Assembly (NCBI RefSeq): GCF_002723975.1
Contig: NZ_BEWO01000010.1
Location: 1 to 64,000, forward strand
Source of the DNA: Gluconobacter japonicus
GTDB lineage: Bacteria; Pseudomonadota; Alphaproteobacteria; Acetobacterales; Acetobacteraceae
Reading direction: 5' to 3'
Length of the DNA: 64,000 bases
Part shown: positions 1 to 64,000 of the stretch, one piece after another
How positions within the stretch are numbered: the stretch's first letter is position 1
Layout of the letters: the number at the start of each line of letters is the position of its first letter
Notes under the pieces: model-generated
Databases searched by the model: none
Told to the model about the DNA's origin: nothing
Seen by the model: the letters and a program-made list of their open reading frames with translations, nothing else
Made by a program: the position numbers and the translations under genes

Positions 1-514
1 ACGCGAGCGCATAGCCATCCAGCGAGAGACAACTCCCAATCTGCTCAAAACGCAGACCGGAGGCCATCGCAAAAACCGTCAATCAAATCGCCAAAACCCA
101 GAAATTACCGGCCAAGCACATCAATCAGGGGTTCTTCGATCCCTCCAATTTGTTACACAAATCGGGCGATTTTCGTGATTTTCTTTCGTTGTTTCGCATA
201 CATAACAAGAAGGATATCTGAAAAAAATCGCCAGTGGGATAGTCTTAAAAATTGAGTGTTCTCTTATATGCAACAGTACGATGCATTTTATAGGTATGAA
301 AATATTTCAAATCATACAAAAATACTTATAGATTTATTTTGGAAATAATTAAATATATTGCAATATATAAAATAATATATTGCGACAAAAAAGTCACATT
401 AAAAGATTATGAATGAAATGATTCAGAATGAATGTCATATATTTTCTTTGTCTGACTTGCCATGGGCGCCGTTATAAATATTTTCTGCGCAACAGACGAC
501 ATATCTGAGGACGG
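1..514. other. AT-rich intergenic leader, no confident gene
   Basis: No convincing gene is visible. Bases 1-67 are open on the minus strand from an ATG at 67, and bases 2-178 are open on the plus strand. Neither has a ribosome binding site or a recognisable protein, so either could be a fragment of a gene cut by the window edge or chance. From about 230 to 480 the DNA is very AT-rich compared with its surroundings, and it probably contains the promoter and operator of the TonB receptor at 515. Confidence 0.5.
353..383. promoter_or_regulatory. Palindromic operator-like repeats upstream of a TonB receptor
   Basis: A perfect 16-base palindrome (ATATATTG/CAATATAT) occupies 353-368. The half-site ATATATTGC recurs in direct orientation at 375-383, so that 360-367 and 376-383 also form an inverted repeat. 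The element lies about 130-160 bases before the receptor start. A regulator-binding role is an inference; in such AT-rich DNA part of the symmetry could be chance. Confidence 0.35.
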
Positions 515-2929
515 ATGAAGATGAAAACTGGTGCCAGACGCCTTACATTGCTAACAGCTACCGTGCTGGCTGGAGTGTTTTGCGATGGAAGCAGCCATGC
601 TGCTGCGCAGTCTCATAGCAACCATCCTGCTGCAAGAGGTGGTTCGCAGGGGAAGGCACATGGTCGGGGTTCGGTGACGACCACTCATCCGCGGACTTCT
701 GTTAATGCGCAGGATGCGGAAGCCATTTCCGTTCGTGTGTCGCGTCAGGCCCTGAATGGTGGTGGTGGCATGATGCGCCGGGAAATCGCGCCTCATTCCG
801 TTCAGACGGTTACGAAGCAATATATTGAGATGCAGAGCCCGGCTAGTACGGCGCTCGACATGATCAAAAACTTGCCGAGTGTCACGGTTTCGACTGTTGA
901 TAGTTCTGGTATTTTGGGTGGCAAGATCAACAGTCGCAGTTTAACTGACTCAGATATGGGCATTCTTCTGAATGGTGTGCCGGTTGCCACGGCATATTAC
1001 CTGAATCAGAACGTCGATACAGAGAACGTCAACATGATTTCGGTCACACCGGGGTCATCTGCCATTGATCTGCCTGTGACGTCTGCGGCTGCTGGCATCA
1101 TGGACTCTCAGACCATGACTCCGTCTCACAAGTTTGGCGGTCTGATGGACTTCTCATACGGGACCAACAACCTGTCCCGTGAGTTCATTCGTGTTGAGAG
1201 CGGTGACATCGGCAATTCCGGTATCCGTACGTTTGCATCATTTTCCCATACCCATTCTCGCAACTGGAATGGCCCCGGCACTAACGAGCGTCGTCATCTG
1301 GATTTCGGTGCTGCCAAGGACTTTGAGGACGGTTCGTCTGTAAATCTGTTCGTATCGTGGAACCATCAGTTCACAATGGAACCACTCAAGCCTACGGCGA
1401 AGCAGTTCTATAACAAGAAAGATGGGCTGGGGACGTATAACTATTCTTCATCTTATGACCCATCCAATCCTTCAAAGTATGGAATGCTGAATGGTAACAT
1501 GTGGGATCAGGTCTTCGTGACGCTGCCCGTACATCTGCATCTGCCAGCAAAATTCTCTTTCGATTTTAAACCATATTACGTTTATAACGGTGGCTATACT
1601 TACAACGGTAGCCTGTTTAACGGCTCTGGCCGTAACGCGACGATCGGGCAGGGTGGAAGCGGGATTACTGGGAGTGTCCCGACCGCATCCTACTACAGCG
1701 TGTATCGTCCGCATGCCGGGACTGTTGCCAAGCTGAATTATGATCCTGTCAGTTGGGATCATATGGAACTGGGATACTGGTTCGATTATCAGGACAATCA
1801 GGTCAATAACATGTATTCCGTGCTGCAAAGCAACGGCAGACAGTATTTCCCGTACAACAGTTCCAAAGGGGTGTACGTTAATGGTGAGCGTTACATGCCT
1901 TATCAGGGAGATGCGGGCTGGAAAATTCACTCGCTGTTCTTCCAGAATACAGCAAAGCTGCTGAATGACCGCCTGACATTGAACGGCGGCATCAAGGTTG
2001 CCATGATCAATCGCTGGACAGTCAACGGGGCTTCATCAACACCTCGTACCGAACAGAACCAGGTCGTCCCGCTGCCGCAGGTGGGGATCAGCTATCGGAT
2101 TGATCAGCACAACATGATTTATGTGAATGCTGAGGGTGATTTCCGTATGCCTGATCCGGGATCGCTCGGTCAGGTTTATGATGCACAGACGGGCGGTTAT
2201 GTCGGGAATCCGTACAATCCGAAGCCGCAATATTCCATCAAGGAAGAACTCGGCTGGCGCTTCGACAATGATTACTTCATGACCGATCTGGAGCTGTTTA
2301 ACTATTCCATCACCAATCGTCTGCTTTCTACGAGCGTTTACGTCAACAATCAGGCGATCAGCTCTACGATTAATGCGGGTAATCAGACCGCGCGGGGGGT
2401 GGATTTCATGATCTCAGCCCATCCGTGGCATCATTTCAGCCCGTATGTCTCTGTCGAGTATCTGAACGCGACAATGGATTCCAATATCCTGACGACGGGG
2501 ATGCTGAATGGCCAGACAGTCAGCGACCTGTTGCCGACGAAGGGTAAGAAGGCCGTTCAGTCTCCGCATGTTCATGCCAGCGCGGGTCTGACCTATGACG
2601 ATGGGCATTTCTTTGCCAATGGCAGCGTCAGCTATGTCTCGTCCCAGTATGCAACATTCATGAATGACGAGAAGATTCCGGGTTATATCACCGATAATCT
2701 GTCGCTCGGTTATCGCTTCAATTCGTTCGGCCGTTTCAAGGCGCCGAAGTTCCAGCTGAACTTCAGCAATCTTGGAGGTGATTTTGTGCGAACTGGTGTC
2801 TACAGCCTTGTCTCCAACGCCAAGGCTGCCAAGGGCATTTATGGCAGCACCATCAGTTCCAGCGGGACGCCCACCTACTATCTGTATCCACGCTTCAGCG
2901 TAACGGGGAATATTTCCGTCGGGTTCTGA
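515..2929 (+). CDS. TonB-dependent outer-membrane receptor
   Basis: An outer-membrane beta-barrel transporter that takes up a scarce ligand using energy from TonB-ExbB-ExbD. The 804-residue product has a signal peptide ending near the Ala-rich stretch at residues 28-31. A low-complexity region follows, then a plug domain at about residues 85-200 and a long barrel ending in Phe, the usual sorting residue. The N-terminal segment around residues 70-80 (EAISVRVSR) is very like one in the receptor at 16589, so the two are probably related. A GAGG at 507-510 lies 4 bases before this ATG; the in-frame ATG at 521 has better spacing and could be the true start. A strong terminator follows. The gene stands alone and the substrate cannot be told from the sequence. 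Confidence 0.88.
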   Translation: MKMKTGARRLTLLTATVLAGVFCDGSSHAAAQSHSNHPAARGGSQGKAHGRGSVTTTHPRTSVNAQDAEAISVRVSRQALNGGGGMMRREIAPHSVQTVTKQYIEMQSPASTALDMIKNLPSVTVSTVDSSGILGGKINSRSLTDSDMGILLNGVPVATAYYLNQNVDTENVNMISVTPGSSAIDLPVTSAAAGIMDSQTMTPSHKFGGLMDFSYGTNNLSREFIRVESGDIGNSGIRTFASFSHTHSRNWNGPGTNERRHLDFGAAKDFEDGSSVNLFVSWNHQFTMEPLKPTAKQFYNKKDGLGTYNYSSSYDPSNPSKYGMLNGNMWDQVFVTLPVHLHLPAKFSFDFKPYYVYNGGYTYNGSLFNGSGRNATIGQGGSGITGSVPTASYYSVYRPHAGTVAKLNYDPVSWDHMELGYWFDYQDNQVNNMYSVLQSNGRQYFPYNSSKGVYVNGERYMPYQGDAGWKIHSLFFQNTAKLLNDRLTLNGGIKVAMINRWTVNGASSTPRTEQNQVVPLPQVGISYRIDQHNMIYVNAEGDFRMPDPGSLGQVYDAQTGGYVGNPYNPKPQYSIKEELGWRFDNDYFMTDLELFNYSITNRLLSTSVYVNNQAISSTINAGNQTARGVDFMISAHPWHHFSPYVSVEYLNATMDSNILTTGMLNGQTVSDLLPTKGKKAVQSPHVHASAGLTYDDGHFFANGSVSYVSSQYATFMNDEKIPGYITDNLSLGYRFNSFGRFKAPKFQLNFSNLGGDFVRTGVYSLVSNAKAAKGIYGSTISSSGTPTYYLYPRFSVTGNISVGF

Positions 2930-2940
2930 TATTAGGTTAA

Positions 2941-2976
2941 AAAATGGCTTTCCCTATTTTCAGGGAAAGCCATTTT
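2941..2976 (+). terminator. Rho-independent terminator after the TonB receptor
   Basis: A perfect 15-bp stem (2941-2955 with 2962-2976) closes a 6-base loop. It has A residues on the left arm and a T run at the right end. It starts 11 bases after the receptor stop codon. Confidence 0.88.
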
Positions 2977-3026
2977 CAGATGATAGGGGTGACATCGTAG
3001 GGCGTGATCGCTAGCATCTTCGTAAT

Positions 3027-3092
3027 GGCAATGGATTCTGCCTGACCATTATGGTCGAACCGCTCTCCACGGCGAGATGCTGATGATTCCTG
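3027..3092 (+). promoter_or_regulatory. Fluoride riboswitch (crcB motif)
   Basis: The sequence has the conserved blocks of the crcB RNA in order. GGCAATGG...TGCC forms the first stem (3027-3042). A small GACCA/TGGTC hairpin (3044-3056) is followed by AACCGC at 3058-3063. A third stem (GCTCTC with GAGATGC) leads into the signature GCTGATGATTCCTG at 3079-3092. The aptamer binds fluoride via Mg ions. The downstream gene is a fluoride-type CLC antiporter, a known partner of this riboswitch, which strongly supports the call. Confidence 0.88.
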
Positions 3093-3123
3093 TCAAACCC
3101 GCTTCTCGGGAAGTATGACAGGA
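3088..3123 (+). promoter_or_regulatory. Riboswitch expression platform sequestering the Shine-Dalgarno
   Basis: TCCTGTCA (3088-3095), which includes the conserved 3' end of the fluoride aptamer, is perfectly complementary to TGACAGGA (3116-3123). The second arm contains most of the ribosome binding site AGGAG (3120-3124). An inner CCCG/CGGG stem stabilises the hairpin. The arrangement implies translational control: without fluoride the hairpin hides the binding site; with fluoride the aptamer captures the left arm and translation starts. The pairing is seen directly; the switching is inferred. Confidence 0.7.
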
Positions 3124-3135
3124 GAGATGTATCCA

Positions 3136-4449
3136 ATGCGCACGCTTCAGAATTTCCCACGACTTCTTCGGATCGCGTTGCATTGGGGACTGATCCTGGC
3201 GCTGTTGGGCGTTAGTGTCGGCTCCGTCTGTGCGCTGTTTCTTTGGCTGCTCGATCAGGCGACGCAGTTACGGTTTCTGCATCCGTCTTTGCTCATAGGG
3301 CTTCCCGTAGCGGGTGTCGGGGTAGCGCTTCTCTATCAGCGTTACGGTGGCAGGGCTACGGCGGGTAATAATCTGATTATCGATGAAATTCACAAGCCGG
3401 GCGGGGGTGTGCCGTTCTGCATGGCGCCTCTTGTCCTGTTTGGGACGGTCATCAGCCATCTTTTTGGCGCTTCGGTTGGTCGCGAAGGGACGGCTGTTCA
3501 GATTGGTGGCAGCTTTGCTGCCGCAATTGGGCGGTTGTTCCGCCTCAATGACCGCGCAATGCGCCTCTTTCTGATGGCGGGGATTGCTGCAGGCTTTGGG
3601 GCCGTATTTGGAACCCCGGTCGCGGGTGCCATTTTCGGCTTGGAAGTTCTGACGCTGGGGAGGCTGGACTATGCAGCGCTTCTTCCAGTTGCCGTGGCCT
3701 CCATTGTTGCGGACTGGACCTGCCATGCCTGGGGTATTCACCATGCAGCATATCATGTTGGTTTTCGGGGTATTCCGTCTGCCGATGGCACGATGTTCCA
3801 TGTCGATGCGCTGCTTCTTGCAAAAGTCAGTTTTGCCGCCGTGTGCTTTGGTCTTGCCAGTCGGGCTTTTGCTTCGGGCGTTCATCGACTGGCAGGTATT
3901 TTTCAGAAACTCTGCCCGCAGGCATGGTTGCGCCCCGCACTGGGTGGAGTTCTGACGATTTTTCTGGTCGGTCTATTGGGAACACGGGACTATCTCGGTC
4001 TTGGCGTGATGTCTCCTGACATCGACGGTGCCAGCATCATGAATTTTTTCGGCCACGGGTATTATCCCTGGAGCTGGTTCTGGAAGCTGGTCTTCACACT
4101 GGTAGCGCTTGCGTCCGGATTTAAGGGCGGGGAAGTTACGCCGCTTTTCTTCATTGGTGCCGGGCTGGGAAATGCGTTGTCGCCGGTACTTGGTGTGCCA
4201 GCAGATCTGCTGGCTGGTGTGGGGTTTGTAGCGGTCTTTGCAGGGGCGGCGAATACGCCTCTGGCCTGTACGTTCATGGCCGTTGAACTCTTCGGGGCAA
4301 CGGATGTCGTTTACTATGCTGCGGGATGCTTCATTGCCTATCTGGCGTCCGGCCACAGTGGGATTTATCAGGCACAGCGGATTGGAACGCCCAAGACATC
4401 GCTTGCGCTCGAACGCTCGGGAGCGGTTTTGCGGGATCTCAGGAAATGA
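3136..4449 (+). CDS. CLC-type fluoride/proton antiporter (chloride channel family)
   Basis: An inner-membrane CLC protein that most likely exports fluoride in exchange for protons. The product is about 437 residues and hydrophobic throughout. Its selectivity motifs are those of the fluoride-specific CLC branch: GNNLI at residues 77-81 where chloride CLCs have GSGIP, GREGT at 115-119 where they have GREGP, and GGEVTP at 331-336 where they have GxFxP. The start at 3136 is chosen because AGGAG (3120-3124) lies 11 bases upstream; in-frame ATGs at 3115 and 3127 are inside or too close to the ribosome binding site. The fluoride riboswitch immediately upstream fits the function. An ordinary chloride transporter is the alternative, but it is less likely. 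Confidence 0.87.
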   Translation: MRTLQNFPRLLRIALHWGLILALLGVSVGSVCALFLWLLDQATQLRFLHPSLLIGLPVAGVGVALLYQRYGGRATAGNNLIIDEIHKPGGGVPFCMAPLVLFGTVISHLFGASVGREGTAVQIGGSFAAAIGRLFRLNDRAMRLFLMAGIAAGFGAVFGTPVAGAIFGLEVLTLGRLDYAALLPVAVASIVADWTCHAWGIHHAAYHVGFRGIPSADGTMFHVDALLLAKVSFAAVCFGLASRAFASGVHRLAGIFQKLCPQAWLRPALGGVLTIFLVGLLGTRDYLGLGVMSPDIDGASIMNFFGHGYYPWSWFWKLVFTLVALASGFKGGEVTPLFFIGAGLGNALSPVLGVPADLLAGVGFVAVFAGAANTPLACTFMAVELFGATDVVYYAAGCFIAYLASGHSGIYQAQRIGTPKTSLALERSGAVLRDLRK

Positions 4450-4451
4450 AA

Positions 4452-4739
4452 CTACCGCGATGACCGCTTGCGGGCATTTAAAGCTGTGCAGATCAATGCC
4501 GCGAGCAGCACCTCAAGGCTGAGCAGCCCTATCCAGGTTGTCGTGGCAACGATCGGGAAATCGCTGTCATAGAGTTCCAGAAGCAGACTGAGTGTTAGAA
4601 GCGCAAAGCCAGAGATTTGCAGTCCAAGCCGATAAGAGGCGGGGGGAGATTTTCGGAAGAAAATACCACCGCCACGGGCTGACCCAGCGGCGAGGAGCAG
4701 CATTGCGAACTGCCCGCACAGGAAAGACGGTCCTGTCAT
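4452..4739 (-). CDS. DUF3325 family small membrane protein
   Basis: A 95-residue protein with about three hydrophobic segments, last gene of a siderophore-uptake operon. The ATG at 4739 overlaps the TGA of the upstream PepSY gene (ATGA), which fixes the start; the frame stays open further upstream but only in the shadow of that gene. DUF3325 proteins are known as companions of PepSY-type membrane proteins and TonB siderophore receptors, with no proven biochemical role. The order receptor, DUF3649, PepSY, DUF3325 is the usual one. The 3' end is convergent with the CLC gene, with only two bases between their stop codons. Confidence 0.78.
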   Translation of the reverse strand: MTGPSFLCGQFAMLLLAAGSARGGGIFFRKSPPASYRLGLQISGFALLTLSLLLELYDSDFPIVATTTWIGLLSLEVLLAALICTALNARKRSSR

Positions 4740-6199
4740 GTTTGCTTTGCTTTTCCGTTGAGCGCACGGAAGGCGGCGTACCCAAAAGCACCAGAGAAGA
4801 ACAGGCTCACAAGAGCCGTGCTTTGGGTGACAGGATTGGTCCATGGGCTGCTCACCGCAGCAATGGCAAAGCAGGCAAATGCACAGGTTGTTAGCATCTC
4901 GGGCCATGTGCGTCTGGCAGGGCGCACGAGAGCAAACAACAATGCCAACCCCCAGACAATGAAAACGCATTGCACTTCATGATCTGCACGGTGCGCAGAC
5001 ATCGGGGGCAATAGCCTGTTGGCCAAAAAGTAGGATGCGAAGGCGAGAGGCGCGCCAGCCAGCACGCCAACGTTCAGACGATCTGTCAGAACATGCCCAA
5101 GATGGTGAGGCAGGCGAAGGCGTTTGACAGTCCACAGACGCATTCCGCTCCCGATGACGGCGGTCAGCATCAGGCCGGAAAGGAAATAGAGCCATCGTGT
5201 TACGTCGGGTGTGAAGCGTGCAATGTGTAGCCCATACAGAAACGTGTAGGTGCGAACGGCTGGACGCGTCTCGACATGCTCTCTCATGAGAAGTCCTGTC
5301 GTACCATCGAACGTAAGGCTGTGAGAAAGGGTACTGATGGTACCGTTATTCCCGGCCATAACTGTGATCAGGGAAGCCGCGTCTGAGGGGTTGTAAATAT
5401 AGACCTGTGAGATTCCAGCTCCTTTGAAGCGTTTTTCAGCCTCTCGCAGCACGGGGAGAACAGACGTCAGATGACCGGGTTTTCCGCTGGCCGGACGGGT
5501 CTCAATGGCTGGGTTGAGGTCCGTATAGCCTGCCATGATGTCCTGCTTGTAAACAGCTTGCGGTCCCCATGGCAGTAACATTGTGACAAGAGTGACAGCT
5601 CCCGTGAAGGAAATCATCAGGTGGAAAGGAAAAGCGATAACGCCCAGAAGGTTATGGGCATCCAGCCAGCTTCTCTGCCCCTTGTTTGGACGAAAGGTGA
5701 AAAAATCTGCGAAGATCCGCCGATGAATGATCAGGCCAGTGACCAGAGCCACGACCAAAGCAAGAGCAGCAACAGCAGCAATCAGACGGCCGTAGGGGTA
5801 GGGTAGCTGAAGTTCGAAATGAAAGCGGTAGAAGAATTCGCCTCCCCGCGTATCGCGGATACCGTCCGGGCTGCCAGTGAGAGGGTTTAGAGCTTTCTGG
5901 ATGTAGCTTCCACCTGGCTTTTCCCAGGTTCCAAAGACGTAAGGCGCACGATGGGTGGGGACGGCAAGATACCAGGCCGGCGATTTGGGGGCATGATCTG
6001 TAAGCCAGGCTACTGCATGGGCTGTGGCATCAATGGTTTGCACGGGGGCAGTAGGAAGTTCCGGCCGCATCCAGGTACTGATGCTTTCCCTGAAGACGCT
6101 GAGGGTCCCTGACAGTGCGATTGCGAACAGAACCCAACCTGTGATCAGGCCAAGACCTGTATGCAGCCATGCCATTGACGCCCGGAATGTTCCCTTCAT
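4736..6199 (-). CDS. PepSY-associated TM helix protein (siderophore-linked reductase-like)
   Basis: An integral inner-membrane protein of the PepSY_TM family (PiuB-like), 487 residues. It has an N-terminal membrane segment (LHTGLGLITGWVLF), a large periplasmic domain around residues 45-130, further membrane segments with conserved histidines (HNLLG, FPFHLM, LHIARFTPD), and a hydrophobic C-terminus. Members are thought to reduce or release iron from siderophores in the periplasm; this is family knowledge, not shown here. The start at 6199 is preferred over 6208 because its ATGA overlaps the preceding stop and an AAGG lies about 9 bases upstream. The stop overlaps the DUF3325 start, so the two genes are translationally coupled. 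Confidence 0.85.
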   Translation of the reverse strand: MKGTFRASMAWLHTGLGLITGWVLFAIALSGTLSVFRESISTWMRPELPTAPVQTIDATAHAVAWLTDHAPKSPAWYLAVPTHRAPYVFGTWEKPGGSYIQKALNPLTGSPDGIRDTRGGEFFYRFHFELQLPYPYGRLIAAVAALALVVALVTGLIIHRRIFADFFTFRPNKGQRSWLDAHNLLGVIAFPFHLMISFTGAVTLVTMLLPWGPQAVYKQDIMAGYTDLNPAIETRPASGKPGHLTSVLPVLREAEKRFKGAGISQVYIYNPSDAASLITVMAGNNGTISTLSHSLTFDGTTGLLMREHVETRPAVRTYTFLYGLHIARFTPDVTRWLYFLSGLMLTAVIGSGMRLWTVKRLRLPHHLGHVLTDRLNVGVLAGAPLAFASYFLANRLLPPMSAHRADHEVQCVFIVWGLALLFALVRPARRTWPEMLTTCAFACFAIAAVSSPWTNPVTQSTALVSLFFSGAFGYAAFRALNGKAKQT

Positions 6200-6465
6200 G
6201 GGCGCCATCCTTTAAGTACTGCCAGACCTATCAGAGCAAGGAGGGCAACCATGGTGCCTCCAAAGACTTTGCGTCCGTCAGAAATAGCGAAGCTCATCAT
6301 GAAAGTGACAGGCCAGATCAAAAGGCCAATCAGCATCCCAATCATGGCGCGTTCGACCCGCAAGCCGGGTAGCCAGAGGGCAATGCAGATCCCGGCGAAA
6401 GCCGAGAGTGCATAACCGCCGGGAACGGCTGCCAGAATTCGGCAGGTCAGATCCCAGCGTTTCAA
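6196..6465 (-). CDS. DUF3649 family small membrane protein
   Basis: A small hydrophobic protein (about 89 residues) with the family pattern RILAAVPGGYALSAFAG followed by LPGLRVERA and two further membrane segments. The start is uncertain. A TTG at 6465 lies just after the receptor stop and gives LKRWDLTCRILAAV; an ATG at 6552 is in frame but inside the receptor gene, and no clear ribosome binding site is seen for either. It overlaps the PepSY gene by 4 bases. DUF3649 members occur between TonB siderophore receptors and PepSY proteins; their biochemical role is unknown. Confidence 0.75.
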   Translation of the reverse strand: MKRWDLTCRILAAVPGGYALSAFAGICIALWLPGLRVERAMIGMLIGLLIWPVTFMMSFAISDGRKVFGGTMVALLALIGLAVLKGWRP

Positions 6466-6475
6466 CGGCGATGAT

Positions 6476-8689
6476 TTACCAGCTATAGCCAATGGTCGCC
6501 TGAGCGTTTCTACGCTCTCCGTAATAGCAGAATTCCTGACCATAGGAGGCATAGCTCAGGCAGTTGGCAACGAAGTTCTTGTCGAACAGGTTGCGGACGC
6601 TCGCTGAAGCATTCCAGCCACGGAGAGAGTGCGACATTTTTGAGAGGTCATAGCGGATAGAGGCATCGAAGACGGCGTACTGTGGAACCCAGACGCTGCC
6701 ATAGTTCGCTTCGCCACCGTAAGACTTGTTTGTGTAACGCATGCCGCCACCGAAACCGAAGCCCTTCAGTGGGCCGGACGGCAGGGTATAGAACGCAAAG
6801 AGGGAGGCATTACCACGACCAGACTGGATGAGTGGCTTGCCAGTGGAATCATCCTTGACCTTCTGGAAGCTGACGGCTGCGGTAAGCATCAGGTTTTTGA
6901 AAGGCTCAGCGTGGGCCTCAAACTCAAACCCATCCGAATGAACTTTGCCACTTTCGACGCCGTATGCAGTGTTGGCCACAGCCACGCGGACGTTTGTTTG
7001 CTCAATGTGGAAACCGGCCGCACTCAGCAGGATGGACGTTCCCGGAACCTGATACTTCACACCGCCTTCAAGCTGCTTGCCAAGTGATGGATTGGCCTGA
7101 CGAAGGGTTGCTCCTCCATTGCTGGAAACCAGACCAGACTGTGGCTGGAAGGATGTCGAGTAGCTGATATACGGCGCCAAGCCGAAGTTGAAATGGTAAA
7201 GACCTGAAGCACGCCAGGTGATCTGGCTCGGGCTTTGGCGGGTGTCTGATCCGTAGATATGTTCAACCTGGTGGGACCGGTACCAGTCGTTCCGAATGCT
7301 GCCCGTGAGGATCAGGTGCTTCCAGCGGATTTCGTCCTGACCGTAGGCTCCGATCTGATGGGATGTTGTGTTGTAGCTGATGTAGGGGGCCGCAGCAGGG
7401 ATGGCCATGTAAGAGTCTGGATGAAAAACATTCAGATCTGGCGCGGAACCATAGAAACCCTGTTCCGAGGCCGTCTGCTGCATATAGTCAAAGCCAAACA
7501 TCAGTGAATGAGTCAGAGGCCCTGTGTGGACGCGTCCTTTGAACTGGCTGTCGAAGGCCAGATTATGCGTATGTTCATTCGTCCCGAAAGCAGATCGGGC
7601 AAGGAGGCCATTAGCTTCGTCTGTATAATAACCGCTGTTATAGACGCTGCGGTATTGTGTTTTAATGTCATCGTAGCGGCCGCGTGACGTGAACGACCAG
7701 TCCTTGTTAAAGCGATGATTGAAGATATACGTGATAGAACCGTGCTTGCGGTTGAACTTCTCGTAGTTGGCATCACCATCATAGAAATTGCGCGGCAGAT
7801 AGCCAAAAGATGCGCGCTTGAGAGAGCCAACCAGCGGCACGCCACCATATGATCCGTTTTCGGGATCGTATTGATAGTTACCAAGAATCGTGAGTGTCGT
7901 GGGGCCGTCACCACCAAGAGTAAAGGATGGGCTGATGCTGAAACGGCGGCTTCCTGTCCTGGCAAGCTGTGTATGCTGGCCGTTGACTGTGCCGTTGATA
8001 CGATATCGGACAAACCCGTTATCCGTTGCAAAACCACCGACATCTGCGTCTACGCGATACAGATCGAACATGCCGCCAGTTGCATTGACACACCCGTAAA
8101 ATCTCTGGTCCGTCGGAAGTTTGCTGGAGAGGGCCGTCAGACCGCCCGGGCTCGACTGACCGTAGATTGCGGATGCAGGACCCTTGAGGATCTCAATGCG
8201 TTCCAGTCTTGAAGTGTCGGTCTGAGCACTGGCGTAACCCGTGGGACTGTCCTGAAGTTTCAGGCCATCGAGGAATGTCGGGACCATAAACCCACGTAGC
8301 AGAAACTGATCATATCGCGTGCCTTCGCCTCCGCGTAAATCAGGCGTAATACCAGCAGCGTACCTAACAGCCTGATTGAGGTTCAGAACCCCTCGAATGT
8401 CCATTTCGTTACGGGTGATGACTGTAACGGATTGTGCTGTTTCGACGAGGGGAGTGTCCGTTTTGGTCGCAGAAGATGCCACCGTGGAAGGTTTGCGTCC
8501 TTGCACACGCAGGCTCTCAACCCCTGTTGCCTGCGTTGCAGAGGAAGAGATCGATCGGATCCGGGCCGAGTTTTTCATGCCTGCTGCCGGTTCAGGCTTT
8601 ACGATCTGATCTGCTGCGAAAGTTTTACTGCCCATGAGCAGGGACAGGGGAATCACATAAACGGCCCTGTTACGATGCATACCCGACAT
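6476..8689 (-). CDS. TonB-dependent siderophore receptor
   Basis: Outer-membrane receptor of the ferrichrome/ferric-siderophore class, 737 residues. A signal peptide ends near Ala26. A TonB-box-like stretch is followed by the plug domain (VTVITRNEMDIRG, then LNQAVRYAAGI and the FLLRGF motif, about residues 80-200) and a 22-strand-type barrel ending in Trp. The start at 8689 has AGGAG nine bases upstream. It is the first gene of a minus-strand operon with DUF3649, PepSY and DUF3325 genes, a gene set that marks iron-siderophore uptake. A Fur-like sequence lies 46-63 bases before the start. The specific siderophore cannot be read from the sequence. Confidence 0.92.
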   Translation of the reverse strand: MSGMHRNRAVYVIPLSLLMGSKTFAADQIVKPEPAAGMKNSARIRSISSSATQATGVESLRVQGRKPSTVASSATKTDTPLVETAQSVTVITRNEMDIRGVLNLNQAVRYAAGITPDLRGGEGTRYDQFLLRGFMVPTFLDGLKLQDSPTGYASAQTDTSRLERIEILKGPASAIYGQSSPGGLTALSSKLPTDQRFYGCVNATGGMFDLYRVDADVGGFATDNGFVRYRINGTVNGQHTQLARTGSRRFSISPSFTLGGDGPTTLTILGNYQYDPENGSYGGVPLVGSLKRASFGYLPRNFYDGDANYEKFNRKHGSITYIFNHRFNKDWSFTSRGRYDDIKTQYRSVYNSGYYTDEANGLLARSAFGTNEHTHNLAFDSQFKGRVHTGPLTHSLMFGFDYMQQTASEQGFYGSAPDLNVFHPDSYMAIPAAAPYISYNTTSHQIGAYGQDEIRWKHLILTGSIRNDWYRSHQVEHIYGSDTRQSPSQITWRASGLYHFNFGLAPYISYSTSFQPQSGLVSSNGGATLRQANPSLGKQLEGGVKYQVPGTSILLSAAGFHIEQTNVRVAVANTAYGVESGKVHSDGFEFEAHAEPFKNLMLTAAVSFQKVKDDSTGKPLIQSGRGNASLFAFYTLPSGPLKGFGFGGGMRYTNKSYGGEANYGSVWVPQYAVFDASIRYDLSKMSHSLRGWNASASVRNLFDKNFVANCLSYASYGQEFCYYGERRNAQATIGYSW

Positions 8690-9007
8690 CTTTACTCGCT
8701 CCTGCTTGCGTATGGGTCACGGCTCCTATCGGTATTGAGAGTCATTTGCAAGTAGGATTGAGGGCGATGCTTTATCCTTGTCAGGAGTGCGGCGACGAAG
8801 TCACACGTTACGGACCGACAGGGTTGCAGAAATCCAGTGAAGGCTCAGGCATCAGTCACATGACGTTTGTAAATCTTCTGATTTCTGGACTGGTATAGTC
8901 TGAAATGAATTGTCGCTTCTGAGAATATCAGAGGCTGACGCTGTCAGGTAAGACTGATAATAAGCTTTCCGAAGCATGATTTTATATACTGCGTGGGTGT
9001 TTGGAGA
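8690..9007. other. Divergent intergenic region, siderophore receptor / shc
   Basis: A 318-base spacer between two divergent genes. Apart from the Fur-like site at 8735-8752 no other element stands out. The shc reading frame is open back to 8939 but has no ATG there, so a longer shc N-terminus is not supported. Confidence 0.5.
8735..8752 (-). promoter_or_regulatory. Fur-box-like sequence
   Basis: ATTGAGAGTCATTTGCAA differs by few bases from the common proteobacterial Fur-box form NATGAGAATCATTTGCAT. It lies 46-63 bases upstream of the siderophore receptor start, where a Fur repressor would block the promoter when iron is plentiful. The match is by eye only. Confidence 0.5.
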
Positions 9008-11035
9008 ATGAGTGCACCAATACTCAAGGGAATGAGTAACAGCCTGGCTCATACGGTGTCTTGTGCCTGTGACTGGTTGATTGGGCAGCAGAAGGGCGAT
9101 GGTCATTGGGTTGGGCCAGTTGAATCCAACGCATCCATGGAGGCAGAGTGGTGCCTCGCTCTCTGGTTTCTTGGTCTGGAAGATCATCCGCTTCGTCCAC
9201 GACTGGGGAATGCGCTTCTGGAAATGCAGCGTGATGATGGGTCCTGGGGGGTTTACCTTGGTGCGCGAAGTGGTGACATCAATGCAACGGTAGAGGCTTA
9301 TGCTGCTTTGCGTTCTCTTGGCTATTCCGCGAACAGCCCTGTGCTTCTCAAGGCCAGTACGTGGATTGCCGAGAAAGGCGGTTTGAAAAATATCCGCGTT
9401 TTTACGCGTTACTGGCTGGCTCTGATTGGCGAATGGCCATGGGAAAAAACACCCAATCTTCCGCCTGAAGTCATCTGGTTTCCGAATAATTTCGTTTTTT
9501 CAATTTATAATTTTGCTCAATGGGCACGCGCAACTCTCGCACCGCTTGCCATTCTGTCTGCACGTCGGCCCAGTCGTCCTTTACGTCCACAAGACCGTCT
9601 GGATGCGTTGTTCCCCGAGGGGCGCGAAAATTTTGATTACACTCTTCCCCAAAAAGACCGGGTGGATCTGTGGTCAAGCTTTTTTAGGACGACTGACAAA
9701 GGGTTGCACTGGCTTCAGTCCAGATTTCTCAAGCGTAATACAGTTCGTGAAGCCGCAATTCGCCACATGCTGGAATGGATCATCCGACATCAGGATGCAG
9801 ATGGCGGCTGGGGCGGTATCCAGCCACCATGGGTGTATGGCCTGATGGCGCTACATGGAGAGGGTTACCCGTTTCATCACCCTGTCCTGGCCAAAGCTCT
9901 GGCGGCTCTCGATGATCCGGGATGGCGTTATGACAGGGGAGAAGCATCCTGGATTCAGGCAACGAATAGTCCTGTCTGGGATACCATGCTGGCTCTGATG
10001 GCCTTGCATGACGCAAATGCACAGGAGCGCTTTACGCCGGAAATGGACAAGGCGTTGGACTGGCTTCTGAACCGACAAGTGCGCGTCAAGGGAGACTGGT
10101 CCATCAAGCTTCCGGATGTCGAACCGGGCGGATGGTCTTTTGAGTATGCCAATGATAGGTACCCGGATACCGATGATACGGCTGTCGCCCTGATTGCACT
10201 GTCATTCTGTCGTCACAAGGAAGAGTGGAAGCGTAAGGGGGTTGATGAGGCGATTGACCGGGCCGTGAACTGGCTGATCGCCATGCAAAGCTCTTGCGGC
10301 GGATGGGGTGCTTTTGACAAGGATAATAACAAGAGCCTGCTCTCCAAAATTCCGTTCTGTGATTTTGGCGAGGCTCTTGATCCGCCGTCTGTTGATGTCA
10401 CCGCCCATATTCTGGAAGCATTTGGTCTTCTGGGCTTGTCGCGTGATCTCCCTGTGGTGCAAAAAGCACTCGCCTATGTTCGGTTGGAGCAGGACCCTCA
10501 AGGCCCGTGGTTTGGCCGATGGGGTGTAAATTACCTGTATGGAACAGGAGCCGTTCTACCTGCTCTTGCAGCCATTGGTGAAGACATGACGCAACCCTAT
10601 ATTACCAAGGCCTGCGACTGGCTGATTTCCTGTCAGCAGGATGATGGTGGTTGGGGAGAGAGCTGTGCGTCATATATGGATATTTCATCCATAGGGCGTG
10701 GAAGTACGACGGCGTCTCAAACGGCCTGGGCCTTGATGGGACTGATCGCTGTGGGCCGTCCTCAGGATTATGAGGCAATTGCCAAGGGATGCCGGTTTCT
10801 GATTGATCGGCAGGAAGCCGACGGAAGCTGGACGGAGCAGGAGTTCACTGGCACCGGCTTTCCGGGCTACGGCGTTGGTCAGACGATCAAGCTGGATGAC
10901 CCGGCGTTGTCAAAGCGTCTGATGCAGGGCGCAGAGCTCTCCCGCGCGTTTATGTTGCGCTATGATATGTATCGCCAGTATTTCCCGATCATGGCGCTTG
11001 CAAGAGCCAATCGTTTACTCGCGCAGGACGTATAG
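9008..11035 (+). CDS. shc: Squalene-hopene cyclase
   Basis: Cyclises squalene to hopene and diplopterol, the first step to hopanoid membrane lipids, and acts at the inner face of the membrane. The roughly 675-residue protein carries the catalytic DTDDTA motif (about residues 387-392), many QW repeats (for example QQDDGGWGES, QEADGSW, DADGGWGG) and the highly conserved FGRWGVNYLYG and GTGFPGYG segments. It closely resembles acetic-acid-bacterial enzymes but appears to lack a poorly conserved N-terminal extension that others have. The start is uncertain: ATG 9008 and ATG 9032 both have purine-rich sites spaced too close, and a GTG at 8993 is also in frame. It is a single gene followed by a strong terminator; no other hopanoid genes are nearby. 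Confidence 0.95.
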   Translation: MSAPILKGMSNSLAHTVSCACDWLIGQQKGDGHWVGPVESNASMEAEWCLALWFLGLEDHPLRPRLGNALLEMQRDDGSWGVYLGARSGDINATVEAYAALRSLGYSANSPVLLKASTWIAEKGGLKNIRVFTRYWLALIGEWPWEKTPNLPPEVIWFPNNFVFSIYNFAQWARATLAPLAILSARRPSRPLRPQDRLDALFPEGRENFDYTLPQKDRVDLWSSFFRTTDKGLHWLQSRFLKRNTVREAAIRHMLEWIIRHQDADGGWGGIQPPWVYGLMALHGEGYPFHHPVLAKALAALDDPGWRYDRGEASWIQATNSPVWDTMLALMALHDANAQERFTPEMDKALDWLLNRQVRVKGDWSIKLPDVEPGGWSFEYANDRYPDTDDTAVALIALSFCRHKEEWKRKGVDEAIDRAVNWLIAMQSSCGGWGAFDKDNNKSLLSKIPFCDFGEALDPPSVDVTAHILEAFGLLGLSRDLPVVQKALAYVRLEQDPQGPWFGRWGVNYLYGTGAVLPALAAIGEDMTQPYITKACDWLISCQQDDGGWGESCASYMDISSIGRGSTTASQTAWALMGLIAVGRPQDYEAIAKGCRFLIDRQEADGSWTEQEFTGTGFPGYGVGQTIKLDDPALSKRLMQGAELSRAFMLRYDMYRQYFPIMALARANRLLAQDV

Positions 11036-11061
11036 GTTTTTAATCTGCGTGAAACAGTATA

Positions 11062-11091
11062 AAAAAACGAGGGCATAAGCCCTCGTTTTTT
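11062..11091 (+). terminator. Rho-independent terminator after shc
   Basis: A 13-bp stem (11062-11074 with 11079-11091), with core CGAGGGC/GCCCTCG, a 4-base loop, an A run on the left and a T run on the right. It can serve both strands, so it may also stop transcription from the minus-strand operon ending at 11163. Confidence 0.9.
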
Positions 11092-11162
11092 ATAGCCTGA
11101 AAGGTAATGGTTCTTGCTGCCGCCATGAGATTATAGGTGCATGTTATGCGAAAGCAATTAAT

Positions 11163-12428
11163 CTAAGGCGCTAGTGAAAGCGCGTTGAAAATATCTTCTT
11201 CCACGGCAGTAAATGAAGAGTATTTTCCCGGTTTTTCTTGCCCGTCTTCAGGAAAACCGTCTGCGATGAACAGATAACCATCCTGAGTTTTTGGATTGAG
11301 CCAGAAGCCTGATCGTAGGCTGTAAGCATCCCCAAGATGTCCTACTATCCCGCCGTGATAATCGTTCCATGGCTTAGTGGGATGACCTGAAGGATCTGTA
11401 GCGCCGCTGAGTTGAATCATGGCCAGACCATAGCTTGCGATGGGGTAAGGGCCTTCTCCATTATGTCCGTCGTACGTCCATGCGGGTTTCAGCATGGTCT
11501 GGAGTGACCTGGAAGAAAGTACGCTTACACCGTCAACTGTGCCGTCACCGAAGACGAATTGTGCCAAACGGTATAGGCCATCAAGTGAAATGTGAAGACC
11601 TCCCTGAGGGGAAAAGATCGTGGCATTTGTACCAATTTTGTAATCAGCAGGTGCCTCGGGGATAAAGCGCCCGATCTTGTCTTTTGTTGCTTCGTATCCG
11701 CGGGCAGTGTGTTGATAAAGCGTGGCTAGCCTCTCGGGATGAGGAAGAAGCGCGGGATCGTATCCCCCATCAATGCCAAGGGGCGTCAAGACATGTTTTT
11801 GCTGGTAAAGATCGAAGCGCTCGCCACTGACCCGTTCGATCATGGTGCCAATCAAGCCGTAACACAGATTGCAGTAGCTGAACCACGTTCCAGGCTGTCG
11901 TCCAGGAAGAAAATGGTATGTTGCCATTCCATTATGGCGTGAGGGATCAAAAAATTCCGAGACAGTATGGTGTGCCGGCATGACGTAATCATCTGCGTCT
12001 GCAATGCTGGCGGTGTGGCTCAACAGCATACGCGGCGTAATGACAACGTTCGGAAAGTCGGGATTACGCAGTGTGAAGCCAAGGTAGCGTGATGCATCGG
12101 CGTCCAGATCGATTTTCCTTTTATCGACCAGTTGCATCATACCAATGGTGGTAACGAATTTCGAAACAGAGGCAATCCGAAATAAAGTATCGGAACGGGC
12201 TGGCGTACTCTTGAGACCATCCTTGCGTGCAAATCCACTGACATATTGATAGGATACAGCTCCCCTATGAATACGTAAGGCTGCGATTGCTGCCAGAGAA
12301 CGATTTTCTCCATGAGCCAGAACCTGAGTCAGTTGCGCATCTGTTGTGGGGGATGGCGCAGCAAAGGCTGTTGCCGTACTTGTTGCAATGAAAAAAGCAC
12401 AGAATGTTTGGAAGACATGTTCTCTCAT
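11163..12428 (-). CDS. Exported serine hydrolase, beta-lactamase class C family
   Basis: A 421-residue secreted or periplasmic hydrolase of the penicillin-recognising SxxK superfamily. A signal peptide ends at about Ala24. The catalytic SVSK is at residues 87-90, the second-motif tyrosine lies in SYCN, and a HxG third motif (GHLGD) is near the C-terminus. Members include D-aminopeptidases, D-esterases and DD-peptidases as well as beta-lactamases, so the substrate is open. Its ATG overlaps the TGA of the D-amino-acid dehydrogenase gene (ATGA), with GAGGG nine bases upstream. Lying last in an operon with a second SxxK hydrolase and a D-amino-acid oxidising enzyme, a role in releasing D-amino acids from peptides or esters is the best inference. 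Confidence 0.85.
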   Translation of the reverse strand: MREHVFQTFCAFFIATSTATAFAAPSPTTDAQLTQVLAHGENRSLAAIAALRIHRGAVSYQYVSGFARKDGLKSTPARSDTLFRIASVSKFVTTIGMMQLVDKRKIDLDADASRYLGFTLRNPDFPNVVITPRMLLSHTASIADADDYVMPAHHTVSEFFDPSRHNGMATYHFLPGRQPGTWFSYCNLCYGLIGTMIERVSGERFDLYQQKHVLTPLGIDGGYDPALLPHPERLATLYQHTARGYEATKDKIGRFIPEAPADYKIGTNATIFSPQGGLHISLDGLYRLAQFVFGDGTVDGVSVLSSRSLQTMLKPAWTYDGHNGEGPYPIASYGLAMIQLSGATDPSGHPTKPWNDYHGGIVGHLGDAYSLRSGFWLNPKTQDGYLFIADGFPEDGQEKPGKYSSFTAVEEDIFNALSLAP

Positions 12429-13645
12429 TTCTGAATTCCCTCAGGATGAGCCTGATCAATGAGTTTGGTAATCCGTGCAGCTGATCCGGCCGCGAGAGTA
12501 AAACCCAAAGCACCATGCCCCACATTGAACAGCAGGTTCTCGTAGCGACTATGCCCAATGATCGGCACGCCGGTTGGAGTGGCTGGGCGAAGACCCGTCC
12601 ATGGAAAGTCCGGAAGGTTGTTGGAATTAAGTCCGGGCAGGGTACGCCTGACAAGATGGCGCAGGGAGGTCAGACGTGTAGGAGTGAGAGATCGGTCCTC
12701 TGCGCCAATATCAACCATTGCCGCAACACGCAGGGTGTCTCCAAGACGTGCATAAACAACGCGATTATCGTAATCTGTGACGCTTATGGAGGGCAGTTTT
12801 TCAGGTGAGGGACGAAGCGTAAGGCTATAGCCTTTGAGGCCGTAAAGAGGGAGGCGTATTCCGAGGGGGACAACGATTTCTCGTGAGTTCAAACCCGCCG
12901 CCAGGACAATTCTGTCCACCGCATAACCGACACCATCCACTGTTAGCATGCAATGCTTGTCTGTTTCCGGCTTGAGTGCAGCTTTGCCCGGTAGGTAACG
13001 GAACTGCGGATTGCTCAGAAGGGATACTTTCAGGGACCTGCAGAAAAGGTAACTGTCCGCCACTTCGTCTTCTGGTGAAAAAATGCCTCCTGCCAGGTCA
13101 GGGGCAAGATGGGCGAATGCCGGCTCAATTTTTGCACAGTCTTCAGGAGAGAGAGCCCGTTCCAGAGTAGGGTTCTGAATAGTCGAGACGGCCTTTTGGA
13201 AAACCTTGTTCTGACGATACAGAACCAGTTTCCCCGCCTGCCGCCAGAAATACCCTTCCAGCCCTTCGGCGCGCCATGTCGCCATTTCAGTTTGGCCTTC
13301 AAGTCCAAGCTGTAAAAGTATTTTTGCATTTTTACGATTGGTTGACCGATTACAGGCTGCAAGAAACGATAGCATCCAGCGCCATTGGGTCGGATCAACA
13401 CGGAGACGAAGTGAAACCGGAGAGCCGGACTTCATGATCCAACCCAGTGCCTGACGAGGGATTCCAGCATCTGCAAGTGGACTCACATAGCGGTAACTGA
13501 GCTGGCCTCCATTAGCGTAGCTCGCACCCAGCCCGACATCCTCGTTCTGTTCGATCAGCGTGACGTTATGGCCTGCCCGGATCAGTGCAAAAGCGGTCGA
13601 AAGGCCAATGACCCCGCCGCCAATCACCGCAATATGCTGTTTCAC
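12425..13645 (-). CDS. dadA: D-amino-acid dehydrogenase (FAD-dependent, DadA type)
   Basis: Oxidises D-amino acids to 2-oxo acids and ammonia, passing electrons to the respiratory chain at the inner membrane. The 406-residue protein begins with an FAD-binding GGGVIG motif at residues 9-14, then an acidic strand end (IEQNEDVGLG) and the DadA-typical SYANGGQLSYRY segment. The C-terminal half has a second FAD contact (PWTGLRPATPTGVPIIG and NVGHGALGFTLA). The GTG start overlaps the preceding stop (GTGA), and its own TGA overlaps the next ATG, so three genes are tightly coupled. It is flanked on both sides by SxxK hydrolases. A different D- or imino-acid substrate is possible. Confidence 0.87.
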   Translation of the reverse strand: MKQHIAVIGGGVIGLSTAFALIRAGHNVTLIEQNEDVGLGASYANGGQLSYRYVSPLADAGIPRQALGWIMKSGSPVSLRLRVDPTQWRWMLSFLAACNRSTNRKNAKILLQLGLEGQTEMATWRAEGLEGYFWRQAGKLVLYRQNKVFQKAVSTIQNPTLERALSPEDCAKIEPAFAHLAPDLAGGIFSPEDEVADSYLFCRSLKVSLLSNPQFRYLPGKAALKPETDKHCMLTVDGVGYAVDRIVLAAGLNSREIVVPLGIRLPLYGLKGYSLTLRPSPEKLPSISVTDYDNRVVYARLGDTLRVAAMVDIGAEDRSLTPTRLTSLRHLVRRTLPGLNSNNLPDFPWTGLRPATPTGVPIIGHSRYENLLFNVGHGALGFTLAAGSAARITKLIDQAHPEGIQK

Positions 13646-15246
13646 TGTGTGGTCTCGCGAGATGAAGAGTTTATTTTGTGGGGATGGAGATCCTGTGCAT
13701 CGAAACTGAAGTCTGAGCCGAGAAGCTTCATTGTCATCCCCGTCACTTTGCCTTCTATATTTCGTTCAAACTGAACATAGGCGTCATCTTCGCCATCCTG
13801 TTCGCGATTGTCCCACCGAACAACAAACAGATCATGAGGCAGCGACCTAAGGGTTCCGCTCAAACCGTCAGCTTTTGAGAAAGTTAGCCGTAAATCATTT
13901 CCATGTTGCGTAACGAAGATCAGACCGCGCCAAGCGTCTTTGTAGTCGCCCAGATAGTCCTGCTGCTGTTGCGTAGTAAGTGTCAAAAATGGGCGAGCAG
14001 ATGAGCCTGGACCGCTTGACGCTGCCAGAGCATCACTTTCAGTATTCGCAGCGTCTTCCTGATGTTTCCAGTAGCTTATCCAATCAGCACTCTGCCCCCT
14101 TGCAATACGGGCGCTGAGTGTTGTGGCCAGAGCATATGTAGCGTTGTGGTCATCGTGATTGGTCAGGATTACAATTGCATTCTTCAGTTCAGGAAGAAAC
14201 GTGACGTAACTGACCATTCCGCCGATAGTGCCAGTGTGCCAAACGCGCTTATGTCCAAAGAAATCTTCCATGAACCAGCCATAGCCGTAGGCACGAAAAT
14301 GCGTTCCGGTTAAAGCGGCCATGTCTGGCAAGGGAAGGAGGGCATGAGGCGCCCACAGAGCATCACGGCTTTCCGTGCTGAAGATACGCTTACCTTCTGG
14401 CGTTTGACCCCCATTAAGATAGATTTGAGCCCATCGCGCCATACCATCTACACTGCACCATATGCCGCCTGCAGGTGCGACAGCAGGCAACTGACGTGCA
14501 GCCTTTGCGGGTAGGGGGGAATGATCCCCTTGGCCTGTAGCAATATCTGCTTCATCTCGATAAGGAGGTGTAGTCTGACAAGCAGACAGGCCTGCAGCAT
14601 CAATCAGCCGGGTCTGAACAGCGTCTTCCCAACTCTGGCTCGTCACACGTTCAACAAGAGCGCCCGCGACAACGTATAATAGGTTATTGTAGGCGTATTC
14701 ACTTCGGAACGGGGCGGTAAAAGGCATATGTTCCAGTCCCGCCAGAACGTCTTTGCGTGTAAACGTACTATGAGAAAATAACATCAGATCACCAGCGCCA
14801 AGTCCCATGCCGCTATGATGCGTGAGAAGATCAGAGACGCGAAAATCACGCGTAATCCATGGGTCCGAGACACGGAATTCCGGCAAATGATCAATGACGC
14901 GATCATCCCATTTCAGCTTGCCAGCATCTACCAGCTGCGCAAGGGCAGTGGCCGTAAATTCTTTGCTGTTAGACCCGATGGCGAACAGGGTGCGCCCATC
15001 CACAGACGCACTTTTAGTGTCTTCTGACCTTTGACCATAACCTCGGCTGAAAACAATTTTTCCATTCTGTACAATAGCCAAGGCAATTCCGGGAACCTTG
15101 AAGGTCGTACGTGTGCGTTCAACAGTCGCGTCGATATCCTGCACTGTCAGTCCGGACGGGAGTTCTGTAGCGTGAATTGAACGCAAGGGAAGAAGAAATA
15201 CTCCGGAGAGAATAACTATCCGATACAGACTGTAGCGTGCCTTCAT
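13642..15246 (-). CDS. Exported SxxK serine hydrolase with C-terminal accessory domain (D-aminopeptidase-like)
   Basis: First gene of the three-gene operon. The ATG at 15246 is chosen over 15258 because GGAG lies 5 bases upstream. A signal peptide (KARYSLYRIVILSGVFLLPL, then a cut near HA) precedes a beta-lactamase-fold domain. It has catalytic SNSK (residues 92-95), the tyrosine motif YNN and a HTG third motif. The last 130 residues form a separate beta-rich domain of the DUF3471 type, as seen in D-aminopeptidase and esterase relatives. The class contains D-aminopeptidases, esterases and lactamases; operon context with dadA favours action on D-amino-acid peptides or amides. Total about 534 residues. 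Confidence 0.83.
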   Translation of the reverse strand: MKARYSLYRIVILSGVFLLPLRSIHATELPSGLTVQDIDATVERTRTTFKVPGIALAIVQNGKIVFSRGYGQRSEDTKSASVDGRTLFAIGSNSKEFTATALAQLVDAGKLKWDDRVIDHLPEFRVSDPWITRDFRVSDLLTHHSGMGLGAGDLMLFSHSTFTRKDVLAGLEHMPFTAPFRSEYAYNNLLYVVAGALVERVTSQSWEDAVQTRLIDAAGLSACQTTPPYRDEADIATGQGDHSPLPAKAARQLPAVAPAGGIWCSVDGMARWAQIYLNGGQTPEGKRIFSTESRDALWAPHALLPLPDMAALTGTHFRAYGYGWFMEDFFGHKRVWHTGTIGGMVSYVTFLPELKNAIVILTNHDDHNATYALATTLSARIARGQSADWISYWKHQEDAANTESDALAASSGPGSSARPFLTLTTQQQQDYLGDYKDAWRGLIFVTQHGNDLRLTFSKADGLSGTLRSLPHDLFVVRWDNREQDGEDDAYVQFERNIEGKVTGMTMKLLGSDFSFDAQDLHPHKINSSSRETTQ

Positions 15247-15463
15247 GGTGGCTCCCATGCTCCCGTCATTGCTATCCGGAATGAATGTTACATCTTATAG
15301 AGCATGAAAAACGCCTGTATGTCTCATGATGAGATATCTGCAAGCGATAACCTTGGGTTATGCAGGGTTATTTTGAGATAAAATCTAAAGTATTAATTTA
15401 CGATAATTTTAAAACTAGGGTTAAATATTAACAAAATTAAATATAATATAATGAATATTTATT

Positions 15464-16360
15464 CTAAATAATTTCGTTTAACTTATTTAAGTCACCATCT
15501 AGTTCATCTTGCATCAAAACGAGAAGGTCACGAGAAATGTGCGACAATGCATAATCTGCACGATATAGAACCGTACATGTAACATTCAGAGAGGGAGAGA
15601 GTGCGCAAGGGCGAGGGAGGCCTGGATGATGCAATACTGTCAGTGCATCTACAATCGCGCAGCCAACGCCGAGGCGGACCAGCTCTGCTGCCATAAAATG
15701 TGTGCGAACCCGTATGGCTGGGGTCATCGTCACGCCAGCTTCGTCTAGTGCAATATCAAGAAGATCAGCCGTTGGATCTTTTTCTGAAAGGCCCAGATAA
15801 CGGTGACGGTCAATATCCGTTAAAGCTACGGGGCCATTTTTCATTTCTTTATCAATAAGAACCAGAGGAATATCGCCAATGTGCTGTGCAGTCAGACCTT
15901 CCCGGGAGTAATGTCCGAAAACAACTCCCAGATCCAAGTCATGATTGAAAATGCGTGATACAATTTCCGATCCGTGTAAGGTGTCGATTGTGACATCCGT
16001 ATCAGGATGGCTGGCGCAATAGCTGCGAACCACGCGGGGGATAAGGCTTAATCCCAGGCTGGGTACGCACCCCACGCGAATGGAATGTCCATCCCGAGCA
16101 TAGCGTAGATTATGAGTGAGGCGGCGCAAATCGGAGAGTTTTCCGAAAATGGCATTAACATGCGGGAGCATGATCTGCGCCTCCCGGGTCGGAACCAATC
16201 TGCCACCTTTTCGCTCAAAGAGTGCAAAACCAAGAGAGTGTTCTGCGTATCGGAGAACCTTGCTGGCTGCAGGTTGTGAAACATGCAGCACTTCTGCTGC
16301 TTTTCGCAGCGATCCAGTTGTCATGATCGCGTAGAAAACTTCGATCTGACGTAATCTCAC
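15464..16360 (-). CDS. LysR-family transcriptional regulator
   Basis: A 298-residue regulator with an N-terminal winged helix-turn-helix (LRKAAEVLHVSQPAASKVLR, residues 17-36) and a periplasmic-binding-protein-like effector domain (about residues 90-290). The GTG at 16360 is chosen because CGGAG lies 10 bases upstream and it starts the family-typical VRLRQIEVF. It is transcribed away from the TonB receptor at 16589, and the minus-strand dadA operon follows it after about 200 bases. LysR proteins usually control a divergent neighbour, so the receptor/ester-hydrolase pair is the most likely target, possibly with the dadA operon. Confidence 0.88.
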   Translation of the reverse strand: MRLRQIEVFYAIMTTGSLRKAAEVLHVSQPAASKVLRYAEHSLGFALFERKGGRLVPTREAQIMLPHVNAIFGKLSDLRRLTHNLRYARDGHSIRVGCVPSLGLSLIPRVVRSYCASHPDTDVTIDTLHGSEIVSRIFNHDLDLGVVFGHYSREGLTAQHIGDIPLVLIDKEMKNGPVALTDIDRHRYLGLSEKDPTADLLDIALDEAGVTMTPAIRVRTHFMAAELVRLGVGCAIVDALTVLHHPGLPRPCALSPSLNVTCTVLYRADYALSHISRDLLVLMQDELDGDLNKLNEII

Positions 16361-16588
16361 GATGCATATTCTCCGAGGTGCTGATAGGCAGGGATATCTC
16401 CCAAAAAGAGAGGAGTACATCCTTCATAGCTCTGTTATGAGATTTTGGAAATATTACGGAGTCAGCCACCATTTGCGCAGCTTCTTCTTAACCTTAGTCT
16501 ATCAGTTCCCAAAAAAAATCACCGTAGACGCATATTATATCGAACCCGTAACGTGAATTTAGGTGTGATATTTCGAGGAGTACAAGTG
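16361..16588. promoter_or_regulatory. Divergent promoter region, LysR / TonB receptor
   Basis: A 228-base spacer between divergent starts, where a LysR regulator would bind. No clear T-N11-A palindrome was pinned down by eye. The receptor frame stays open back to 16445 but without a ribosome binding site, so that stretch is taken as leader. Confidence 0.5.
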
Positions 16589-19087
16589 GTGTCGGCGGTG
16601 AAACTATCAGGCAAGTCCAGAAGAAAATCCCATTACCTTTTGACGACAAGCATCTTGGGAATCGCTGTTGCAAGCGCTTCTTTTCATAGAGCAGAGGCGG
16701 CTGCAAAATCACACCAGTCAGCCAAAATTCAGCATACTTCCTCCCATCCAATTTCGCGCTCGAAAGTTTCTCCGCATCAAAGGCGTAGTACGATTGAAAG
16801 TGCTGATTCTGAATCGATTTCAGTCAGTGTCTCTCGTGTTCGCAGTCATGGCCCTGAAGTCGCTGTAACGCGAAAGGTTATGGATAGATTTGTGGAGGGA
16901 ACAAACCCTATGCAAATTCTGGCCATGACAACGCCGGGAGCAAATTTCACATCTACTGATGCCTTTGGTCTCGATACTTATGGCAATACATTTTATGTGC
17001 GCGGATTTACCCAAATGCAGATTGGCGCAACATTAGACGGCATTCCGCTGGGATCGCAGGGATTTGCCAATAACAATGGTGTATCTATCACGCAGGCAAT
17101 GATTCAGGATGATGTTGCCGGGATGACGATGTCTCAAGGGGCTGGGGCGCTGGACTCATTCTCTACTCAGAATCTTGGCGGCGCAATGACATATACGTCC
17201 TCTGATCCCAAGGATAAGGCAGGGGGTAAAATCAGTCAGACTTTCGGTAGCTATAATGCGTATCGAACCTATGCCCGTGTTGATAGTGGCATCCTGAACC
17301 AGACCGGAACCAAATTCTACGCATCCTTCGCGCGAACAGACACGGATTTGTGGAAGGGAGCCGGGGGGCAAAGTGAATTGCAGGCTGATGCAAAAATTGT
17401 CCAACCTATCGGTCAACACGGCAAAATCACTGGGTTCTTCGGTTATGGTAATTTCCAGCAGATGAACTATCTGACTCTTACCAAGAACATGTGGCGACAG
17501 ATGGGCCGTAATACAACTTATTTGAAGCCTGATTATGCAAAGGCTAAACAATGGGCTTATTATGCTCAGTACACATCGGATGTTCCTCCAGGATATGAGG
17601 GAAGACTTTCGAATGACGAGATAGGTGACTATGCTTGGGATGCATCTCAGGTCCAGAGAACTTATTTGTCCGCAGTAACGGGACACTTTGATCTGTCTGA
17701 GAAAGTTCATTCAGATACGGTCGCATATGGGAATATTGGTAGCGGCCTCTATGGCGGAACCAACAATTTCGTGACATCTCCCAGTTACGGTGTTCCTGCA
17801 CTGCAGGCCGATGGCTCAGTCTCCGGTGTTCCGATGGCATTAGGGATGTCACATGCTGATATGCGACGCTTGGGATTCACGCAGAAAGTTTCAATTGAAG
17901 CGCCACACAATAACTATATTGAAAGTGGCATCTGGTACGAAAATAACCGCTGGATCTATGATTCCATGCTTTATGAAGATGGCTTGACGACAGGTCATAA
18001 TCCTCTGGCAGGTTTCAGGAAAGGTACTGGAAGTACATGGTATAATGATGCTTATAATACCAATACATTCCAATTCTTTCTTCAGGATCGCTGGAAAATT
18101 ATTCCTGGCATGACGCTTCTGGCGGGTTTTAAATCACTCACACAGACTACTCATGGTGGCACAAAAGCAGATTACACGGACCAACTCACGGCGGCTGGGT
18201 GGAATACCTATTACCGTCATCCCGCAAGCGGCTCAATGACGGCTTCGGGAGCGTTTTTGCCTCATTTCAATTTCGATTATCATTTTCTCAATCATCATGA
18301 AATTTATTGGGATATTGCAGAAAATCTCCGCGCTTACGATTATTACTCCCAAACGTCTAGTGCTGGACCGTGGGGTGGTCTGGGAAATTCGTCGCAATCC
18401 GCCCAATCTGTTTTTGATGCTAACAAGAAAGTTCTCAAGCCTGAGAGGACATGGAATTATATTGTTGGGTACAGGTATGATTCCCAATTTTTTTCAGGAA
18501 GTGCTGATTTTTACCATACAGATTACTATAACAGGCTTGCTTCCATTACAGAAGGAAGTACGGCGACAGCCCATAATGCTTATTTGAATGTCGGTCGTGA
18601 GACTATGAATGGTGCCGATGGAGCAATAACGATCCGCCCATTCCGTGGGCTTGAAATTACAAATAGCGTGAGCTGGAATGATGCAGAATACCAGACAACC
18701 TCTATCAATTACAGTGGAAAAAATTACAGCCTTAAAGGTAAGCACCAAGTATATTATCCAAAATTCATGTATAAAGCTAATTTGAATTATACCTGGCGTA
18801 AGGCAATGTTCAACTTTAATGTCAATTACATTGGTTCAAGGCCAATGACATATCTTAACGATGAATATGTTCCGTCCTACTGGATGGCAAATCTTAATCT
18901 TGCCTACAATTTTGGCCAAGTTGGCTTTGCTCAGAACATAAAAACAACTTTCGGCATTACCAATCTTTTTGATAGTAACTATATTGGTGGCATCTACGGA
19001 GCAGCATCGGTTTCAGGTGATAATAATGCCAATCTGTTTGTGGGATCTCCCCGGCAGTATTTTGGTACTGTTTCCGCAGAATTTTAA
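16589..19087 (+). CDS. TonB-dependent outer-membrane receptor
   Basis: An outer-membrane transporter of about 832 residues. The GTG at 16589 (preceded by another GTG at 16586) is chosen because GAGGAG at 16575-16580 gives 8-base spacing. A signal peptide (SHYLLTTSILGIAVASASFH, then AEA) leads to a linker with ESISVSVSR, matching the segment in the receptor at 515. A plug domain (GNTFYVRGFTQMQIG, TLDGIPLG) and a barrel ending in Phe follow. The next gene, an exported alpha-amino-acid ester hydrolase, starts about 80 bases downstream and is probably co-transcribed. That suggests the receptor imports an amino-acid-derived compound or peptide, which is an inference. The coding DNA is more AT-rich than the cobalamin region. 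Confidence 0.88.
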   Translation: MSAVKLSGKSRRKSHYLLTTSILGIAVASASFHRAEAAAKSHQSAKIQHTSSHPISRSKVSPHQRRSTIESADSESISVSVSRVRSHGPEVAVTRKVMDRFVEGTNPMQILAMTTPGANFTSTDAFGLDTYGNTFYVRGFTQMQIGATLDGIPLGSQGFANNNGVSITQAMIQDDVAGMTMSQGAGALDSFSTQNLGGAMTYTSSDPKDKAGGKISQTFGSYNAYRTYARVDSGILNQTGTKFYASFARTDTDLWKGAGGQSELQADAKIVQPIGQHGKITGFFGYGNFQQMNYLTLTKNMWRQMGRNTTYLKPDYAKAKQWAYYAQYTSDVPPGYEGRLSNDEIGDYAWDASQVQRTYLSAVTGHFDLSEKVHSDTVAYGNIGSGLYGGTNNFVTSPSYGVPALQADGSVSGVPMALGMSHADMRRLGFTQKVSIEAPHNNYIESGIWYENNRWIYDSMLYEDGLTTGHNPLAGFRKGTGSTWYNDAYNTNTFQFFLQDRWKIIPGMTLLAGFKSLTQTTHGGTKADYTDQLTAAGWNTYYRHPASGSMTASGAFLPHFNFDYHFLNHHEIYWDIAENLRAYDYYSQTSSAGPWGGLGNSSQSAQSVFDANKKVLKPERTWNYIVGYRYDSQFFSGSADFYHTDYYNRLASITEGSTATAHNAYLNVGRETMNGADGAITIRPFRGLEITNSVSWNDAEYQTTSINYSGKNYSLKGKHQVYYPKFMYKANLNYTWRKAMFNFNVNYIGSRPMTYLNDEYVPSYWMANLNLAYNFGQVGFAQNIKTTFGITNLFDSNYIGGIYGAASVSGDNNANLFVGSPRQYFGTVSAEF

Positions 19088-19165
19088 CATCATGTGATAG
19101 CTCCGAAAAATACTCTGTGGCATAGATACGCCATACTTGATGACCATTCACTTTCTGGAATGACT

Positions 19166-21082
19166 ATGAAAAAGCTTCTTATGGTATCGGCTTGTGCATT
19201 AATGTTGACGCAAACTGCATTTGCGCGACCTGGGGCCGGTTCGGTCTATACTGATATGCCAACCGATTTTCATGAGATCAATTCAACTTTTGATTATGTC
19301 CGCCGGGATGTGATGATTCCAATGCGTGACGGAGTCCGGCTCCATACGATTATTCTCGTTCCCAAGGATGCTAAAAACGCGGGTATGTTGATGACGCGTA
19401 CGCCGTATAATGCGGCACATATGGCTTCTCTGGGGTCAAGTAGCCATATGGCATCTATCCTTCCTGGTTATGACAACATGCCGGACGTTATTGTCGACGG
19501 CGGGTATATTCGTGTTCTTCAGGATATACGTGGGAAATACGGCTCTGAGGGTGAGTTTGTCATGAACCGCCCCATGCGAGGGCCATTGAACAGTACGGCT
19601 GTCGATGAAAGCACCGATACCTGGGATACCATAGAATGGCTGGTGCACAACGTCCCCCAGAGTAATGGGAAAGTTGGTATTCTCGGGGTGTCCTATGACG
19701 GATATACGGCAATTACAGCGCTTTTTCATCCTCATCCAGCATTGAAGGTTTCGGTTCCAATGAACCCGATGGTTGATGGCTGGATGGGAGATGACTGGTT
19801 CCATAATGGTGCATTTCGTGAAGAGATGCTGCCTTACATTTATGATCAGGGTGCGACGCGGAAAAATACAGCTGAATGGTGGAGCAGTACCTTTGATGCC
19901 TACGCATTTTTTCTGAATGGTGTTTCTGCGGGAGCGGTCGGGAAGTCCCGGGGAATGGATCAGATCGGTTTTTTCCGGCAATTGCTGACACATCCTGCTT
20001 ATGACACATGGTGGCAGTTACAGGCTCTTGATCGTCTTCTTTCGCGGGAAGGGCTGAAGGTCCCAACCATGCTGGTACATAGTTTGTGGGACCAGGAAGA
20101 TAATTATGGTGCGATCGCCGTTTATGATGCACTGCGCAAACACCCTAAGGCGCGACCAAACCTGTGGCTTGCAATGGGACCATGGAATCATGGAGGTGAG
20201 ATCCACGCGGCCAGTATGTTGGGTTCAATAGATCTCCACTCTGATACGGGGCTGTATTTTCGAAGGCACGTTCTCATGCCGTTTCTTGCGCATTATCTAA
20301 AGGATGAGGCTATTGCCCTTCCAGCGCGCGTAACAGCTTATCGGAGCGGCGAGGATGAATGGGAAACCATGGATTCGCTACCCGCACCAGAGTGTGACGA
20401 TCAATGCTCCTTTTTGTATTTCCAGCAGAATCACGGATTGGCCTTTAAGAAGGCATCGGGTTCTTCCGGTCATTTTACTTATGTTTCAGATCCTGATCAT
20501 CCTGTGCCGTATGTCACTCTTCCGGTTGTTCCTAAAGATAATGTAAATTCGGGATGGCGTTGGTGGCTTACTGCCGATCAACGCAACGCCGCAGCCCGTC
20601 CTGATGTGTTATCTCTGACATCTGAAGTATTGACGGCGCCGTTTACCATTACAGGAGAGCCGCTTATGCACCTGACTGCGGCGACAACCGGGACTGACGG
20701 AGATTTTGTCGTCAAATTGATTGACGTTTATCCTGATGAGGTCGCTTCCCAGCCTACGATGGGTGGCTATCAACTGATGGTGTCAGGCAATATTTTACGC
20801 GGGCGATATCGGAAAAGCTTCGAGCGTCCTGAACCTATTCCTGCAAACAAGAAACAGATTTATCCAGTACGTCTGCCAATGGTAAACCATACATTCCTGC
20901 CAGGTCACCGGATCATGATCCAGGTGCAGTCAAGCTGGTTTCCGCTTTATGACCGTAATCCTCAAACCTATGTCGATAACATTATGGTTGCGCCTAAAGA
21001 GGCTTATAAACCTGCAACGATTTCTGTAGATGTTTCCGAAAGTTGGTTGGAACTTCATGGGAGTGCCAAATCAGCCTTATAA
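19166..21082 (+). CDS. Alpha-amino-acid ester hydrolase (CocE/NonD family, S15-like)
   Basis: A secreted alpha/beta-hydrolase (about 638 residues) that hydrolyses or transfers alpha-amino-acid esters and amides, including the side chains of ampicillin-type beta-lactams. A signal peptide (KKLLMVSACALMLTQTAFA) starts at the ATG at 19166, with GGA six bases upstream. The nucleophile sits in GVSYDG (Ser176), with Asp309 in LWDQED and His342 in GPWNHGG. The carboxylate cluster that binds the substrate amino group is complete: Asp210 in WMGDDW, then Glu311 and Asp312. These spacings match, from memory, Ser174/Asp307/His340 and Asp208/Glu309/Asp310 of the Xanthomonas citri enzyme. The C-terminal third is a jelly-roll of the PepX_C type. 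It follows a TonB receptor, probably in one operon. Confidence 0.85.
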   Translation: MKKLLMVSACALMLTQTAFARPGAGSVYTDMPTDFHEINSTFDYVRRDVMIPMRDGVRLHTIILVPKDAKNAGMLMTRTPYNAAHMASLGSSSHMASILPGYDNMPDVIVDGGYIRVLQDIRGKYGSEGEFVMNRPMRGPLNSTAVDESTDTWDTIEWLVHNVPQSNGKVGILGVSYDGYTAITALFHPHPALKVSVPMNPMVDGWMGDDWFHNGAFREEMLPYIYDQGATRKNTAEWWSSTFDAYAFFLNGVSAGAVGKSRGMDQIGFFRQLLTHPAYDTWWQLQALDRLLSREGLKVPTMLVHSLWDQEDNYGAIAVYDALRKHPKARPNLWLAMGPWNHGGEIHAASMLGSIDLHSDTGLYFRRHVLMPFLAHYLKDEAIALPARVTAYRSGEDEWETMDSLPAPECDDQCSFLYFQQNHGLAFKKASGSSGHFTYVSDPDHPVPYVTLPVVPKDNVNSGWRWWLTADQRNAAARPDVLSLTSEVLTAPFTITGEPLMHLTAATTGTDGDFVVKLIDVYPDEVASQPTMGGYQLMVSGNILRGRYRKSFERPEPIPANKKQIYPVRLPMVNHTFLPGHRIMIQVQSSWFPLYDRNPQTYVDNIMVAPKEAYKPATISVDVSESWLELHGSAKSAL

Positions 21083-21247
21083 ATTGGCACGTTAATAGAA
21101 AAATTCTCTTGCTGATTTTCTACCTCTCCAGCACTATTATTATAAGAATGATATATTCATGTTTTAATAGTCGGAGAGGAAATATTAAAATTGTAAAAAC
21201 TAATAAAAATTATATTATTTATAATTTATTTTTTAATTGGCATACTT

Positions 21248-22012
21248 TTAAAGTATAGCATTGAACCCGTTAGGGCGATTATTCTTCCAAATTGAAGCCG
21301 CTGCGTTATCCAAGATAACGGTACAATCTTGATGTAAACGAATAGCCGTGGCGCTGACATTTTCGTTGAGCGGTCCATTCAGAGCATCATCAACGATAGC
21401 GGCTTTTCCTTTTCCAACAGCCACTAGTAAAAGTTTACGCGCCTCCAGAATTGTTCCGACCCCCATGGTTAACGCGTGCTCGGGAACGCGTGTCGGATCA
21501 TTGCCAAACATACCAGAATTTTGACGACGTGTGATCTCATCAAGATGTACGACACGTGTCCGACTATTGAAGGCTGATGGAGGCTCATTAAAGCCGATAT
21601 GCCCAGTTTCCCCAATTCCCAAAAGCTGAAGTCCAATTCCTCCAGCCTTTTCTATAGCCGCTTCATAGCGGGCGCACTCCAAATCCAAGTCTGCGGCAAT
21701 TCCGTTCGGAACATGAATTTGTGAGGTTGACATATTTACATGCTCAAAAAGGTGCTCCTGCATGTAGTAGCGGTATGAATTTGGGTCTGTAGCAGAAAGG
21801 CCAACATACTCGTCCAGATTGAAAGATGTTGTTGCGGCAAAATCCAGATCGGACGCTTCATACTGTTTGACTAGAAGTCGATAGATGCTTTCCATCGTGC
21901 GACCTGTTGCTAATCCCAGAACAGGATGAGGATTATAAAGAACTTCGCAGGCAATCATGTCGGCAGCCTTTCTGAAAGCCTGCTCAGGGCTATCGGTTAC
22001 GATGATGTTCAT
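21248..22012 (-). CDS. nagB: Glucosamine-6-phosphate deaminase
   Basis: Converts glucosamine-6-phosphate to fructose-6-phosphate and ammonia in the cytoplasm, feeding amino sugars into glycolysis. The 254-residue length fits the family. Visible motifs are GLATGRT (phosphate binding), FNLDEYVGL with the active-site Asp, and GETGHIGFNEP with the catalytic His and Glu. The position of the E. coli Asp141 is Thr here, a variable site in other bacteria. The ATG at 22012 starts the typical MNIIVTD; an upstream in-frame ATG adds 32 unlikely residues. It stands alone on the minus strand beside an insertion-sequence remnant; no nagA or transporter is adjacent. Confidence 0.9.
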   Translation of the reverse strand: MNIIVTDSPEQAFRKAADMIACEVLYNPHPVLGLATGRTMESIYRLLVKQYEASDLDFAATTSFNLDEYVGLSATDPNSYRYYMQEHLFEHVNMSTSQIHVPNGIAADLDLECARYEAAIEKAGGIGLQLLGIGETGHIGFNEPPSAFNSRTRVVHLDEITRRQNSGMFGNDPTRVPEHALTMGVGTILEARKLLLVAVGKGKAAIVDDALNGPLNENVSATAIRLHQDCTVILDNAAASIWKNNRPNGFNAIL

Positions 22013-22320
22013 AGATTGACTGAGATCCTGTCTGATAGCGTTGGAAAGAAAACATATGCGCAGGGGGTAATCCTGGACGTTTGTTCTGGTGGGATGGGCG
22101 AACTCCAAGAGAGACGTTCTGTTTGGAATGATGTGGCTCAGATGAATTAATGCTCCAGCGATATGAGATGCTCGCGAGCGATCGTGTCAAGTCATTATTG
22201 TGATTGAAATACATTAAAATCGATCAAAATGATGATCATTCTATTGAGCGATCTTCTGGGTGCCACATGCTACCGAATGGTAGCAGTTGAGTGACATTTC
22301 CAGCCTCTTAGGCTCAGGAT
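22013..22320. other. Intergenic region between nagB and the IS remnant
   Basis: No gene is seen. It holds a 10-base palindrome GCTCGCGAGC (22170-22179), which could be an operator for nagB, and a small hairpin GCTACC/GGTAGC (22269-22284) near the decayed transposase end. Neither can be assigned a function from sequence alone. Confidence 0.45.
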
Positions 22321-23028
22321 TCATAGCCAGAAGATGACATTTGCAGCGAGGCAGATAACGGAGAAGAAGACTGTCGGACATCTGTCCCAGCGTGTGTCGA
22401 CCGAATATGATTTCGATGCGGTTGCACTGTTTGTATTTTCTCTTGTCATATTTGATCGGCTGTCTGCGGGATTTCCGTCCCGGGATGCAAGGCCTGCTTC
22501 CTTTTTTCTCCTTGGGGGCCCCTGAAATAGTCAGCATTATAACCCGGTCCGTCAGCATTCACTGTGCCATGGTAAGTCTGTCTAGCAGGGCAGAAGTTTC
22601 CATCTAATCACTGGCCTATCCTGCAGTCATGAAAAATCTCAGTAGTCGTCCATTCTGATCGGTGACCGCTATTGCATACCACCTTTGGTATGACCGATCA
22701 GACGACCTGGATCCCTTTTTTAACCGTAGGCCTGAAGCCGTGCAGTGTGCTTTGGGAAAGGTCGCATCAATCATGATAGTCCGAAGCTCGGTCTTCGCAG
22801 CAGACAGGCCATCTATCATCCCTATGAAATACCAATGTCGCCCTAACGCTTCCAGCTGGTGTAGAGCTTCTGTGCGGACCGTATTCCTGGGCAAGCATCA
22901 CGGCAGCGCAGGCCGTTTACGACTCATAAAAATGATGTCGCTCAGCACGCGGTGGTCATCAACGCGCGATTTGTCATGTCTCTCCGGAAGACGGTCCATC
23001 TGGTCATCCGTCAGTCAATACAGGTCAT
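22321..23028 (-). pseudogene. Decayed IS5-family (IS1031-like) transposase
   Basis: Pieces of an IS5/IS1031-type transposase can be read in several frames on the minus strand, in the right order. They are an N-terminal LTDDQM...VDDHRVLSDIIF, a middle MIDATFPKAH, then TDQNGRLLRFFMTAG, and a C-terminal PGRKSRRQPIKYDKRKYK followed by NRIEIIFGR and the terminal VIFWL. Frameshifts occur near 23015, in the middle and near 22350, and part of the catalytic core is missing. The element can no longer move itself. Clear terminal inverted repeats were not identified. Confidence 0.8.
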
Positions 23029-23092
23029 TTATTTTCAATCTCTTTGCAGAAGCCGAATCAAAATTTCACAATTAAATCAATGCAGCCTGAGC

Positions 23093-24265
23093 CTACACTG
23101 TGTAGCCCATACTTCTATATAAACCATTGATGACCGAAACACTGCGATGGGCTTCGGCCAGATCGGGTGTTTCATCCGTGCCATTGTACCCAAAACCCAT
23201 GTCATCGCCCATCCATTGCACGACGATGCCATCGCGTCGGGACACGACATAGACGTTTCCGAAGCTCATGCTGCACAAAGCTTCGGGTTGCGGGATCAAC
23301 CAGGCAATCTGACCACGAACAGGAATGATGCTGCTATCGTTCCAAAGCGCGCGCGCTCCATATCCCGTGCAGTTGATGAAAACTGGTTCAGGCAGGGCTG
23401 TCAGTTCAGAAGGATGATGCAAGGTCATAGTCTTGATCTTGCCCCCACGCTCCAGAAACTGACGCAGGAGGTAGTCCGAATAGCTTGTGACATTGAAAAT
23501 CAGATTGGGTTTCTTGTGAACTTCTGAGTAGGGAAGTCGTGTATCATCCACCTGGATCAGATTTCCCTGAGGCTCAATATCCTGAATTCGGTCGTCAAGC
23601 TTGGCAAAACCGATAGGATCTGCATGCAAAGGATCCAGTTCTCTGGATTTCATCCCATAGAATGTATCCCATTCTATGGGGTTTCCTGGAAGTCCTTGCA
23701 GATTTTGGTAGCAAGAGAACGAATACCGGGCCATGGCCTCCCATCGGTTTACAAATTCGGGTGTCATCGTATCTTTTTGGGCAATACGCGAAGAAGGTGT
23801 CCAGCTTCCCGAAGCGCGGGCGGATCGAACAAACGGTGGAAGAGATTCAGCGTAGATGGTCACTTCCGCCCCGGCCTGTTGCGCCACAATGGCGGTCGTA
23901 AGGCCGATAGCGCCACATCCGAGGATACCAATTTTTGCGGAGTTGACGGGCAGAGCTCGCTCTACCGCCAGTTTTGCGCTGCCCCAGGAAAGCGACCAGC
24001 CACTTCCTCCATGTCCATAGTTATGAACTACGGTTTTGTGACCTATCTGTTCAACATCCAGTCGAGGGCCGGCAGCCCGAAACGGGCGTAGGCAGACTGT
24101 GATGCGATCAATCCGGTCAGTTCGCGCTCTGATGACCGGAAGGGAGCGAACATCCGCATCAAGATCCAGATTGCGCAGACTTCTGTCCGTGCAACCGGGA
24201 AGGCTGGAGAGGCCTAACAGGGAGGCTGCGCTGGTCAGGGCATGACGACGGGAAAGAAAACGCAT
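23093..24265 (-). CDS. Tat-exported lipoprotein FAD oxidoreductase (D-amino-acid oxidase family)
   Basis: A 390-residue flavoprotein of the DAO family. The N-terminus has a twin-arginine motif (SRRHAL, residues 5-10) and a lipobox LPGC (Cys25), so it is predicted to fold with FAD in the cytoplasm, be exported by Tat and be anchored as a lipoprotein. The FAD-binding motif GCGAIG is at about residues 116-121, later than usual because of the extra N-terminal segment. Other DAO-like features are INCTGYGARAL and PVRGQ. It ends 64 bases from the IS remnant; the C-terminus looks slightly short, so a truncation cannot be excluded. It is likely a periplasmic D-amino-acid or related amine oxidase; the substrate is unknown. 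Confidence 0.78.
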   Translation of the reverse strand: MRFLSRRHALTSAASLLGLSSLPGCTDRSLRNLDLDADVRSLPVIRARTDRIDRITVCLRPFRAAGPRLDVEQIGHKTVVHNYGHGGSGWSLSWGSAKLAVERALPVNSAKIGILGCGAIGLTTAIVAQQAGAEVTIYAESLPPFVRSARASGSWTPSSRIAQKDTMTPEFVNRWEAMARYSFSCYQNLQGLPGNPIEWDTFYGMKSRELDPLHADPIGFAKLDDRIQDIEPQGNLIQVDDTRLPYSEVHKKPNLIFNVTSYSDYLLRQFLERGGKIKTMTLHHPSELTALPEPVFINCTGYGARALWNDSSIIPVRGQIAWLIPQPEALCSMSFGNVYVVSRRDGIVVQWMGDDMGFGYNGTDETPDLAEAHRSVSVINGLYRSMGYTV

Positions 24266-24741
24266 TGAGGAAAATCCCAGTCAAAAGGAGGAAAAGGGTA
24301 GTGATTTTATGCTGGTCTAGGATCAGAAAACTCAGATGCATACAGCGCGTATTTTTCCGGGATGACATGCAGGACTGGGCGAGAGCATGTTCTGTTTTTG
24401 AGGCAAAAACTTTGCAGTGATGCCGTCAATTCGGAATTAATGCAGATCAGAAATATCCATCTTGTTTTGATTTTGCAATAATAATTTTGTAATTGGGCAT
24501 AAAAAGAAATTCCAAGAAAGAGGTTTTCTATAACCTAAAGTTATACGGTGCCCAAATTTTGGATACGTTTGAGTCTTGGTTAAGAATATAAGATTCAATG
24601 GCGACAATAAAAAATTATGAGAACCAGAGGAAATATAAAATATCGATTAATTTTGTTTGAAATATATTTTCTGTATTTTCGGTTTTCAATTTAATTGGAG
24701 TGTCGGGCAGTTCAGAAAAACTGCCCGATCATTTTTAAACC
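24266..24741. other. AT-rich intergenic region
   Basis: A 476-base spacer between two minus-strand genes. No open frame or RNA gene is recognisable. The part near 24450-24690 is strongly AT-rich, and the end nearest the S10 peptidase gene holds the hairpin listed separately. The promoter of the FAD oxidoreductase is presumably here. Confidence 0.45.
24703..24728 (-). terminator. Terminator hairpin after the S10 peptidase gene
   Basis: A perfect 10-bp stem TCGGGCAGTT/AACTGCCCGA (24703-24712 with 24719-24728) and a 6-base loop, 14 bases past the minus-strand stop codon. There is no long T run, so it may be a weak or Rho-assisted terminator. Confidence 0.6.
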
Positions 24742-26376
24742 TCAGTCGTGCGTCTTGTTGATGAAGTTGACGACATTATCATGAAGTTCTGCAAGAGCTG
24801 GGGCATGGGCATAGACCATGTGACCGGATTCATACTGGTGAATTTCGATATTGGAGGCCAGTTTTCGGGGTATCGGAAGATGCTGCATCTCATAGATTCC
24901 TTCAAAAAATGGCGTTCCCAGATCATAGTAACCTTGATTCAGCATGATCTTGAGGCTTGGGTTCTGCTTCATTGCGCTGGCCAGATCCGGCAGGACGTTC
25001 GGTGCACCTTTGGCTGGATGGGCTGAACCAGGCTGTTTGTGTACGAAGGCCCATTTCCCGATGGAATGAGCGCTAACCTTATATTCCTGGTACCCGTCAT
25101 AGAACGCAGGATTGGTGCCGTAGTGCAGGGTGTTCCGGACATAATCATTGAAGGCCGAAACGTAAGCCGACTGCATGGCCGCAAACTGAGGATCGTAATC
25201 TGGCGTCTGTCCGAGCGGGTCAATGGCCGGTCCAGAGAACCGGCTGTCCAGACGACCTGTATCCATGCCGTCATCCCCAAGAAGGGTCTTGGCAAATTCA
25301 CCACCACTTACGCGCAGGTCTGCCTTTTTCAGGTACTCGACCGGAAGGCCTGTGTACTGATGAAGTTTCTGGGCTGTCTGTTCCAGTTTTTCATCTGAAA
25401 TGGATGTGCCGTCCTGGAGGGCAGACGTGTAGTCCGTCAGGGCAAAGTGCTCGACTTCGGACAGGAAAGGCTTCAGGTCTTTTGGCTGGTTGGGCAGCTT
25501 GTGATGATACCAAGCAGTTGCGGCAAAGCTGGGGAGAGCCAGAACATAGGGCTGATCGACACTCGGGTTCGACTTTACGCTGTCGATCGAGTTGTCATAG
25601 TCCAGGATCTGGGAGAGCAGCATGACGCCGTTCAGATCAATGCCCTTTTCAGACGCCAACTGATTGGCAATGATTGCCGATCGGGTCGTGCCATAGCTCT
25701 CACCAAAAAGATACTTGGGAGAGTTGAAACGGTTAAAGCGCGTCAGGAACTGCGCGATGAAGTCCGTAAAGGCTGCCGCATCCGGGTCCGTACCGTAGAA
25801 TGCCTTTTCCTTGTCCTTGCCAACAAGGCGCCCGAACCCGGTGCCCGGTGCATCAATGAAAACCAGATCGGTCGCATCCAGCGGGCTGTCGTTGTTGTCA
25901 ATCAGATGATAGGGCGCCGCCGGTGTATGGGTATCGTCTGCGGTGACAATACGGTGCGGCCCAAAGGCCCCCATATGCATCCAGACACTCGATGATCCTG
26001 GACCACCGTTATAGACAAAGGTGATCGGACGGTTTTCCGGATGCGCGCCTTTCTTGAAATAGGCCACATAGAAGACTGACGCCACAGCATCCGGGTTCTT
26101 TTTGTCGGCCTTTTCATCCTTGCTGCCGGTATCGGAATCATCCCAGCCCTGAGCATGAACGATCAGCGTTCCGGTCACAGCCTGATACGGAATGTGCTGC
26201 CCACGAATGGTCGCAGCCCCATCTGAAACGACCTTCTGGGGCGTCGTCAGAAAGTGAGATACGCCTTCGGGTGCTTTCACGGTTTCTGAAGAAGGGGCTT
26301 CTGCATGAACTGTCAGGCTGGTCGCAGCGAGTAGGCCTGCCGCAAGGAGGGAGCAGGTCAAAATCTTGGTACGCAC
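24742..26376 (-). CDS. S10-family serine carboxypeptidase-like peptidase
   Basis: An exported peptidase of 544 residues related to serine carboxypeptidases. The GTG start at 26376 has AAGGAG seven bases upstream. A signal peptide ends near Ala25. The oxyanion-hole segment NGGPGSSS is at about residues 123-130, the nucleophile Ser227 in FGESYGT, the catalytic Asp in GYYDLGTPF, and the His in ESGHMVY near the C-terminus, so the triad is complete. A Lys/Asp-rich insert (residues 80-96) is typical of bacterial members. It probably removes C-terminal residues from peptides in the periplasm or outside the cell. It is monocistronic with a hairpin after it. Confidence 0.88.
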   Translation of the reverse strand: MRTKILTCSLLAAGLLAATSLTVHAEAPSSETVKAPEGVSHFLTTPQKVVSDGAATIRGQHIPYQAVTGTLIVHAQGWDDSDTGSKDEKADKKNPDAVASVFYVAYFKKGAHPENRPITFVYNGGPGSSSVWMHMGAFGPHRIVTADDTHTPAAPYHLIDNNDSPLDATDLVFIDAPGTGFGRLVGKDKEKAFYGTDPDAAAFTDFIAQFLTRFNRFNSPKYLFGESYGTTRSAIIANQLASEKGIDLNGVMLLSQILDYDNSIDSVKSNPSVDQPYVLALPSFAATAWYHHKLPNQPKDLKPFLSEVEHFALTDYTSALQDGTSISDEKLEQTAQKLHQYTGLPVEYLKKADLRVSGGEFAKTLLGDDGMDTGRLDSRFSGPAIDPLGQTPDYDPQFAAMQSAYVSAFNDYVRNTLHYGTNPAFYDGYQEYKVSAHSIGKWAFVHKQPGSAHPAKGAPNVLPDLASAMKQNPSLKIMLNQGYYDLGTPFFEGIYEMQHLPIPRKLASNIEIHQYESGHMVYAHAPALAELHDNVVNFINKTHD

Positions 26377-26522
26377 GGTGTAACTCCTTACATAGTGCGA
26401 TTATTCTGGAAGGAATACGAAAGCCTTACAAGTTCCGCAGAGATGAAAAGTCTTTCACATCTCTTTCAATAATAGAACATTGCTTTGCAACGGGGCGATG
26501 TGTGCCATCGCCCCGCTTCTGA

Positions 26523-27884
26523 TCATATCGAGATGTTAAGACGCTGAATGCGCATGGCCTCTTTACGATGCGCTCCAAGAATGTCTCTCAGGTTTTTCAG
26601 AACGGGCTGTCCATTTTCTACCAGGATACGGCCATTCACGATGGTTGTGCCCGCTGTTGCTGGGGCGCAGCGAAGCCATGCTTCCACCGGGTCTGTCAAC
26701 GCGCCAGCAAGGGAGATCTCCGACATCTGCCAGACGACCAGATCGGCACAAGCACCGGGTTTCAGATGTCCGATTTCATCGTCCCAGCCCAGACAGGCCG
26801 CTCCACCCCGTGTTGCCATATCCAGCGCATCCCGAGCCGTCATGGAATGGGGGCCATTCCGGAACCGCCCCAGCAAAAGCGCCATACGGGTCTCCAGCCA
26901 GAGCGATGCATGATCGGTGGAGGCTGATCCGTCACATCCAAGCCCAACCCTCATCCCCCTGCGGCGCATGTCCATGGCATCAGCAGAGCCACCACCGATC
27001 ATCATGTTCGAGCACGGACATTGCGCCGTACAGACACCCGCATGGGCGAGGCGATCGATCTCATCCGTTGATGGGTAGATGTAATGGGCAACCCAGGAGC
27101 GCGGGCTGGCCCAACCCACGCGCTCGAAATATTCCGTCGGGGTGCACCCATAAACGTCTGCGCAGTAGCGATCTTCGTCGTGATCTTCCGCCAGATGCGT
27201 ATGGAGGCGCAGATCATACCGGTCTGCCATGGACGCAGATTCCGTCATGATCCGTTCGGAAACACTGAAGAGCGAGCAGGGCGCAAGCGCAACCCGGCCC
27301 ATCGCACCGGGTGAAGCATCATGATACGCGTGAACAAGACGTTCACTGTCCGCGAGAATGGTGTCTTCGTCCTGCACGACCGACGCAGGTGGTAGGCCGC
27401 CATCCTCAATGGAACGCGTCATGGAACCGCGCGTAGCGTGGAAGCGGAACCCAATGTCTTTTGCCGCACGGAACTGCGCATCAATCAGGAACGGCTTGGG
27501 ATGGACGTACATATGATCCATCGACGTTGTGCAACCACCCATAAGAAGCTCAATCATGGCCACGGCAGTTGAAAGATAAACGGATTCTTCATCCAGCCCG
27601 GCCCAGAGCGGATATAGTCCTTGCAACCACTCGAACAACGTTCCGTTCGTGACGGGCGCATAGGCGCGGGTCAGGTTCTGGTACATGTGATGATGGGCGT
27701 TGATGAGACCGGGCGTGACCAATTTTCCATTGGCGGAGAGGTTTTTTTCAGCGCGTGGCGGCGTTTCGCCAGAATGCCCTACGGAATGAACACGACCGTC
27801 CTTCAGGGCAATCCATCCGTTCGGGATTTCCCAGTCTCGATCAATGTACAGATAGGCGTTTGTAACAAGGAGGCTGACCGTCAT
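26523..27884 (-). CDS. 8-oxoguanine deaminase (amidohydrolase superfamily)
   Basis: Predicted to deaminate 8-oxoguanine to uric acid (or a closely related aminopurine or triazine-like compound) in the cytoplasm. The 453-residue protein has the metal-binding NAHHHMYQ (His64 and His66), a later HTHLAED, the histidine in VAHYIYP and the aspartate in GCDGSASTD. The RFHATRGSM and GGLPPASVV segments are typical of the 8-oxoguanine deaminase branch. The start at 27884 has AAGGA seven bases upstream. It is the last of four minus-strand purine genes, separated from the others by 151 bases. An s-triazine or other aminohydrolase role is the alternative. Confidence 0.82.
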   Translation of the reverse strand: MTVSLLVTNAYLYIDRDWEIPNGWIALKDGRVHSVGHSGETPPRAEKNLSANGKLVTPGLINAHHHMYQNLTRAYAPVTNGTLFEWLQGLYPLWAGLDEESVYLSTAVAMIELLMGGCTTSMDHMYVHPKPFLIDAQFRAAKDIGFRFHATRGSMTRSIEDGGLPPASVVQDEDTILADSERLVHAYHDASPGAMGRVALAPCSLFSVSERIMTESASMADRYDLRLHTHLAEDHDEDRYCADVYGCTPTEYFERVGWASPRSWVAHYIYPSTDEIDRLAHAGVCTAQCPCSNMMIGGGSADAMDMRRRGMRVGLGCDGSASTDHASLWLETRMALLLGRFRNGPHSMTARDALDMATRGGAACLGWDDEIGHLKPGACADLVVWQMSEISLAGALTDPVEAWLRCAPATAGTTIVNGRILVENGQPVLKNLRDILGAHRKEAMRIQRLNISI

Positions 27885-28035
27885 TGCGGCGTCCTTTCCC
27901 GATACCATCAGCAAGCCATGACGGATCATGGCTTTCGCAGAAGGCCCTGTTCCGAAGGTGCGAACTCCGGATCGTCATCAAGCTGGTCTTGAACGGGCGA
28001 GGAACGGTCAGCCTAGCATCAGGATTGTAGGGATG

Positions 28036-28530
28036 TCACGTCGGATGGGCGTTCCAGAATTCTGCCTGAAGGGCCGCGGCTTCCTCTTCAAGAAGTGGAC
28101 CGATGACCTCAACGTTCTGCTGTCCGGCGCCGAAAACCGTGCGACAGGGAAGATCCAGCGTCGGATTTTCCGCATGATTGCCCGTCATGTCCTTGAGGCC
28201 TTTTTCCGACTGGCCGTACACGACGCGTCCAATGCCAGCCCAGTAAATGGCGCCAGAACACATCGCGCAAGGCTCGGCGGAGCTGTAGAGCGTGCATCTT
28301 CGCAGGCGCTCAGAGCCATAGGTACGGCTTGCACGACTGGCGAGCAGACGTTCGGCATGAGCTGTCATGTCGCAGCCTTCCGCGCTGTAGCCGTTGCCCT
28401 GTTCCATCAGGACTGTTCCGTCCGCGTCCACAAGGATGGAGCCGAACGGATGGTCGCCACCTTCGCGCGATTTGCGCGCTATATCAAAGGACAAGCGAAG
28501 GAAGCGGAGATCATCAGTGTCTGTCAGCAT
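28036..28530 (-). CDS. CDA-fold nucleoside/base deaminase (guanine deaminase-like)
   Basis: A 164-residue zinc deaminase of the cytidine-deaminase fold, similar to Bacillus-type guanine deaminases and plant guanosine deaminases. The zinc site is HAE at residues 58-60 and PCAMC at 87-91, with GGDHPFGSILVD before it. Its start overlaps the end of the amidohydrolase guanine deaminase by 7 bases, so the two are coupled. Because a guanine deaminase of an unrelated family lies directly upstream, this one may act on another substrate such as guanosine, a methylated guanine or an aminopurine. The exact substrate is not visible. Confidence 0.83.
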   Translation of the reverse strand: MLTDTDDLRFLRLSFDIARKSREGGDHPFGSILVDADGTVLMEQGNGYSAEGCDMTAHAERLLASRASRTYGSERLRRCTLYSSAEPCAMCSGAIYWAGIGRVVYGQSEKGLKDMTGNHAENPTLDLPCRTVFGAGQQNVEVIGPLLEEEAAALQAEFWNAHPT

Positions 28531-29870
28531 GGGTGAGACGCCTTTTCCTTGATTTGACGGCCATTGACCCAGACGCGGCCAATGGTCTGTGAGGATGCGT
28601 GGCAAACGATTTTTTGTGCACAGGTGGCGGCATCGTCTTTTGGATGCAGTCGCAGAGCGCCAGACGTTCCCAGAATTTCGACGGCATCAAACATCTGACC
28701 TGGCATGAGTTGCCCGGCAGAAACCCCCAAGGCTTCAGCCCCTCCGCGTGTGGCCAGCCAGAAGGCTTCCTGAAAGTCGATCCGGCTTTTGGGTAACCCA
28801 CGCTCTGAGACGGGAAGGTGAGGATTTGTGCCGCTTTCCAGTAAACGGGACGTCAGAACCGCCTGCCGGGCATTTTCGAAAATCGAGGGCGAATAGCCGC
28901 CGGAAATATCCGTGCCCAGCCCGCAATGAACATGCTCGTCCAGAACATCCCGCACAGGGAGCGCGGCTCCGGCAAAAAACGCATTGGAAATGGGGCAATG
29001 CGCCAGTGCCGCGTTGCGGTTTTTAACGAGTGTCCGGTCAGTCTGATCCAGAAATCCAGCGTGGGCCAGAACCGTATGATCGCGCAGCAGACCAAAGCGG
29101 TCCAGCGCGTGGGTATCCGTCTGGCCTGTGCGATCCAGAACGTGCTGGTGTTCCCAGTCACTTTCCGACGCATGGGTTTGAACCCGGACGTTCAGTTCGG
29201 CAGCCAGTGCGCCAAGCCCTTCCAGAAGCGCGTCCGAACATGCGGGGATGAAGCGCGGGGTGATGACAGGCTGAACGAGGCCGTATTCATTACCCGGAAG
29301 AGTACGAACGGCCTCAATGAACCGACGCGTTGCATCGAGAGCCTCCTGAGCGCTGGTCTGTCGGTAATCCGGTGGGCACAGGTCTGGGTGATCCATTGCC
29401 ACGAGCCCGACAAACCCGCGTTGACCATAGCGAAGGCAGGTCCGTGCCAGAACAAGGCTGGCTTCTTTGTGGATAGTCGCGAAATAAAGCGCCGTTGTGG
29501 TGCCGTTCTCCAGCAGGGTGCGGACAAGATCGTCATAAACGCTTTCCGCAAAAGCAGGATCAGCGTAGCGGGCTTCCAGGGGAAAGGTATAGGTGCCAAG
29601 CCAGTCTTCAAGCGGTCGATCCAGCGCCATGCCAGCTTGTGGCCATTGCGGAGCGTGAATGTGCAGGTCTGTCAGGCCGGGGATAAAAAGCGCGTCATCG
29701 GGCAGCCAGACTGCGTCCTTTCGGCCAGACAGAGCGTCATAACGTGCTGTATCTTGAAGAGTGCGTTCCTGAATGGTGCCATCCGTATCGACCAGAAGAG
29801 CTACGTTTTCGAGGCGAGTGCTCTGGGGCGTCTCCGATGTCAGAACGCGCCCGATGATGGTCTCAGTCAC
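28524..29870 (-). CDS. guaD: Guanine deaminase (amidohydrolase superfamily)
   Basis: Hydrolyses guanine to xanthine and ammonia. The 448-residue protein has the metal-binding HIHAPQ (His70, His72), WLGTYTFPLE typical of guanine deaminases, a QTHASES metal histidine, LAHAGFL, HCPISNAFF and GTDISGG with the catalytic Asp. The GTG start at 29870 overlaps the TGA of the preceding oxygenase gene (GTGA), so the two are translationally coupled. This puts xanthine production directly next to a putative purine oxygenase. The fit to the guanine-deaminase family is good, and no key residue appears missing. Confidence 0.88.
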   Translation of the reverse strand: MTETIIGRVLTSETPQSTRLENVALLVDTDGTIQERTLQDTARYDALSGRKDAVWLPDDALFIPGLTDLHIHAPQWPQAGMALDRPLEDWLGTYTFPLEARYADPAFAESVYDDLVRTLLENGTTTALYFATIHKEASLVLARTCLRYGQRGFVGLVAMDHPDLCPPDYRQTSAQEALDATRRFIEAVRTLPGNEYGLVQPVITPRFIPACSDALLEGLGALAAELNVRVQTHASESDWEHQHVLDRTGQTDTHALDRFGLLRDHTVLAHAGFLDQTDRTLVKNRNAALAHCPISNAFFAGAALPVRDVLDEHVHCGLGTDISGGYSPSIFENARQAVLTSRLLESGTNPHLPVSERGLPKSRIDFQEAFWLATRGGAEALGVSAGQLMPGQMFDAVEILGTSGALRLHPKDDAATCAQKIVCHASSQTIGRVWVNGRQIKEKASHPC

Positions 29871-30706
29871 GCGAGTACACCATAGGTGACGCCTTTAGCC
29901 TTCAGCCAGCGCCGATAGGCCACCGAGGATCGGTCCGCCATGGTCGGGATCTCATACTTACCATCCAGAGGCATCAGGCGAGGGCGCTGGTTTTCGAGAA
30001 TGATCCTGTCCTGAAGGAAGATGAACTGCTGGAACTCCACCAGCCCTTCGAGAGGTGAGGCTTCATCGATCAGAAACATGACGGGATGGGCCCGTGAGCG
30101 TGTGGGCGTCATGGGCTGGACGAAAAGCGCAATCACGTCCTGACGTTCAGGAGAGGCAGGGCATGTCTTATAGAGAAGTGTCGAGAAGGGCGCCGCTACA
30201 CGGTAGGTATAATCGGTGAGAATACTGCCGGAGGCCGAAAGAGCGGCCTGTGGCTGAAAGAACGTACAGTCCGTTGCCCAGATTTCTTCGCCCCCGTCGC
30301 GGGTTTCAATCTGATATCGGCGAACCTCGGTTTCCGGCTCTGCCCCGAGAATATTGGTGTGAACAAACGGAAAATGCGCCATGTCGAGAAAGTTCTCAAC
30401 AACCCTGAGGCCAGATGAATGGACGGCAATGGACCCACAGCAGACCAGTCGCCGATCTGGCTCCTCCGCTTCAGGAATAGACGGAATATCGCGCACCGGT
30501 TCTCCCAGAGACGTCCAGAGATACCCGTAGCGTTCACGGACGGGCAGGGAGCGGTTCCCGCAGAGGACCTGAAGAGCGCCTTGATCGTCGCGTGAAACGT
30601 CGATGAATCTGTCCAGCAGCATCGTCTGAAAATGCGGTTCCGTCAGATCTTCCAGCATGGCGAGCGGATACCATTGTGATAACGTTTCCGAATCAACGGT
30701 ACTCAT
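29867..30706 (-). CDS. Rieske-type oxygenase catalytic domain protein lacking its own Rieske cluster
   Basis: A 279-residue protein that is clearly the mononuclear non-heme iron half of a Rieske oxygenase (VanA/NdmA group). The iron site is ENFLDMAHFPFVH, with Asp108, His111 and His116, and a third ligand Asp233 in FLQDRIILENQ. The N-terminal Rieske domain is missing. Residues 1-50 keep only its outer strands and run straight from VLCGNRSLPV into RERYGYLWTSLGEP, which normally follows the second cluster motif; no CxH/CxxH pairs are present. The DNA is intact and the gene heads a coupled operon, so this looks like a designed split, as in NdmC of caffeine degraders. The separate Rieske protein is divergently encoded at 31059. 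Confidence 0.85.
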   Translation of the reverse strand: MSTVDSETLSQWYPLAMLEDLTEPHFQTMLLDRFIDVSRDDQGALQVLCGNRSLPVRERYGYLWTSLGEPVRDIPSIPEAEEPDRRLVCCGSIAVHSSGLRVVENFLDMAHFPFVHTNILGAEPETEVRRYQIETRDGGEEIWATDCTFFQPQAALSASGSILTDYTYRVAAPFSTLLYKTCPASPERQDVIALFVQPMTPTRSRAHPVMFLIDEASPLEGLVEFQQFIFLQDRIILENQRPRLMPLDGKYEIPTMADRSSVAYRRWLKAKGVTYGVLA

Positions 30707-30834
30707 GGGGCATGGACCTGCTGCTGGTGACGGTTGACCCCCAGTTAATCATGACATCTGGTGTCGGTGGAATAAGGAATATTGATAATCCGGAAAATTC
30801 TTATTGTGAAATGAGATAAGGAGGGCATGATTAT
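30707..30834. promoter_or_regulatory. Divergent promoter region of the purine locus
   Basis: A 128-base spacer that must carry promoters for both arms of the locus. A strong AAGGAGG site (30818-30824) serves the plus-strand small gene. No regulator gene is present in the locus and no operator could be singled out, though the part around 30776-30815 is AT-rich. Confidence 0.5.
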
Positions 30835-31062
30835 ATGGTCCGGGAGATTCGTCTCACAGGGCATTTTGATCCTGAGGCGTTACAGGCCTTTGTGAAGGCC
30901 CGCGCAAGGCTTCTGGCCGTGGAGATTACAGAGATGTCCGTATCACAGTTCTGTTTCGAAGCCCGGATTGTTGGGGAGGAAGCCCTGCTTGGCATGTTTG
31001 AAATGTCCTGCCTTTTGGGGCCTGCAGGCTGTATCGTGACTGGTGCGGAAGACATCGCGTGA
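30835..31062 (+). CDS. Small protein of unknown function, first gene of the purine oxygenase/transport operon
   Basis: A 75-residue soluble protein with no family that I recognise. It has a very strong ribosome binding site (AAGGAGGG ending 9 bases before the ATG), and its stop overlaps the GTG of the Rieske gene (GTGA), so it is almost certainly translated. The predicted pattern is strand (REIRLTG), helix (PEALQAFVKARARL), two strands and helix (EEALLGMFEMSCLL), a small alpha/beta fold. It has two cysteines but no CxxC or His-rich metal motif. Position suggests a function tied to the split oxygenase, perhaps assembly or structure; this is inference. Confidence 0.75.
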   Translation: MVREIRLTGHFDPEALQAFVKARARLLAVEITEMSVSQFCFEARIVGEEALLGMFEMSCLLGPAGCIVTGAEDIA

Positions 31063-31670
31063 CAGACTGGTTTCCCCTTGCGCTTGGGATGGATGTCCCA
31101 CCCGAAACTGCAGCACCGGCCCGTTTGTGCGGGAAAGAAATCGCTCTGTGGCGCGGCGCAGATGGAAATGTTCATGCCTGGGAGGACCGCTGTCCCCATC
31201 GAGGTATGCGACTGAGCTTCGGCTTTGTGCGGAATGGCAATCTGGCCTGTCTGTATCACGGCTGGCAGTTCGGCGCGGACGCCACCTGTCGTCATATTCC
31301 CGCCCACCCAGAACTGCGTGTACCCGGAACAATCCATGCTCATCCCTATCGGGCGGAAGAGCGGGCCGGAATGATCTGGGTGTCCCTGAATGAGGACGCA
31401 AGTCTGGACGAACTGCCGGATGGGGATGCATTCGGCGCGAGAAGTATCCTCGTCCAGGCACCTTTGGCTTCAGTGCGCGCCACTCTGGCGCTCCCGGAGG
31501 AGGGATGGAACTGGCAGGAAGACTGCCTCTTGGCGGTTCATGAACCCGAACCCGGTCTAACAATGCTCCACATGGCAGCCACAACGCTGGCTAACCGGCT
31601 GGACGTTGCAGCAAGAGCCAAAACCACCAGAGACCGTCTCGAAGCACTCAACGAAAAGGTTCCGGCATGA
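31059..31670 (+). CDS. Stand-alone Rieske [2Fe-2S] protein
   Basis: A 203-residue protein whose first 115 residues form an oxygenase-type Rieske domain. Cluster ligands are Cys45/His47 in CPHRG and Cys64/His67 in CLYHGW; it begins with the oxygenase-type MTDWFPLAL. It lacks the mononuclear-iron half. After the Rieske domain is a tail of about 85 residues (from GARSILVQAPLASV) with no recognised fold and a charged helical end. The obvious partner is the Rieske-less catalytic protein divergently encoded at 29867; in NdmD of Pseudomonas an extra Rieske domain plays this part for NdmC. Start is a GTG overlapping the previous stop; the stop overlaps the next ATG. No NAD(P)H reductase is in the window. 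Confidence 0.87.
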   Translation: MTDWFPLALGMDVPPETAAPARLCGKEIALWRGADGNVHAWEDRCPHRGMRLSFGFVRNGNLACLYHGWQFGADATCRHIPAHPELRVPGTIHAHPYRAEERAGMIWVSLNEDASLDELPDGDAFGARSILVQAPLASVRATLALPEEGWNWQEDCLLAVHEPEPGLTMLHMAATTLANRLDVAARAKTTRDRLEALNEKVPA

Positions 31671-32227
31671 GGCTGCGAGATTGGGCACTCGACGACCGGT
31701 GCTATGCCGTCCGGCTGGGTGCGTCGCTGATGGGCGTGCATCTTCCAACTCTCACAGATGCTGCTGCCCTGGAAACCGGACCCGTGCTTGAAATTGATGG
31801 GGGTTGTCTTCGTGGCCCCGCCGATATCCTCCAAAGGCTGACCAGTCTGCCCGAAGTCTCCCGAGACTGGCATCTTGGCATTGGTGAAGAACGGCGGGAC
31901 GCGTGGGCAGAAGGTGCGCTGGAACGTTTTTCGCATTTTCGCCGGACAGCGCTTCTGGCTGCGTTACCGACAGATGGGATTCCTCCTTCAGTGTTTCGTT
32001 TGATGACTGAAATTGAGGATCGCCTGTCAGACGACCGTCTGTGTGACCGTCTCTGGGTCTCGGGAAGGCATCCGGGTGTTGCCGATATTCTGCTGTTCCC
32101 GATCGTCACTTTAAGTCAGGATCTGGAAGTACCGCTGGATCTCTATCCGGCGATCCGAAATTTCATCCGGCAGTTCAAGGCGCTACCCGGATTCATGACG
32201 ATGCCAGGAGTGCCGGAATGTCATTGA
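31667..32227 (+). CDS. Glutathione S-transferase-like protein (possible NdmE-type subunit)
   Basis: A 186-residue GST-fold protein. The N-terminal thioredoxin-like part is short (RDWALDDRCYAVRLGASLMG, then VLEIDGGCLRGPADILQRL). The helical C-terminal domain is well preserved, with HPGVADILLFPIV and YPAIRNFIRQFKALPGF. Where active GSTs have a catalytic Ser/Cys near the N-terminus there is DDRC, so activity is uncertain. It is coupled by ATGA to the Rieske gene and overlaps the transporter gene by 10 bases. In the known N7-demethylase, a GST-like protein (NdmE) is a structural subunit bridging NdmC and NdmD, and the same role is inferred here. Confidence 0.78.
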   Translation: MRLRDWALDDRCYAVRLGASLMGVHLPTLTDAAALETGPVLEIDGGCLRGPADILQRLTSLPEVSRDWHLGIGEERRDAWAEGALERFSHFRRTALLAALPTDGIPPSVFRLMTEIEDRLSDDRLCDRLWVSGRHPGVADILLFPIVTLSQDLEVPLDLYPAIRNFIRQFKALPGFMTMPGVPECH

Positions 32228-33327
32228 AAGACCTGACACGTCTTCCTCGGCGCAGAGCATTGGCCGCTCTCGGAAGCTCGCTCTTGCTGCCTTCCACACT
32301 CAAGGCCGGGGCTGCCGAACGTCGTTTTGCCCCTATTCGGGAAGAAGATCTTCTGGTCGGTTTCGGGCACACCAGCCCGATCACGGACGGTGGGTGGAGT
32401 TATGCGCATAATCAGGGTGTTGAAGCCATGAAGCGCGCCTATCCGGCAGTGAAAACGCTGTTTGTCGAAAGCGTCCCGTATTCCGCAGACGCAACGCGCA
32501 TCTTTCGCCAGTTCGTGGCGGAAGGGGCGCAGATGGTCATCTCCACGTCCAATTATGGAGATTTCATCAAGGATGTTGCGGACCGGGCGCCGAATGTGGC
32601 GTTCATGGAATGTGATGGTCATACCGTCAGTAATAATCTGGGTTGGTATTACATTACGCACTGGTATGCGAGTTATGTGATCGGCATTGCGGCCGCACGT
32701 CTGAGCAAGACCGGGAAACTAGGATATGTGGCGTCGTTCCCGGTACCGTCTGTCTATGCAAGCGCCAATGCCGTTCTTCTGGGCGCCAGATCGGTCAATC
32801 CGAACGCGACGATGCGCGTCATTTCCATCAACTCCTGGTTCGACCCGCAAGCCGCAACCGAGGCTGGAGCGGCTCTCGTAGACAGTGGGTGTGACTTCCT
32901 GTGTGGCATCATGGATGATCCGGGCTATCTGCGTGTAGCGGAAAAGCGCGGTGTCTGGGCGGCTATGTGGAACACCGACATGCGAGAGTTTGGGCCGAAC
33001 GCTTATGTCAGTTCTGTCACGCTGGATTTCGCCGATTTCTATATCCAGCAGGTCGGCGCACGCATCCGGGGGGAATGGGGGCCAGAAGGTCGTTTCCTGA
33101 CGCTGGGCAAGGGTGTTGACCGGGACCGCTGGGGCCAGAACGTGCCGGAGGCGGTGCAGAAGGAAGCGGACGCAGCCAGAGACCGGATGCTGGCTGGATG
33201 GTCGCCATTTCAGGGGCCGATCTATGATTCAGACGGTAAGCTCCGCGTTCCGCCGGGCCATGTCATGACCGACGCGGAAATGTATGGCTGGAGTTGGCAG
33301 GTGCAGGGAGTATCCGGCCTTGGCTGA
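32218..33327 (+). CDS. BMP-family ABC transporter substrate-binding protein (purine/nucleoside)
   Basis: Periplasmic receptor of a BMP/PnrA-type importer, 369 residues. The N-terminus has RRR followed by a hydrophobic stretch (ALAALGSSLLLPSTLKAGA), suggesting export, possibly by Tat. Family motifs include VGFGHTSPITDGGWSYAHNQ, NVAFMECDGH and GKLGYVASFPVPSVYASANA. BMP proteins of this type bind purine nucleosides or nucleobases. It overlaps the GST-like gene upstream and the ATPase gene downstream. The transporter and the purine enzymes share one divergent locus, which supports import of a purine-type substrate. Confidence 0.88.
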   Translation: MSLKDLTRLPRRRALAALGSSLLLPSTLKAGAAERRFAPIREEDLLVGFGHTSPITDGGWSYAHNQGVEAMKRAYPAVKTLFVESVPYSADATRIFRQFVAEGAQMVISTSNYGDFIKDVADRAPNVAFMECDGHTVSNNLGWYYITHWYASYVIGIAAARLSKTGKLGYVASFPVPSVYASANAVLLGARSVNPNATMRVISINSWFDPQAATEAGAALVDSGCDFLCGIMDDPGYLRVAEKRGVWAAMWNTDMREFGPNAYVSSVTLDFADFYIQQVGARIRGEWGPEGRFLTLGKGVDRDRWGQNVPEAVQKEADAARDRMLAGWSPFQGPIYDSDGKLRVPPGHVMTDAEMYGWSWQVQGVSGLG

Positions 33328-34906
33328 CGTCTCACATACACCCAATGCGCCGCCTCGCCATCTTCCCGCCGGAACGCCGCCCATTCTGGAACTGGTGAAT
33401 ATCGCGAAATATTTTCCCGGTGTTATCGCTAATGAGCATGTTTCCCTGAACGTCTTCCCTGGTGAAATCCACGCGCTTCTAGGGGAGAACGGGGCAGGGA
33501 AATCCACTCTGATGAATGTGGTCACGGGTCTGTATCAGCCAGATGCCGGTGAAATCATCATTGATGGATATGGCACCACATTCCCAGCTCCAGATGCAGC
33601 CATTTCGGCGGGGATTGGCATGGTGCACCAACATTTCCGGCTGGTGCCACGCTTTACGGTGGCGGAAAACCTGCACCTTGGCTGGTCAGAAACCCCCAAA
33701 CGCCTTTCTGCGAAAGATATCGAGGGAAGGGCCAAAGAGCTTTCTGCCAGATTTGGACTGCCGGTGCGGCCATCGGCCATTGTTTCTTCATTGTCGGCGG
33801 GTGAGCAGCAGCGGGTCGAAATTTTGCGCGTGCTTTCTCGTGGTGCGCGGCTGCTTATTCTGGATGAGCCCACGGCGGTTCTTAGCCCGGTTGAGGTGGA
33901 TGAGCTGTTTTCGGGTCTGCGTCGGTTTCGGTCTGAAGGGGGGGCGGTCATCATCATCAGCCATAAGCTGGACGAGATCATGGCTCTGGCAGATCGTGTC
34001 TCCGTTCTACGTCAGGGGCGTCTGGTCGGTACTCATCATGTGGCGGATGTGACGCCTGACAGCCTGGTGACGGAAATGATTGGGCGGCCTGTTGCTCTTG
34101 CGACGTCCTATCCTCGTCAGGTTCCCGTTCTGGAGGTCGGGAAGGCAGAACTACTTTCCCTTCAGCAGGTCACGGTCCGTGATAATGCGGGGGTCGTCCG
34201 ACTTGAGAATGTCAGCCTTTCCCTGCGTCCCGGCGAAATCCTCGGGATTGCCGGAGTAACGGGAAACGGCCAACCTGAACTGGCTGAGGTCCTGACCGGT
34301 CTGAAAGACCCTGAAAGTGGAACCATTTTTCTGAACGGCAAGGCTGTAAACCGTGCGGACCCGGCCATGTTTGCCCATGCCGGAGTTGGGCATGTTCCGG
34401 AGGACCGCCTCAAACGCGCACTGATGCCGGGTTTAAGTGTCGCGGAAAATATGGCCCTCCGGGAGTATGATCGCCCTCCCATTGGCGGAAAGTTTGGCTT
34501 TTCCATGCCGCAGGCCCGCAAATTTGCGCAGATGTTGGCCGATAAGGCGGGTGTCAAACTCCCTGGAACACAGGTGCAGATACGTGGCCTCTCTGGTGGT
34601 AATCAGCAGAGACTGGTTCTGGAACGGGAAATCCGGATCGCAAGCCATGTTCTGGTTGCGAGTTACCCAAGCCGTGGTCTGGATATTGGTGCCATTTCCG
34701 CGATGCGCGACATGCTCGCCCGCGCCCGGGACGCAGGTGTGGCCGTAGTTCTCATGTCGGAAGATCTGGACGAAATTTTTGCTCTTAGCGATCGAATTGC
34801 CGTCCTGTATGCAGGACGTCTCATGGGGATCATGGCGCGTGCGGACGCAGACAGAGACAGTATTGGGGCTCTCATGAGTGGTCGTAGCCTGTCGGAGGCC
34901 GCATGA
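33320..34906 (+). CDS. ABC transporter ATP-binding protein, two NBDs (nucleoside/purine importer)
   Basis: A 528-residue cytoplasmic ATPase with two nucleotide-binding domains. The first has Walker A GENGAGKST, signature SAGEQQ and Walker B LLILDEPT. The second has the degenerate Walker A usual for this family (GVTGNGQPE), signature SGGNQQ and PSRGLD. The TTG at 33320 is chosen because GGAG (33307-33310) is 9 bases upstream and the protein then begins just before the first NBD; it overlaps the binding-protein stop by 8 bases. It energises the two permeases encoded next. Confidence 0.9.
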   Translation: MADVSHTPNAPPRHLPAGTPPILELVNIAKYFPGVIANEHVSLNVFPGEIHALLGENGAGKSTLMNVVTGLYQPDAGEIIIDGYGTTFPAPDAAISAGIGMVHQHFRLVPRFTVAENLHLGWSETPKRLSAKDIEGRAKELSARFGLPVRPSAIVSSLSAGEQQRVEILRVLSRGARLLILDEPTAVLSPVEVDELFSGLRRFRSEGGAVIIISHKLDEIMALADRVSVLRQGRLVGTHHVADVTPDSLVTEMIGRPVALATSYPRQVPVLEVGKAELLSLQQVTVRDNAGVVRLENVSLSLRPGEILGIAGVTGNGQPELAEVLTGLKDPESGTIFLNGKAVNRADPAMFAHAGVGHVPEDRLKRALMPGLSVAENMALREYDRPPIGGKFGFSMPQARKFAQMLADKAGVKLPGTQVQIRGLSGGNQQRLVLEREIRIASHVLVASYPSRGLDIGAISAMRDMLARARDAGVAVVLMSEDLDEIFALSDRIAVLYAGRLMGIMARADADRDSIGALMSGRSLSEAA

Positions 34907-35949
34907 GCGCTGTATCGCATCGGACCCGTCTGACGGTTGTTCCTTCTTACCGCATCGCTGTAGGGCGGGGATTATCCATCCTTGCAGCCCTCAACATTGT
35001 CGCCATAACTCTGACTGCCATGGGACGCTCTCCCGTTGAACTCGCTGGGCTGATTGTGCGCTCTACGGTTGGCTCCCGGTTCGGAATTGAAGATCTGGCC
35101 CTGTTCATGACCCCGCTGATGCTGACAGGAGCGGCAGTCTGGGTCGGCATTCGTGTCAATTTGTGGAATATCGGCGCGGAAGGGCAGCTCTATGCTGGCG
35201 CGACTGCCGCCACGGCGATCGGGCTGTTCACAAACTGGCCTACGCTTGTTGCACTGCCTTCCATGATTGTTGCAGGCATGCTCGCCGGTGCGGCCTGGAT
35301 CTTTGTGCCAGCGGCTGCTCGGGCATGGTTGGGTGTGAGCGAAATTGTCACCTCGCTTCTGCTCAATTTTGTGGCCTCTTTGCTTGTCTATTATCTTGCA
35401 ACGGGCCCATGGGCTGATCGCGTCACCGGTGCTCTGGCCTCGACCGAGCGTCTGCATACGGCTTTCCCGGAACTTTGGGGTGCTGTTCATCTCGGCTTTA
35501 TTCTGGCGCTCGCAACTGTCATCGGTCTGGGGATCGGCCTAGCCAAGAGCCGCTTCGGATACGAAACGGCGGTCTGTGGCTCGAACCCGCAGGCGGCGCA
35601 CTACGCTGGGATTGGTGTGGCTCCCCGCATTCTGGCTGTCCTGCTGTTGTCGGGTGCCTTGGCGGGGCTGGCAGGTGTCTTTGAGGTCGCAGGAACTGTG
35701 CACCGGCTTCAGGGAGGCCTTGCCAACAACTACGGCTATCTGGGTATCGTCGTTGCGCTGCTGGCTCGCGGATCGTGCCTCGCGCTGATCCCGGCTGCTC
35801 TCCTGATGGCGTTGATCCTTGATACAGGCATCGTTCTACAGACTACCCAGATCAGTTCCTCGGCTGTTCTGGCCATTACCGGCCTTCTTGTTCTCGCCAT
35901 CGCGGCGGGAGATGAACTGGCGGCTTATGTCCGCGTGAACAGGACCTGA
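34903..35949 (+). CDS. ABC transporter permease (nucleoside/purine importer)
   Basis: An inner-membrane permease of 348 residues with about nine membrane segments, of the branched-chain/BMP permease class. The cytoplasmic coupling motif NIGAEGQLYAGA is at about residues 87-98, and FGYETAVCGSNPQAAHYAGI forms the second conserved loop. The ATG overlaps the ATPase stop. It pairs with the second permease at 35952 to form the heterodimeric channel. Confidence 0.9.
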   Translation: MSAVSHRTRLTVVPSYRIAVGRGLSILAALNIVAITLTAMGRSPVELAGLIVRSTVGSRFGIEDLALFMTPLMLTGAAVWVGIRVNLWNIGAEGQLYAGATAATAIGLFTNWPTLVALPSMIVAGMLAGAAWIFVPAAARAWLGVSEIVTSLLLNFVASLLVYYLATGPWADRVTGALASTERLHTAFPELWGAVHLGFILALATVIGLGIGLAKSRFGYETAVCGSNPQAAHYAGIGVAPRILAVLLLSGALAGLAGVFEVAGTVHRLQGGLANNYGYLGIVVALLARGSCLALIPAALLMALILDTGIVLQTTQISSSAVLAITGLLVLAIAAGDELAAYVRVNRT

Positions 35950-35951
35950 CC

Positions 35952-36887
35952 ATGGCACTTCTCAGCGATCTTCTTGGTCATGCCGTTCTTTCCGGTAGTG
36001 TTCTGGCTCTTGGTGCGCTTGGCGAGGTAATTGCCGAGCGGGCTGGCGTTCTGGATCTCGGTGTTGAGGGGCTCATGTCTCTCGGGGCTGTCGTCGCCGT
36101 CATGACAGTGACGGCGACGCCCCATCCATGGCTGGGCCTTCTGGCTGCCGGATTGGTTGGAGGAGTGGGAGCTGGCGTTCTGGCGCTTTCCAGTGTGGTA
36201 CTTCGTGCCAATCAGGTTCTGTGCGGCGTTGCCATTACATTCCTGGGGCTGGGACTGAGTTCTGTCATCGGGCGGTCTGTTGCCGGTATTCCTGTGTCTG
36301 CTGTATTTGAACCCGTCTCTATTCCGGTTCTTTCGTCCATTCCCGTCATTGGACCAGCCTTTTTTAGCCAGAATGTGCTGGTTTATCTGATCTATCTGGT
36401 TCTGCCGGGTCTGGTGCACTTCTGGATGTTCCGAACACGTTCCGGGCTGGATCTTCGTGCTGTTGGAGAAAATCCGGCCGCCGCCGATGCGGTCGGCGTT
36501 CCAGTCATGAAGCTGAGAGCGCTGGCTGTCATTCTGGGAGGCGTTCTGGCCGGTCTGGCGGGCGCTGATCTGACTTTGGCTGTGGTTCCGGTCTGGTCAG
36601 ATGGAATGATTGCCGGGCGAGGGTGGATTGCCGTCGCACTCGTGATCTTTGCGGGATATCGCCCTGCGGTGGCTGTGCTGTCTGGCTTGTTGTTCGGGTT
36701 AGTAACAGCAGTTGGTTTCATGGGGCAGGCGAGAGGGTGGCCGGTGGCGCCAGCCATTCTCAATACCTTACCGTATCTCGGAACGGTCGCCTGCATCATT
36801 GTGCCGATGCTGGCATTTGCGAAACTCAGGTCCGCGATGGCCGCACCGGCGGCTCTTGGAACACCATACTACCGGAGTGGAAGATAA
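35952..36887 (+). CDS. ABC transporter permease (nucleoside/purine importer)
   Basis: The second, smaller permease (311 residues, about eight membrane segments) of the BMP-type importer. It contains the coupling motif DLGVEGLMSLGA (about residues 35-46) and SGLDLRAVGENPAAADAVGV. It starts two bases after the first permease stop. It is the last gene of the plus-strand purine operon; no clear terminator hairpin was found in the 114 bases before the next gene. Confidence 0.9.
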   Translation: MALLSDLLGHAVLSGSVLALGALGEVIAERAGVLDLGVEGLMSLGAVVAVMTVTATPHPWLGLLAAGLVGGVGAGVLALSSVVLRANQVLCGVAITFLGLGLSSVIGRSVAGIPVSAVFEPVSIPVLSSIPVIGPAFFSQNVLVYLIYLVLPGLVHFWMFRTRSGLDLRAVGENPAAADAVGVPVMKLRALAVILGGVLAGLAGADLTLAVVPVWSDGMIAGRGWIAVALVIFAGYRPAVAVLSGLLFGLVTAVGFMGQARGWPVAPAILNTLPYLGTVACIIVPMLAFAKLRSAMAAPAALGTPYYRSGR

Positions 36888-37001
36888 CGCTTCGTAGATT
36901 ATGCAGGTTGGTCATGTGCTCTGCCCCGGTTGTATCGGTTTGCACATAGGGCTCATAATCGCGTACCCTATCCTTTCATACAGGTACAATAGGGGAGGCT
37001 G

Positions 37002-38219
37002 ATGACAAACATTACGGCACTTTTTGCAGATGCTGCGGTTTTCGTTTTTCTCCCATGGGTTTTGTGGCGCCTTCTTTACAGAGGAATACCGATTGTTGTC
37101 CTTCCTATACTTATCGGTATAGTGATCTCCGTCTGGCATCTCCCGGTTAAATCACTGGGCATCCCGTCTGTGTACGGAAGTGATATTGGCTGGGTTGCTG
37201 TTCTGGTTCTAGCGTTTACTGCCGGACTAGAGATGTGGCAGCCCCCCGAAGAGACAGCCGCAGACCATGCATTGCCAGATCCCTCTTTGGGGCGGCTTCT
37301 GGGCGGAGCTGCTGTGGCTCTTGGTGGGCCGCTACTGGTAGGTTCTGTTCTCGCCTACGAGTTTTTCCTGCCCCTGCCGGGATGGCATCCTCCGCATGCC
37401 CAGCCATGGGTTGCCGCAGCGTCGATCGGGCTATGTATTGCGGTCAGCGCGCTACCTGTTCTGATTGGTGTCGTCAGGGAGCTTAATCCTTCACAGCGCC
37501 CACTGGGTCAGCTTGCACTCAAACTTGCGGTTGTAGACGATGCGGCGCTCTGGATCGGTCTGGCGGCTTTGCAGGTTGCAGAAAGGGGCACAGCCGCACT
37601 GCATGGCTGGACCGGTCTGGAAGTGCTGGCGATTGCACTGCTAGTCGGACTGGCTCTGCTTGGGAACTGGGCGTCCCGTCATTTCCGCCATCCGCCTCTG
37701 GCCGTAATCTGGCTCGCCGTTCCTGTCTATCTTGCCGCCGGGTCCTGGGCGAGTATGCAGCTTGGTCTCCATGAACTGATTGGCGCCTATTTCGCGGGTG
37801 CGATCATGCCCCCATCGTGGGTCCGTCGCCTGCCTGTTGAGAAGGTCGGGGCATTCTCCTTGATCTGGCTTGCTCCAATGTTCTTCGGCCATAGCGGCCT
37901 GAATATTGATGGTGACGCCCTGACATGGCCTTCTGTCATTGCTTCGCTGTCTCTGGTCGCCATTTCGATCGTGACCAAGATTGTTGCCGTGTACATTTTC
38001 CCGCCCGCAGCAGGCCTCAGCCGCCGTCAGGCGTTGAGTGTTGGCGTGCTTCTGCAGTGCAAAGGGTTGATGGAGATTGTCGCCGCAACGATCTTCCACG
38101 CACAGGGCATGATCTCGGAATTTGCGTTTGCATCTTTGATGGTTCTGGCTGTGATTTCCACAGTCCTGACAGGCCCGATGTTCAAGCTTGTCGCGCCTCG
38201 ACCCAAAGTCGAAGCCTGA
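37002..38219 (+). CDS. Cation/proton antiporter (CPA2 family)
   Basis: A 405-residue inner-membrane protein with about twelve hydrophobic segments, of the Na+/H+ exchanger (KefB/NapA-like) fold. Family-type features are VLAFTAGLEMWQP, KLAVVDDAALWIGL with paired Asp residues (about 173-174) at the ion site, and YFAGAIMPP. It lacks the C-terminal TrkA domains of KefB/C. An AGGGGAGG ribosome binding site lies just before the ATG. It probably exchanges Na+ or K+ for protons; the ion is unknown. It is monocistronic with a terminator hairpin. Confidence 0.87.
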   Translation: MTNITALFADAAVFVFLPWVLWRLLYRGIPIVVLPILIGIVISVWHLPVKSLGIPSVYGSDIGWVAVLVLAFTAGLEMWQPPEETAADHALPDPSLGRLLGGAAVALGGPLLVGSVLAYEFFLPLPGWHPPHAQPWVAAASIGLCIAVSALPVLIGVVRELNPSQRPLGQLALKLAVVDDAALWIGLAALQVAERGTAALHGWTGLEVLAIALLVGLALLGNWASRHFRHPPLAVIWLAVPVYLAAGSWASMQLGLHELIGAYFAGAIMPPSWVRRLPVEKVGAFSLIWLAPMFFGHSGLNIDGDALTWPSVIASLSLVAISIVTKIVAVYIFPPAAGLSRRQALSVGVLLQCKGLMEIVAATIFHAQGMISEFAFASLMVLAVISTVLTGPMFKLVAPRPKVEA

Positions 38220-38223
38220 AGAA

Positions 38224-38247
38224 TGGGAGGATCATCGGATCCTCCCA
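38224..38247. terminator. Convergent terminator hairpin
   Basis: A perfect 10-bp stem TGGGAGGATC/GATCCTCCCA with a 4-base loop between two convergent genes, starting 4 bases after the antiporter stop. The downstream T run is weak on both strands, so it may act for both as a partial terminator. Confidence 0.65.
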
Positions 38248-38266
38248 AACTCTGTCTTTCTAAAAA

Positions 38267-40900
38267 TCAGTGATGCGTTGAAAGCCAGTCGTGGATCTGT
38301 GTCTGGGTGGCACGGATAGCGTCCTGACGGGCGTTGATCGTATTGACAGCCTTGGCCGTCGCGATCTTGGACCCCGTTGTCTTCGTGGCCCATGGATCAC
38401 TCTGTAGAGCGGTCAGAACCTGCAGGCTGTTGGAGTGAGCGGCGATGGTGGCGAGGAAGTCGTCCTGCGACCATGGTGCAAGATGGGTGCGGATATCGGC
38501 CTCGTGTTCCTTCACCAACTTCCACACCAGATCCGGGTTTTCGCTGGAGACTGCAACGACCGCGAGCGAACGGGCAATCCGTCCATTCGGAATGGCGCCG
38601 CTATAAGCCAGTTCGACAGTCTTGCGGATCAGATCCGGGTTCGTTGCGCTGGCGAGCGCAGCGAAGTAGCGAAGCTTCAACTCGGTTGCCTGCGTCGTGC
38701 GAACCTTGTCGGCCATAAAGGCCCAAGTCTGCTCGTCTGCGTTTTTCATGGCAATTGTTGTGACGGCCGCGACAAGATCAGGGCGCAGGGACGCCGGGTT
38801 GGCCTTCCAGAGCGCAAAGCGACGCTTGGCTTCCGCGGTGACCTTTGGATCGTTGAAAGCTCCGAGTGCGCTGATGACCGATGGACGCAGCATCGTATCC
38901 AGAACATTCTCGTGGGGCTTTTCGTCCCAGCCAAGACGCGCCAAAACAGGGACCAGACGGCTTCGGGCATAAGCCTGGAAATCAGCGCGATCCGGGTTGC
39001 CGATTTCGTAAAGATCAATCGTTTCCAGACGGTCGATAATCTCTTCAAGAACCGCAATATCGCTCTCATGCGCCGCCGTCAGACGGTCCACGAGATCCAG
39101 ATACGGAGCCAGGCCCGCCTGACCTGACCGGAAGAGGGCATACTGGTCTCCAAGCAGATTGGCGCGATCCACAGGCGAGAATTTGCTGATGGACGCAGCC
39201 AGTGCAGCCAACGCGCCCTTGTCGTAGGACACACGATAGTAGCCGCTTTCGCCAAGATTGAGCTTGAACGGTGCATCACAATGCGGCGTCGTGATGGTAA
39301 CAGGTTCCGTTCCCAGAACGATCGTCTTGCTGGGAAGTCCGGGACCACCAGAAACAACCGGGATGCTCCACGTCAAGGGCTGAGCCTGCGGGTCATGAAT
39401 GGTGAAGCGGCTCTGCGTTAGCGTATAAGTCGCCTGATTGTTCTGGCAAAACGACGTCACATTAACCTGCGGAATACCCGGCTGTTCCGTAAAGCTGCGG
39501 GCGACCTTGGCAACGTCCTCGCCGGATGTGGAGGACAAGGCGTTCCACAGATCCTGACTGGTGGCGTTTCCGTACGCATGAGCCTTCATGTAAGCGCGCA
39601 TTCCATCGCGGAACTTGTCTTCGCCCAGCCAGCCTTCCAGCATCCGGATGACGAGTTCACCCTTGCCATAGCTGATGCTGTCAAACGCCGAATTGGCTTC
39701 GCTGACGTTATGGATTGTCTGCTGGATCGGATGTGTGGTGGCGAGAGCGTCAATCGCCATCGTCTCTTCGCGGGTCTCATGCTGCCGCGGCCAGATGTCC
39801 CACTGAGGGTTCAGCTTGTCCGTGACCTTGATTTCCATCCAGGACGCGAAACCTTCATTGAGCCAGATGTTATTCCACCAGCCCATCGTCACGAGATCGC
39901 CCGACCACTGATGGGCCATCTCGTGCGCGACGACTTCGTGGATCAGCTCACGGGTCCGGGGCGTGCTGTTTTTCGGATCAAAGAGAAGAACATTGTCGAT
40001 GTAGGTGAGGGCGCCCCAGTTCTCCATCGCACCGGCCTGATAATTTCCGGGAATAGCCAGCATATCCATCTTGGGAAGAGGATATTTTACACCGAAATAG
40101 GTGTTGTAATACGGCAGGATCTTCTCGGCGGATTCAAGGGCGTAACGGCCCTGTTCCTCAAGGCCTGCTGGCGCATACACGCTCATGTCCGTGCCGTCAG
40201 CGCCGCCATGAACTGCACCCATATCACCCGCAACAAGCGCCAGAAGGTAGCTGGACATGCGGGGAGTAGGAGCGAAAGACACGCGCTTGGTTTTTGTATC
40301 CTGCTGCGTGGTGCCGATGATGGGCATATTGCTGACGGCGACATCATCGAAGGGCAGGGTCACGTTGAGCTGGAAGCTGGCCTTGAACGCGGGCTCGTCC
40401 CACCCCGGAAACATCCGGCGTGCATCGGCGACTTCAAACTGCGTCACCAGCATCCGGCGCTTCTCGCCTTTGGCTGAGGTGTAGTCGTTGATATACAGGC
40501 CGTTCGGTGTTTTGAGGATCGGTCCCGTATAACTGATGGCGAGCGTATGGGGGCCTTTAGGGACCACCTGCTCCAAATGGAGGGTCGCTGTCTGTGCGGC
40601 ATCATCCTGCTTGATGATGGCGTGACGCGTGCCATCCAGAATGGCTGCCGAGAGTTTCAGGCCAGCCTGATTGAGGACAATATCCTGCGTATCGGTCAGG
40701 ACGTTCACGTCAATGGTTTCCTGCCCTTTGAGGGTCAGGTGCTTAGGATCAGTTTCAAGATCAATGACATAGGTTTCCGGAGCAACTGTCTTTGGAAGTT
40801 CTCCTGGCGTCTGCTGGAACGAGAAAGTGCCCTCGGCATGAGCCATCGCATAGGGCAGGCCGGCAAGAAGTGTACTAAGAGCCAAAAGGCGACGCATCAT
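38267..40900 (-). CDS. M1-family aminopeptidase (aminopeptidase N-like), exported
   Basis: A zinc metallo-aminopeptidase that removes N-terminal residues from peptides, probably in the periplasm, since a signal peptide (MRRLLALSTLLAGLPYAMA) is present. The roughly 877-residue protein has GAMEN at residues 290-294, HEMAH at 326-330 and the third zinc ligand Glu349 in NEG, giving the HExxH-x18-E pattern. The C-terminal half is the ERAP1-like helical domain. The start at 40900 has AAGG nine bases upstream; the longer upstream frame is not supported. With the S10 and M28 peptidases elsewhere in the window it points to active use of external peptides. Confidence 0.92.
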   Translation of the reverse strand: MMRRLLALSTLLAGLPYAMAHAEGTFSFQQTPGELPKTVAPETYVIDLETDPKHLTLKGQETIDVNVLTDTQDIVLNQAGLKLSAAILDGTRHAIIKQDDAAQTATLHLEQVVPKGPHTLAISYTGPILKTPNGLYINDYTSAKGEKRRMLVTQFEVADARRMFPGWDEPAFKASFQLNVTLPFDDVAVSNMPIIGTTQQDTKTKRVSFAPTPRMSSYLLALVAGDMGAVHGGADGTDMSVYAPAGLEEQGRYALESAEKILPYYNTYFGVKYPLPKMDMLAIPGNYQAGAMENWGALTYIDNVLLFDPKNSTPRTRELIHEVVAHEMAHQWSGDLVTMGWWNNIWLNEGFASWMEIKVTDKLNPQWDIWPRQHETREETMAIDALATTHPIQQTIHNVSEANSAFDSISYGKGELVIRMLEGWLGEDKFRDGMRAYMKAHAYGNATSQDLWNALSSTSGEDVAKVARSFTEQPGIPQVNVTSFCQNNQATYTLTQSRFTIHDPQAQPLTWSIPVVSGGPGLPSKTIVLGTEPVTITTPHCDAPFKLNLGESGYYRVSYDKGALAALAASISKFSPVDRANLLGDQYALFRSGQAGLAPYLDLVDRLTAAHESDIAVLEEIIDRLETIDLYEIGNPDRADFQAYARSRLVPVLARLGWDEKPHENVLDTMLRPSVISALGAFNDPKVTAEAKRRFALWKANPASLRPDLVAAVTTIAMKNADEQTWAFMADKVRTTQATELKLRYFAALASATNPDLIRKTVELAYSGAIPNGRIARSLAVVAVSSENPDLVWKLVKEHEADIRTHLAPWSQDDFLATIAAHSNSLQVLTALQSDPWATKTTGSKIATAKAVNTINARQDAIRATQTQIHDWLSTHH

Positions 40901-41104
40901 GAAGTCTGTCCTTGATCGGTAAAAGGAATAGCGAAAACGGCGTATGACGCTGTGTTTCAATGATGATCTGAACGTTGCATACTCGGTTAGGACAGGAAAG
41001 GGTGGAAGTGAGATTGCCGGACCTCTCCATCTTGGCATGTGTTAAAATCTCCCCGATGCCAGTATGAGGAAGCCCACTGCGCGAGAATGGAGACGTCCCG
41101 TTAG

Positions 41105-42040
41105 ATGATGACACGCCTTTTCCCTGTCTGGGCCATTCTGGTGACGGTCGGTGCTGTTGTATTTCCTGCACCATTCCTGAAGCTTCTGCCCATCATCACG
41201 CCACTTCTGGCATTCATCATGTTCACGATGGGCGTTTCCCTTACGGTTCAGGATTTCTCCCGGATCGCGCGCCGCCCCTATCCCGTTCTGGCGGGGGTGG
41301 GCCTTCATTATCTGGTGATGCCTCTTGCCGCCTGGGGCATTGCGCATCTGCTCGGGATGCCACCTGCGTTGGCGACTGGTATGATCCTCGTTGGATGCGT
41401 TTCGAGCGGTACTGCTTCGAATGTCATGATCTTCTTGTCCAAAGGGGACGTCGCACTGTCTGTCAGCATCAGTGCGCTCTCCACACTGGTTGGGATTTTC
41501 GCGACACCATTATTGACCCGCCTTTATGTCTCGGCTGGCGTATCAGTTGATAGTTGGGGCCTGTTTCGCAGTATCATTACGATGGTGGCGTTGCCTGTTC
41601 TGGCGGGTGTTATTGTCAATACACTCTGCCAGCGCATGGTGAAGCGCGTTGAGGCTGCTCTTCCACCCATCGCCATGGTGTCCATCCTGCTGATTATTGG
41701 CTGTGTAGTGGCTGGAGCAGGGCCTTCCCTTGCTCAAGCTGGTCCGCTGCTCATGCTGGGTGTCGTTCTGCACAATGCTATCGGGCTTGCGGGAGGGTAC
41801 TGGGGAGGGCGACTTCTGGGTTTTGATGAATCCGTTTGCCGAACACTGGCTCTTGAGGTCGGGATGCAGAATTCTGCACTCGCAGCCACATTGGGCCGTC
41901 TGTATTTCTCCCCCGTTGCAGCCCTTCCAGGAGCTGTGTTCTCGGTCTGGCACAACGTGTCAGGGTCTGTTCTCGCCACAGTCTGGGCTGGCCGCCCGCG
42001 AAAAGAGAAAAATTCTGACACTCAGGATGCCGCCAGATAA
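41105..42040 (+). CDS. BASS-family transporter (bile acid:sodium symporter-like)
   Basis: A 311-residue inner-membrane protein with about nine to ten hydrophobic segments. Motifs typical of bacterial BASS transporters are FIMFTMGVSLTVQDF, LVGCVSSGTASNVM and TLALEVGMQNSALAATL. Bacterial members carry organic anions such as pantothenate precursors or 2-oxo acids rather than bile acids; the substrate here is unknown. Two adjacent ATGs (41105 and 41108) could start it. Its 3' end overlaps the convergent LysR gene by 19 bases. Confidence 0.87.
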   Translation: MMTRLFPVWAILVTVGAVVFPAPFLKLLPIITPLLAFIMFTMGVSLTVQDFSRIARRPYPVLAGVGLHYLVMPLAAWGIAHLLGMPPALATGMILVGCVSSGTASNVMIFLSKGDVALSVSISALSTLVGIFATPLLTRLYVSAGVSVDSWGLFRSIITMVALPVLAGVIVNTLCQRMVKRVEAALPPIAMVSILLIIGCVVAGAGPSLAQAGPLLMLGVVLHNAIGLAGGYWGGRLLGFDESVCRTLALEVGMQNSALAATLGRLYFSPVAALPGAVFSVWHNVSGSVLATVWAGRPRKEKNSDTQDAAR

Positions 42041-42927
42041 TCCTGAAGGCGAGGGACCATGAAATCCAGAAAGGCTCTTACTCGGGGTGGGCTCTGACGG
42101 CCTCCCGGATAGAGCGCATGAATGTCTTCTTCATCCTGCACGCCTGCATCAGCCAACACTTCGATCAGCCGCCCTGCCTGAATATCATTCCGCACATGAT
42201 ATTCGCCTAACCGTGCCAATCCCGCACCCTGAACGGCCAGCCTGCGTACGGTTTCCCCGTTGTTGGCCAGAAGCGGTCCGCGCACTAGCCGATCAACCAA
42301 TCTACCTTTTTCATGAAGAGGCCAGACAGGCGCTGATCGTTGGAAATTGAATCCCAGACACCGGTGATGGCTCAGATCTCTGGCAGTCTGAGGCGTTCCA
42401 TATCGGGCCAGATAGGCAGAAGAGGCCACGATCTTGCGCGGCGCAGATCCAAGATGCCGGGCGGTCAATCCTGAATCCTGCAAACGCCCTACCCGGAACG
42501 CGACATCCGTTCGATCCAGATAAAGATCGGTCATCTCGTCTGAAAGGGAGAGGTCAATCACAATATCTGGGTAAGCCTCCCAGAAAGAAGGCAGAAAGGG
42601 TTCAAGCCCAAGCGTTCCGAATGCAACCGAAGCATTCACCCGAACCGTACCCTTGGGCTGCATGTTGCCGGTCGTAAGACTGCGTTCAATATCATCAAGG
42701 TCCGCGATCAGGGCGGTGGCCCGCGCGTAATAAGCTTGCCCTTCCTGCGTCACGGAAAGGTGGCGTGTGGATCGCTCAATCAGGCGCAATCCCAGACGGG
42801 CCTCAATGCGGGCAATCAGCTTGCTGACCGTCGAAGGCGTCATTCTCAGAAGACGAGCGGCCTCTGAAAAGCTGCCGCTTTCCACAACCCGCACGAAAAC
42901 CTGCATTTCCCCGACGCGATTATCCAT
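42022..42927 (-). CDS. LysR-family transcriptional regulator
   Basis: A 301-residue regulator with an N-terminal helix-turn-helix (FSEAARLLRMTPSTVSKLIA, about residues 19-38) and a type 2 periplasmic-binding fold, of the subgroup that often controls NAD-dependent dehydrogenases. The start at 42927 begins MDNRVGEMQVF, the family-typical N-terminus; a longer frame to 42984 exists without support. It is divergent from the epimerase-like gene at 43047, its likely target. Confidence 0.88.
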   Translation of the reverse strand: MDNRVGEMQVFVRVVESGSFSEAARLLRMTPSTVSKLIARIEARLGLRLIERSTRHLSVTQEGQAYYARATALIADLDDIERSLTTGNMQPKGTVRVNASVAFGTLGLEPFLPSFWEAYPDIVIDLSLSDEMTDLYLDRTDVAFRVGRLQDSGLTARHLGSAPRKIVASSAYLARYGTPQTARDLSHHRCLGFNFQRSAPVWPLHEKGRLVDRLVRGPLLANNGETVRRLAVQGAGLARLGEYHVRNDIQAGRLIEVLADAGVQDEEDIHALYPGGRQSPPRVRAFLDFMVPRLQDYLAAS

Positions 42928-43046
42928 ACAACGCCACCTATGAATTCCTTTCATAGGTTTTGTGCAATCTGAGGGAATTATCAAGCCTCAAAGAAAAGAT
43001 CATCTTCCCCTCACGTTCCAGCTTTACTGAAGCAGAGGCAAAACAG

Positions 43047-43937
43047 ATGAAAATCTTCATCACCGGCGCAAGTGGCTATATCGGGGGTTCCGTCGCAGCC
43101 CATCTCGCCGCAAATGGCCATCAGATCCGAGGCCTGATCCGCGATCAATCCCGCGCGGGAGAACTTCGATCTTTCGGCATCGAACCCGTTGTGGGTACCC
43201 TCGACGATAGCGACCTTCTGATGGTCGAGGCACAGAATGCAGATGCCGTGATCAATGCAGCTGACAGTGATCACCGTGGTGCAGTTGAAGCGCTCTTGAA
43301 GGGGCTCGAAGGCAGCGGAAAGCCGTTTTTGCATACAAGTGGCAGTTCTCTGGTCGGAGACGAAGCCCTCGGTGAACCTTCCGATGCGATTTTTACGGAA
43401 GAAACTCCTGTAGCTCCGGCGCCAGATAAGGTCGCGCGTATCGCAATCGATACTCTCATTCGGAATGCCGCACCTGATATCTGCTCAGTGGTTCTGTGCA
43501 ACACCGTGATCTATGGACGCCATCTGGGGCCAGTTTCGCAAAGTGTTCAGATTCCGCCTCTCGTGGCGCAGGCCCGGGAAAGCGGCATCAGCCGACATAT
43601 CGGCCGTGGTCTCAATCGCTGGTCAAACGTCCATATTGCAGACGTTGCCGCGTTATACGAATTGGCTCTTACGAAAGCGCCAGCTGGCAGTTTTTACTTT
43701 GTTGAAAACGGCGAAGCATCGTTTCGTGAAATCACGGATGCGATTGGTGCCGCTTTAGGTCTTGGGCCATCGCAGGATTGGGCTCCTGAGGAGGCGATCA
43801 AGCGCTGGGGTCGTGAACTTGCAGTATTTGGCCTGAGTTCCAACAGCCGTGTCCGATCTGACAAAGCGAGGAGGGAACTTGGCTGGACACCAGCCCATCG
43901 TTCAGTGACGGACTGGATCCGGCAGGATCTTGCGTGA
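43047..43937 (+). CDS. NAD(P)-dependent epimerase/dehydratase family protein (extended SDR)
   Basis: A 296-residue Rossmann-fold enzyme. It opens with the cofactor motif TGASGYIGG (residues 6-14), followed by LIRD at the end of the second strand and the segment HTSGSSLVGDEA. The classical YxxxK is not obvious, as in several atypical SDR proteins. The ATG at 43047 has GAGG eight bases upstream. It is divergent from a LysR gene and followed by a strong terminator. The substrate is unknown; relatives reduce or epimerise sugar nucleotides and small aldehydes. Confidence 0.82.
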   Translation: MKIFITGASGYIGGSVAAHLAANGHQIRGLIRDQSRAGELRSFGIEPVVGTLDDSDLLMVEAQNADAVINAADSDHRGAVEALLKGLEGSGKPFLHTSGSSLVGDEALGEPSDAIFTEETPVAPAPDKVARIAIDTLIRNAAPDICSVVLCNTVIYGRHLGPVSQSVQIPPLVAQARESGISRHIGRGLNRWSNVHIADVAALYELALTKAPAGSFYFVENGEASFREITDAIGAALGLGPSQDWAPEEAIKRWGRELAVFGLSSNSRVRSDKARRELGWTPAHRSVTDWIRQDLA

Positions 43938-43972
43938 AAATATCCGAGTGGAACGAACCGCTCGGATATTTT
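43937..43972. terminator. Bidirectional terminator between the SDR and M28 peptidase genes
   Basis: A long stem (AAAATATCCGAG with CTCGGATATTTT, extended inward to 15 pairs including one G-T) around a 6-base loop. It starts at the last base of the SDR stop codon and ends 3 bases before the stop of the convergent peptidase gene. A/T runs flank both sides. Confidence 0.88.
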
Positions 43973-43975
43973 CTC

Positions 43976-45691
43976 TTAGTGAGCCGAGCGGGTGTTGTCG
44001 CTCTTCTCCCGAATGGCCAGGAATTCCGAACCACCCTTCCAGGTCGGCCAGTCATGCGAGAAGGCGGCGCTATAGCCAACCTGACGCACGACTTCAACGT
44101 CCTGCGCCGCGCCGCGCACATCCCAGTCTGCGCTCCAGGCATCACAGGCCTGATGGTAGCAGGCCATATAAGACGTCAGCCACTTGCTGCCTGCTGCTGT
44201 TCCGCCATTGAGCAAATCGAACGGGCCAGCCATGTCCATCACGGCGAGAACGGGCACGCCAGCTCGCGCGAAGGGCAGGTGGTCTGCACGATAGAATGCG
44301 CCACGTTCCGGCATGGCTTCCGGCTGCGTTGTACGGCCCTGCTTCAGAGCTGCCGCAGCAAAGTCATCCTGAAGCGTGTCCTGACCCGCGCCGATGATGA
44401 AGGCATTATGAGCCGGTCCCGCCATCTGAAGAACATCCATCGTCAGATTGGCGGCAGTCTTGTCCAGCGGGGCGAGCGGATGCGCCACATACCAGCTTGA
44501 TCCCAGTAGGCCACGCTCTTCACCCGTCCAGGACGCAAAGCTCACAGTGCGCTTTGGCTTCGGGCCGTTTTTGAAAGCACGCGCGATTTCAAGAACAGCG
44601 GCAATGCCGGAACCGTCGTCGATCGCGCCACGGCGGATGACGGTGTTACCCTGTGCATCGGTGCTCTTGCCAAATGCATCCCAGTGAGCACCGAACATGA
44701 CGGTTTCATCCGGATAGGTCGAACCTGTGATCTTGCCGATCACGTTCTGGCTCTGGAGATGATCCACCTTGACCGGCATATCCAGCGAGAACGTCGTGTC
44801 ATGGATATTGACCGGGTGAAAGTCCGGCGAACGGGCCTGACGACGCAGACGATTCAGATCCAGACCGGCCTGGGCAAAGAGCGCATGGGCCGCATTGCCT
44901 TCGATCCAACCAATCAGCGGAACGGACTTCAGATCCTTGTCGTCATGCAGGATGTCATATTCCTCACCCTGCGGCGCAACAACGGTGCTCCACGGATAGG
45001 ATGCGCCCGACGTGTCATGAATGATGAGCGCACCTGCGGCACCGCGACGGGCTGCTTCCTCGAACTTGTACGTCCAGCGGCCATAATAGGTCATGGTCTT
45101 GCCGCCAAAACGTCCGGCTACAGGCTCTTCTGGTCCAGCGTCAAAATCCGGATCGTTGACAAGAAAGACCGCAATCTTGCCGTGCAGATCAACCTGTTTG
45201 AAATCGTTCCAGCGACGCTCGGGAGCCGTAACGCCATATCCAACAAATACCATCGGAACATGGGATAGGCGCAGACGTTGGATGGGCTGCAACGTGGAGA
45301 GGGCCACGTCCTTAAGTTGGTGCAGTTCCAAAGTATGGCCGCGCGTGGTGACGGTCGCTGTAGCTTTCGGGTCAGGGCGGGTGCGGATCATCGGGACGTT
45401 CTGCGTCCAGCCGCCGTTGTCGCCACCCGGTTCAAGACCGATCTTCTGATACTGCTCGATCAGCCATTTGACCGTAACGGCTTCTCCTGGCGTGCCTGGC
45501 GCACGGCCCTCGAATTCATCCGACGACAGCACACGCATTGTCTCGGACATCCGCGCAGGATCAATGGGGCCGGAGGCTCCGGTGTTGGGAGCTGCCTGCG
45601 CGGTGGAAAGGCCAATTAAAAAAGAAGTTGAAGCGAAAGCCGCCAACCCGGTGGCCAGTCGTAAACGCTGGCGGAAAGACAATGTGTGCAT
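43976..45691 (-). CDS. M28-family zinc peptidase with PA domain, exported
   Basis: A roughly 571-residue secreted aminopeptidase-type enzyme. The ATG at 45691 is preferred over the adjacent one at 45694 because GAGG then lies 5 bases upstream. A signal peptide ends around AQAAPN. A protease-associated domain at about residues 120-280 is inserted before the catalytic part. Zinc-site motifs in order are FGAHWDAFG, IDDGSGIAAVLEIARAF and SWTGEERGLLGS with the catalytic Glu pair, then YRADHLPFARAGVP with the last His. It probably trims N-terminal residues of peptides outside the cytoplasm. Confidence 0.9.
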   Translation of the reverse strand: MHTLSFRQRLRLATGLAAFASTSFLIGLSTAQAAPNTGASGPIDPARMSETMRVLSSDEFEGRAPGTPGEAVTVKWLIEQYQKIGLEPGGDNGGWTQNVPMIRTRPDPKATATVTTRGHTLELHQLKDVALSTLQPIQRLRLSHVPMVFVGYGVTAPERRWNDFKQVDLHGKIAVFLVNDPDFDAGPEEPVAGRFGGKTMTYYGRWTYKFEEAARRGAAGALIIHDTSGASYPWSTVVAPQGEEYDILHDDKDLKSVPLIGWIEGNAAHALFAQAGLDLNRLRRQARSPDFHPVNIHDTTFSLDMPVKVDHLQSQNVIGKITGSTYPDETVMFGAHWDAFGKSTDAQGNTVIRRGAIDDGSGIAAVLEIARAFKNGPKPKRTVSFASWTGEERGLLGSSWYVAHPLAPLDKTAANLTMDVLQMAGPAHNAFIIGAGQDTLQDDFAAAALKQGRTTQPEAMPERGAFYRADHLPFARAGVPVLAVMDMAGPFDLLNGGTAAGSKWLTSYMACYHQACDAWSADWDVRGAAQDVEVVRQVGYSAAFSHDWPTWKGGSEFLAIREKSDNTRSAH

Positions 45692-45818
45692 CATGTCCTC
45701 AGTGTGTTTTGAAGATAGGTCTAATGAGATAACAGGCACTTTACACATCACACGGCCGTTCCGGAAATGGTCTAAAATCGCTTGTAGAGCGGGTTGACGA
45801 AAAACATGCGCCATCCCC

Positions 45819-46385
45819 ATGTTTCCACATATGAAACTTGCCACACTCCCGGTTCTTCTCTCACGTCATCCACAGGTCGCAGATGCCGAAGGCGTCTGTT
45901 ACGGACGAAAAGATATGACGCTGATGGCAGGATGGGAGCCAGTTGCGGCTGGCCTGTTGACGCTAGCCAAGGGAATTGGCAGCTCAGTTATTTATACATC
46001 CCCGTCTTCGCGTTGTTTGGCTGTCGCGCAAAAAATAGCAGAGCGAAGCGGTTTGCCGGTGTTGCAGGATGATCGTCTTCAGGAACTGTATTTTGGATGT
46101 TGGGAGGGGCTGGCTTGGGCTGATATTCCGCGTCAGGCTCTGGACCACTGGGCTAGCGATCCAGAGGGTTTTTCTCCACCCGGAGGAGAAAACGGAAAAA
46201 GCCTTCAGGAGAGAGTGCAGGCTTTCTGGTCGGACCTGCTTCGGCTAGCGCGGCCAGCTCTGGTCATTTCTCATGGTGGACCATTACGCCTGCTGGACGG
46301 TCTAGCCCGCGGAATAAAGCAGCCGGATCTTCTGGCGCCCTCCATGCCGCAGGGAAGCAGCCGACTGTACTACGTTAGCGTCTGA
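45819..46385 (+). CDS. cobC: Histidine phosphatase, probable alpha-ribazole phosphatase CobC
   Basis: A 188-residue phosphoglycerate-mutase-fold phosphatase. The active-site motif is SRHPQVA followed by GVCYGRKD; the RHP variant with GxCYGR is typical of cobalamin CobC rather than of general RHG phosphatases. A second catalytic segment is LVISHGGPLRLL. It would dephosphorylate alpha-ribazole phosphate or adenosylcobalamin phosphate during nucleotide-loop assembly. The neighbours bluB, cobS and cobT support this. Start is uncertain (ATG 45819 or 45831, neither with a good ribosome binding site). Its end overlaps the convergent bluB gene by 11 bases. Confidence 0.8.
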   Translation: MFPHMKLATLPVLLSRHPQVADAEGVCYGRKDMTLMAGWEPVAAGLLTLAKGIGSSVIYTSPSSRCLAVAQKIAERSGLPVLQDDRLQELYFGCWEGLAWADIPRQALDHWASDPEGFSPPGGENGKSLQERVQAFWSDLLRLARPALVISHGGPLRLLDGLARGIKQPDLLAPSMPQGSSRLYYVSV

Positions 46386-47013
46386 TCCACTGACGACGTT
46401 CCGGATTCCGTTTTTCCCAGCCCATGCGCTCCAGCTCAGGCGTATCAGCTTGTTCTGTCGGGTATCCCACGCAGAGATAGGCTACGAGATCCCAGTTGGG
46501 TTCAGCGTTCAGTATTGTTGAAACGGTCTCAGGATCAAGAATTGACACCCATCCGAGCCCGACCCCCGATGCTGTTGCCGCAAGCCAGAAGGTATGGATT
46601 GCCATGACGGCAGACCATGTCGTGGTTTCGGGCATTGTTGCGCGTCCAAGGCCATGTCCCTGATCTGGTGTGGTTTCGCAAAAAACTGCAACATGGTGAG
46701 GAGCATCATCCAGCCCGGCCAGTTTGAGACTGGCATATCCAGCTGCCTGTTCTCCGTCATATCCCTCAAGTGCGCGGGCATTGCACGTTTCGAAGCTTTT
46801 TCGAACCGCTGATTTCCGGGTTTGATCTTCCACAAGAATAAAACGCCACGGCTCGCTCAATCCTACAGAAGGAGCGAGCGTTGACGCCTGAAGCAGATCA
46901 TCCAGAAGTGCAGGAGCAACAGGTTCACGTCTGAAATGACGGACATCCCGGCGCCAGGTAAAAAGACGCTCAAGATCAAGCCGAAAATCTTCAGAAAATG
47001 CAGCAGTTGTCAC
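46375..47013 (-). CDS. bluB: 5,6-dimethylbenzimidazole synthase
   Basis: A flavin-destructase of the nitroreductase fold that makes the lower ligand of cobalamin from reduced FMN and oxygen. The 212-residue protein has the BluB features RRDVRHFRREPV, STLAPSVGLSEPWRF (with the conserved Ser-Pro region around the FMN), GLGRATMPET and GVGLGWVSI. The GTG at 47013 begins VTTAAFSEDF, 22 bases after the cbtA stop; no strong ribosome binding site is seen. It is co-transcribed with cbtB and cbtA under a cobalamin riboswitch. Confidence 0.9.
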   Translation of the reverse strand: MTTAAFSEDFRLDLERLFTWRRDVRHFRREPVAPALLDDLLQASTLAPSVGLSEPWRFILVEDQTRKSAVRKSFETCNARALEGYDGEQAAGYASLKLAGLDDAPHHVAVFCETTPDQGHGLGRATMPETTTWSAVMAIHTFWLAATASGVGLGWVSILDPETVSTILNAEPNWDLVAYLCVGYPTEQADTPELERMGWEKRNPERRQWIRR

Positions 47014-47035
47014 AGTTTTTTCTTTTCCGAACTTT

Positions 47036-47752
47036 TCAGTCGACTTGTTTCTGAAGGATGCGAGCCGCCAGCGGACCAAAAAGTAATCCGAGCGTAATCC
47101 ACAGAACGGCCTGCATTCCAAGCGCCGCTTCACGAAACCGCCAGAGAACCGTCGCAGGAAAATCCGTAGGCACTTCATCAATATCAGGCATTCCAGCTTG
47201 AGCTGCCACGATAAGGCTGATGAACACTGCAATGGTCACAAGTATGCCATTCCATTGACCAAGGCGCCGGATAAGAGGTCGGCTGGTCATGAAAGCGGCG
47301 GTGGCTGCACAGAGCGAAAGAAGGATCATCCCGAAATAGGTTTCAGTTCGGAGCGTGATCGTTTCAGGTAAACCTACGGCAGGAGGGTTGGGAGGATATT
47401 TCAGATCCGGGACAAGCACAAAAATTACGAAGGCAGCGGTTGCCAGCAGGGCTGAAAGTGCGCGTGGCGAAAAGCGCCCTACGCGGCCGTAGGCAAATGC
47501 GAAAACCGTTGCGAAAATCCCGCCATACGCTGCACCGTACATGACAGCAGCCGTTAGAAGCCCAAAGGACGCCTGTACGGATCGGCTGACCAGTTCAGGT
47601 TCGGGCAGCTCCCCAGAAGCAAGATCTTTAGCACTTTCGAAAGCGATGGCCAGATTGACCTGAGGCTCCCCAAAGATACGAGCGAACAGAAATGCGAGAA
47701 AAGCAGCAGCAACCCCGGCCATCATGCCACGGGTCAGAAGGCGACCAGCCAT
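47036..47752 (-). CDS. cbtA: CbtA-family cobalt transporter subunit
   Basis: A 238-residue inner-membrane protein with about five to six membrane segments. The CbtA pattern is visible in LLTRGMMAGVAAAFLAFLFA, an acidic PEPELVSRSVQ segment, GAAYGGIFATVFAFAYG and VPDLKYPPNPPAVG. CbtA with CbtB forms a predicted cobalt uptake system known from cobalamin-riboswitch regulons. It begins 15 bases after the cbtB stop. Confidence 0.9.
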   Translation of the reverse strand: MAGRLLTRGMMAGVAAAFLAFLFARIFGEPQVNLAIAFESAKDLASGELPEPELVSRSVQASFGLLTAAVMYGAAYGGIFATVFAFAYGRVGRFSPRALSALLATAAFVIFVLVPDLKYPPNPPAVGLPETITLRTETYFGMILLSLCAATAAFMTSRPLIRRLGQWNGILVTIAVFISLIVAAQAGMPDIDEVPTDFPATVLWRFREAALGMQAVLWITLGLLFGPLAARILQKQVD

Positions 47753-47767
47753 GTTTAAGACCTGCCG

Positions 47768-47986
47768 TTAGTGGCAGGGGAAGCCAAGCAGATGACGGCC
47801 ATCATGAACGAATTCATGCACTTCGTGGCCTGAGATCAGGGATGTTGCACCCTGTTCTGCGCCTACAAAGTAGAGCAGTATCAGGCTCAGTATGACTGTA
47901 AAAACAGCCCACGGCGCAAGAGCACGAACGGGAATAGCAATCGGTGCTGGGGTGCTGCTGGAAAGTGAGGAGAGGCTCTGGCTCAT
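47768..47986 (-). CDS. cbtB: CbtB-family cobalt transporter subunit
   Basis: A 72-residue protein with one membrane segment (WAVFTVILSLILLYFVG) followed by a histidine-rich end HEVHEFVHDGRHLLGFPCH, the expected metal-binding tail of CbtB. It is the first gene of the operon cbtB-cbtA-bluB, directly downstream of a cobalamin riboswitch. Confidence 0.9.
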   Translation of the reverse strand: MSQSLSSLSSSTPAPIAIPVRALAPWAVFTVILSLILLYFVGAEQGATSLISGHEVHEFVHDGRHLLGFPCH

Positions 47987-48035
47987 GATGGGCTCCGCAA
48001 GGAAAATGTGCGTTCTGCGGTGAAAACTGCTTCGG

Positions 48036-48140
48036 AAAAGGAGGTCTGACTCCGCATTGAGATGGCAAATGCGTTACAGTGGCGCGACCGCACCGGGTTT
48101 ACACCGGTTTCCCCTTATTTTTCTGGTTATCAAAGTAATC
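48036..48140 (-). promoter_or_regulatory. Cobalamin riboswitch upstream of cbtB-cbtA-bluB
   Basis: On the minus strand, conserved blocks of the adenosylcobalamin riboswitch appear in order. They are AGGGGAAACCGGTG, AAACCCGGTGCGG, the core GCGCCACTGTAAC, a variable stem, and GGAGTCAGACCTCC at the 3' end, 50-65 bases before the cbtB start. When cobalamin is plentiful it should switch off cobalt uptake and dimethylbenzimidazole synthesis. Ends are approximate. Confidence 0.88.
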
Positions 48141-48155
48141 TTCCACACAGGCGTG

Positions 48156-48923
48156 TCAACTGTTCCCTGTCGCAACGAGTGCTGTCAGCATAACACACTC
48201 CGTGATGCTGGCTGTGGCTCCCAGAACATCACCTGTATATCCGTTTAAAAACCGCTTTGCCGTAGCTCTTGAGACCGCTGCGACGCACAGAGACAATAGA
48301 CACGTTAATACAGCGATACGGGATGAAACGCAGAGCACCGTGACACAAAACGCCGAGAACAGGCATCCCAGGACCTGATTCCGCGTCAACCTCTCCAATT
48401 GTCGTGCCAGGCCATTGTCCCGAGCGGGACGCAAAGTAAAAGGCAGAAGTGGCAGCACAGCTCTCGATAAGGTGCCTGTCAGGGCAAGAGCAGGAATGAC
48501 CAGAATGATTGGTAATGCAGCAAGTGCTGTAACACGGATCAGAAGGCAGACCCCGAGTGCCAATGCTCCGTAACTTCCAATCCTGCTATCACGCATGATC
48601 TCCAGTCGTCGCTCTGCAGTATAACCGCCGCCACAGCCATCAGCTATATCGGCCAAACCATCTTCATGCAGGCCTCCTGTCAGAAGGATCTGTATTGCAA
48701 TGCTCCAGACTGCCGCGACTGTAACCGGCACATGAACAGCGCATAGGCCCAGAAAAACAAGGCCGGTTAAAACACCTGTAAAAGCGCCAATAAGTGGCCA
48801 GCACCAGACCGACCGGGAGAGAGACCATTCCTCTCCCGTGACGCGCAGCCATCCCAAGGGAAGGCGCGTCAATAACCCGGCACCACAGGCAATATCTTCC
48901 CGAATGGTTCGCCAGAGTTTCAT
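48156..48923 (-). CDS. cobS: Adenosylcobinamide-GDP ribazoletransferase (cobalamin synthase)
   Basis: A polytopic inner-membrane enzyme (255 residues) that joins adenosylcobinamide-GDP to alpha-ribazole (phosphate), the last main step of cobalamin synthesis (CobV in Pseudomonas naming). The catalytic-type motif GGLHEDGLADIADGCGGG is at about residues 83-100, with GYTGDVLGA near the C-terminus. The ATG overlaps the cobT stop (ATGA). It ends just upstream of the cbtB riboswitch. Confidence 0.93.
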   Translation of the reverse strand: MKLWRTIREDIACGAGLLTRLPLGWLRVTGEEWSLSRSVWCWPLIGAFTGVLTGLVFLGLCAVHVPVTVAAVWSIAIQILLTGGLHEDGLADIADGCGGGYTAERRLEIMRDSRIGSYGALALGVCLLIRVTALAALPIILVIPALALTGTLSRAVLPLLPFTLRPARDNGLARQLERLTRNQVLGCLFSAFCVTVLCVSSRIAVLTCLLSLCVAAVSRATAKRFLNGYTGDVLGATASITECVMLTALVATGNS

Positions 48924-49981
48924 TCTGTTGAGGGCGCGGACTTCTGGGAAACAGAAGCTTCCGCGAATGTTGCCATGCCATTATGGCAGGCTATGGCGCC
49001 GCACAGAAGCGGAATGGCCAGACCTGATCCTGATGCTTCTCCCAGTCTCAGTCCGAAATCCAGAAGAGGTTCCAGCATGAGAGATGCAGCCAGGTTGCGG
49101 TGCCCCGCTTCTGCGGAGCAATGGGAAAGACGTGTATGATCAAGTGCTTCCGGGGCTATCTTCACAAGAGGAAGAATTGCCGCGGTACATACAAATCCAT
49201 CGAGCAAGACGGGAATGCCATGATGGCGCGCGGCCAGAACGCTTCCCATGATAGCTGCCAGCTCGTATCCACCAAGGCGGCGGGCGACCTCTAATGGGTC
49301 GCTTAGAGTGGCCTTGTGAAGCATGATGGCCTCGTCAATGACCGCTGCTTTCAGCTTAAGCCCCTTATCGTCAAGTCCTGTCCCACGCCCGGCCCAGTCT
49401 TTGCCTGTTCCGCCCAGAAGAGCCGCGCATAGAGCGGCGGCGGGTGTTGTATTGCCAATTCCCATTTCACCGGGGCAAAACAAATCTGCGTCCTTTGGCA
49501 CAGCTCTGTACCCAGTTGAAACAGCAGACAGAAAATCTTCTTCCGTCATTGCTGCGGTCTGTGAAAGGTCTTCCGTTGCCTGCAGGTTCTGAAGGCAAAC
49601 CACGCTCAGATCAGCTCCGGCATTGCGGGCAAGCTGATTAATAGCCGCCCCACCATGCTCGAAGTTCGCAACCATCTGGCTTGTAACGTCCGAGGGCCAG
49701 GGGGAGACGCCACGCTGAACAACACCATGATTGCCCGCGAAAATTGTGATCTGGACTTTATCCAAAACAGGGCTGTCCGTGCCCTGCCATTCACCAAGCC
49801 AGAGCGCAAGTTCTTCAAGTCGCCCCAGGCTGCCGGGAGGTTTGGTCAGTAGGGCATCTCGTTGCCTGATGCGGTCTCCCCAGGCACGGTCTGGCTCAGG
49901 TAGCGACAGACAGGCCGTCCTGAGGTCCTTCATGCTGGGGAAAGAAATATCTGGAACAGAAAATGAAGCATCAGTCGGCAT
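48920..49981 (-). CDS. cobT: Nicotinate-nucleotide-dimethylbenzimidazole phosphoribosyltransferase
   Basis: Makes alpha-ribazole phosphate from nicotinate mononucleotide and dimethylbenzimidazole (353 residues; CobU in Pseudomonas naming). Family motifs are KPPGSLGRLEELA, FAGNHGVV, the glycine-rich CPGEMGIGNTTPAAAL and LLDGFVCTAAIL. The ATG at 49981 lacks a good ribosome binding site; an internal ATG at residue 17 is possible. It is divergent from cobU with a 60-base spacer and coupled to cobS. Confidence 0.93.
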   Translation of the reverse strand: MPTDASFSVPDISFPSMKDLRTACLSLPEPDRAWGDRIRQRDALLTKPPGSLGRLEELALWLGEWQGTDSPVLDKVQITIFAGNHGVVQRGVSPWPSDVTSQMVANFEHGGAAINQLARNAGADLSVVCLQNLQATEDLSQTAAMTEEDFLSAVSTGYRAVPKDADLFCPGEMGIGNTTPAAALCAALLGGTGKDWAGRGTGLDDKGLKLKAAVIDEAIMLHKATLSDPLEVARRLGGYELAAIMGSVLAARHHGIPVLLDGFVCTAAILPLVKIAPEALDHTRLSHCSAEAGHRNLAASLMLEPLLDFGLRLGEASGSGLAIPLLCGAIACHNGMATFAEASVSQKSAPSTE

Positions 49982-50041
49982 GAGGTGTCTTTTGTGCTGT
50001 TATCCGGGCACATGCAAGATAATGAGACGGGAGAAGACGTG

Positions 50042-50572
50042 ATGCATTCGGATGGCCCAACAGGCCAGCGTCAAATTTCGCTTGTTCTGGGAGGGGCTCG
50101 ATCCGGGAAAAGTGGCATTGCTGAAGCCCTTGTCACTAACCAGCCTGCTCCATGGATTTATCTGGCGACCGGTCGTGCCTACGACGAAGAAATGCACAGC
50201 AGGATCGCCTTACACCGTGCCAGTCGTGGGACCTTGGGATGGCAGACGATCGAAGAACCTTATGATATCGCGACCGTGCTTCGGAATGCAGGGCCGGAAC
50301 CTGTTCTGGTCGATTGCCTCACACTCTGGCTGACCAATCTTATTCTGGATGAAAGAGATGTCAGCGCAGCGACAAAAGACCTGTTGTCCGCGCTCTCAGA
50401 GCGCGCGCATCAGACCGTTCTGGTGGGCAATGAAGTGGGACTGGGAATTGTTCCAGAGAATGCTTTGGCACGGCGTTTCCGGGATGAGGCGGGTCTTCTC
50501 CATCAGCGGATTGCTTCTATCGCGGACGAGGTGCTCTTCGTTGCGGCGGGGTTACCGCTGAAACTCAAGTAA
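50042..50572 (+). CDS. cobU: Bifunctional adenosylcobinamide kinase/guanylyltransferase
   Basis: Phosphorylates adenosylcobinamide and transfers GMP to it (176 residues; CobP in Pseudomonas naming). The P-loop is LGGARSGKS at residues 14-22; YLATGRA, LVDCLTLWLTN and GNEVGLGIVPEN are family hallmarks. The ATG at 50042 has GGAG eight bases upstream, and the longer frame to 49985 is not needed. The conserved middle-domain histidine (RIALHRASR) that accepts GMP is present. It is followed by the second cobalamin riboswitch. Confidence 0.93.
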   Translation: MHSDGPTGQRQISLVLGGARSGKSGIAEALVTNQPAPWIYLATGRAYDEEMHSRIALHRASRGTLGWQTIEEPYDIATVLRNAGPEPVLVDCLTLWLTNLILDERDVSAATKDLLSALSERAHQTVLVGNEVGLGIVPENALARRFRDEAGLLHQRIASIADEVLFVAAGLPLKLK

Positions 50573-50623
50573 GCGCTCTACAAGGCTTTTGACACTCCAG
50601 AATAGCAGCGATAGGAAAGAGGG

Positions 50624-50829
50624 TGATGGTTCCTCCGAAAGGAGGATGAAAAGGGAAGCCGGTGCGATCTTGTGGATCAAATCCGGCACTGCCCCCGCAA
50701 CTGTGGACGGTTATCTGTCCTGCCAGCATGGCTTTTGGGTCATGCAGCCACTGGAAATACGTCCGGGAAGGTCTGGCAGGAGAGGAGGCGCTGAAAGCGT
50801 CTTGGCCGTAAGTCAGGAGACCTGCCATC
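50624..50829 (+). promoter_or_regulatory. Cobalamin riboswitch upstream of the main cob operon
   Basis: A full-length adenosylcobalamin riboswitch. GGTTCCTCC pairs with GGAGGATGAA, followed by AAGGGAAGCCGGTG, AAATCCGGCACTGCCCCCGC, AACTGTGGACGG, a long variable stem, and AGTCAGGAGACCTGCC at the 3' end (50811-50826). It lies about 135 bases before the DUF1636 gene and should repress the operon DUF1636-cobW-cobN and beyond when cobalamin is sufficient. Confidence 0.95.
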
Positions 50830-50963
50830 GGAGCCAAGTGTCATGATCCGGCGGGGTGCCCGGACTGTGAGGGCGCGCCGTTGCGGTGCGTCCCCTCCGA
50901 ACTCCGGAGGCCTTTTACTGCGCCTTTTGTCATGCCCGTCCGGGCTGCAAGAGAGACGAAACC

Positions 50964-51356
50964 ATGGCAGAAACCCTGCCTCAGACCAGACCCGTCCTGC
51001 ATGTCTGCGTAACATGCCGTCGTGGATTGCCACTGACTGACGATCCCGTTCAGGGGCGTCAGCTTTACGAGGCACTTGCCCGGCATGCCGAGAAAGACAA
51101 TTTCAGTATCCAGCCTGTAGATTGCATGGCCACATGTAGTCGCGGCTGCGTCGCGGCTGTGTCGATGCCGGAAAAATGGACCTTGATCCTTGGGCAACTT
51201 GGTCCAGAGAAAATCGAGGACCTACGGACGTTCCTAGGCCTCTATCGAGCCTCAAAAACGGGAACAGTCATGCCGTCAAAGCGCCCGGCTTCTCTTTCTG
51301 ATATGATCCTCGCTCGTCTGCCAGCGTCTCTTTCTGTCTCACAGGAACTTTCATGA
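50964..51356 (+). CDS. DUF1636 family protein (cobalamin-associated)
   Basis: A 130-residue protein with a thioredoxin-like ferredoxin pattern: HVCVTCRRG near the N-terminus and DCMATCSRGCVAA in the middle give five cysteines that could hold a metal or an Fe-S cluster. DUF1636 genes are often found beside cobW and cobN under B12 riboswitches; the biochemical role is unknown. The ATG at 50964 begins MAETLPQTRPV, and its stop overlaps the cobW ATG (ATGA). It is the first gene after the riboswitch. Confidence 0.85.
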   Translation: MAETLPQTRPVLHVCVTCRRGLPLTDDPVQGRQLYEALARHAEKDNFSIQPVDCMATCSRGCVAAVSMPEKWTLILGQLGPEKIEDLRTFLGLYRASKTGTVMPSKRPASLSDMILARLPASLSVSQELS

Positions 51357-52405
51357 TGTCCCAGTCCATTTCAGGTATCGGCCGCAAAATTCCCGTTACG
51401 ATTATCACAGGCTTCCTCGGTGCCGGAAAAACGACGCTTTTGCGCAATCTACTGGCGCAAGCGAACGGGCGCAGGATCGCTATTGTGGTCAACGAATTTG
51501 GTTCTCTTGGAATCGATGGAGAAATTCTGCGCTCCTGTGGCATCGAAAACTGTCCGGACGAAGATATTGTCGAACTGACAAATGGCTGCCTGTGCTGCAC
51601 CGTTGCAGACGATTTCATTCCCACCATGCAGGCCCTGATTGATCGTCCTGATCCGCCGGAGCATATTGTCATCGAGACGTCCGGTCTTGCGCTCCCCAAG
51701 CCTCTTCTGAAAGCGTTCAGCTGGCCTGATATCCGTACACGCATGACGGTGGATGGCGTGATTACGCTGGTGGATGCACCTGCCGTAGCAGCAGGCCGTT
51801 TTGCCGATGATCCGGCTGCAGTAGCAGCCCAGCGGGCGGCTGATCCGTCTCTTGATCACGATAATCCTCTCGCTGAAGTCTATGAGGATCAGCTGAATGC
51901 GGCAGATCTGATCGTTCTCAACAAAACCGATCTTCTGGAAACCGTCGAGACGGATGCTGTCGAGGCAGCCATCATCAAGGCTGTCCCGCGTAAGGTCGTA
52001 ACATTGCGGGCCGTTGAAGGACGTCTTGATCCGGCCGTTTTACTTGGAATTGGAGCCAGTGCGGAAGATGATCTTCAGGCACGACCGTCCAATCACGATG
52101 GAGCGGATGATCATGAACATGATGATTTTGAGAGCTTTGTTGTTGTCATGCCAGAGCAGGTCGGTGTTGATGCGGTCCTGAAGCGACTCAGTGACGTGGC
52201 GGGTACGTTCGATATCCTGAGAATGAAGGGTTTTGTGGCAGTACAGGGCAAGAAAATGCGCCTGGCTGTACAGGGCGTGGGAACACGCTTTCGTCATGAA
52301 TTCGATGTGCCCTGGACAGACGGCACGCGTGACGGACGCTTGGTCGTGATCGGACAGACCGGTCTGGATCGCGCAGCCATCGAAGCCGCGTTACTGGGCG
52401 CCTGA
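51353..52405 (+). CDS. cobW: CobW GTPase, cobalt-delivery chaperone
   Basis: A G3E-family GTPase (350 residues) thought to hand cobalt to the cobaltochelatase. Walker A GFLGAGKT is at residues 20-27; the metal site CLCC is at 79-82 within ELTNGCLCC; the guanine motif is LNKTD. A His/Asp-rich linker (NHDGADDHEHDD) precedes the C-terminal domain, suiting metal handling. Either of two adjacent ATGs can start it. It sits 7 bases before cobN, its presumed client. Confidence 0.94.
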   Translation: MMSQSISGIGRKIPVTIITGFLGAGKTTLLRNLLAQANGRRIAIVVNEFGSLGIDGEILRSCGIENCPDEDIVELTNGCLCCTVADDFIPTMQALIDRPDPPEHIVIETSGLALPKPLLKAFSWPDIRTRMTVDGVITLVDAPAVAAGRFADDPAAVAAQRAADPSLDHDNPLAEVYEDQLNAADLIVLNKTDLLETVETDAVEAAIIKAVPRKVVTLRAVEGRLDPAVLLGIGASAEDDLQARPSNHDGADDHEHDDFESFVVVMPEQVGVDAVLKRLSDVAGTFDILRMKGFVAVQGKKMRLAVQGVGTRFRHEFDVPWTDGTRDGRLVVIGQTGLDRAAIEAALLGA

Positions 52406-52412
52406 GTTCGTC

Positions 52413-55400
52413 ATGCATCTTCTTGTCCGCGAACGACATGGAATAGACGATCAGGACGTGGCCGAGGATCTCGACCACGCGCCAACGGACGTCGTGTTTC
52501 TGTCTTTTTCGGACAGTGATCTTCTGGCGCTGGAACAGGCCTACGAAAAGCTGAACGCCTCGTCCCAGGGGGGTGCTGGCTTCTCGCTGAGACTGGTCAA
52601 TCTCTCGCGGCTCAGACATCCGATGTCTGTCGATCTGTATATCGAACAAACACTTTCTGAAGCGCACTGTGTTGTGGTGCGTCTTCTGGGGGGGATTGAT
52701 TACTGGCGATATGGTGCGGAAGAAGTCAGAAACTCCTGTGCCAGAAAGTCCATTTCGCTAGCCTTGCTACCGGGAGATGCCCGTCAGGACGCAAGGCTGG
52801 AAGAATGGTCCAATGTTCATGCGGCCGATCATGAACGGCTCACGGGCTTTCTGAAAGAAGGAGGTCCGGACAACACCCGCCGCGCGCTGATTCTGATGGC
52901 ACATCTTGCCGGATGTGGCGCAGATCTGGCTGGTATGCCGAAGCCTGTGCCATCTGCCGGGCTATATCGCGCCGGAAAGCCCAACCTCTCTTTGCGGGCA
53001 ACGGTTGTTTTCTATCGCGCCCATCTTCTTGCCGCAGATACAGCGCCCATCGACTGTCTGGCAGATGCCTTGGAGAGGGCTGGTCTCTCGGCAGACGTGC
53101 TCTATGTTTCCTCTCTCAAAAATCCTGACGTCGCCGAATACCTGCGTCATCATCTGACCCAGTCACGCCCCGACATCATCCTGAATGCAACCTTCTTTTC
53201 TGCTCGAGGAGAGGGCGGATGTTCTCCACTGGACGACGCGGATGTGCCGGTCCTTCAGGTGTTGCAACCCAATTCAACCTGTCAGTCATGGGAAGAGAGC
53301 GGACGCGGCCTGTCTCAATCCGATCTCGCGATGCAGGTTGTTCTTCCCGAACTGGATGGGCGGCTTCTGGCAGGACCTATTTCGTTCAAGTCAGAAACGG
53401 CTCCCGGGGATGCAGCGAGGCATGATCCTTATCCGGCAGGCATATCGGCTGTTGTCGCCCAGGCAAATGCGTGGGCAAGACTGAGGAATCTGAAGCCCGA
53501 AAGCAGAAATCTGGCCTTGATCCTGTCTGACTATCCGGGCGCAGAGGGCCAGTCGGCTCACGCCGTTGGCCTGGATACGTTTGCCAGTCTCTGTGGGATT
53601 ATGGAGGCACTGAAAGATGAAGGGTACAGTTGCGGGGGCGCTGAGAAATGGTCCAAGACCCAGTTTGTAAACTCGTTATGTAACAAGCCCGCCCAGCAGA
53701 TTCTGAGCCTTCAGGAGTATCGGGAAGCGTTTAAAAGTCTGCCGGATCAGTTCCGGCAGTCTGTTCTGACCGCGTGGGGCGAGCCAGAGGACGACGCCGC
53801 TTTTCAGGACGATGGCTTCTGCCTGAAAGCCCTGAGACTTGGGCATATAGTCATCGCAGTCCAGCCTGATCGTGGCGCAGCACTGGACCGCAAGGCACAG
53901 TATCACGATCCTGATACGCCCCCGCGGCATGCCTATGTCGCGTTTCATCTCTGGCTGCGTCAGGTTTGCCAGATTGACGTGATGGTTCATCTTGGAACGC
54001 ATGGCACCCTAGAGTGGCTGCCGGGAAAAGCCGTTGCACTGTCGCAAGGCTGTGCTCCTGCTGTTCTGCGGGGAGCATTGCCTGTTCTCTATCCTTTTAT
54101 CGTCAATAATCCAGGGGAGGCTGCGGCTGCCAAGCGGCGTCTTGGTGCTGTCACCATCGGCCACATGACGCCACCTGTCATGAAGGCAGGGCTCGATGCT
54201 GGGATGGCCGAACTGGAGCAGTTGATTGACGAATTCGCGGAAGCCGACGGCCTGGACCGCCGACGGGGTGCCATCCTGCGGCGTGCCATTCTGGACCGTG
54301 CATCCGGAATGGGCTTGCTGGCAGAAAGCGGTGTAAAAGCGGGCGAGGGGGATGAAGCCGAGGCTCTGGCCCGTCTGGATGCCTATCTTTGTGATGTGAA
54401 AGATCTTCAGATCCGGGATGGGCTACATGTTTTCGGGAAAATTGCCCCTCATGCAGACAGGCTCGCGACGATGGTGTCTTCAGTCGCTCAGGCGCCAGCG
54501 GGCGAAATTGCCTCCTTGATTGAAGCCAGTGCTGACGCGGAAATGGCTTCACTGCTTGCTGGACTGGAAGGACGTTTTGTTCGACCTGGTCCTTCGGGCG
54601 CGCCGACCCGGGGGCGAGTAGATGTTCTTCCGACTGGTCGTAATCTGTTCACCATGGACCCTCGGGCCGTGCCAACGGCATCCGCTGTGGAATTGGCAAG
54701 AGCGCAGTCGCAGCAGATTCTTTTGCGACATCTTCAGGAAGAGGGCGAACCACTCCTGCGTATCGTGATGGATCTGTGGGGTTCTTCTACGCTCCGGACT
54801 GGTGGAGAGGATCTGGCACTAGCGCTTCTTCTGATGGGCGTTGAACCTCTCTGGGATGCGTCCAGTGGGCGTGTTTCCGGAATTGAGGTTACGCCAATCG
54901 CTGTTCTGGATCGGCCACGGGTAGACGTCACACTCAGAATTTCGGGTCTGTTCCGAGATGCTTTCCCCGGTCAGATTGCCTTGTTCGATCAGGCCGTTCA
55001 GGCCGTATCTGCCCGCGAGGAAGGGGAAGAGTGGAACCCTCTCGCCGCCAGTGTCCACGATCTTGAAGGAGAAGAGCGCAAAGCGGCAACAGCACGGATC
55101 TTCGGAGCCTCTCCGGGAACATACGGAACCGGTATTGAGGAAATGCTGGCAAGAGGAACGTGGGAGACGCGGTGTGAACTCGGTCAGTCCTATCTTGAAG
55201 GGAATGACTGGATGTATGGGGGGGGGCGTGACGGTACGCGGAATGCGGCAGCTTTGGCAGAAAAACTCAAACAGACGGATGCTATTCTGCATGTTCAGGA
55301 CCATGCGGAAACCGATATTCTAGAGAGTCCTGACGTAGCCGCACATGAGGGTGGGCTTTTTGCCGCTGCTGAGATGCTTGGAGCAGATCCTGCCCTCTGG

Positions 55401-55781
55401 CATGGCGACACATCCCGTCCAGACGCACTACGTCTGCGCGATACTGAAGCTGAAGTTGCGCGGATCGTCCGGGGACGCCTGGCAAATCCGCGGTGGCTAG
55501 AGGGTATGCGGCGCCATGATTATCGTGGGGCAGCGGAAATGGCGCGCGGGCTGGATGCACTATGCGCCTTCGCGGCAACTGTGCCAATGCGGTTCGATCA
55601 CCAGTTCGATCTTGTCTTTGCGGCTACACTTGGAGACGAGATCTGCGATACGTTCCTGGAACGCGCCAATCCGCAGGCGCGACATGCGATGCGAGAGCGC
55701 TTTCAGGGCATGATCCGTCGCGGCCTGTGGCATCCCCGAAGCAATAGCGTAACAGCGTTTCTGGCGGGGGAGCAGGGATGA
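52413..55781 (+). CDS. cobN: Cobaltochelatase large subunit CobN
   Basis: The large, porphyrin-binding subunit of the aerobic ATP-dependent chelatase that inserts cobalt into hydrogenobyrinic acid a,c-diamide. It has 1122 residues, somewhat shorter than the Pseudomonas protein. Recognisable parts are MHLLVRERHG and DVVFLSFSDSDL at the N-terminus, LNATFFSAR, MVHLGTHGTLEWLPGK (about residues 524-539), a long central helical part, and NDWMYGGGRDGTRN towards the C-terminus. The CobS/CobT-type AAA chelatase subunits are not in the window. The stop overlaps the cobG ATG. Confidence 0.95.
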   Translation: MHLLVRERHGIDDQDVAEDLDHAPTDVVFLSFSDSDLLALEQAYEKLNASSQGGAGFSLRLVNLSRLRHPMSVDLYIEQTLSEAHCVVVRLLGGIDYWRYGAEEVRNSCARKSISLALLPGDARQDARLEEWSNVHAADHERLTGFLKEGGPDNTRRALILMAHLAGCGADLAGMPKPVPSAGLYRAGKPNLSLRATVVFYRAHLLAADTAPIDCLADALERAGLSADVLYVSSLKNPDVAEYLRHHLTQSRPDIILNATFFSARGEGGCSPLDDADVPVLQVLQPNSTCQSWEESGRGLSQSDLAMQVVLPELDGRLLAGPISFKSETAPGDAARHDPYPAGISAVVAQANAWARLRNLKPESRNLALILSDYPGAEGQSAHAVGLDTFASLCGIMEALKDEGYSCGGAEKWSKTQFVNSLCNKPAQQILSLQEYREAFKSLPDQFRQSVLTAWGEPEDDAAFQDDGFCLKALRLGHIVIAVQPDRGAALDRKAQYHDPDTPPRHAYVAFHLWLRQVCQIDVMVHLGTHGTLEWLPGKAVALSQGCAPAVLRGALPVLYPFIVNNPGEAAAAKRRLGAVTIGHMTPPVMKAGLDAGMAELEQLIDEFAEADGLDRRRGAILRRAILDRASGMGLLAESGVKAGEGDEAEALARLDAYLCDVKDLQIRDGLHVFGKIAPHADRLATMVSSVAQAPAGEIASLIEASADAEMASLLAGLEGRFVRPGPSGAPTRGRVDVLPTGRNLFTMDPRAVPTASAVELARAQSQQILLRHLQEEGEPLLRIVMDLWGSSTLRTGGEDLALALLLMGVEPLWDASSGRVSGIEVTPIAVLDRPRVDVTLRISGLFRDAFPGQIALFDQAVQAVSAREEGEEWNPLAASVHDLEGEERKAATARIFGASPGTYGTGIEEMLARGTWETRCELGQSYLEGNDWMYGGGRDGTRNAAALAEKLKQTDAILHVQDHAETDILESPDVAAHEGGLFAAAEMLGADPALWHGDTSRPDALRLRDTEAEVARIVRGRLANPRWLEGMRRHDYRGAAEMARGLDALCAFAATVPMRFDHQFDLVFAATLGDEICDTFLERANPQARHAMRERFQGMIRRGLWHPRSNSVTAFLAGEQG

Positions 55782-56962
55782 GCGATACCTCTCTGGTCCG
55801 TGGCTGGTGTCCCGATCTTTTTGCGCCGATGAAGGCTCGCGACGGTTTTCTCGTGCGGATCAGACCTCCAATAGAGGGGCTTGATGCAAGGCAGGCGCGC
55901 GCGATAGCCGCAATCGCGTCTGAACATGGAAATGGTACAATCGAACTGACGAACCGGGGAAACCTGCAACTTCGTGGTTTCTCGCTGGACGGTGCTCATT
56001 TGGCCGGTAACATCGCAGTGGAATGCGGAATCGCTGACCCTAACCCGGCACGGGAGCGAAGACGGGCAGTTCTTGTTTCCCCCTTGGCTGAACATGATCC
56101 GGCCTGCCATCCTGATACACTTCTGGTCTCCAGAAGACTTCAGGCCGAGCTCCTGGCGCATGATCGGCTTGACAGCCTGAGTGGCAAGTTCGGGTGGGGT
56201 GTGGATGGCGGCGGTTTTGTGCCTCCAGGAGCCCTTTTCGCCGATATAGTTCTTCAGGCGCAGCAGGATGGGTGGGCCGTACGCTGTGGAAGCCTGACAA
56301 CGGAGGTCCTGGACGAAGAACTGGCGGTCCAAAGGGTTGTAGCCCTCTCTGATGCGTTCGCCAGACAGCCAGACATCAGGCGTCCAGCCCATAATGATGG
56401 CGCCACAAAAGCCTTGTTGGAGACGGTAGGGTTCCGGAAATATCTTCCAACCGAACCTGTCCCTGTTTTCGTGCTTCCTGTGGGCAAACTTCCCGGACGC
56501 CGGGTCGGAATGGGGCTTCCACTCGGTAGGCTGCAGGCTGCTGACTTCAGTTTTCTGGCTGAACAGCTTGGAAAAGACCGTTTGCGTGTGACGCCATGGC
56601 GAGGTGTCATCATGCCTGAAAATACCACAAACCATCCAGGTTTTATCGTGGACGCTGCTGACCCGCGTCTTCGGATTGAAGCCTGCGTCGGTGTCTCAGG
56701 ATGCGAAAGAGCAACAGGGGATGTTGCCGAAACTGCCCTGGCTCTGGCATCTGACGTCCCTTCTGGCTGTGTGCTGCATGTTTCAGGCTGCGTAAAAGGA
56801 TGCGCTCATCCCGGCGCAGCAGATATGACGCTCATTGCCAGAAACGGACGATATGATGCTGTGCGCAATGGGTGCACGAAAGATACGGTCTCGTGGGCCG
56901 ACAGGGACTTACCCGAAATCCGGGGCCTGCTATCCCGCGAACTGAAGGAGATACAGACTTGA
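55778..56962 (+). CDS. cobG: Precorrin-3B synthase
   Basis: An oxygen-dependent monooxygenase of the nitrite/sulphite-reductase fold that converts precorrin-3A to precorrin-3B, the marker step of the aerobic pathway. The 394-residue protein has RGWCPDLFAPM at its N-terminus, the siroheme-type ELTNRGNLQLRG, and a four-cysteine Fe-S site split between ACVGVSGCERA (around 307-314) and VSGCVKGCAHPG (around 339-344). It overlaps cobN by ATGA and cobH by TTGA. Confidence 0.94.
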   Translation: MSDTSLVRGWCPDLFAPMKARDGFLVRIRPPIEGLDARQARAIAAIASEHGNGTIELTNRGNLQLRGFSLDGAHLAGNIAVECGIADPNPARERRRAVLVSPLAEHDPACHPDTLLVSRRLQAELLAHDRLDSLSGKFGWGVDGGGFVPPGALFADIVLQAQQDGWAVRCGSLTTEVLDEELAVQRVVALSDAFARQPDIRRPAHNDGATKALLETVGFRKYLPTEPVPVFVLPVGKLPGRRVGMGLPLGRLQAADFSFLAEQLGKDRLRVTPWRGVIMPENTTNHPGFIVDAADPRLRIEACVGVSGCERATGDVAETALALASDVPSGCVLHVSGCVKGCAHPGAADMTLIARNGRYDAVRNGCTKDTVSWADRDLPEIRGLLSRELKEIQT

Positions 56963-57600
56963 GCGCCGGACCTTATTCTTACGACTATATCCGGGATGGC
57001 GCTGCCATTTACGCCCGATCCTTTGCGACCATTCGGGCCGAGGCGGACCTGTCTGCTTTCACACCCGAACAGGCACAGATTGTGGTTCGCATCATTCATG
57101 CCTGTGGGATGATTGATGTTACTGGTTCGGTCAGCATGACAGTCGATCTCGTGAGTGCTGCACGAAGCGCACTGAAGGCCGGGAAGCCCATTTTGTGTGA
57201 TTCAGAGATGGTCGCACATGGTGTGACACGAGCACGGCTTCCAGCGAATAACACTGTAATCTGTACTCTGCGTGATCCCCGCACGCCGGGACTCGCACGG
57301 ACCATTGGGAATACGCGCTCAGCCGCTGCTCTCGATCTGTGGGGAGACCAGCTTGAGGGAGCCGTTGTTGCAATCGGGAATGCCCCGACTGCCTTGTTCC
57401 ATCTTCTGGAACTGATTGACGCGGGCGGCCCACGACCTGCAGCCATTATCGGTATGCCAGTAGGATTTGTTGGGTCCGCTGAATCCAAGGACGCTCTGGC
57501 TGAAAGACTAGACTTGCCGCATGTGATTGTTCGCGGGCGTCTGGGAGGAAGTGCAATGGCTGCGGCAGCCATCAATGCATTGGCCAGTGAAATCGAATGA
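56959..57600 (+). CDS. cobH: Precorrin-8X methylmutase
   Basis: Moves the C11 methyl to C12, giving hydrogenobyrinic acid (213 residues). The catalytic His47 lies in IVVRIIHACG; ILCDSEMVAHGV, AIGNAPTALFHL and GMPVGFVGSAESK are family motifs. The start is a TTG at 56959 that overlaps the cobG stop (TTGA), with AAGGAG at 56945-56950 eight bases upstream; the length then matches the family. Confidence 0.94.
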   Translation: MSAGPYSYDYIRDGAAIYARSFATIRAEADLSAFTPEQAQIVVRIIHACGMIDVTGSVSMTVDLVSAARSALKAGKPILCDSEMVAHGVTRARLPANNTVICTLRDPRTPGLARTIGNTRSAAALDLWGDQLEGAVVAIGNAPTALFHLLELIDAGGPRPAAIIGMPVGFVGSAESKDALAERLDLPHVIVRGRLGGSAMAAAAINALASEIE

Positions 57601-58322
57601 CAGACGCTACGGTCTATGTTGTGGGTGTGGGCCCGGGTGATCCGGAACTCATGACGCTCAAGGCGGCGAAGGTCATCGCCCAATCTCCCACAATCGCGTA
57701 TTTCTGTCGGCATGACCGGATGGGCCATGCGCGCCGTATCGCGGATGCTCATATTGTGGAAGGGACGCGCGAATTGCGATTTGCGTATCCGTTTACCATA
57801 GAACGCCAGGTCAATGATCCGTCCTATCACCCTGATATGTCATCTTTCTATGATGACTGTGCGACCCGGATCGAAGCTGAAATCCAGCTTGGGCGAGACG
57901 TGGCGATCCTGTGCGAGGGAGATCCGTTTCTATACGGGTCTGCGATGTATCTGTTTGATCGTCTGAAAGCCGGTATTCCCTGTGAGGTCATTCCCGGCAT
58001 CACGGGCATGAGTGGATGCTGGACGGAAGCCGCGCTTCCCATGACCCATGGTGACGATGTGTTGTGCGTCCTGCCTGCCACCATGCCGGAAGATGATCTG
58101 GCTCACTGGCTTGAAAAGGCGGATGCGGCCGTCGTGATGAAGCTTGGGCGCAATCTTCCCAAACTTGAGGCAGCTCTGAAACGCGCTGGCAGGATGCAGG
58201 ATGCTGTCTACGTTGAGCGTGGAACGCAGGATGATGCCCGCGTCATGCCTCTGGCAGACATGTCCGAACCTGCGCCCTATTTTTCCCTTGCTCTCCTGCC
58301 AGGGCGCCGGGGTATCCGATGA
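57597..58322 (+). CDS. cobI: Precorrin-2 C20-methyltransferase
   Basis: An SAM-dependent tetrapyrrole methyltransferase (241 residues) acting on precorrin-2. The glycine-rich VGVGPGDPELMTLKA opens the protein; CEGDPFLYGSAMYL, VIPGITGMSG and MKLGRNLPKL are typical of CobI. It overlaps its neighbours on both sides by ATGA, so it is translationally coupled within the operon. Confidence 0.94.
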   Translation: MTDATVYVVGVGPGDPELMTLKAAKVIAQSPTIAYFCRHDRMGHARRIADAHIVEGTRELRFAYPFTIERQVNDPSYHPDMSSFYDDCATRIEAEIQLGRDVAILCEGDPFLYGSAMYLFDRLKAGIPCEVIPGITGMSGCWTEAALPMTHGDDVLCVLPATMPEDDLAHWLEKADAAVVMKLGRNLPKLEAALKRAGRMQDAVYVERGTQDDARVMPLADMSEPAPYFSLALLPGRRGIR

Positions 58323-59071
58323 GCCGCATTTTTGTCATCGGACTTGGGCCGGGTCATCCGGATCAGCAGACGCCAGAAGCGCGCAAAGCGCTATCTCTGG
58401 TAACAGACGTGATTGGCTACGGGCCTTACGTAGCCCGTCTTGAACTGCCCGAAACCGTTGTGCGTCATGCCTCTGACAACAGGGTGGAACTGGATCGTGC
58501 CCGACATGCTCTGGAACTTGCAGGGCAGGGACGCTGTGTTGCAATCGTTTCAGGCGGGGATGCCGGTGTCTTTGGTATGGCTAGCGCGCTGTTTGAGGCG
58601 ATCGACCATGGATTGGAGCTATGGCGGACTACCGAGGTCACTGTCGTTCCCGGCGTGTCAGCCGTCCTCGCGGCGGCGGCCCGGATCGGTGCGCCTTTGG
58701 GAGGCGATTTTTGTGTCATGTCCCTGTCGGACAATCTCAAACCATGGGATGTTGTTTGCCGCAGATTAAGGCTGGCAGCAGAAGCCGGATTTGTGATTGC
58801 GCTATACAATCCGCGGTCCAAAGCGAGGCCATGGCAGCTTGGTGAGGCGCTGGATATTCTCCGAACCTGTCTGCCGGGTACGGTGCCAGTTGCGTTTGCC
58901 CGCGCCATTGGACGTCCCGATGAACGCCTCACGCTCACGGATCTGACGAATGCTGATCCAGAGTGCGTTGATATGAGCACGCTTGTTCTCATTGGCAGTG
59001 AACTGACCCGGAAGATTGAGAGGCCTCAGGGAGACGCCTGGCTCTACACGTCCCGGTCAGTTCCAGCATGA
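58319..59071 (+). CDS. cobJ: Precorrin-3B C17-methyltransferase
   Basis: An SAM-dependent enzyme (250 residues) that methylates C17 and contracts the ring. It starts with VIGLGPGHPDQQTPEA, then GYGPYV, VSGGDAGVFGMAS, VVPGVSAVLAAAARIGAPLG and ALYNPRSKARPWQL, all CobJ hallmarks. It is coupled to cobI by ATGA. The last 28 bases overlap the convergent cobK gene. Confidence 0.94.
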   Translation: MSRIFVIGLGPGHPDQQTPEARKALSLVTDVIGYGPYVARLELPETVVRHASDNRVELDRARHALELAGQGRCVAIVSGGDAGVFGMASALFEAIDHGLELWRTTEVTVVPGVSAVLAAAARIGAPLGGDFCVMSLSDNLKPWDVVCRRLRLAAEAGFVIALYNPRSKARPWQLGEALDILRTCLPGTVPVAFARAIGRPDERLTLTDLTNADPECVDMSTLVLIGSELTRKIERPQGDAWLYTSRSVPA

Positions 59072-59805
59072 CGATGCTTTTGCAGCCAGAGAAGTGCCTC
59101 ATCGACGGTCGAAGCAGTCTCTGCCAATGGCAATATCGGACGATCAATCATGATAACCGGCAACCCAAGGTTTCGGGCTGCAGCAAGCTTGGCGGACGTC
59201 GCCTCGGAGCCCGCATTTTTCGTGACCAGCACCTCAATGGCATGATTTTTCATGAGGGCCATTTCACTGGCAACGGTAAATGGCGGGCGAGCCAGGAGAA
59301 GCATCACATTCTGCGGCAGGGACGACGGTTCAGGCGCGTCAATGCTACGCAGGACGTAATGATGTTGAGAGGCGCGTTGAAACGGGCCGAGATCCTTCCG
59401 ACCCGTCGTCAAAAAGACGGTCTGGGGAGCATCTCCAAGCGCTGCCGCGGCTTCATCAATGCCCGAAACATGCGTCCATTGATCTCCCTCGACTTCCGTC
59501 CAGACTGGGCGGTCTATCCGAAGCAAGGGAACACCGCTGCGGGCACAGGCCATCGCAGCATGGCGGCTCATCTGGGCTGCAAAAGGATGCGTGGCATCCA
59601 CAACGGCTCCCACGCCCTGGTCCCGCAGGAAAACACGCAGGCCGTGCGCTCCACCAAATCCACCAATTCGCACCGAAACAGTTGGCAAAACCGGATTTTT
59701 CGTTACCCCGGCGAGGGAGAAAACGGTGTTATACCCTTCGTCCGTACTAAGCCTGTGAGCCAGTTGGCTGGCTTGGGTAGTGCCCCCAAGGATCAGAACA
59801 CGCAT
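59044..59805 (-). CDS. cobK: Precorrin-6A reductase
   Basis: An NADPH-dependent reductase (253 residues) giving precorrin-6B. The N-terminus VLILGGTTQAS is the CobK/CbiJ nucleotide motif; GGFGGAHGLRVFLRD, DATHPFAAQMSRHA and VTKNAGSEATSAKL are family-specific. The ATG at 59805 has AGGGA about eight bases upstream. It is transcribed against the operon: its end overlaps cobJ and its start is 29 bases from cobL. Confidence 0.93.
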   Translation of the reverse strand: MRVLILGGTTQASQLAHRLSTDEGYNTVFSLAGVTKNPVLPTVSVRIGGFGGAHGLRVFLRDQGVGAVVDATHPFAAQMSRHAAMACARSGVPLLRIDRPVWTEVEGDQWTHVSGIDEAAAALGDAPQTVFLTTGRKDLGPFQRASQHHYVLRSIDAPEPSSLPQNVMLLLARPPFTVASEMALMKNHAIEVLVTKNAGSEATSAKLAAARNLGLPVIMIDRPILPLAETASTVDEALLWLQKHRHAGTDRDV

Positions 59806-59834
59806 AGAATTGGTCCCTCTGCCGGAGGAGGCCG

Positions 59835-61055
59835 ATGACACCCCCATGGCTCAGCGTTATCGGAATTGGCGAGGATGGTGTCGAGGGGCTTTCGTCTCTT
59901 GCGCGTCAGATCATCGCTCAGGCGGAGACAGTTTTCGGTGGAGAGCGTCATCTGAGACTGGCCGCTAGCGTGATCCGGGGAGCAACAGAAACTTGGGGTT
60001 CGCCGTTTTCTGACGGGATACAGCGTATTCTGGAGATGCGAGGAAAACCCGTAGCTGTTCTGGCTTCTGGAGATCCGTTCTTTTTTGGCGTTGGAAGCAC
60101 GCTTTCAAGGCATCTTGAACCAAGGGAACTGATCTGCGTACCCGCACCATCCTCAATCGCCTGGGCCTGTGCCCGTCTTGGATGGGCACAACAAGACGTT
60201 CGTGTCTTTTCGCTATGCGGGAGACCTTTGGAAACGCTTGCACCGCACCTACAACCTGCTTTGAGACTGGTTGTTCTTTCTGCGGATGGGGATACACCCG
60301 GAATGGTCTGCCGCTTTCTGGCGAATCGAGGGTTTGGAAAGTCCCGAGTTCACGTTCTGGAGCGTCTTGGTGGTCCAGACGAGTGCATACGCCGTTTCCG
60401 GGCAGAAGATGGAACTTTGCCTGTCGCGGATCTCAATCTGATAGGCATTGAAATCCAAGCGAATAAAGACGCGCAGATCATTCCACTCGCTTCAGGCCTT
60501 GATGACGATCTGTTCGAGCATGATGGGCAGATTACCAAACGCGAAATTCGTTCCATCACCCTGTCCACACTTGCGCCGAGAACGGGGGAGGTTCTGTGGG
60601 ACATTGGAGGAGGAGCCGGGTCGGTCGCGATTGAATGGATGCTGCGCCATCCCTCAAATCGCGCAATCGCTATTGAACAGAATTCAGAACGGGCAGCCCG
60701 GATCAGCCGCAACGCTCTGACGCTGGGCGTTCCCGGTTTGCAGGTTGTAGAAGGTCGTGCGCCCGGGGCGCTTGTGTCTCTGGATCGTCCTGATGCCGTG
60801 TTCATTGGCGGAGGCCTCACCAGCGAGGATATCTTCATGCAGGCGCGCAAGGCGCTCCCCGTGGGAGGACGTCTTGTTGCCAATGCTGTGACGCTTGAAG
60901 GAGAGGCCATACTGGCAGCTCAACATGCGAAATATGGTGGCACCCTAACGCGCATCGGCATTGAACGGCTCGACGCGGTAGGTCGTCTCCATGCATTTCG
61001 GCCCGCCATGCGAGTCACCCAGTATGGGACGACAATCTCAGGGGACAGTGAATGA
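59835..61055 (+). CDS. cobL: Precorrin-6Y C5,15-methyltransferase (decarboxylating)
   Basis: A two-domain methyltransferase (406 residues). The N-terminal half is a tetrapyrrole methylase of the CbiE type (VIGIGEDGVEGL, LASGDPFFFGVGSTL, PAPSSIAWACARLGW). The C-terminal half is a CbiT-type domain (TLAPRTGEVLWDIGGGAGSV and AIEQNSERAARI). It methylates C5 and C15 and removes the acetate carboxyl at C12. Its stop overlaps the cobE start. Confidence 0.94.
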   Translation: MTPPWLSVIGIGEDGVEGLSSLARQIIAQAETVFGGERHLRLAASVIRGATETWGSPFSDGIQRILEMRGKPVAVLASGDPFFFGVGSTLSRHLEPRELICVPAPSSIAWACARLGWAQQDVRVFSLCGRPLETLAPHLQPALRLVVLSADGDTPGMVCRFLANRGFGKSRVHVLERLGGPDECIRRFRAEDGTLPVADLNLIGIEIQANKDAQIIPLASGLDDDLFEHDGQITKREIRSITLSTLAPRTGEVLWDIGGGAGSVAIEWMLRHPSNRAIAIEQNSERAARISRNALTLGVPGLQVVEGRAPGALVSLDRPDAVFIGGGLTSEDIFMQARKALPVGGRLVANAVTLEGEAILAAQHAKYGGTLTRIGIERLDAVGRLHAFRPAMRVTQYGTTISGDSE

Positions 61056-61438
61056 TTGTTGCAGGTATTGGCTGTCGGCCAGACATCACCACAGATGCTT
61101 TGTTGTCGCTGGTCCAACGTGTGTCGGCTGGTCACTTATTAGCCAGGCTCGCTGCTCCGGCCTTCAGACAAGGGGAACCGGCCATTTCTGCTCTGGCGAA
61201 AACTTTGAAAGTTGAACTGGTCTGGATCAGCGCGCAGGACATGGCTGAACGACAGGTAGAATGTGAAACTCATTCAGCTCTCGCTTTCGAAAAAACCGGT
61301 TTCAGTTCCGTGGCTGAGGCGTGCGCTCTTGCTGGAGCAGGGCCCAAAAGCCGCCTGTTCGTCACACGACAGAGCGACAGAGACGTGACCTGCGCACTTG
61401 CGATATCATCAGACAGGACAAGGATAGAGAACGGATGA
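61052..61438 (+). CDS. cobE: CobE / CbiG C-terminal-like protein
   Basis: A 128-residue protein homologous to the C-terminal domain of CbiG (CobE). It opens with [11 protein letters not shown], typical of the family, and has the conserved [12 protein letters not shown]. CobE is linked to the aerobic pathway, where its exact task is unsettled; in CbiG the related domain helps in ring-opening chemistry. Overlaps by ATGA with cobL and cobM. Confidence 0.88.
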
Positions 61439-62202
61439 CGATCCATTTCATTGGCGCTGGTCCTGGCGCAGCCGATCTTCTGACACTTCGTGGTCGTGAC
61501 CTTCTGGCGTCTTGCCCGGTCTGTCTTTATGCGGGCTCTATCGTCCCTGAGGAAATGCTGGAGCATTGCCCTCAGGACGTCCGCAAAGTAAACACTGCGC
61601 CGCTTTCTCTGGACCAGATCGAGCAGGAATATGTTCGAGCTTATGAAGCCGGGCAGGACGTTGCGCGTCTCCACTCTGGGGATCTTTCCATTTACAGTGC
61701 AATCGCCGAACAGACCCGTCGTCTGGACAGGTTGGGTATTCCCTGGACCATGACACCTGGTGTGCCTGCTTTCGCTGCGGCCGCGTCTGTTCTCGGCAAA
61801 GAACTGACAGTCCCCGAAGTGGCGCAGACTGTCGTACTCACCCGCGTCAGCGGGCGCGCATCGTCCATGCCTCCCCGGGAAACATTGGCAGCTTATGCAG
61901 CGACGGGAGCAACGCTCGCCATCCACCTTGCAGTCCATGCGCTCGAGCGGATCGTAAAGGAGCTGCTGCCGTTTTATGGGGCAGACTGCCCAGTGGCAGT
62001 CGTTGCACGGGCAACCTGGCCGGACCAGATTACCATTCGGGCAACACTTGGCACATTGCAGGAAAAAGCGTCCGAAAGCCCCGTCGAACGGACCGCGCTT
62101 GTTCTGGTGGGGCCTGCTCTTGGCGCGGAAGAATTTCGGGAAAGTGCGCTGTATGACCCCGAGTATCAGAGACGTTTCAGAGGTGGGTTACCCACTGGAT
62201 GA
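61435..62202 (+). CDS. cobM: Precorrin-4 C11-methyltransferase
   Basis: An SAM-dependent tetrapyrrole methylase (255 residues) acting on C11. Motifs are [65 protein letters not shown] and [13 protein letters not shown], all typical of CobM/CbiF. The ATG at 61435 overlaps the cobE stop. The 3' end overlaps the convergent cbiD gene by 37 bases. Confidence 0.95.
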
Positions 62203-63269
62203 CTGCGCCCAACGCACTGCCCTTGCCGGTTAAATACCAGCACATCCAGCATAACGTTACTGCCTTCCAGAACGCTGAGGGCAAATTGTCGTGCAACACT
62301 TGCGATATGATCTCCAAGCGGGATCCCCACCTGGGATGCGAGCAGAAAAGCTTCTGCAACGGTTGGCGTGAGGGCAATGGCCTCCGCGAGGTCTGGGGCG
62401 GCACCAGCAGTCGTCGCCAGCGCCGCGAGGGCAGTCATGTCGGCGCTTCCACGCTTGGAATGCAGATCCATCCGGCCCTGAGCCAGTTTCGTCATTTTCG
62501 CAATACCGCCCCCGATCGTCAGACGTGGAACCGGATGGCGTCGGATATATTTGAGAACACCGCCTGCGAAATCTCCCATTTCGATCAGAGCGGTCTCCGG
62601 CAACCCGTAAAGTTCCTGAACAGCATGTTCAGAAACATTTCCAGTGGTAGCAGCCAGGTGGGGAAGGTTGAGGGCACGTGCGACGTCAATGCCTCGATGG
62701 ATACTGTCGATCCATGCGGAGCAGGAAAAAGGTACGACAATCCCGGTTGTGCCCAGAATAGACAGACCGCCAACAATCCCCAGCCGACTGTTCAGTGTCT
62801 TTTTCGCCAAGGCGATCCCGTTTTCGACCGACAGCGTCACTTCCGCGGAAACATTCGATCCGGAAACGTCTTCAAGCGCGCGAATAATCATCTGGCGGGG
62901 AACAGGGTTAATGGCGGGCTCTCCGGGCGGCAGAGGCAGACCGGGGCGGGTAATGGTGCCTACACCGACACCCGCTACGAATGTCACACCGTTTCCCGAT
63001 GGATGTTCCCGTACCGCCGCATGAATGAGAGCGCCATGCGTCACATCCGGGTCATCGCCCGCGTCCTTGACGACGGCCGCCCAGGCTCCGTTTTCGTTGA
63101 AGCCCTGACCAGCAAGAACGAAGCTGGCCGATTTGCCGCCGGGAAGAGTGATGAGGACCGGATCAGGGAACTGACCCGTCTTCAAAGCCGTCCATGCTGC
63201 CTTGGCCGCCGCCGTAGCGCAGCTTCCGGTCGTCCAGCCATATCGGAGTGGGGGCGCTTTGGCAGTCAT
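62166..63269 (-). CDS. cbiD: Cobalt-precorrin-5B C1-methyltransferase CbiD
   Basis: Methylates C1 of the corrin ring. The 367-residue protein has the CbiD hallmarks [60 protein letters not shown] and [15 protein letters not shown]. CbiD belongs to the anaerobic pathway, but here it lies among aerobic-pathway genes (cobG, cobN) and no cobF is seen, so it presumably takes the place of CobF. The ATG at 63269 begins [12 protein letters not shown]. It is divergent from cobB with a 62-base spacer and overlaps cobM at the 3' end. Confidence 0.94.
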
Positions 63270-63331
63270 CAGGTACAGAATACGATATTTATGCCTGAAA
63301 GCGAGCCACACACTCTGAACGAAGGCAAGAA

Positions 63332-64000
63332 ATGACACGCGCTATCATGATTGCTGCTCCCCGTTCAGGCGGAGGGAAGACAACGACGACCCTCGGGCTG
63401 CTGGCGGCTCTACGCGGAAGAAACATTGCCGTTCAGGCGGCGAAAACCGGGCCAGACTATATAGACCCTGCGTTTCATGAGGTTGTGACAGGACGCTCCA
63501 GCCTCAATCTGGACAGTTGGGCCATGACGCCCAGCCTTTTGGAAACCATGCTTGTCCGGTCTGCTGAAGGGGCGGACCTGCTGGTGGTTGAATCGGCTAT
63601 GGGATTGTTTGATGGGCTGCTCGAGCCTGAAAAGTCGCGCGGAGCACCATCGGATATCGCGGCCCGTTTCGATATCCCGGTTGTGCTGGTTCTGGATATC
63701 TCAGGGCAGGGACAATCAGCCGCCGCCATCGCACATGGCTTCGCAACACTGGACCCTGATGTTCGTGTTGCGGGTGTTGTTCTGAACCAGGTTGCGTCCC
63801 CCCGTCATCTTTCCATGGCGCGTGAGGCTGTGCTTGCGGCTGGAATCCCGGTTCTGGGAGCATTCATGCGTGATCCGTCTCTAAAATTGCCCGAACGGCA
63901 TCTTGGGCTGGTGCAGGCACGAGAACAGGCGACGTTAGAAGAGCTTCTCCAGCGCCTTCAGAGCCGAGCGGAAGAATCGCTTGATCTCGATAATCTTCTT
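63332..64000 (+). CDS. cobB: Cobyrinic acid a,c-diamide synthase, cut by the window end
   Basis: The first 223 codons of an ATP- and glutamine-dependent amidase that amidates the a and c side chains of hydrogenobyrinic acid. The N-terminus has the dethiobiotin-synthetase-like P-loop APRSGGGKTT, then AAKTGPDYIDPAFH, VVESAMGLFDGL and VLDISGQGQSAAA, all CobB/CbiA signatures. The ATG at 63332 has AAGG six bases upstream. The frame is still open at base 64000, so the glutaminase domain lies outside. Confidence 0.93.
   Translation, partial: MTRAIMIAAPRSGGGKTTTTLGLLAALRGRNIAVQAAKTGPDYIDPAFHEVVTGRSSLNLDSWAMTPSLLETMLVRSAEGADLLVVESAMGLFDGLLEPEKSRGAPSDIAARFDIPVVLVLDISGQGQSAAAIAHGFATLDPDVRVAGVVLNQVASPRHLSMAREAVLAAGIPVLGAFMRDPSLKLPERHLGLVQAREQATLEELLQRLQSRAEESLDLDNLL

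What the first reader, a model, noticed from the sequence alone, without database searches (positions are those of the whole stretch)
29867..32227. Split Rieske oxygenase with a GST-like subunit inside a purine locus
The catalytic iron domain (29867-30706, ligands His111, His116, Asp233) has lost its Rieske domain. A stand-alone Rieske protein (31059-31670, Cys45/His47, Cys64/His67) without a catalytic half is divergently encoded next to a GST-like protein. The only arrangement I know like this is NdmC + NdmD + NdmE, the methylxanthine N7-demethylase of caffeine-degrading Pseudomonas. Here the Rieske part is a separate small protein, and the locus also has guanine and 8-oxoguanine deaminases and a purine-type importer. 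It may be a new oxygen-dependent purine hydroxylase or demethylase in acetic acid bacteria, some of which live in tea and cocoa ferments.
Basis: partly seen in the sequence, partly recalled or inferred. Interest (0 to 1): 0.92.

Follow-up and report, generated by a model that had tools for sequence, protein, structure and literature searches.

The report
Split purine demethylase for modified guanines
A vinegar-type bacterium carries a purine-scavenging locus whose oxygen-using enzyme is broken into separate interlocking parts, a relative of a caffeine-breakdown enzyme that probably strips methyl groups from guanine-like bases and occurs in many alphaproteobacteria.

Summary
CAT (29867-30706) is a Rieske-less oxygenase with intact iron ligands; RSK (31059-31670) is a separate Rieske protein; GSTL (31667-32227) is GST-like. 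CAT is 45% identical to NdmC, RSK matches NdmD's N-terminal half and GSTL resembles NdmE, so this is of the NdmCDE kind. It differs: the Rieske protein is not fused to a reductase. The halves co-occur: 74 of 80 loci (six misses at the edge of the DNA held) and the same 8 of 120 Acetobacteraceae genomes. RSK's predicted fold aligns, loosely, along whole Rieske oxygenases, so RSK seems to keep a shrunken catalytic domain, while CAT keeps a Rieske domain with the cluster region cut out: complementary decay of two oxygenases. By homology this genome already covers xanthine C8-hydroxylation (Mo-XDH, HpxD relative) and guanine deamination elsewhere, yet the locus adds three more guanine-type deaminases and an importer. 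I therefore favour N-demethylation of methylated guanines (7-methylguanine first) over C8-hydroxylation. Substrate, complex and electron donor are inferred, not shown. The tea/cocoa idea is not supported.

The parts
29867..30706 (-). CAT: catalytic subunit, NdmC-like oxygenase with an excised Rieske cluster region; iron ligands H111, H116, D233; D108 in the bridging position
30835..31062 (+).
31059..31670 (+). RSK: standalone Rieske subunit (C45, H47, C64, H67) with a C-terminal domain that looks like a shrunken catalytic domain; matches the N-terminal half of NdmD
31667..32227 (+). GSTL: GST-like subunit, NdmE relative (short; only the GST C-terminal domain recognised)
30707..30834 (.). 128-base divergent region between the two operons, 87% mean column identity in five Gluconobacter sequences; no Rfam match
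28524..29870 (-). guanine-deaminase-type amidohydrolase, overlapping CAT by 4 bases; 364.8 bits to TIGR02967, just under the cut-off of 375.4
28036..28605 (-). cytidine-deaminase-fold, guanine-type deaminase (true start probably internal, near 28530)
26523..27929 (-). 8-oxoguanine-deaminase/AtzB-type amidohydrolase (552 bits to PRK08203, cut-off 532)
32218..33327 (+). BMP/PnrA-type substrate-binding protein; best PDB match 6pi5, atrazine periplasmic binding protein
33284..34906 (+). ABC transporter ATPase
34903..35949 (+). ABC transporter permease 1
35952..36887 (+). ABC transporter permease 2

Best explanation
A split, multi-protein Rieske N-demethylase of the NdmCDE kind, dedicated to methylated guanine-type bases. 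RSK carries the electron-delivering [2Fe-2S] cluster. CAT carries the mononuclear iron and binds the substrate. Each is the complementary remnant of a whole Rieske oxygenase, and together they make one working unit in which the cluster of RSK feeds the iron of CAT through Asp108. GSTL (like NdmE) holds the two halves together, and SML, an acylphosphatase fold without conserved catalytic residues, probably does too. A BMP-type ABC importer brings in the base. CAT hydroxylates an N-methyl group (most likely N7 of 7-methylguanine, or of 7-methylxanthine after deamination), which is lost as formaldehyde; the deaminases give xanthine, which XDH or HpxD turn into urate. Shown: the parts, their homology, their conserved pairing, the intact ligands and, by homology, the downstream pathway. 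Inferred: complex formation, the demethylase reaction, the N7-methylguanine substrate, and the reductase (a donor encoded outside the locus).
For: CAT is 45% identical to NdmC over its full length versus 23-26% to NdmA/NdmB-like neighbours, and forms one clade with NdmC against four full-length oxygenases (100/99). The RSK profile covers NdmD residues 7-241 (134 bits). In 120 Acetobacteraceae genomes, CAT and standalone RSK occur in the same 8 (Fisher 1e-12). A match of 60 bits or more to one of the window's deaminases lies in 47 of 80 loci; none of the five NdmD-type stretches has one (two of these, L085 and L122, share the same NdmC protein). CAT overlaps the guanine-deaminase gene by 4 bases. 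The genome has a separate canonical guanine deaminase (620 bits, cut-off 351) beside OHCU decarboxylase and a xanthine permease, Mo-XDH and a protein 60-62% identical to annotated HpxD, so neither guanine deamination nor xanthine C8-hydroxylation should need this locus. OHCU decarboxylase is in 38 of 38 genomes examined (G000 and 37 relatives), against 4 of 14 control genomes. CATs of the 80 loci all read IFLQDR at the Asp ligand, against IF[GA]QD[LIK] in 6 of 6 NdmD-partnered ones, five of them distinct: a clade-specific change next to the iron.
Against: No activity, complex or substrate is shown. 33 of 80 loci show no recognised deaminase and 24 show neither BMP importer nor deaminase (some stretches are cut short). 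The deaminase count rests on similarity to amidohydrolases, which may act on other compounds. L120 and L121, split but without SML, have no deaminase either. The 8-oxoguanine deaminase next door would also fit a guanine C8-hydroxylase. No formaldehyde-oxidising gene was recognised among the neighbours that I scanned, unlike the caffeine plasmid. One plasmid has CAT without RSK nearby (L124). The presence of XDH and OHCU says where the product may go, not what the substrate is, and the counts are not corrected for ancestry.
Confidence: 0.55

Rival explanations
1. A purine C8-hydroxylase, working like HpxD: it oxidises guanine to 8-oxoguanine, which the adjacent 8-oxoguanine deaminase turns into urate without molybdenum.
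For: An 8-oxoguanine-deaminase-type enzyme above the NCBIfam cut-off is in the locus; C8 lies next to N7, so the same geometry over the iron could serve; annotated HpxD proteins are related (30-31% over 79% of CAT).
Against: CAT is closer to NdmC (45%, full length) than to HpxD (30-31%). The genome already has Mo-XDH and an HpxD relative. At least 43 of 50 CAT-positive genomes have XDH over the cut-off. Many genomes with OHCU decarboxylase do without CAT (38 of 46 in Acetobacteraceae).
Confidence: 0.2
2. The same reaction as NdmCDE: 7-methylxanthine demethylation as the last step of breaking down plant methylxanthines (caffeine, theobromine).
For: Closest characterised relative is NdmC; the P. 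caffeinilytica caffeine plasmid also has BMP/ABC transport genes of this kind near ndm genes.
Against: A search of the genome with RSK found only two other Rieske proteins, L002 (HpxD-like) and L003, so there is no evident NdmA/NdmB pair. The relatives listed come from many genera. The residues beside the iron ligand differ from NdmC in 80 of 80 loci, and guanine-type deaminases are linked.
Confidence: 0.1
3. An oxygenase for another guanine-like compound (N2-methylated guanines, s-triazine-like or other N-heterocycles), with the AtzB-type amidohydrolase and the atrazine-binding-protein-like importer.
For: The amidohydrolase matches 8-oxoguanine deaminase and AtzB-type enzymes, a cluster in which N2,N2-dimethylguanine hydrolases were found (PMC13054789, abstract and section 7 read). 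The importer's best PDB match is the atrazine periplasmic binding protein.
Against: NdmC acts on an N7-methyl; the N2-dimethylamino group is already removed hydrolytically by NdmH enzymes, leaving no need for an oxygenase.
Confidence: 0.13
4. An ordinary oxygenase split by a frameshift, rearrangement or assembly error.
For: None found.
Against: The two halves lie on opposite strands in 74 of 80 loci from many genera, with conserved ligands in the 29 and 54 proteins aligned.
Confidence: 0.01

Closest known systems
NdmCDE, methylxanthine N7-demethylase of Pseudomonas putida CBB5 (compared here through the homologous locus on the P. caffeinilytica plasmid, L084; gene names there are my assignment)
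   Same: Rieske-less catalytic subunit, Rieske domain on another polypeptide, GST-like third subunit; all three homologous; RSK matches the N-terminal half of NdmD, beyond the Rieske domain.
   Different: The Rieske subunit is not fused to a reductase; an acylphosphatase-like protein is added; Leu/Arg instead of Gly/Ala and Leu/Ile/Lys beside the Asp ligand; linked to guanine-type deaminases rather than to ndmA/ndmB and formaldehyde-oxidising genes. A BMP importer is found near both.
HpxD, molybdenum-independent xanthine hydroxylase
   Same: Rieske oxygenase acting on a purine.
   Different: Full-length; 30-31% identical to CAT; a separate HpxD relative exists in this genome (L002).
SxtT/GxtA (saxitoxin-pathway Rieske oxygenases)
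   Same: Best PDB sequence match of both CAT and RSK and best fold match of RSK.
   Different: Full-length, different substrates; a distant relationship only.
Acylphosphatase (PF00708)
   Same: SML: 23 of 43 family members match at E<=1 (not the window's own), 16 of 17 PDB profile matches are named acylphosphatase, and the 12 best fold matches are acylphosphatases.
   Different: Positions of the catalytic Arg and Asn (recalled) are not conserved, so probably non-catalytic.
N2,N2-dimethylguanine hydrolases (NdmH) and 8-oxoguanine deaminase, AtzB cluster
   Same: The 26523-27929 amidohydrolase matches this kind.
   Different: Which of these substrates it uses is untested here.

Membership tests
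NdmCDE-type split Rieske oxygenase | catalytic subunit with intact 2-His-1-Asp site but no Rieske cluster | tested here: met
   H111, H116, D233 in 29 of 29; no Rieske Pfam match; Rieske flanks kept, cluster region lost (hhalign 97%)
NdmCDE-type split Rieske oxygenase | Rieske cluster on a separate subunit, paired with the catalytic gene | tested here: met
   74 of 80 loci; same 8 of 120 genomes; one exception seen, L124
NdmCDE-type split Rieske oxygenase | Rieske domain fused to an FNR/ferredoxin reductase (NdmD) | tested here: not met
   RSK is 203 aa; in 24 genomes searched with NdmD no listed match spans both halves, and the two G000 matches to the reductase half cover only residues 279-494, without the ferredoxin end
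NdmCDE-type split Rieske oxygenase | GST-like third subunit | tested here: met
   49.7 bits to NdmE; GSTL detected in 61 of 80 loci
NdmCDE-type split Rieske oxygenase | N7-demethylation of 7-methylxanthine | not testable with these tools
   needs enzyme assay
HpxD | full-length Rieske plus catalytic domain in one chain | tested here: not met
   CAT lacks the cluster region
HpxD | closest sequence relationship to annotated HpxD | tested here: not met
   30-31% to HpxD versus 45% to NdmC; L002 is the HpxD relative
Acylphosphatase (SML) | acylphosphatase fold | tested here: met
   AlphaFold pLDDT 96.3; top 12 fold matches acylphosphatases, TMq 0.75-0.87
Acylphosphatase (SML) | catalytic Arg in the P-loop and catalytic Asn | tested here: not met
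   alignment A5: neither position is among the invariant or nearly invariant columns; residue roles are recalled
8-oxoguanine deaminase (26523-27929) | score over the NCBIfam equivalog cut-off | tested here: met
   552.2 versus 532 bits; substrate not tested

The most novel reading that the evidence does not exclude
The locus encodes a system, not in print in the searches I made, for oxidative demethylation of 7-methylguanine (an RNA and DNA breakdown base), run by a four-protein oxygenase that arose when two duplicated Rieske oxygenases decayed in complementary ways, one losing the cluster and the other the iron site. The caffeine enzyme NdmCDE would be a specialised relative in which the Rieske half is fused to its reductase.
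Probability: 0.3. Interest if true: 0.78.

Novelty: new variant of a known kind. Interest (0 to 1): 0.62.

Why it matters
NdmCDE has been described as unique among Rieske oxygenases (PMC4408171, passages read), and the structure of its complex as unsolved (PMC13237722, passages read). This places it as one branch of a large, mostly alphaproteobacterial family with a smaller Rieske subunit free of the reductase, perhaps better suited to structural work, plus an extra subunit. It suggests how one catalytic unit can be split over two genes by complementary decay, and it points to a little-explored route by which bacteria may recycle modified guanines. The prediction can be tested directly with four small genes.

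Tried and rejected
Frameshift or assembly split: rejected, conserved in 74 of 80 loci.

Tea/cocoa specialisation: rejected, wide distribution.

SML fused inside NdmD: tested with an SML profile, no NdmD match above 1 bit; rejected.

Riboswitch in the locus: no Rfam match up to E 0.5 in window 20000-44000.

Direction of evolution, fused versus split: the tree cannot decide; the outgroup branches are very long and a split member (L121) nests with S. meliloti NdmC2. So 'split is ancestral' is not claimed.

Class-wide co-occurrence: the even draw was too broad. 14 of 241 genomes matched, but only G000, G231, G145 and G126 over the whole query; the other ten are partial matches, mostly to longer frames. 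I used the family-level draw instead.

Sequence proof that RSK's C-terminus is a catalytic remnant: weak on its own. hhalign gave 20% probability, and the whole RSK and CAT alignments matched only over 41 N-terminal columns. hmmsearch gave median best-domain 5.7 bits in 71 CAT ORFs versus -2.7 in 250 controls, but only -1.2 in 11 named NdmC, CAT and full-length oxygenases; the top control reached 9.0 bits, and the CATs are related so the p-value is inflated. The claim rests mainly on the fold search, whose superpositions are loose (rmsd 5.1-9.8 A in the 50 listed rows).

Literature: searches gave no paper, in their listings, on a bacterial 7-methylguanine demethylase or a standalone-Rieske NdmC partner. 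The library holds open-licence papers only. The first description of NdmCDE (Summers 2013, cited in the papers read) was not looked up or read.
Full report
What is there. Four genes make the system: CAT on the minus strand and SML-RSK-GSTL on the plus strand, 128 bases apart. CAT overlaps the next gene, a guanine-deaminase-type amidohydrolase, by 4 bases. SML-RSK and RSK-GSTL overlap by 4 bases, GSTL-BMP by 10, BMP-ABC by 44 and ABC-permease 1 by 4. The left operon therefore reads CAT, amidohydrolase deaminase, cytidine-deaminase-fold deaminase, 8-oxoguanine-deaminase-type enzyme; the right reads SML, RSK, GSTL and a BMP-type ABC importer. The window is from a Gluconobacter relative: CAT is 96-97% identical to G. 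thailandicus and G. frateurii.

Homology. CAT is 45% identical to NdmC of the P. caffeinilytica caffeine plasmid over full length (242 bits) and 23-26% to its NdmA/NdmB-like neighbours. RSK gives 83 bits and GSTL 50 bits to NdmD and NdmE (the gene names on that plasmid are my assignment from order and similarity). A profile of 72 RSK proteins covers NdmD residues 7-241 (134 bits), so NdmD looks like a whole RSK plus a reductase. CAT and NdmC form one clade against four full-length oxygenases (100/99, 46 rows). The residues IFLQDR around the Asp ligand are found in the CATs of 80 of 80 loci. The six NdmD-partnered ones (five distinct) read IF[GA]QD[LIK]; L121 reads IFVQDK, and L120 lacks the motif.

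Complementary decay. CAT's first 74 residues align with both flanks of RSK's Rieske domain while the stretch with the cluster ligands is missing (hhalign 97%, E 1e-10). RSK's model (mean pLDDT 94.5) has a beta-alpha-beta-beta-beta-alpha domain after the Rieske domain. Foldseek aligns the 203-residue model along Rieske oxygenases (GxtA, SxtT, dicamba monooxygenase, NdmA and others) over 241-302 columns, gaps included, with TM-score by query length 0.59-0.78 and rmsd 5.1-9.8 A in the 50 listed rows of 1124 matches. A Rieske domain alone (about 115 residues) could hardly give more than about 0.57, but the high rmsd says that the two domains do not superpose tightly as one body. Sequence support is weak but falls mostly in one place: of 64 CAT ORFs with a positive score against the RSK C-terminal profile, 47 start at residues 180-219; the median over 71 CATs is 5.7 bits against -2.7 for 250 control proteins, and -1.2 for 11 named NdmC, CAT and full-length oxygenases. 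I take this, with caution, as a shrunken catalytic domain without metal ligands.

Fourth protein. SML has no Pfam match by itself, but 23 of 43 family members match PF00708 at E<=1. Of 17 PDB profile matches, 16 are named acylphosphatase and the best one is an uncharacterised protein. The 12 best fold matches of the model (pLDDT 96.3) are acylphosphatases (1ulr by its name). The catalytic residues (recalled) are not conserved.

Conserved pairing. Of 80 related loci from genomes (the best of at least 565), RSK is found in 74, always divergent from CAT. In the six without it (L030, L033, L035, L036, L038, L065) the stretch or contig ends where RSK would lie, judged by gene order; the genomes of L033 and L038 do hold an RSK-size Rieske match. 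SML is found in 65, GSTL in 61 and BMP in 54. A match of 60 bits or more to a window deaminase is found in 47; 45 of the 54 with BMP have one. On plasmids the module also occurs in one orientation as SML-RSK-CAT-GST-amidohydrolase-BMP-ABC (L086, L097, L123). Two unnamed alphaproteobacteria have RSK, CAT and an NdmE relative without SML (L120, L121). One plasmid (L124) has CAT with no RSK found within about 9 kb, which goes against strict pairing. In an even draw of 120 Acetobacteraceae genomes, nine matched CAT (E<=1e-30) and nine matched RSK (E<=1e-25). G330 (CAT search) and G405 (RSK search) are partial matches in longer frames and I dropped them, leaving the same eight genomes for both (Fisher 1e-12).

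Metabolic setting. OHCU decarboxylase, a marker of urate breakdown, is in 38 of 38 genomes examined (G000 and 37 of the 50 CAT-positive handles; 4 of 14 control genomes). In the 120-genome draw it is in 8 of 8 CAT-positive and 38 of 112 CAT-negative genomes (p 3e-4). Mo-dependent XDH over its cut-off is in 43 of 50 CAT-positive genomes (50 of the 80 loci were sent), and in 7 of 8 CAT-positive versus 30 of 112 CAT-negative Acetobacteraceae (p 1e-3). In both XDH searches only part of the candidates of large genomes was scored, so the XDH counts are lower bounds. None of these counts is corrected for ancestry. The window's genome has XdhABC, a full-length oxygenase L002 that is 60-62% identical to proteins annotated HpxD, and a second purine cluster on contig C14 with OHCU decarboxylase, a PbuX-type xanthine permease and a canonical guanine deaminase (620 bits, cut-off 351). 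By homology, ordinary guanine and xanthine are thus handled elsewhere. The window locus adds three different guanine-type deaminases and an importer whose best PDB match is the atrazine binding protein, which points to modified guanines. None of the five NdmD-type stretches (L084, L085, L087, L095, L122; two share one NdmC protein) has a match to these deaminases.

Electron supply. No NdmD-type reductase was recognised among the neighbours scanned. In the window's genome, NdmD matches to the reductase half are limited to two ORFs of 403-410 aa that look like flavohaemoglobins by eye. A PF00175 search gives these two, a 1309-aa frame (L088) that I did not identify, and L091; L091 is a ferredoxin-NADP-reductase-like protein (156 bits, below its cut-off). 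A protein with a Reductase_C domain also exists (L118). Several other CAT-positive genomes do hold reductases with up to 43% identity to NdmD's second half, but no listed match in the 24 genomes spans both halves of NdmD. The donor is unknown.

What was known. PMC4408171 (passages read) describes NdmCDE as the first case of a Rieske domain split off and fused to a reductase, with a GST-like protein needed for activity, and notes homologous clusters of unknown function in 18 more organisms, apart from the closest ones mostly Sinorhizobium and Mesorhizobium. PMC12445004 (passages read) reviews Rieske oxygenases; the passages shown treat NdmA, NdmB and NdmD but not NdmC. PMC13237722 (passages read) says the NdmCDE complex is unsolved. 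PMC13054789 (abstract, section 7 and passages read) reports N2,N2-dimethylguanine hydrolases in the same amidohydrolase cluster as 8-oxoguanine deaminase; 'Rieske' and 'oxygenase' do not occur in its main text. PMC8055839 (passages read) surveys ndm genes in coffee-borer bacteria.

Verdict. A real, conserved new variant of the NdmCDE kind. That it works as one split Rieske oxygenase is very likely (about 0.9); that it demethylates methylated purines is likely (about 0.55-0.6); that 7-methylguanine is the main substrate is a lead (about 0.3).

Noticed in passing
L002 1408-2463 (window genome contig C1): A full-length Rieske oxygenase, 60-62% identical to annotated HpxD, coexists with Mo-XDH in the window's genome.
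   Followed up: partly
L125 5222-10060: A same-genus genome (G330) without an XDH match over the cut-off and without the split module has an HpxD-like oxygenase (72% to L002) near OHCU decarboxylase and a xanthine permease, as if HpxD replaces XDH there.
   Followed up: partly
L126 5609-11623 (window genome contig C14): Second purine cluster: unassigned 481-aa protein, OHCU decarboxylase, PbuX-type permease, canonical guanine deaminase.
   Followed up: partly
L087 14977-19258: S. meliloti pSymA has two tandem NdmC-like genes with one NdmD-like and one NdmE-like gene, near a BMP importer and a molybdenum hydroxylase.
   Followed up: no
L124 8968-9834: A Roseicitreum antarcticum plasmid carries CAT with no RSK or GST-like gene found within about 9 kb.
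   Followed up: no
L085, L095, L122: P. fulva, K. pneumoniae and P. putida plasmids, all typed conjugative, carry NdmC-NdmD-NdmE-like genes with TIM-barrel and 2-oxoglutarate oxygenase genes (HpxO too in L085 and L122); in L085 the NdmE match lies in two frames.
   Followed up: no
L097 22667-23842: In Qingshengfaniella the module is followed by a YcaQ-family DNA glycosylase gene; such glycosylases act on N7-alkylated guanine (recalled), a possible source of 7-alkylguanine.
   Followed up: no
L014, L017, L018, L021, L023, L024, L026 (Komagataeibacter): RSK, GSTL and CAT are kept, but no SML, BMP importer or deaminase is found nearby.
   Followed up: no
L121 8686-9878: A split member nests with S. 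meliloti NdmC2 in the tree, so the fused or standalone state of the Rieske partner changed at least twice.
   Followed up: partly
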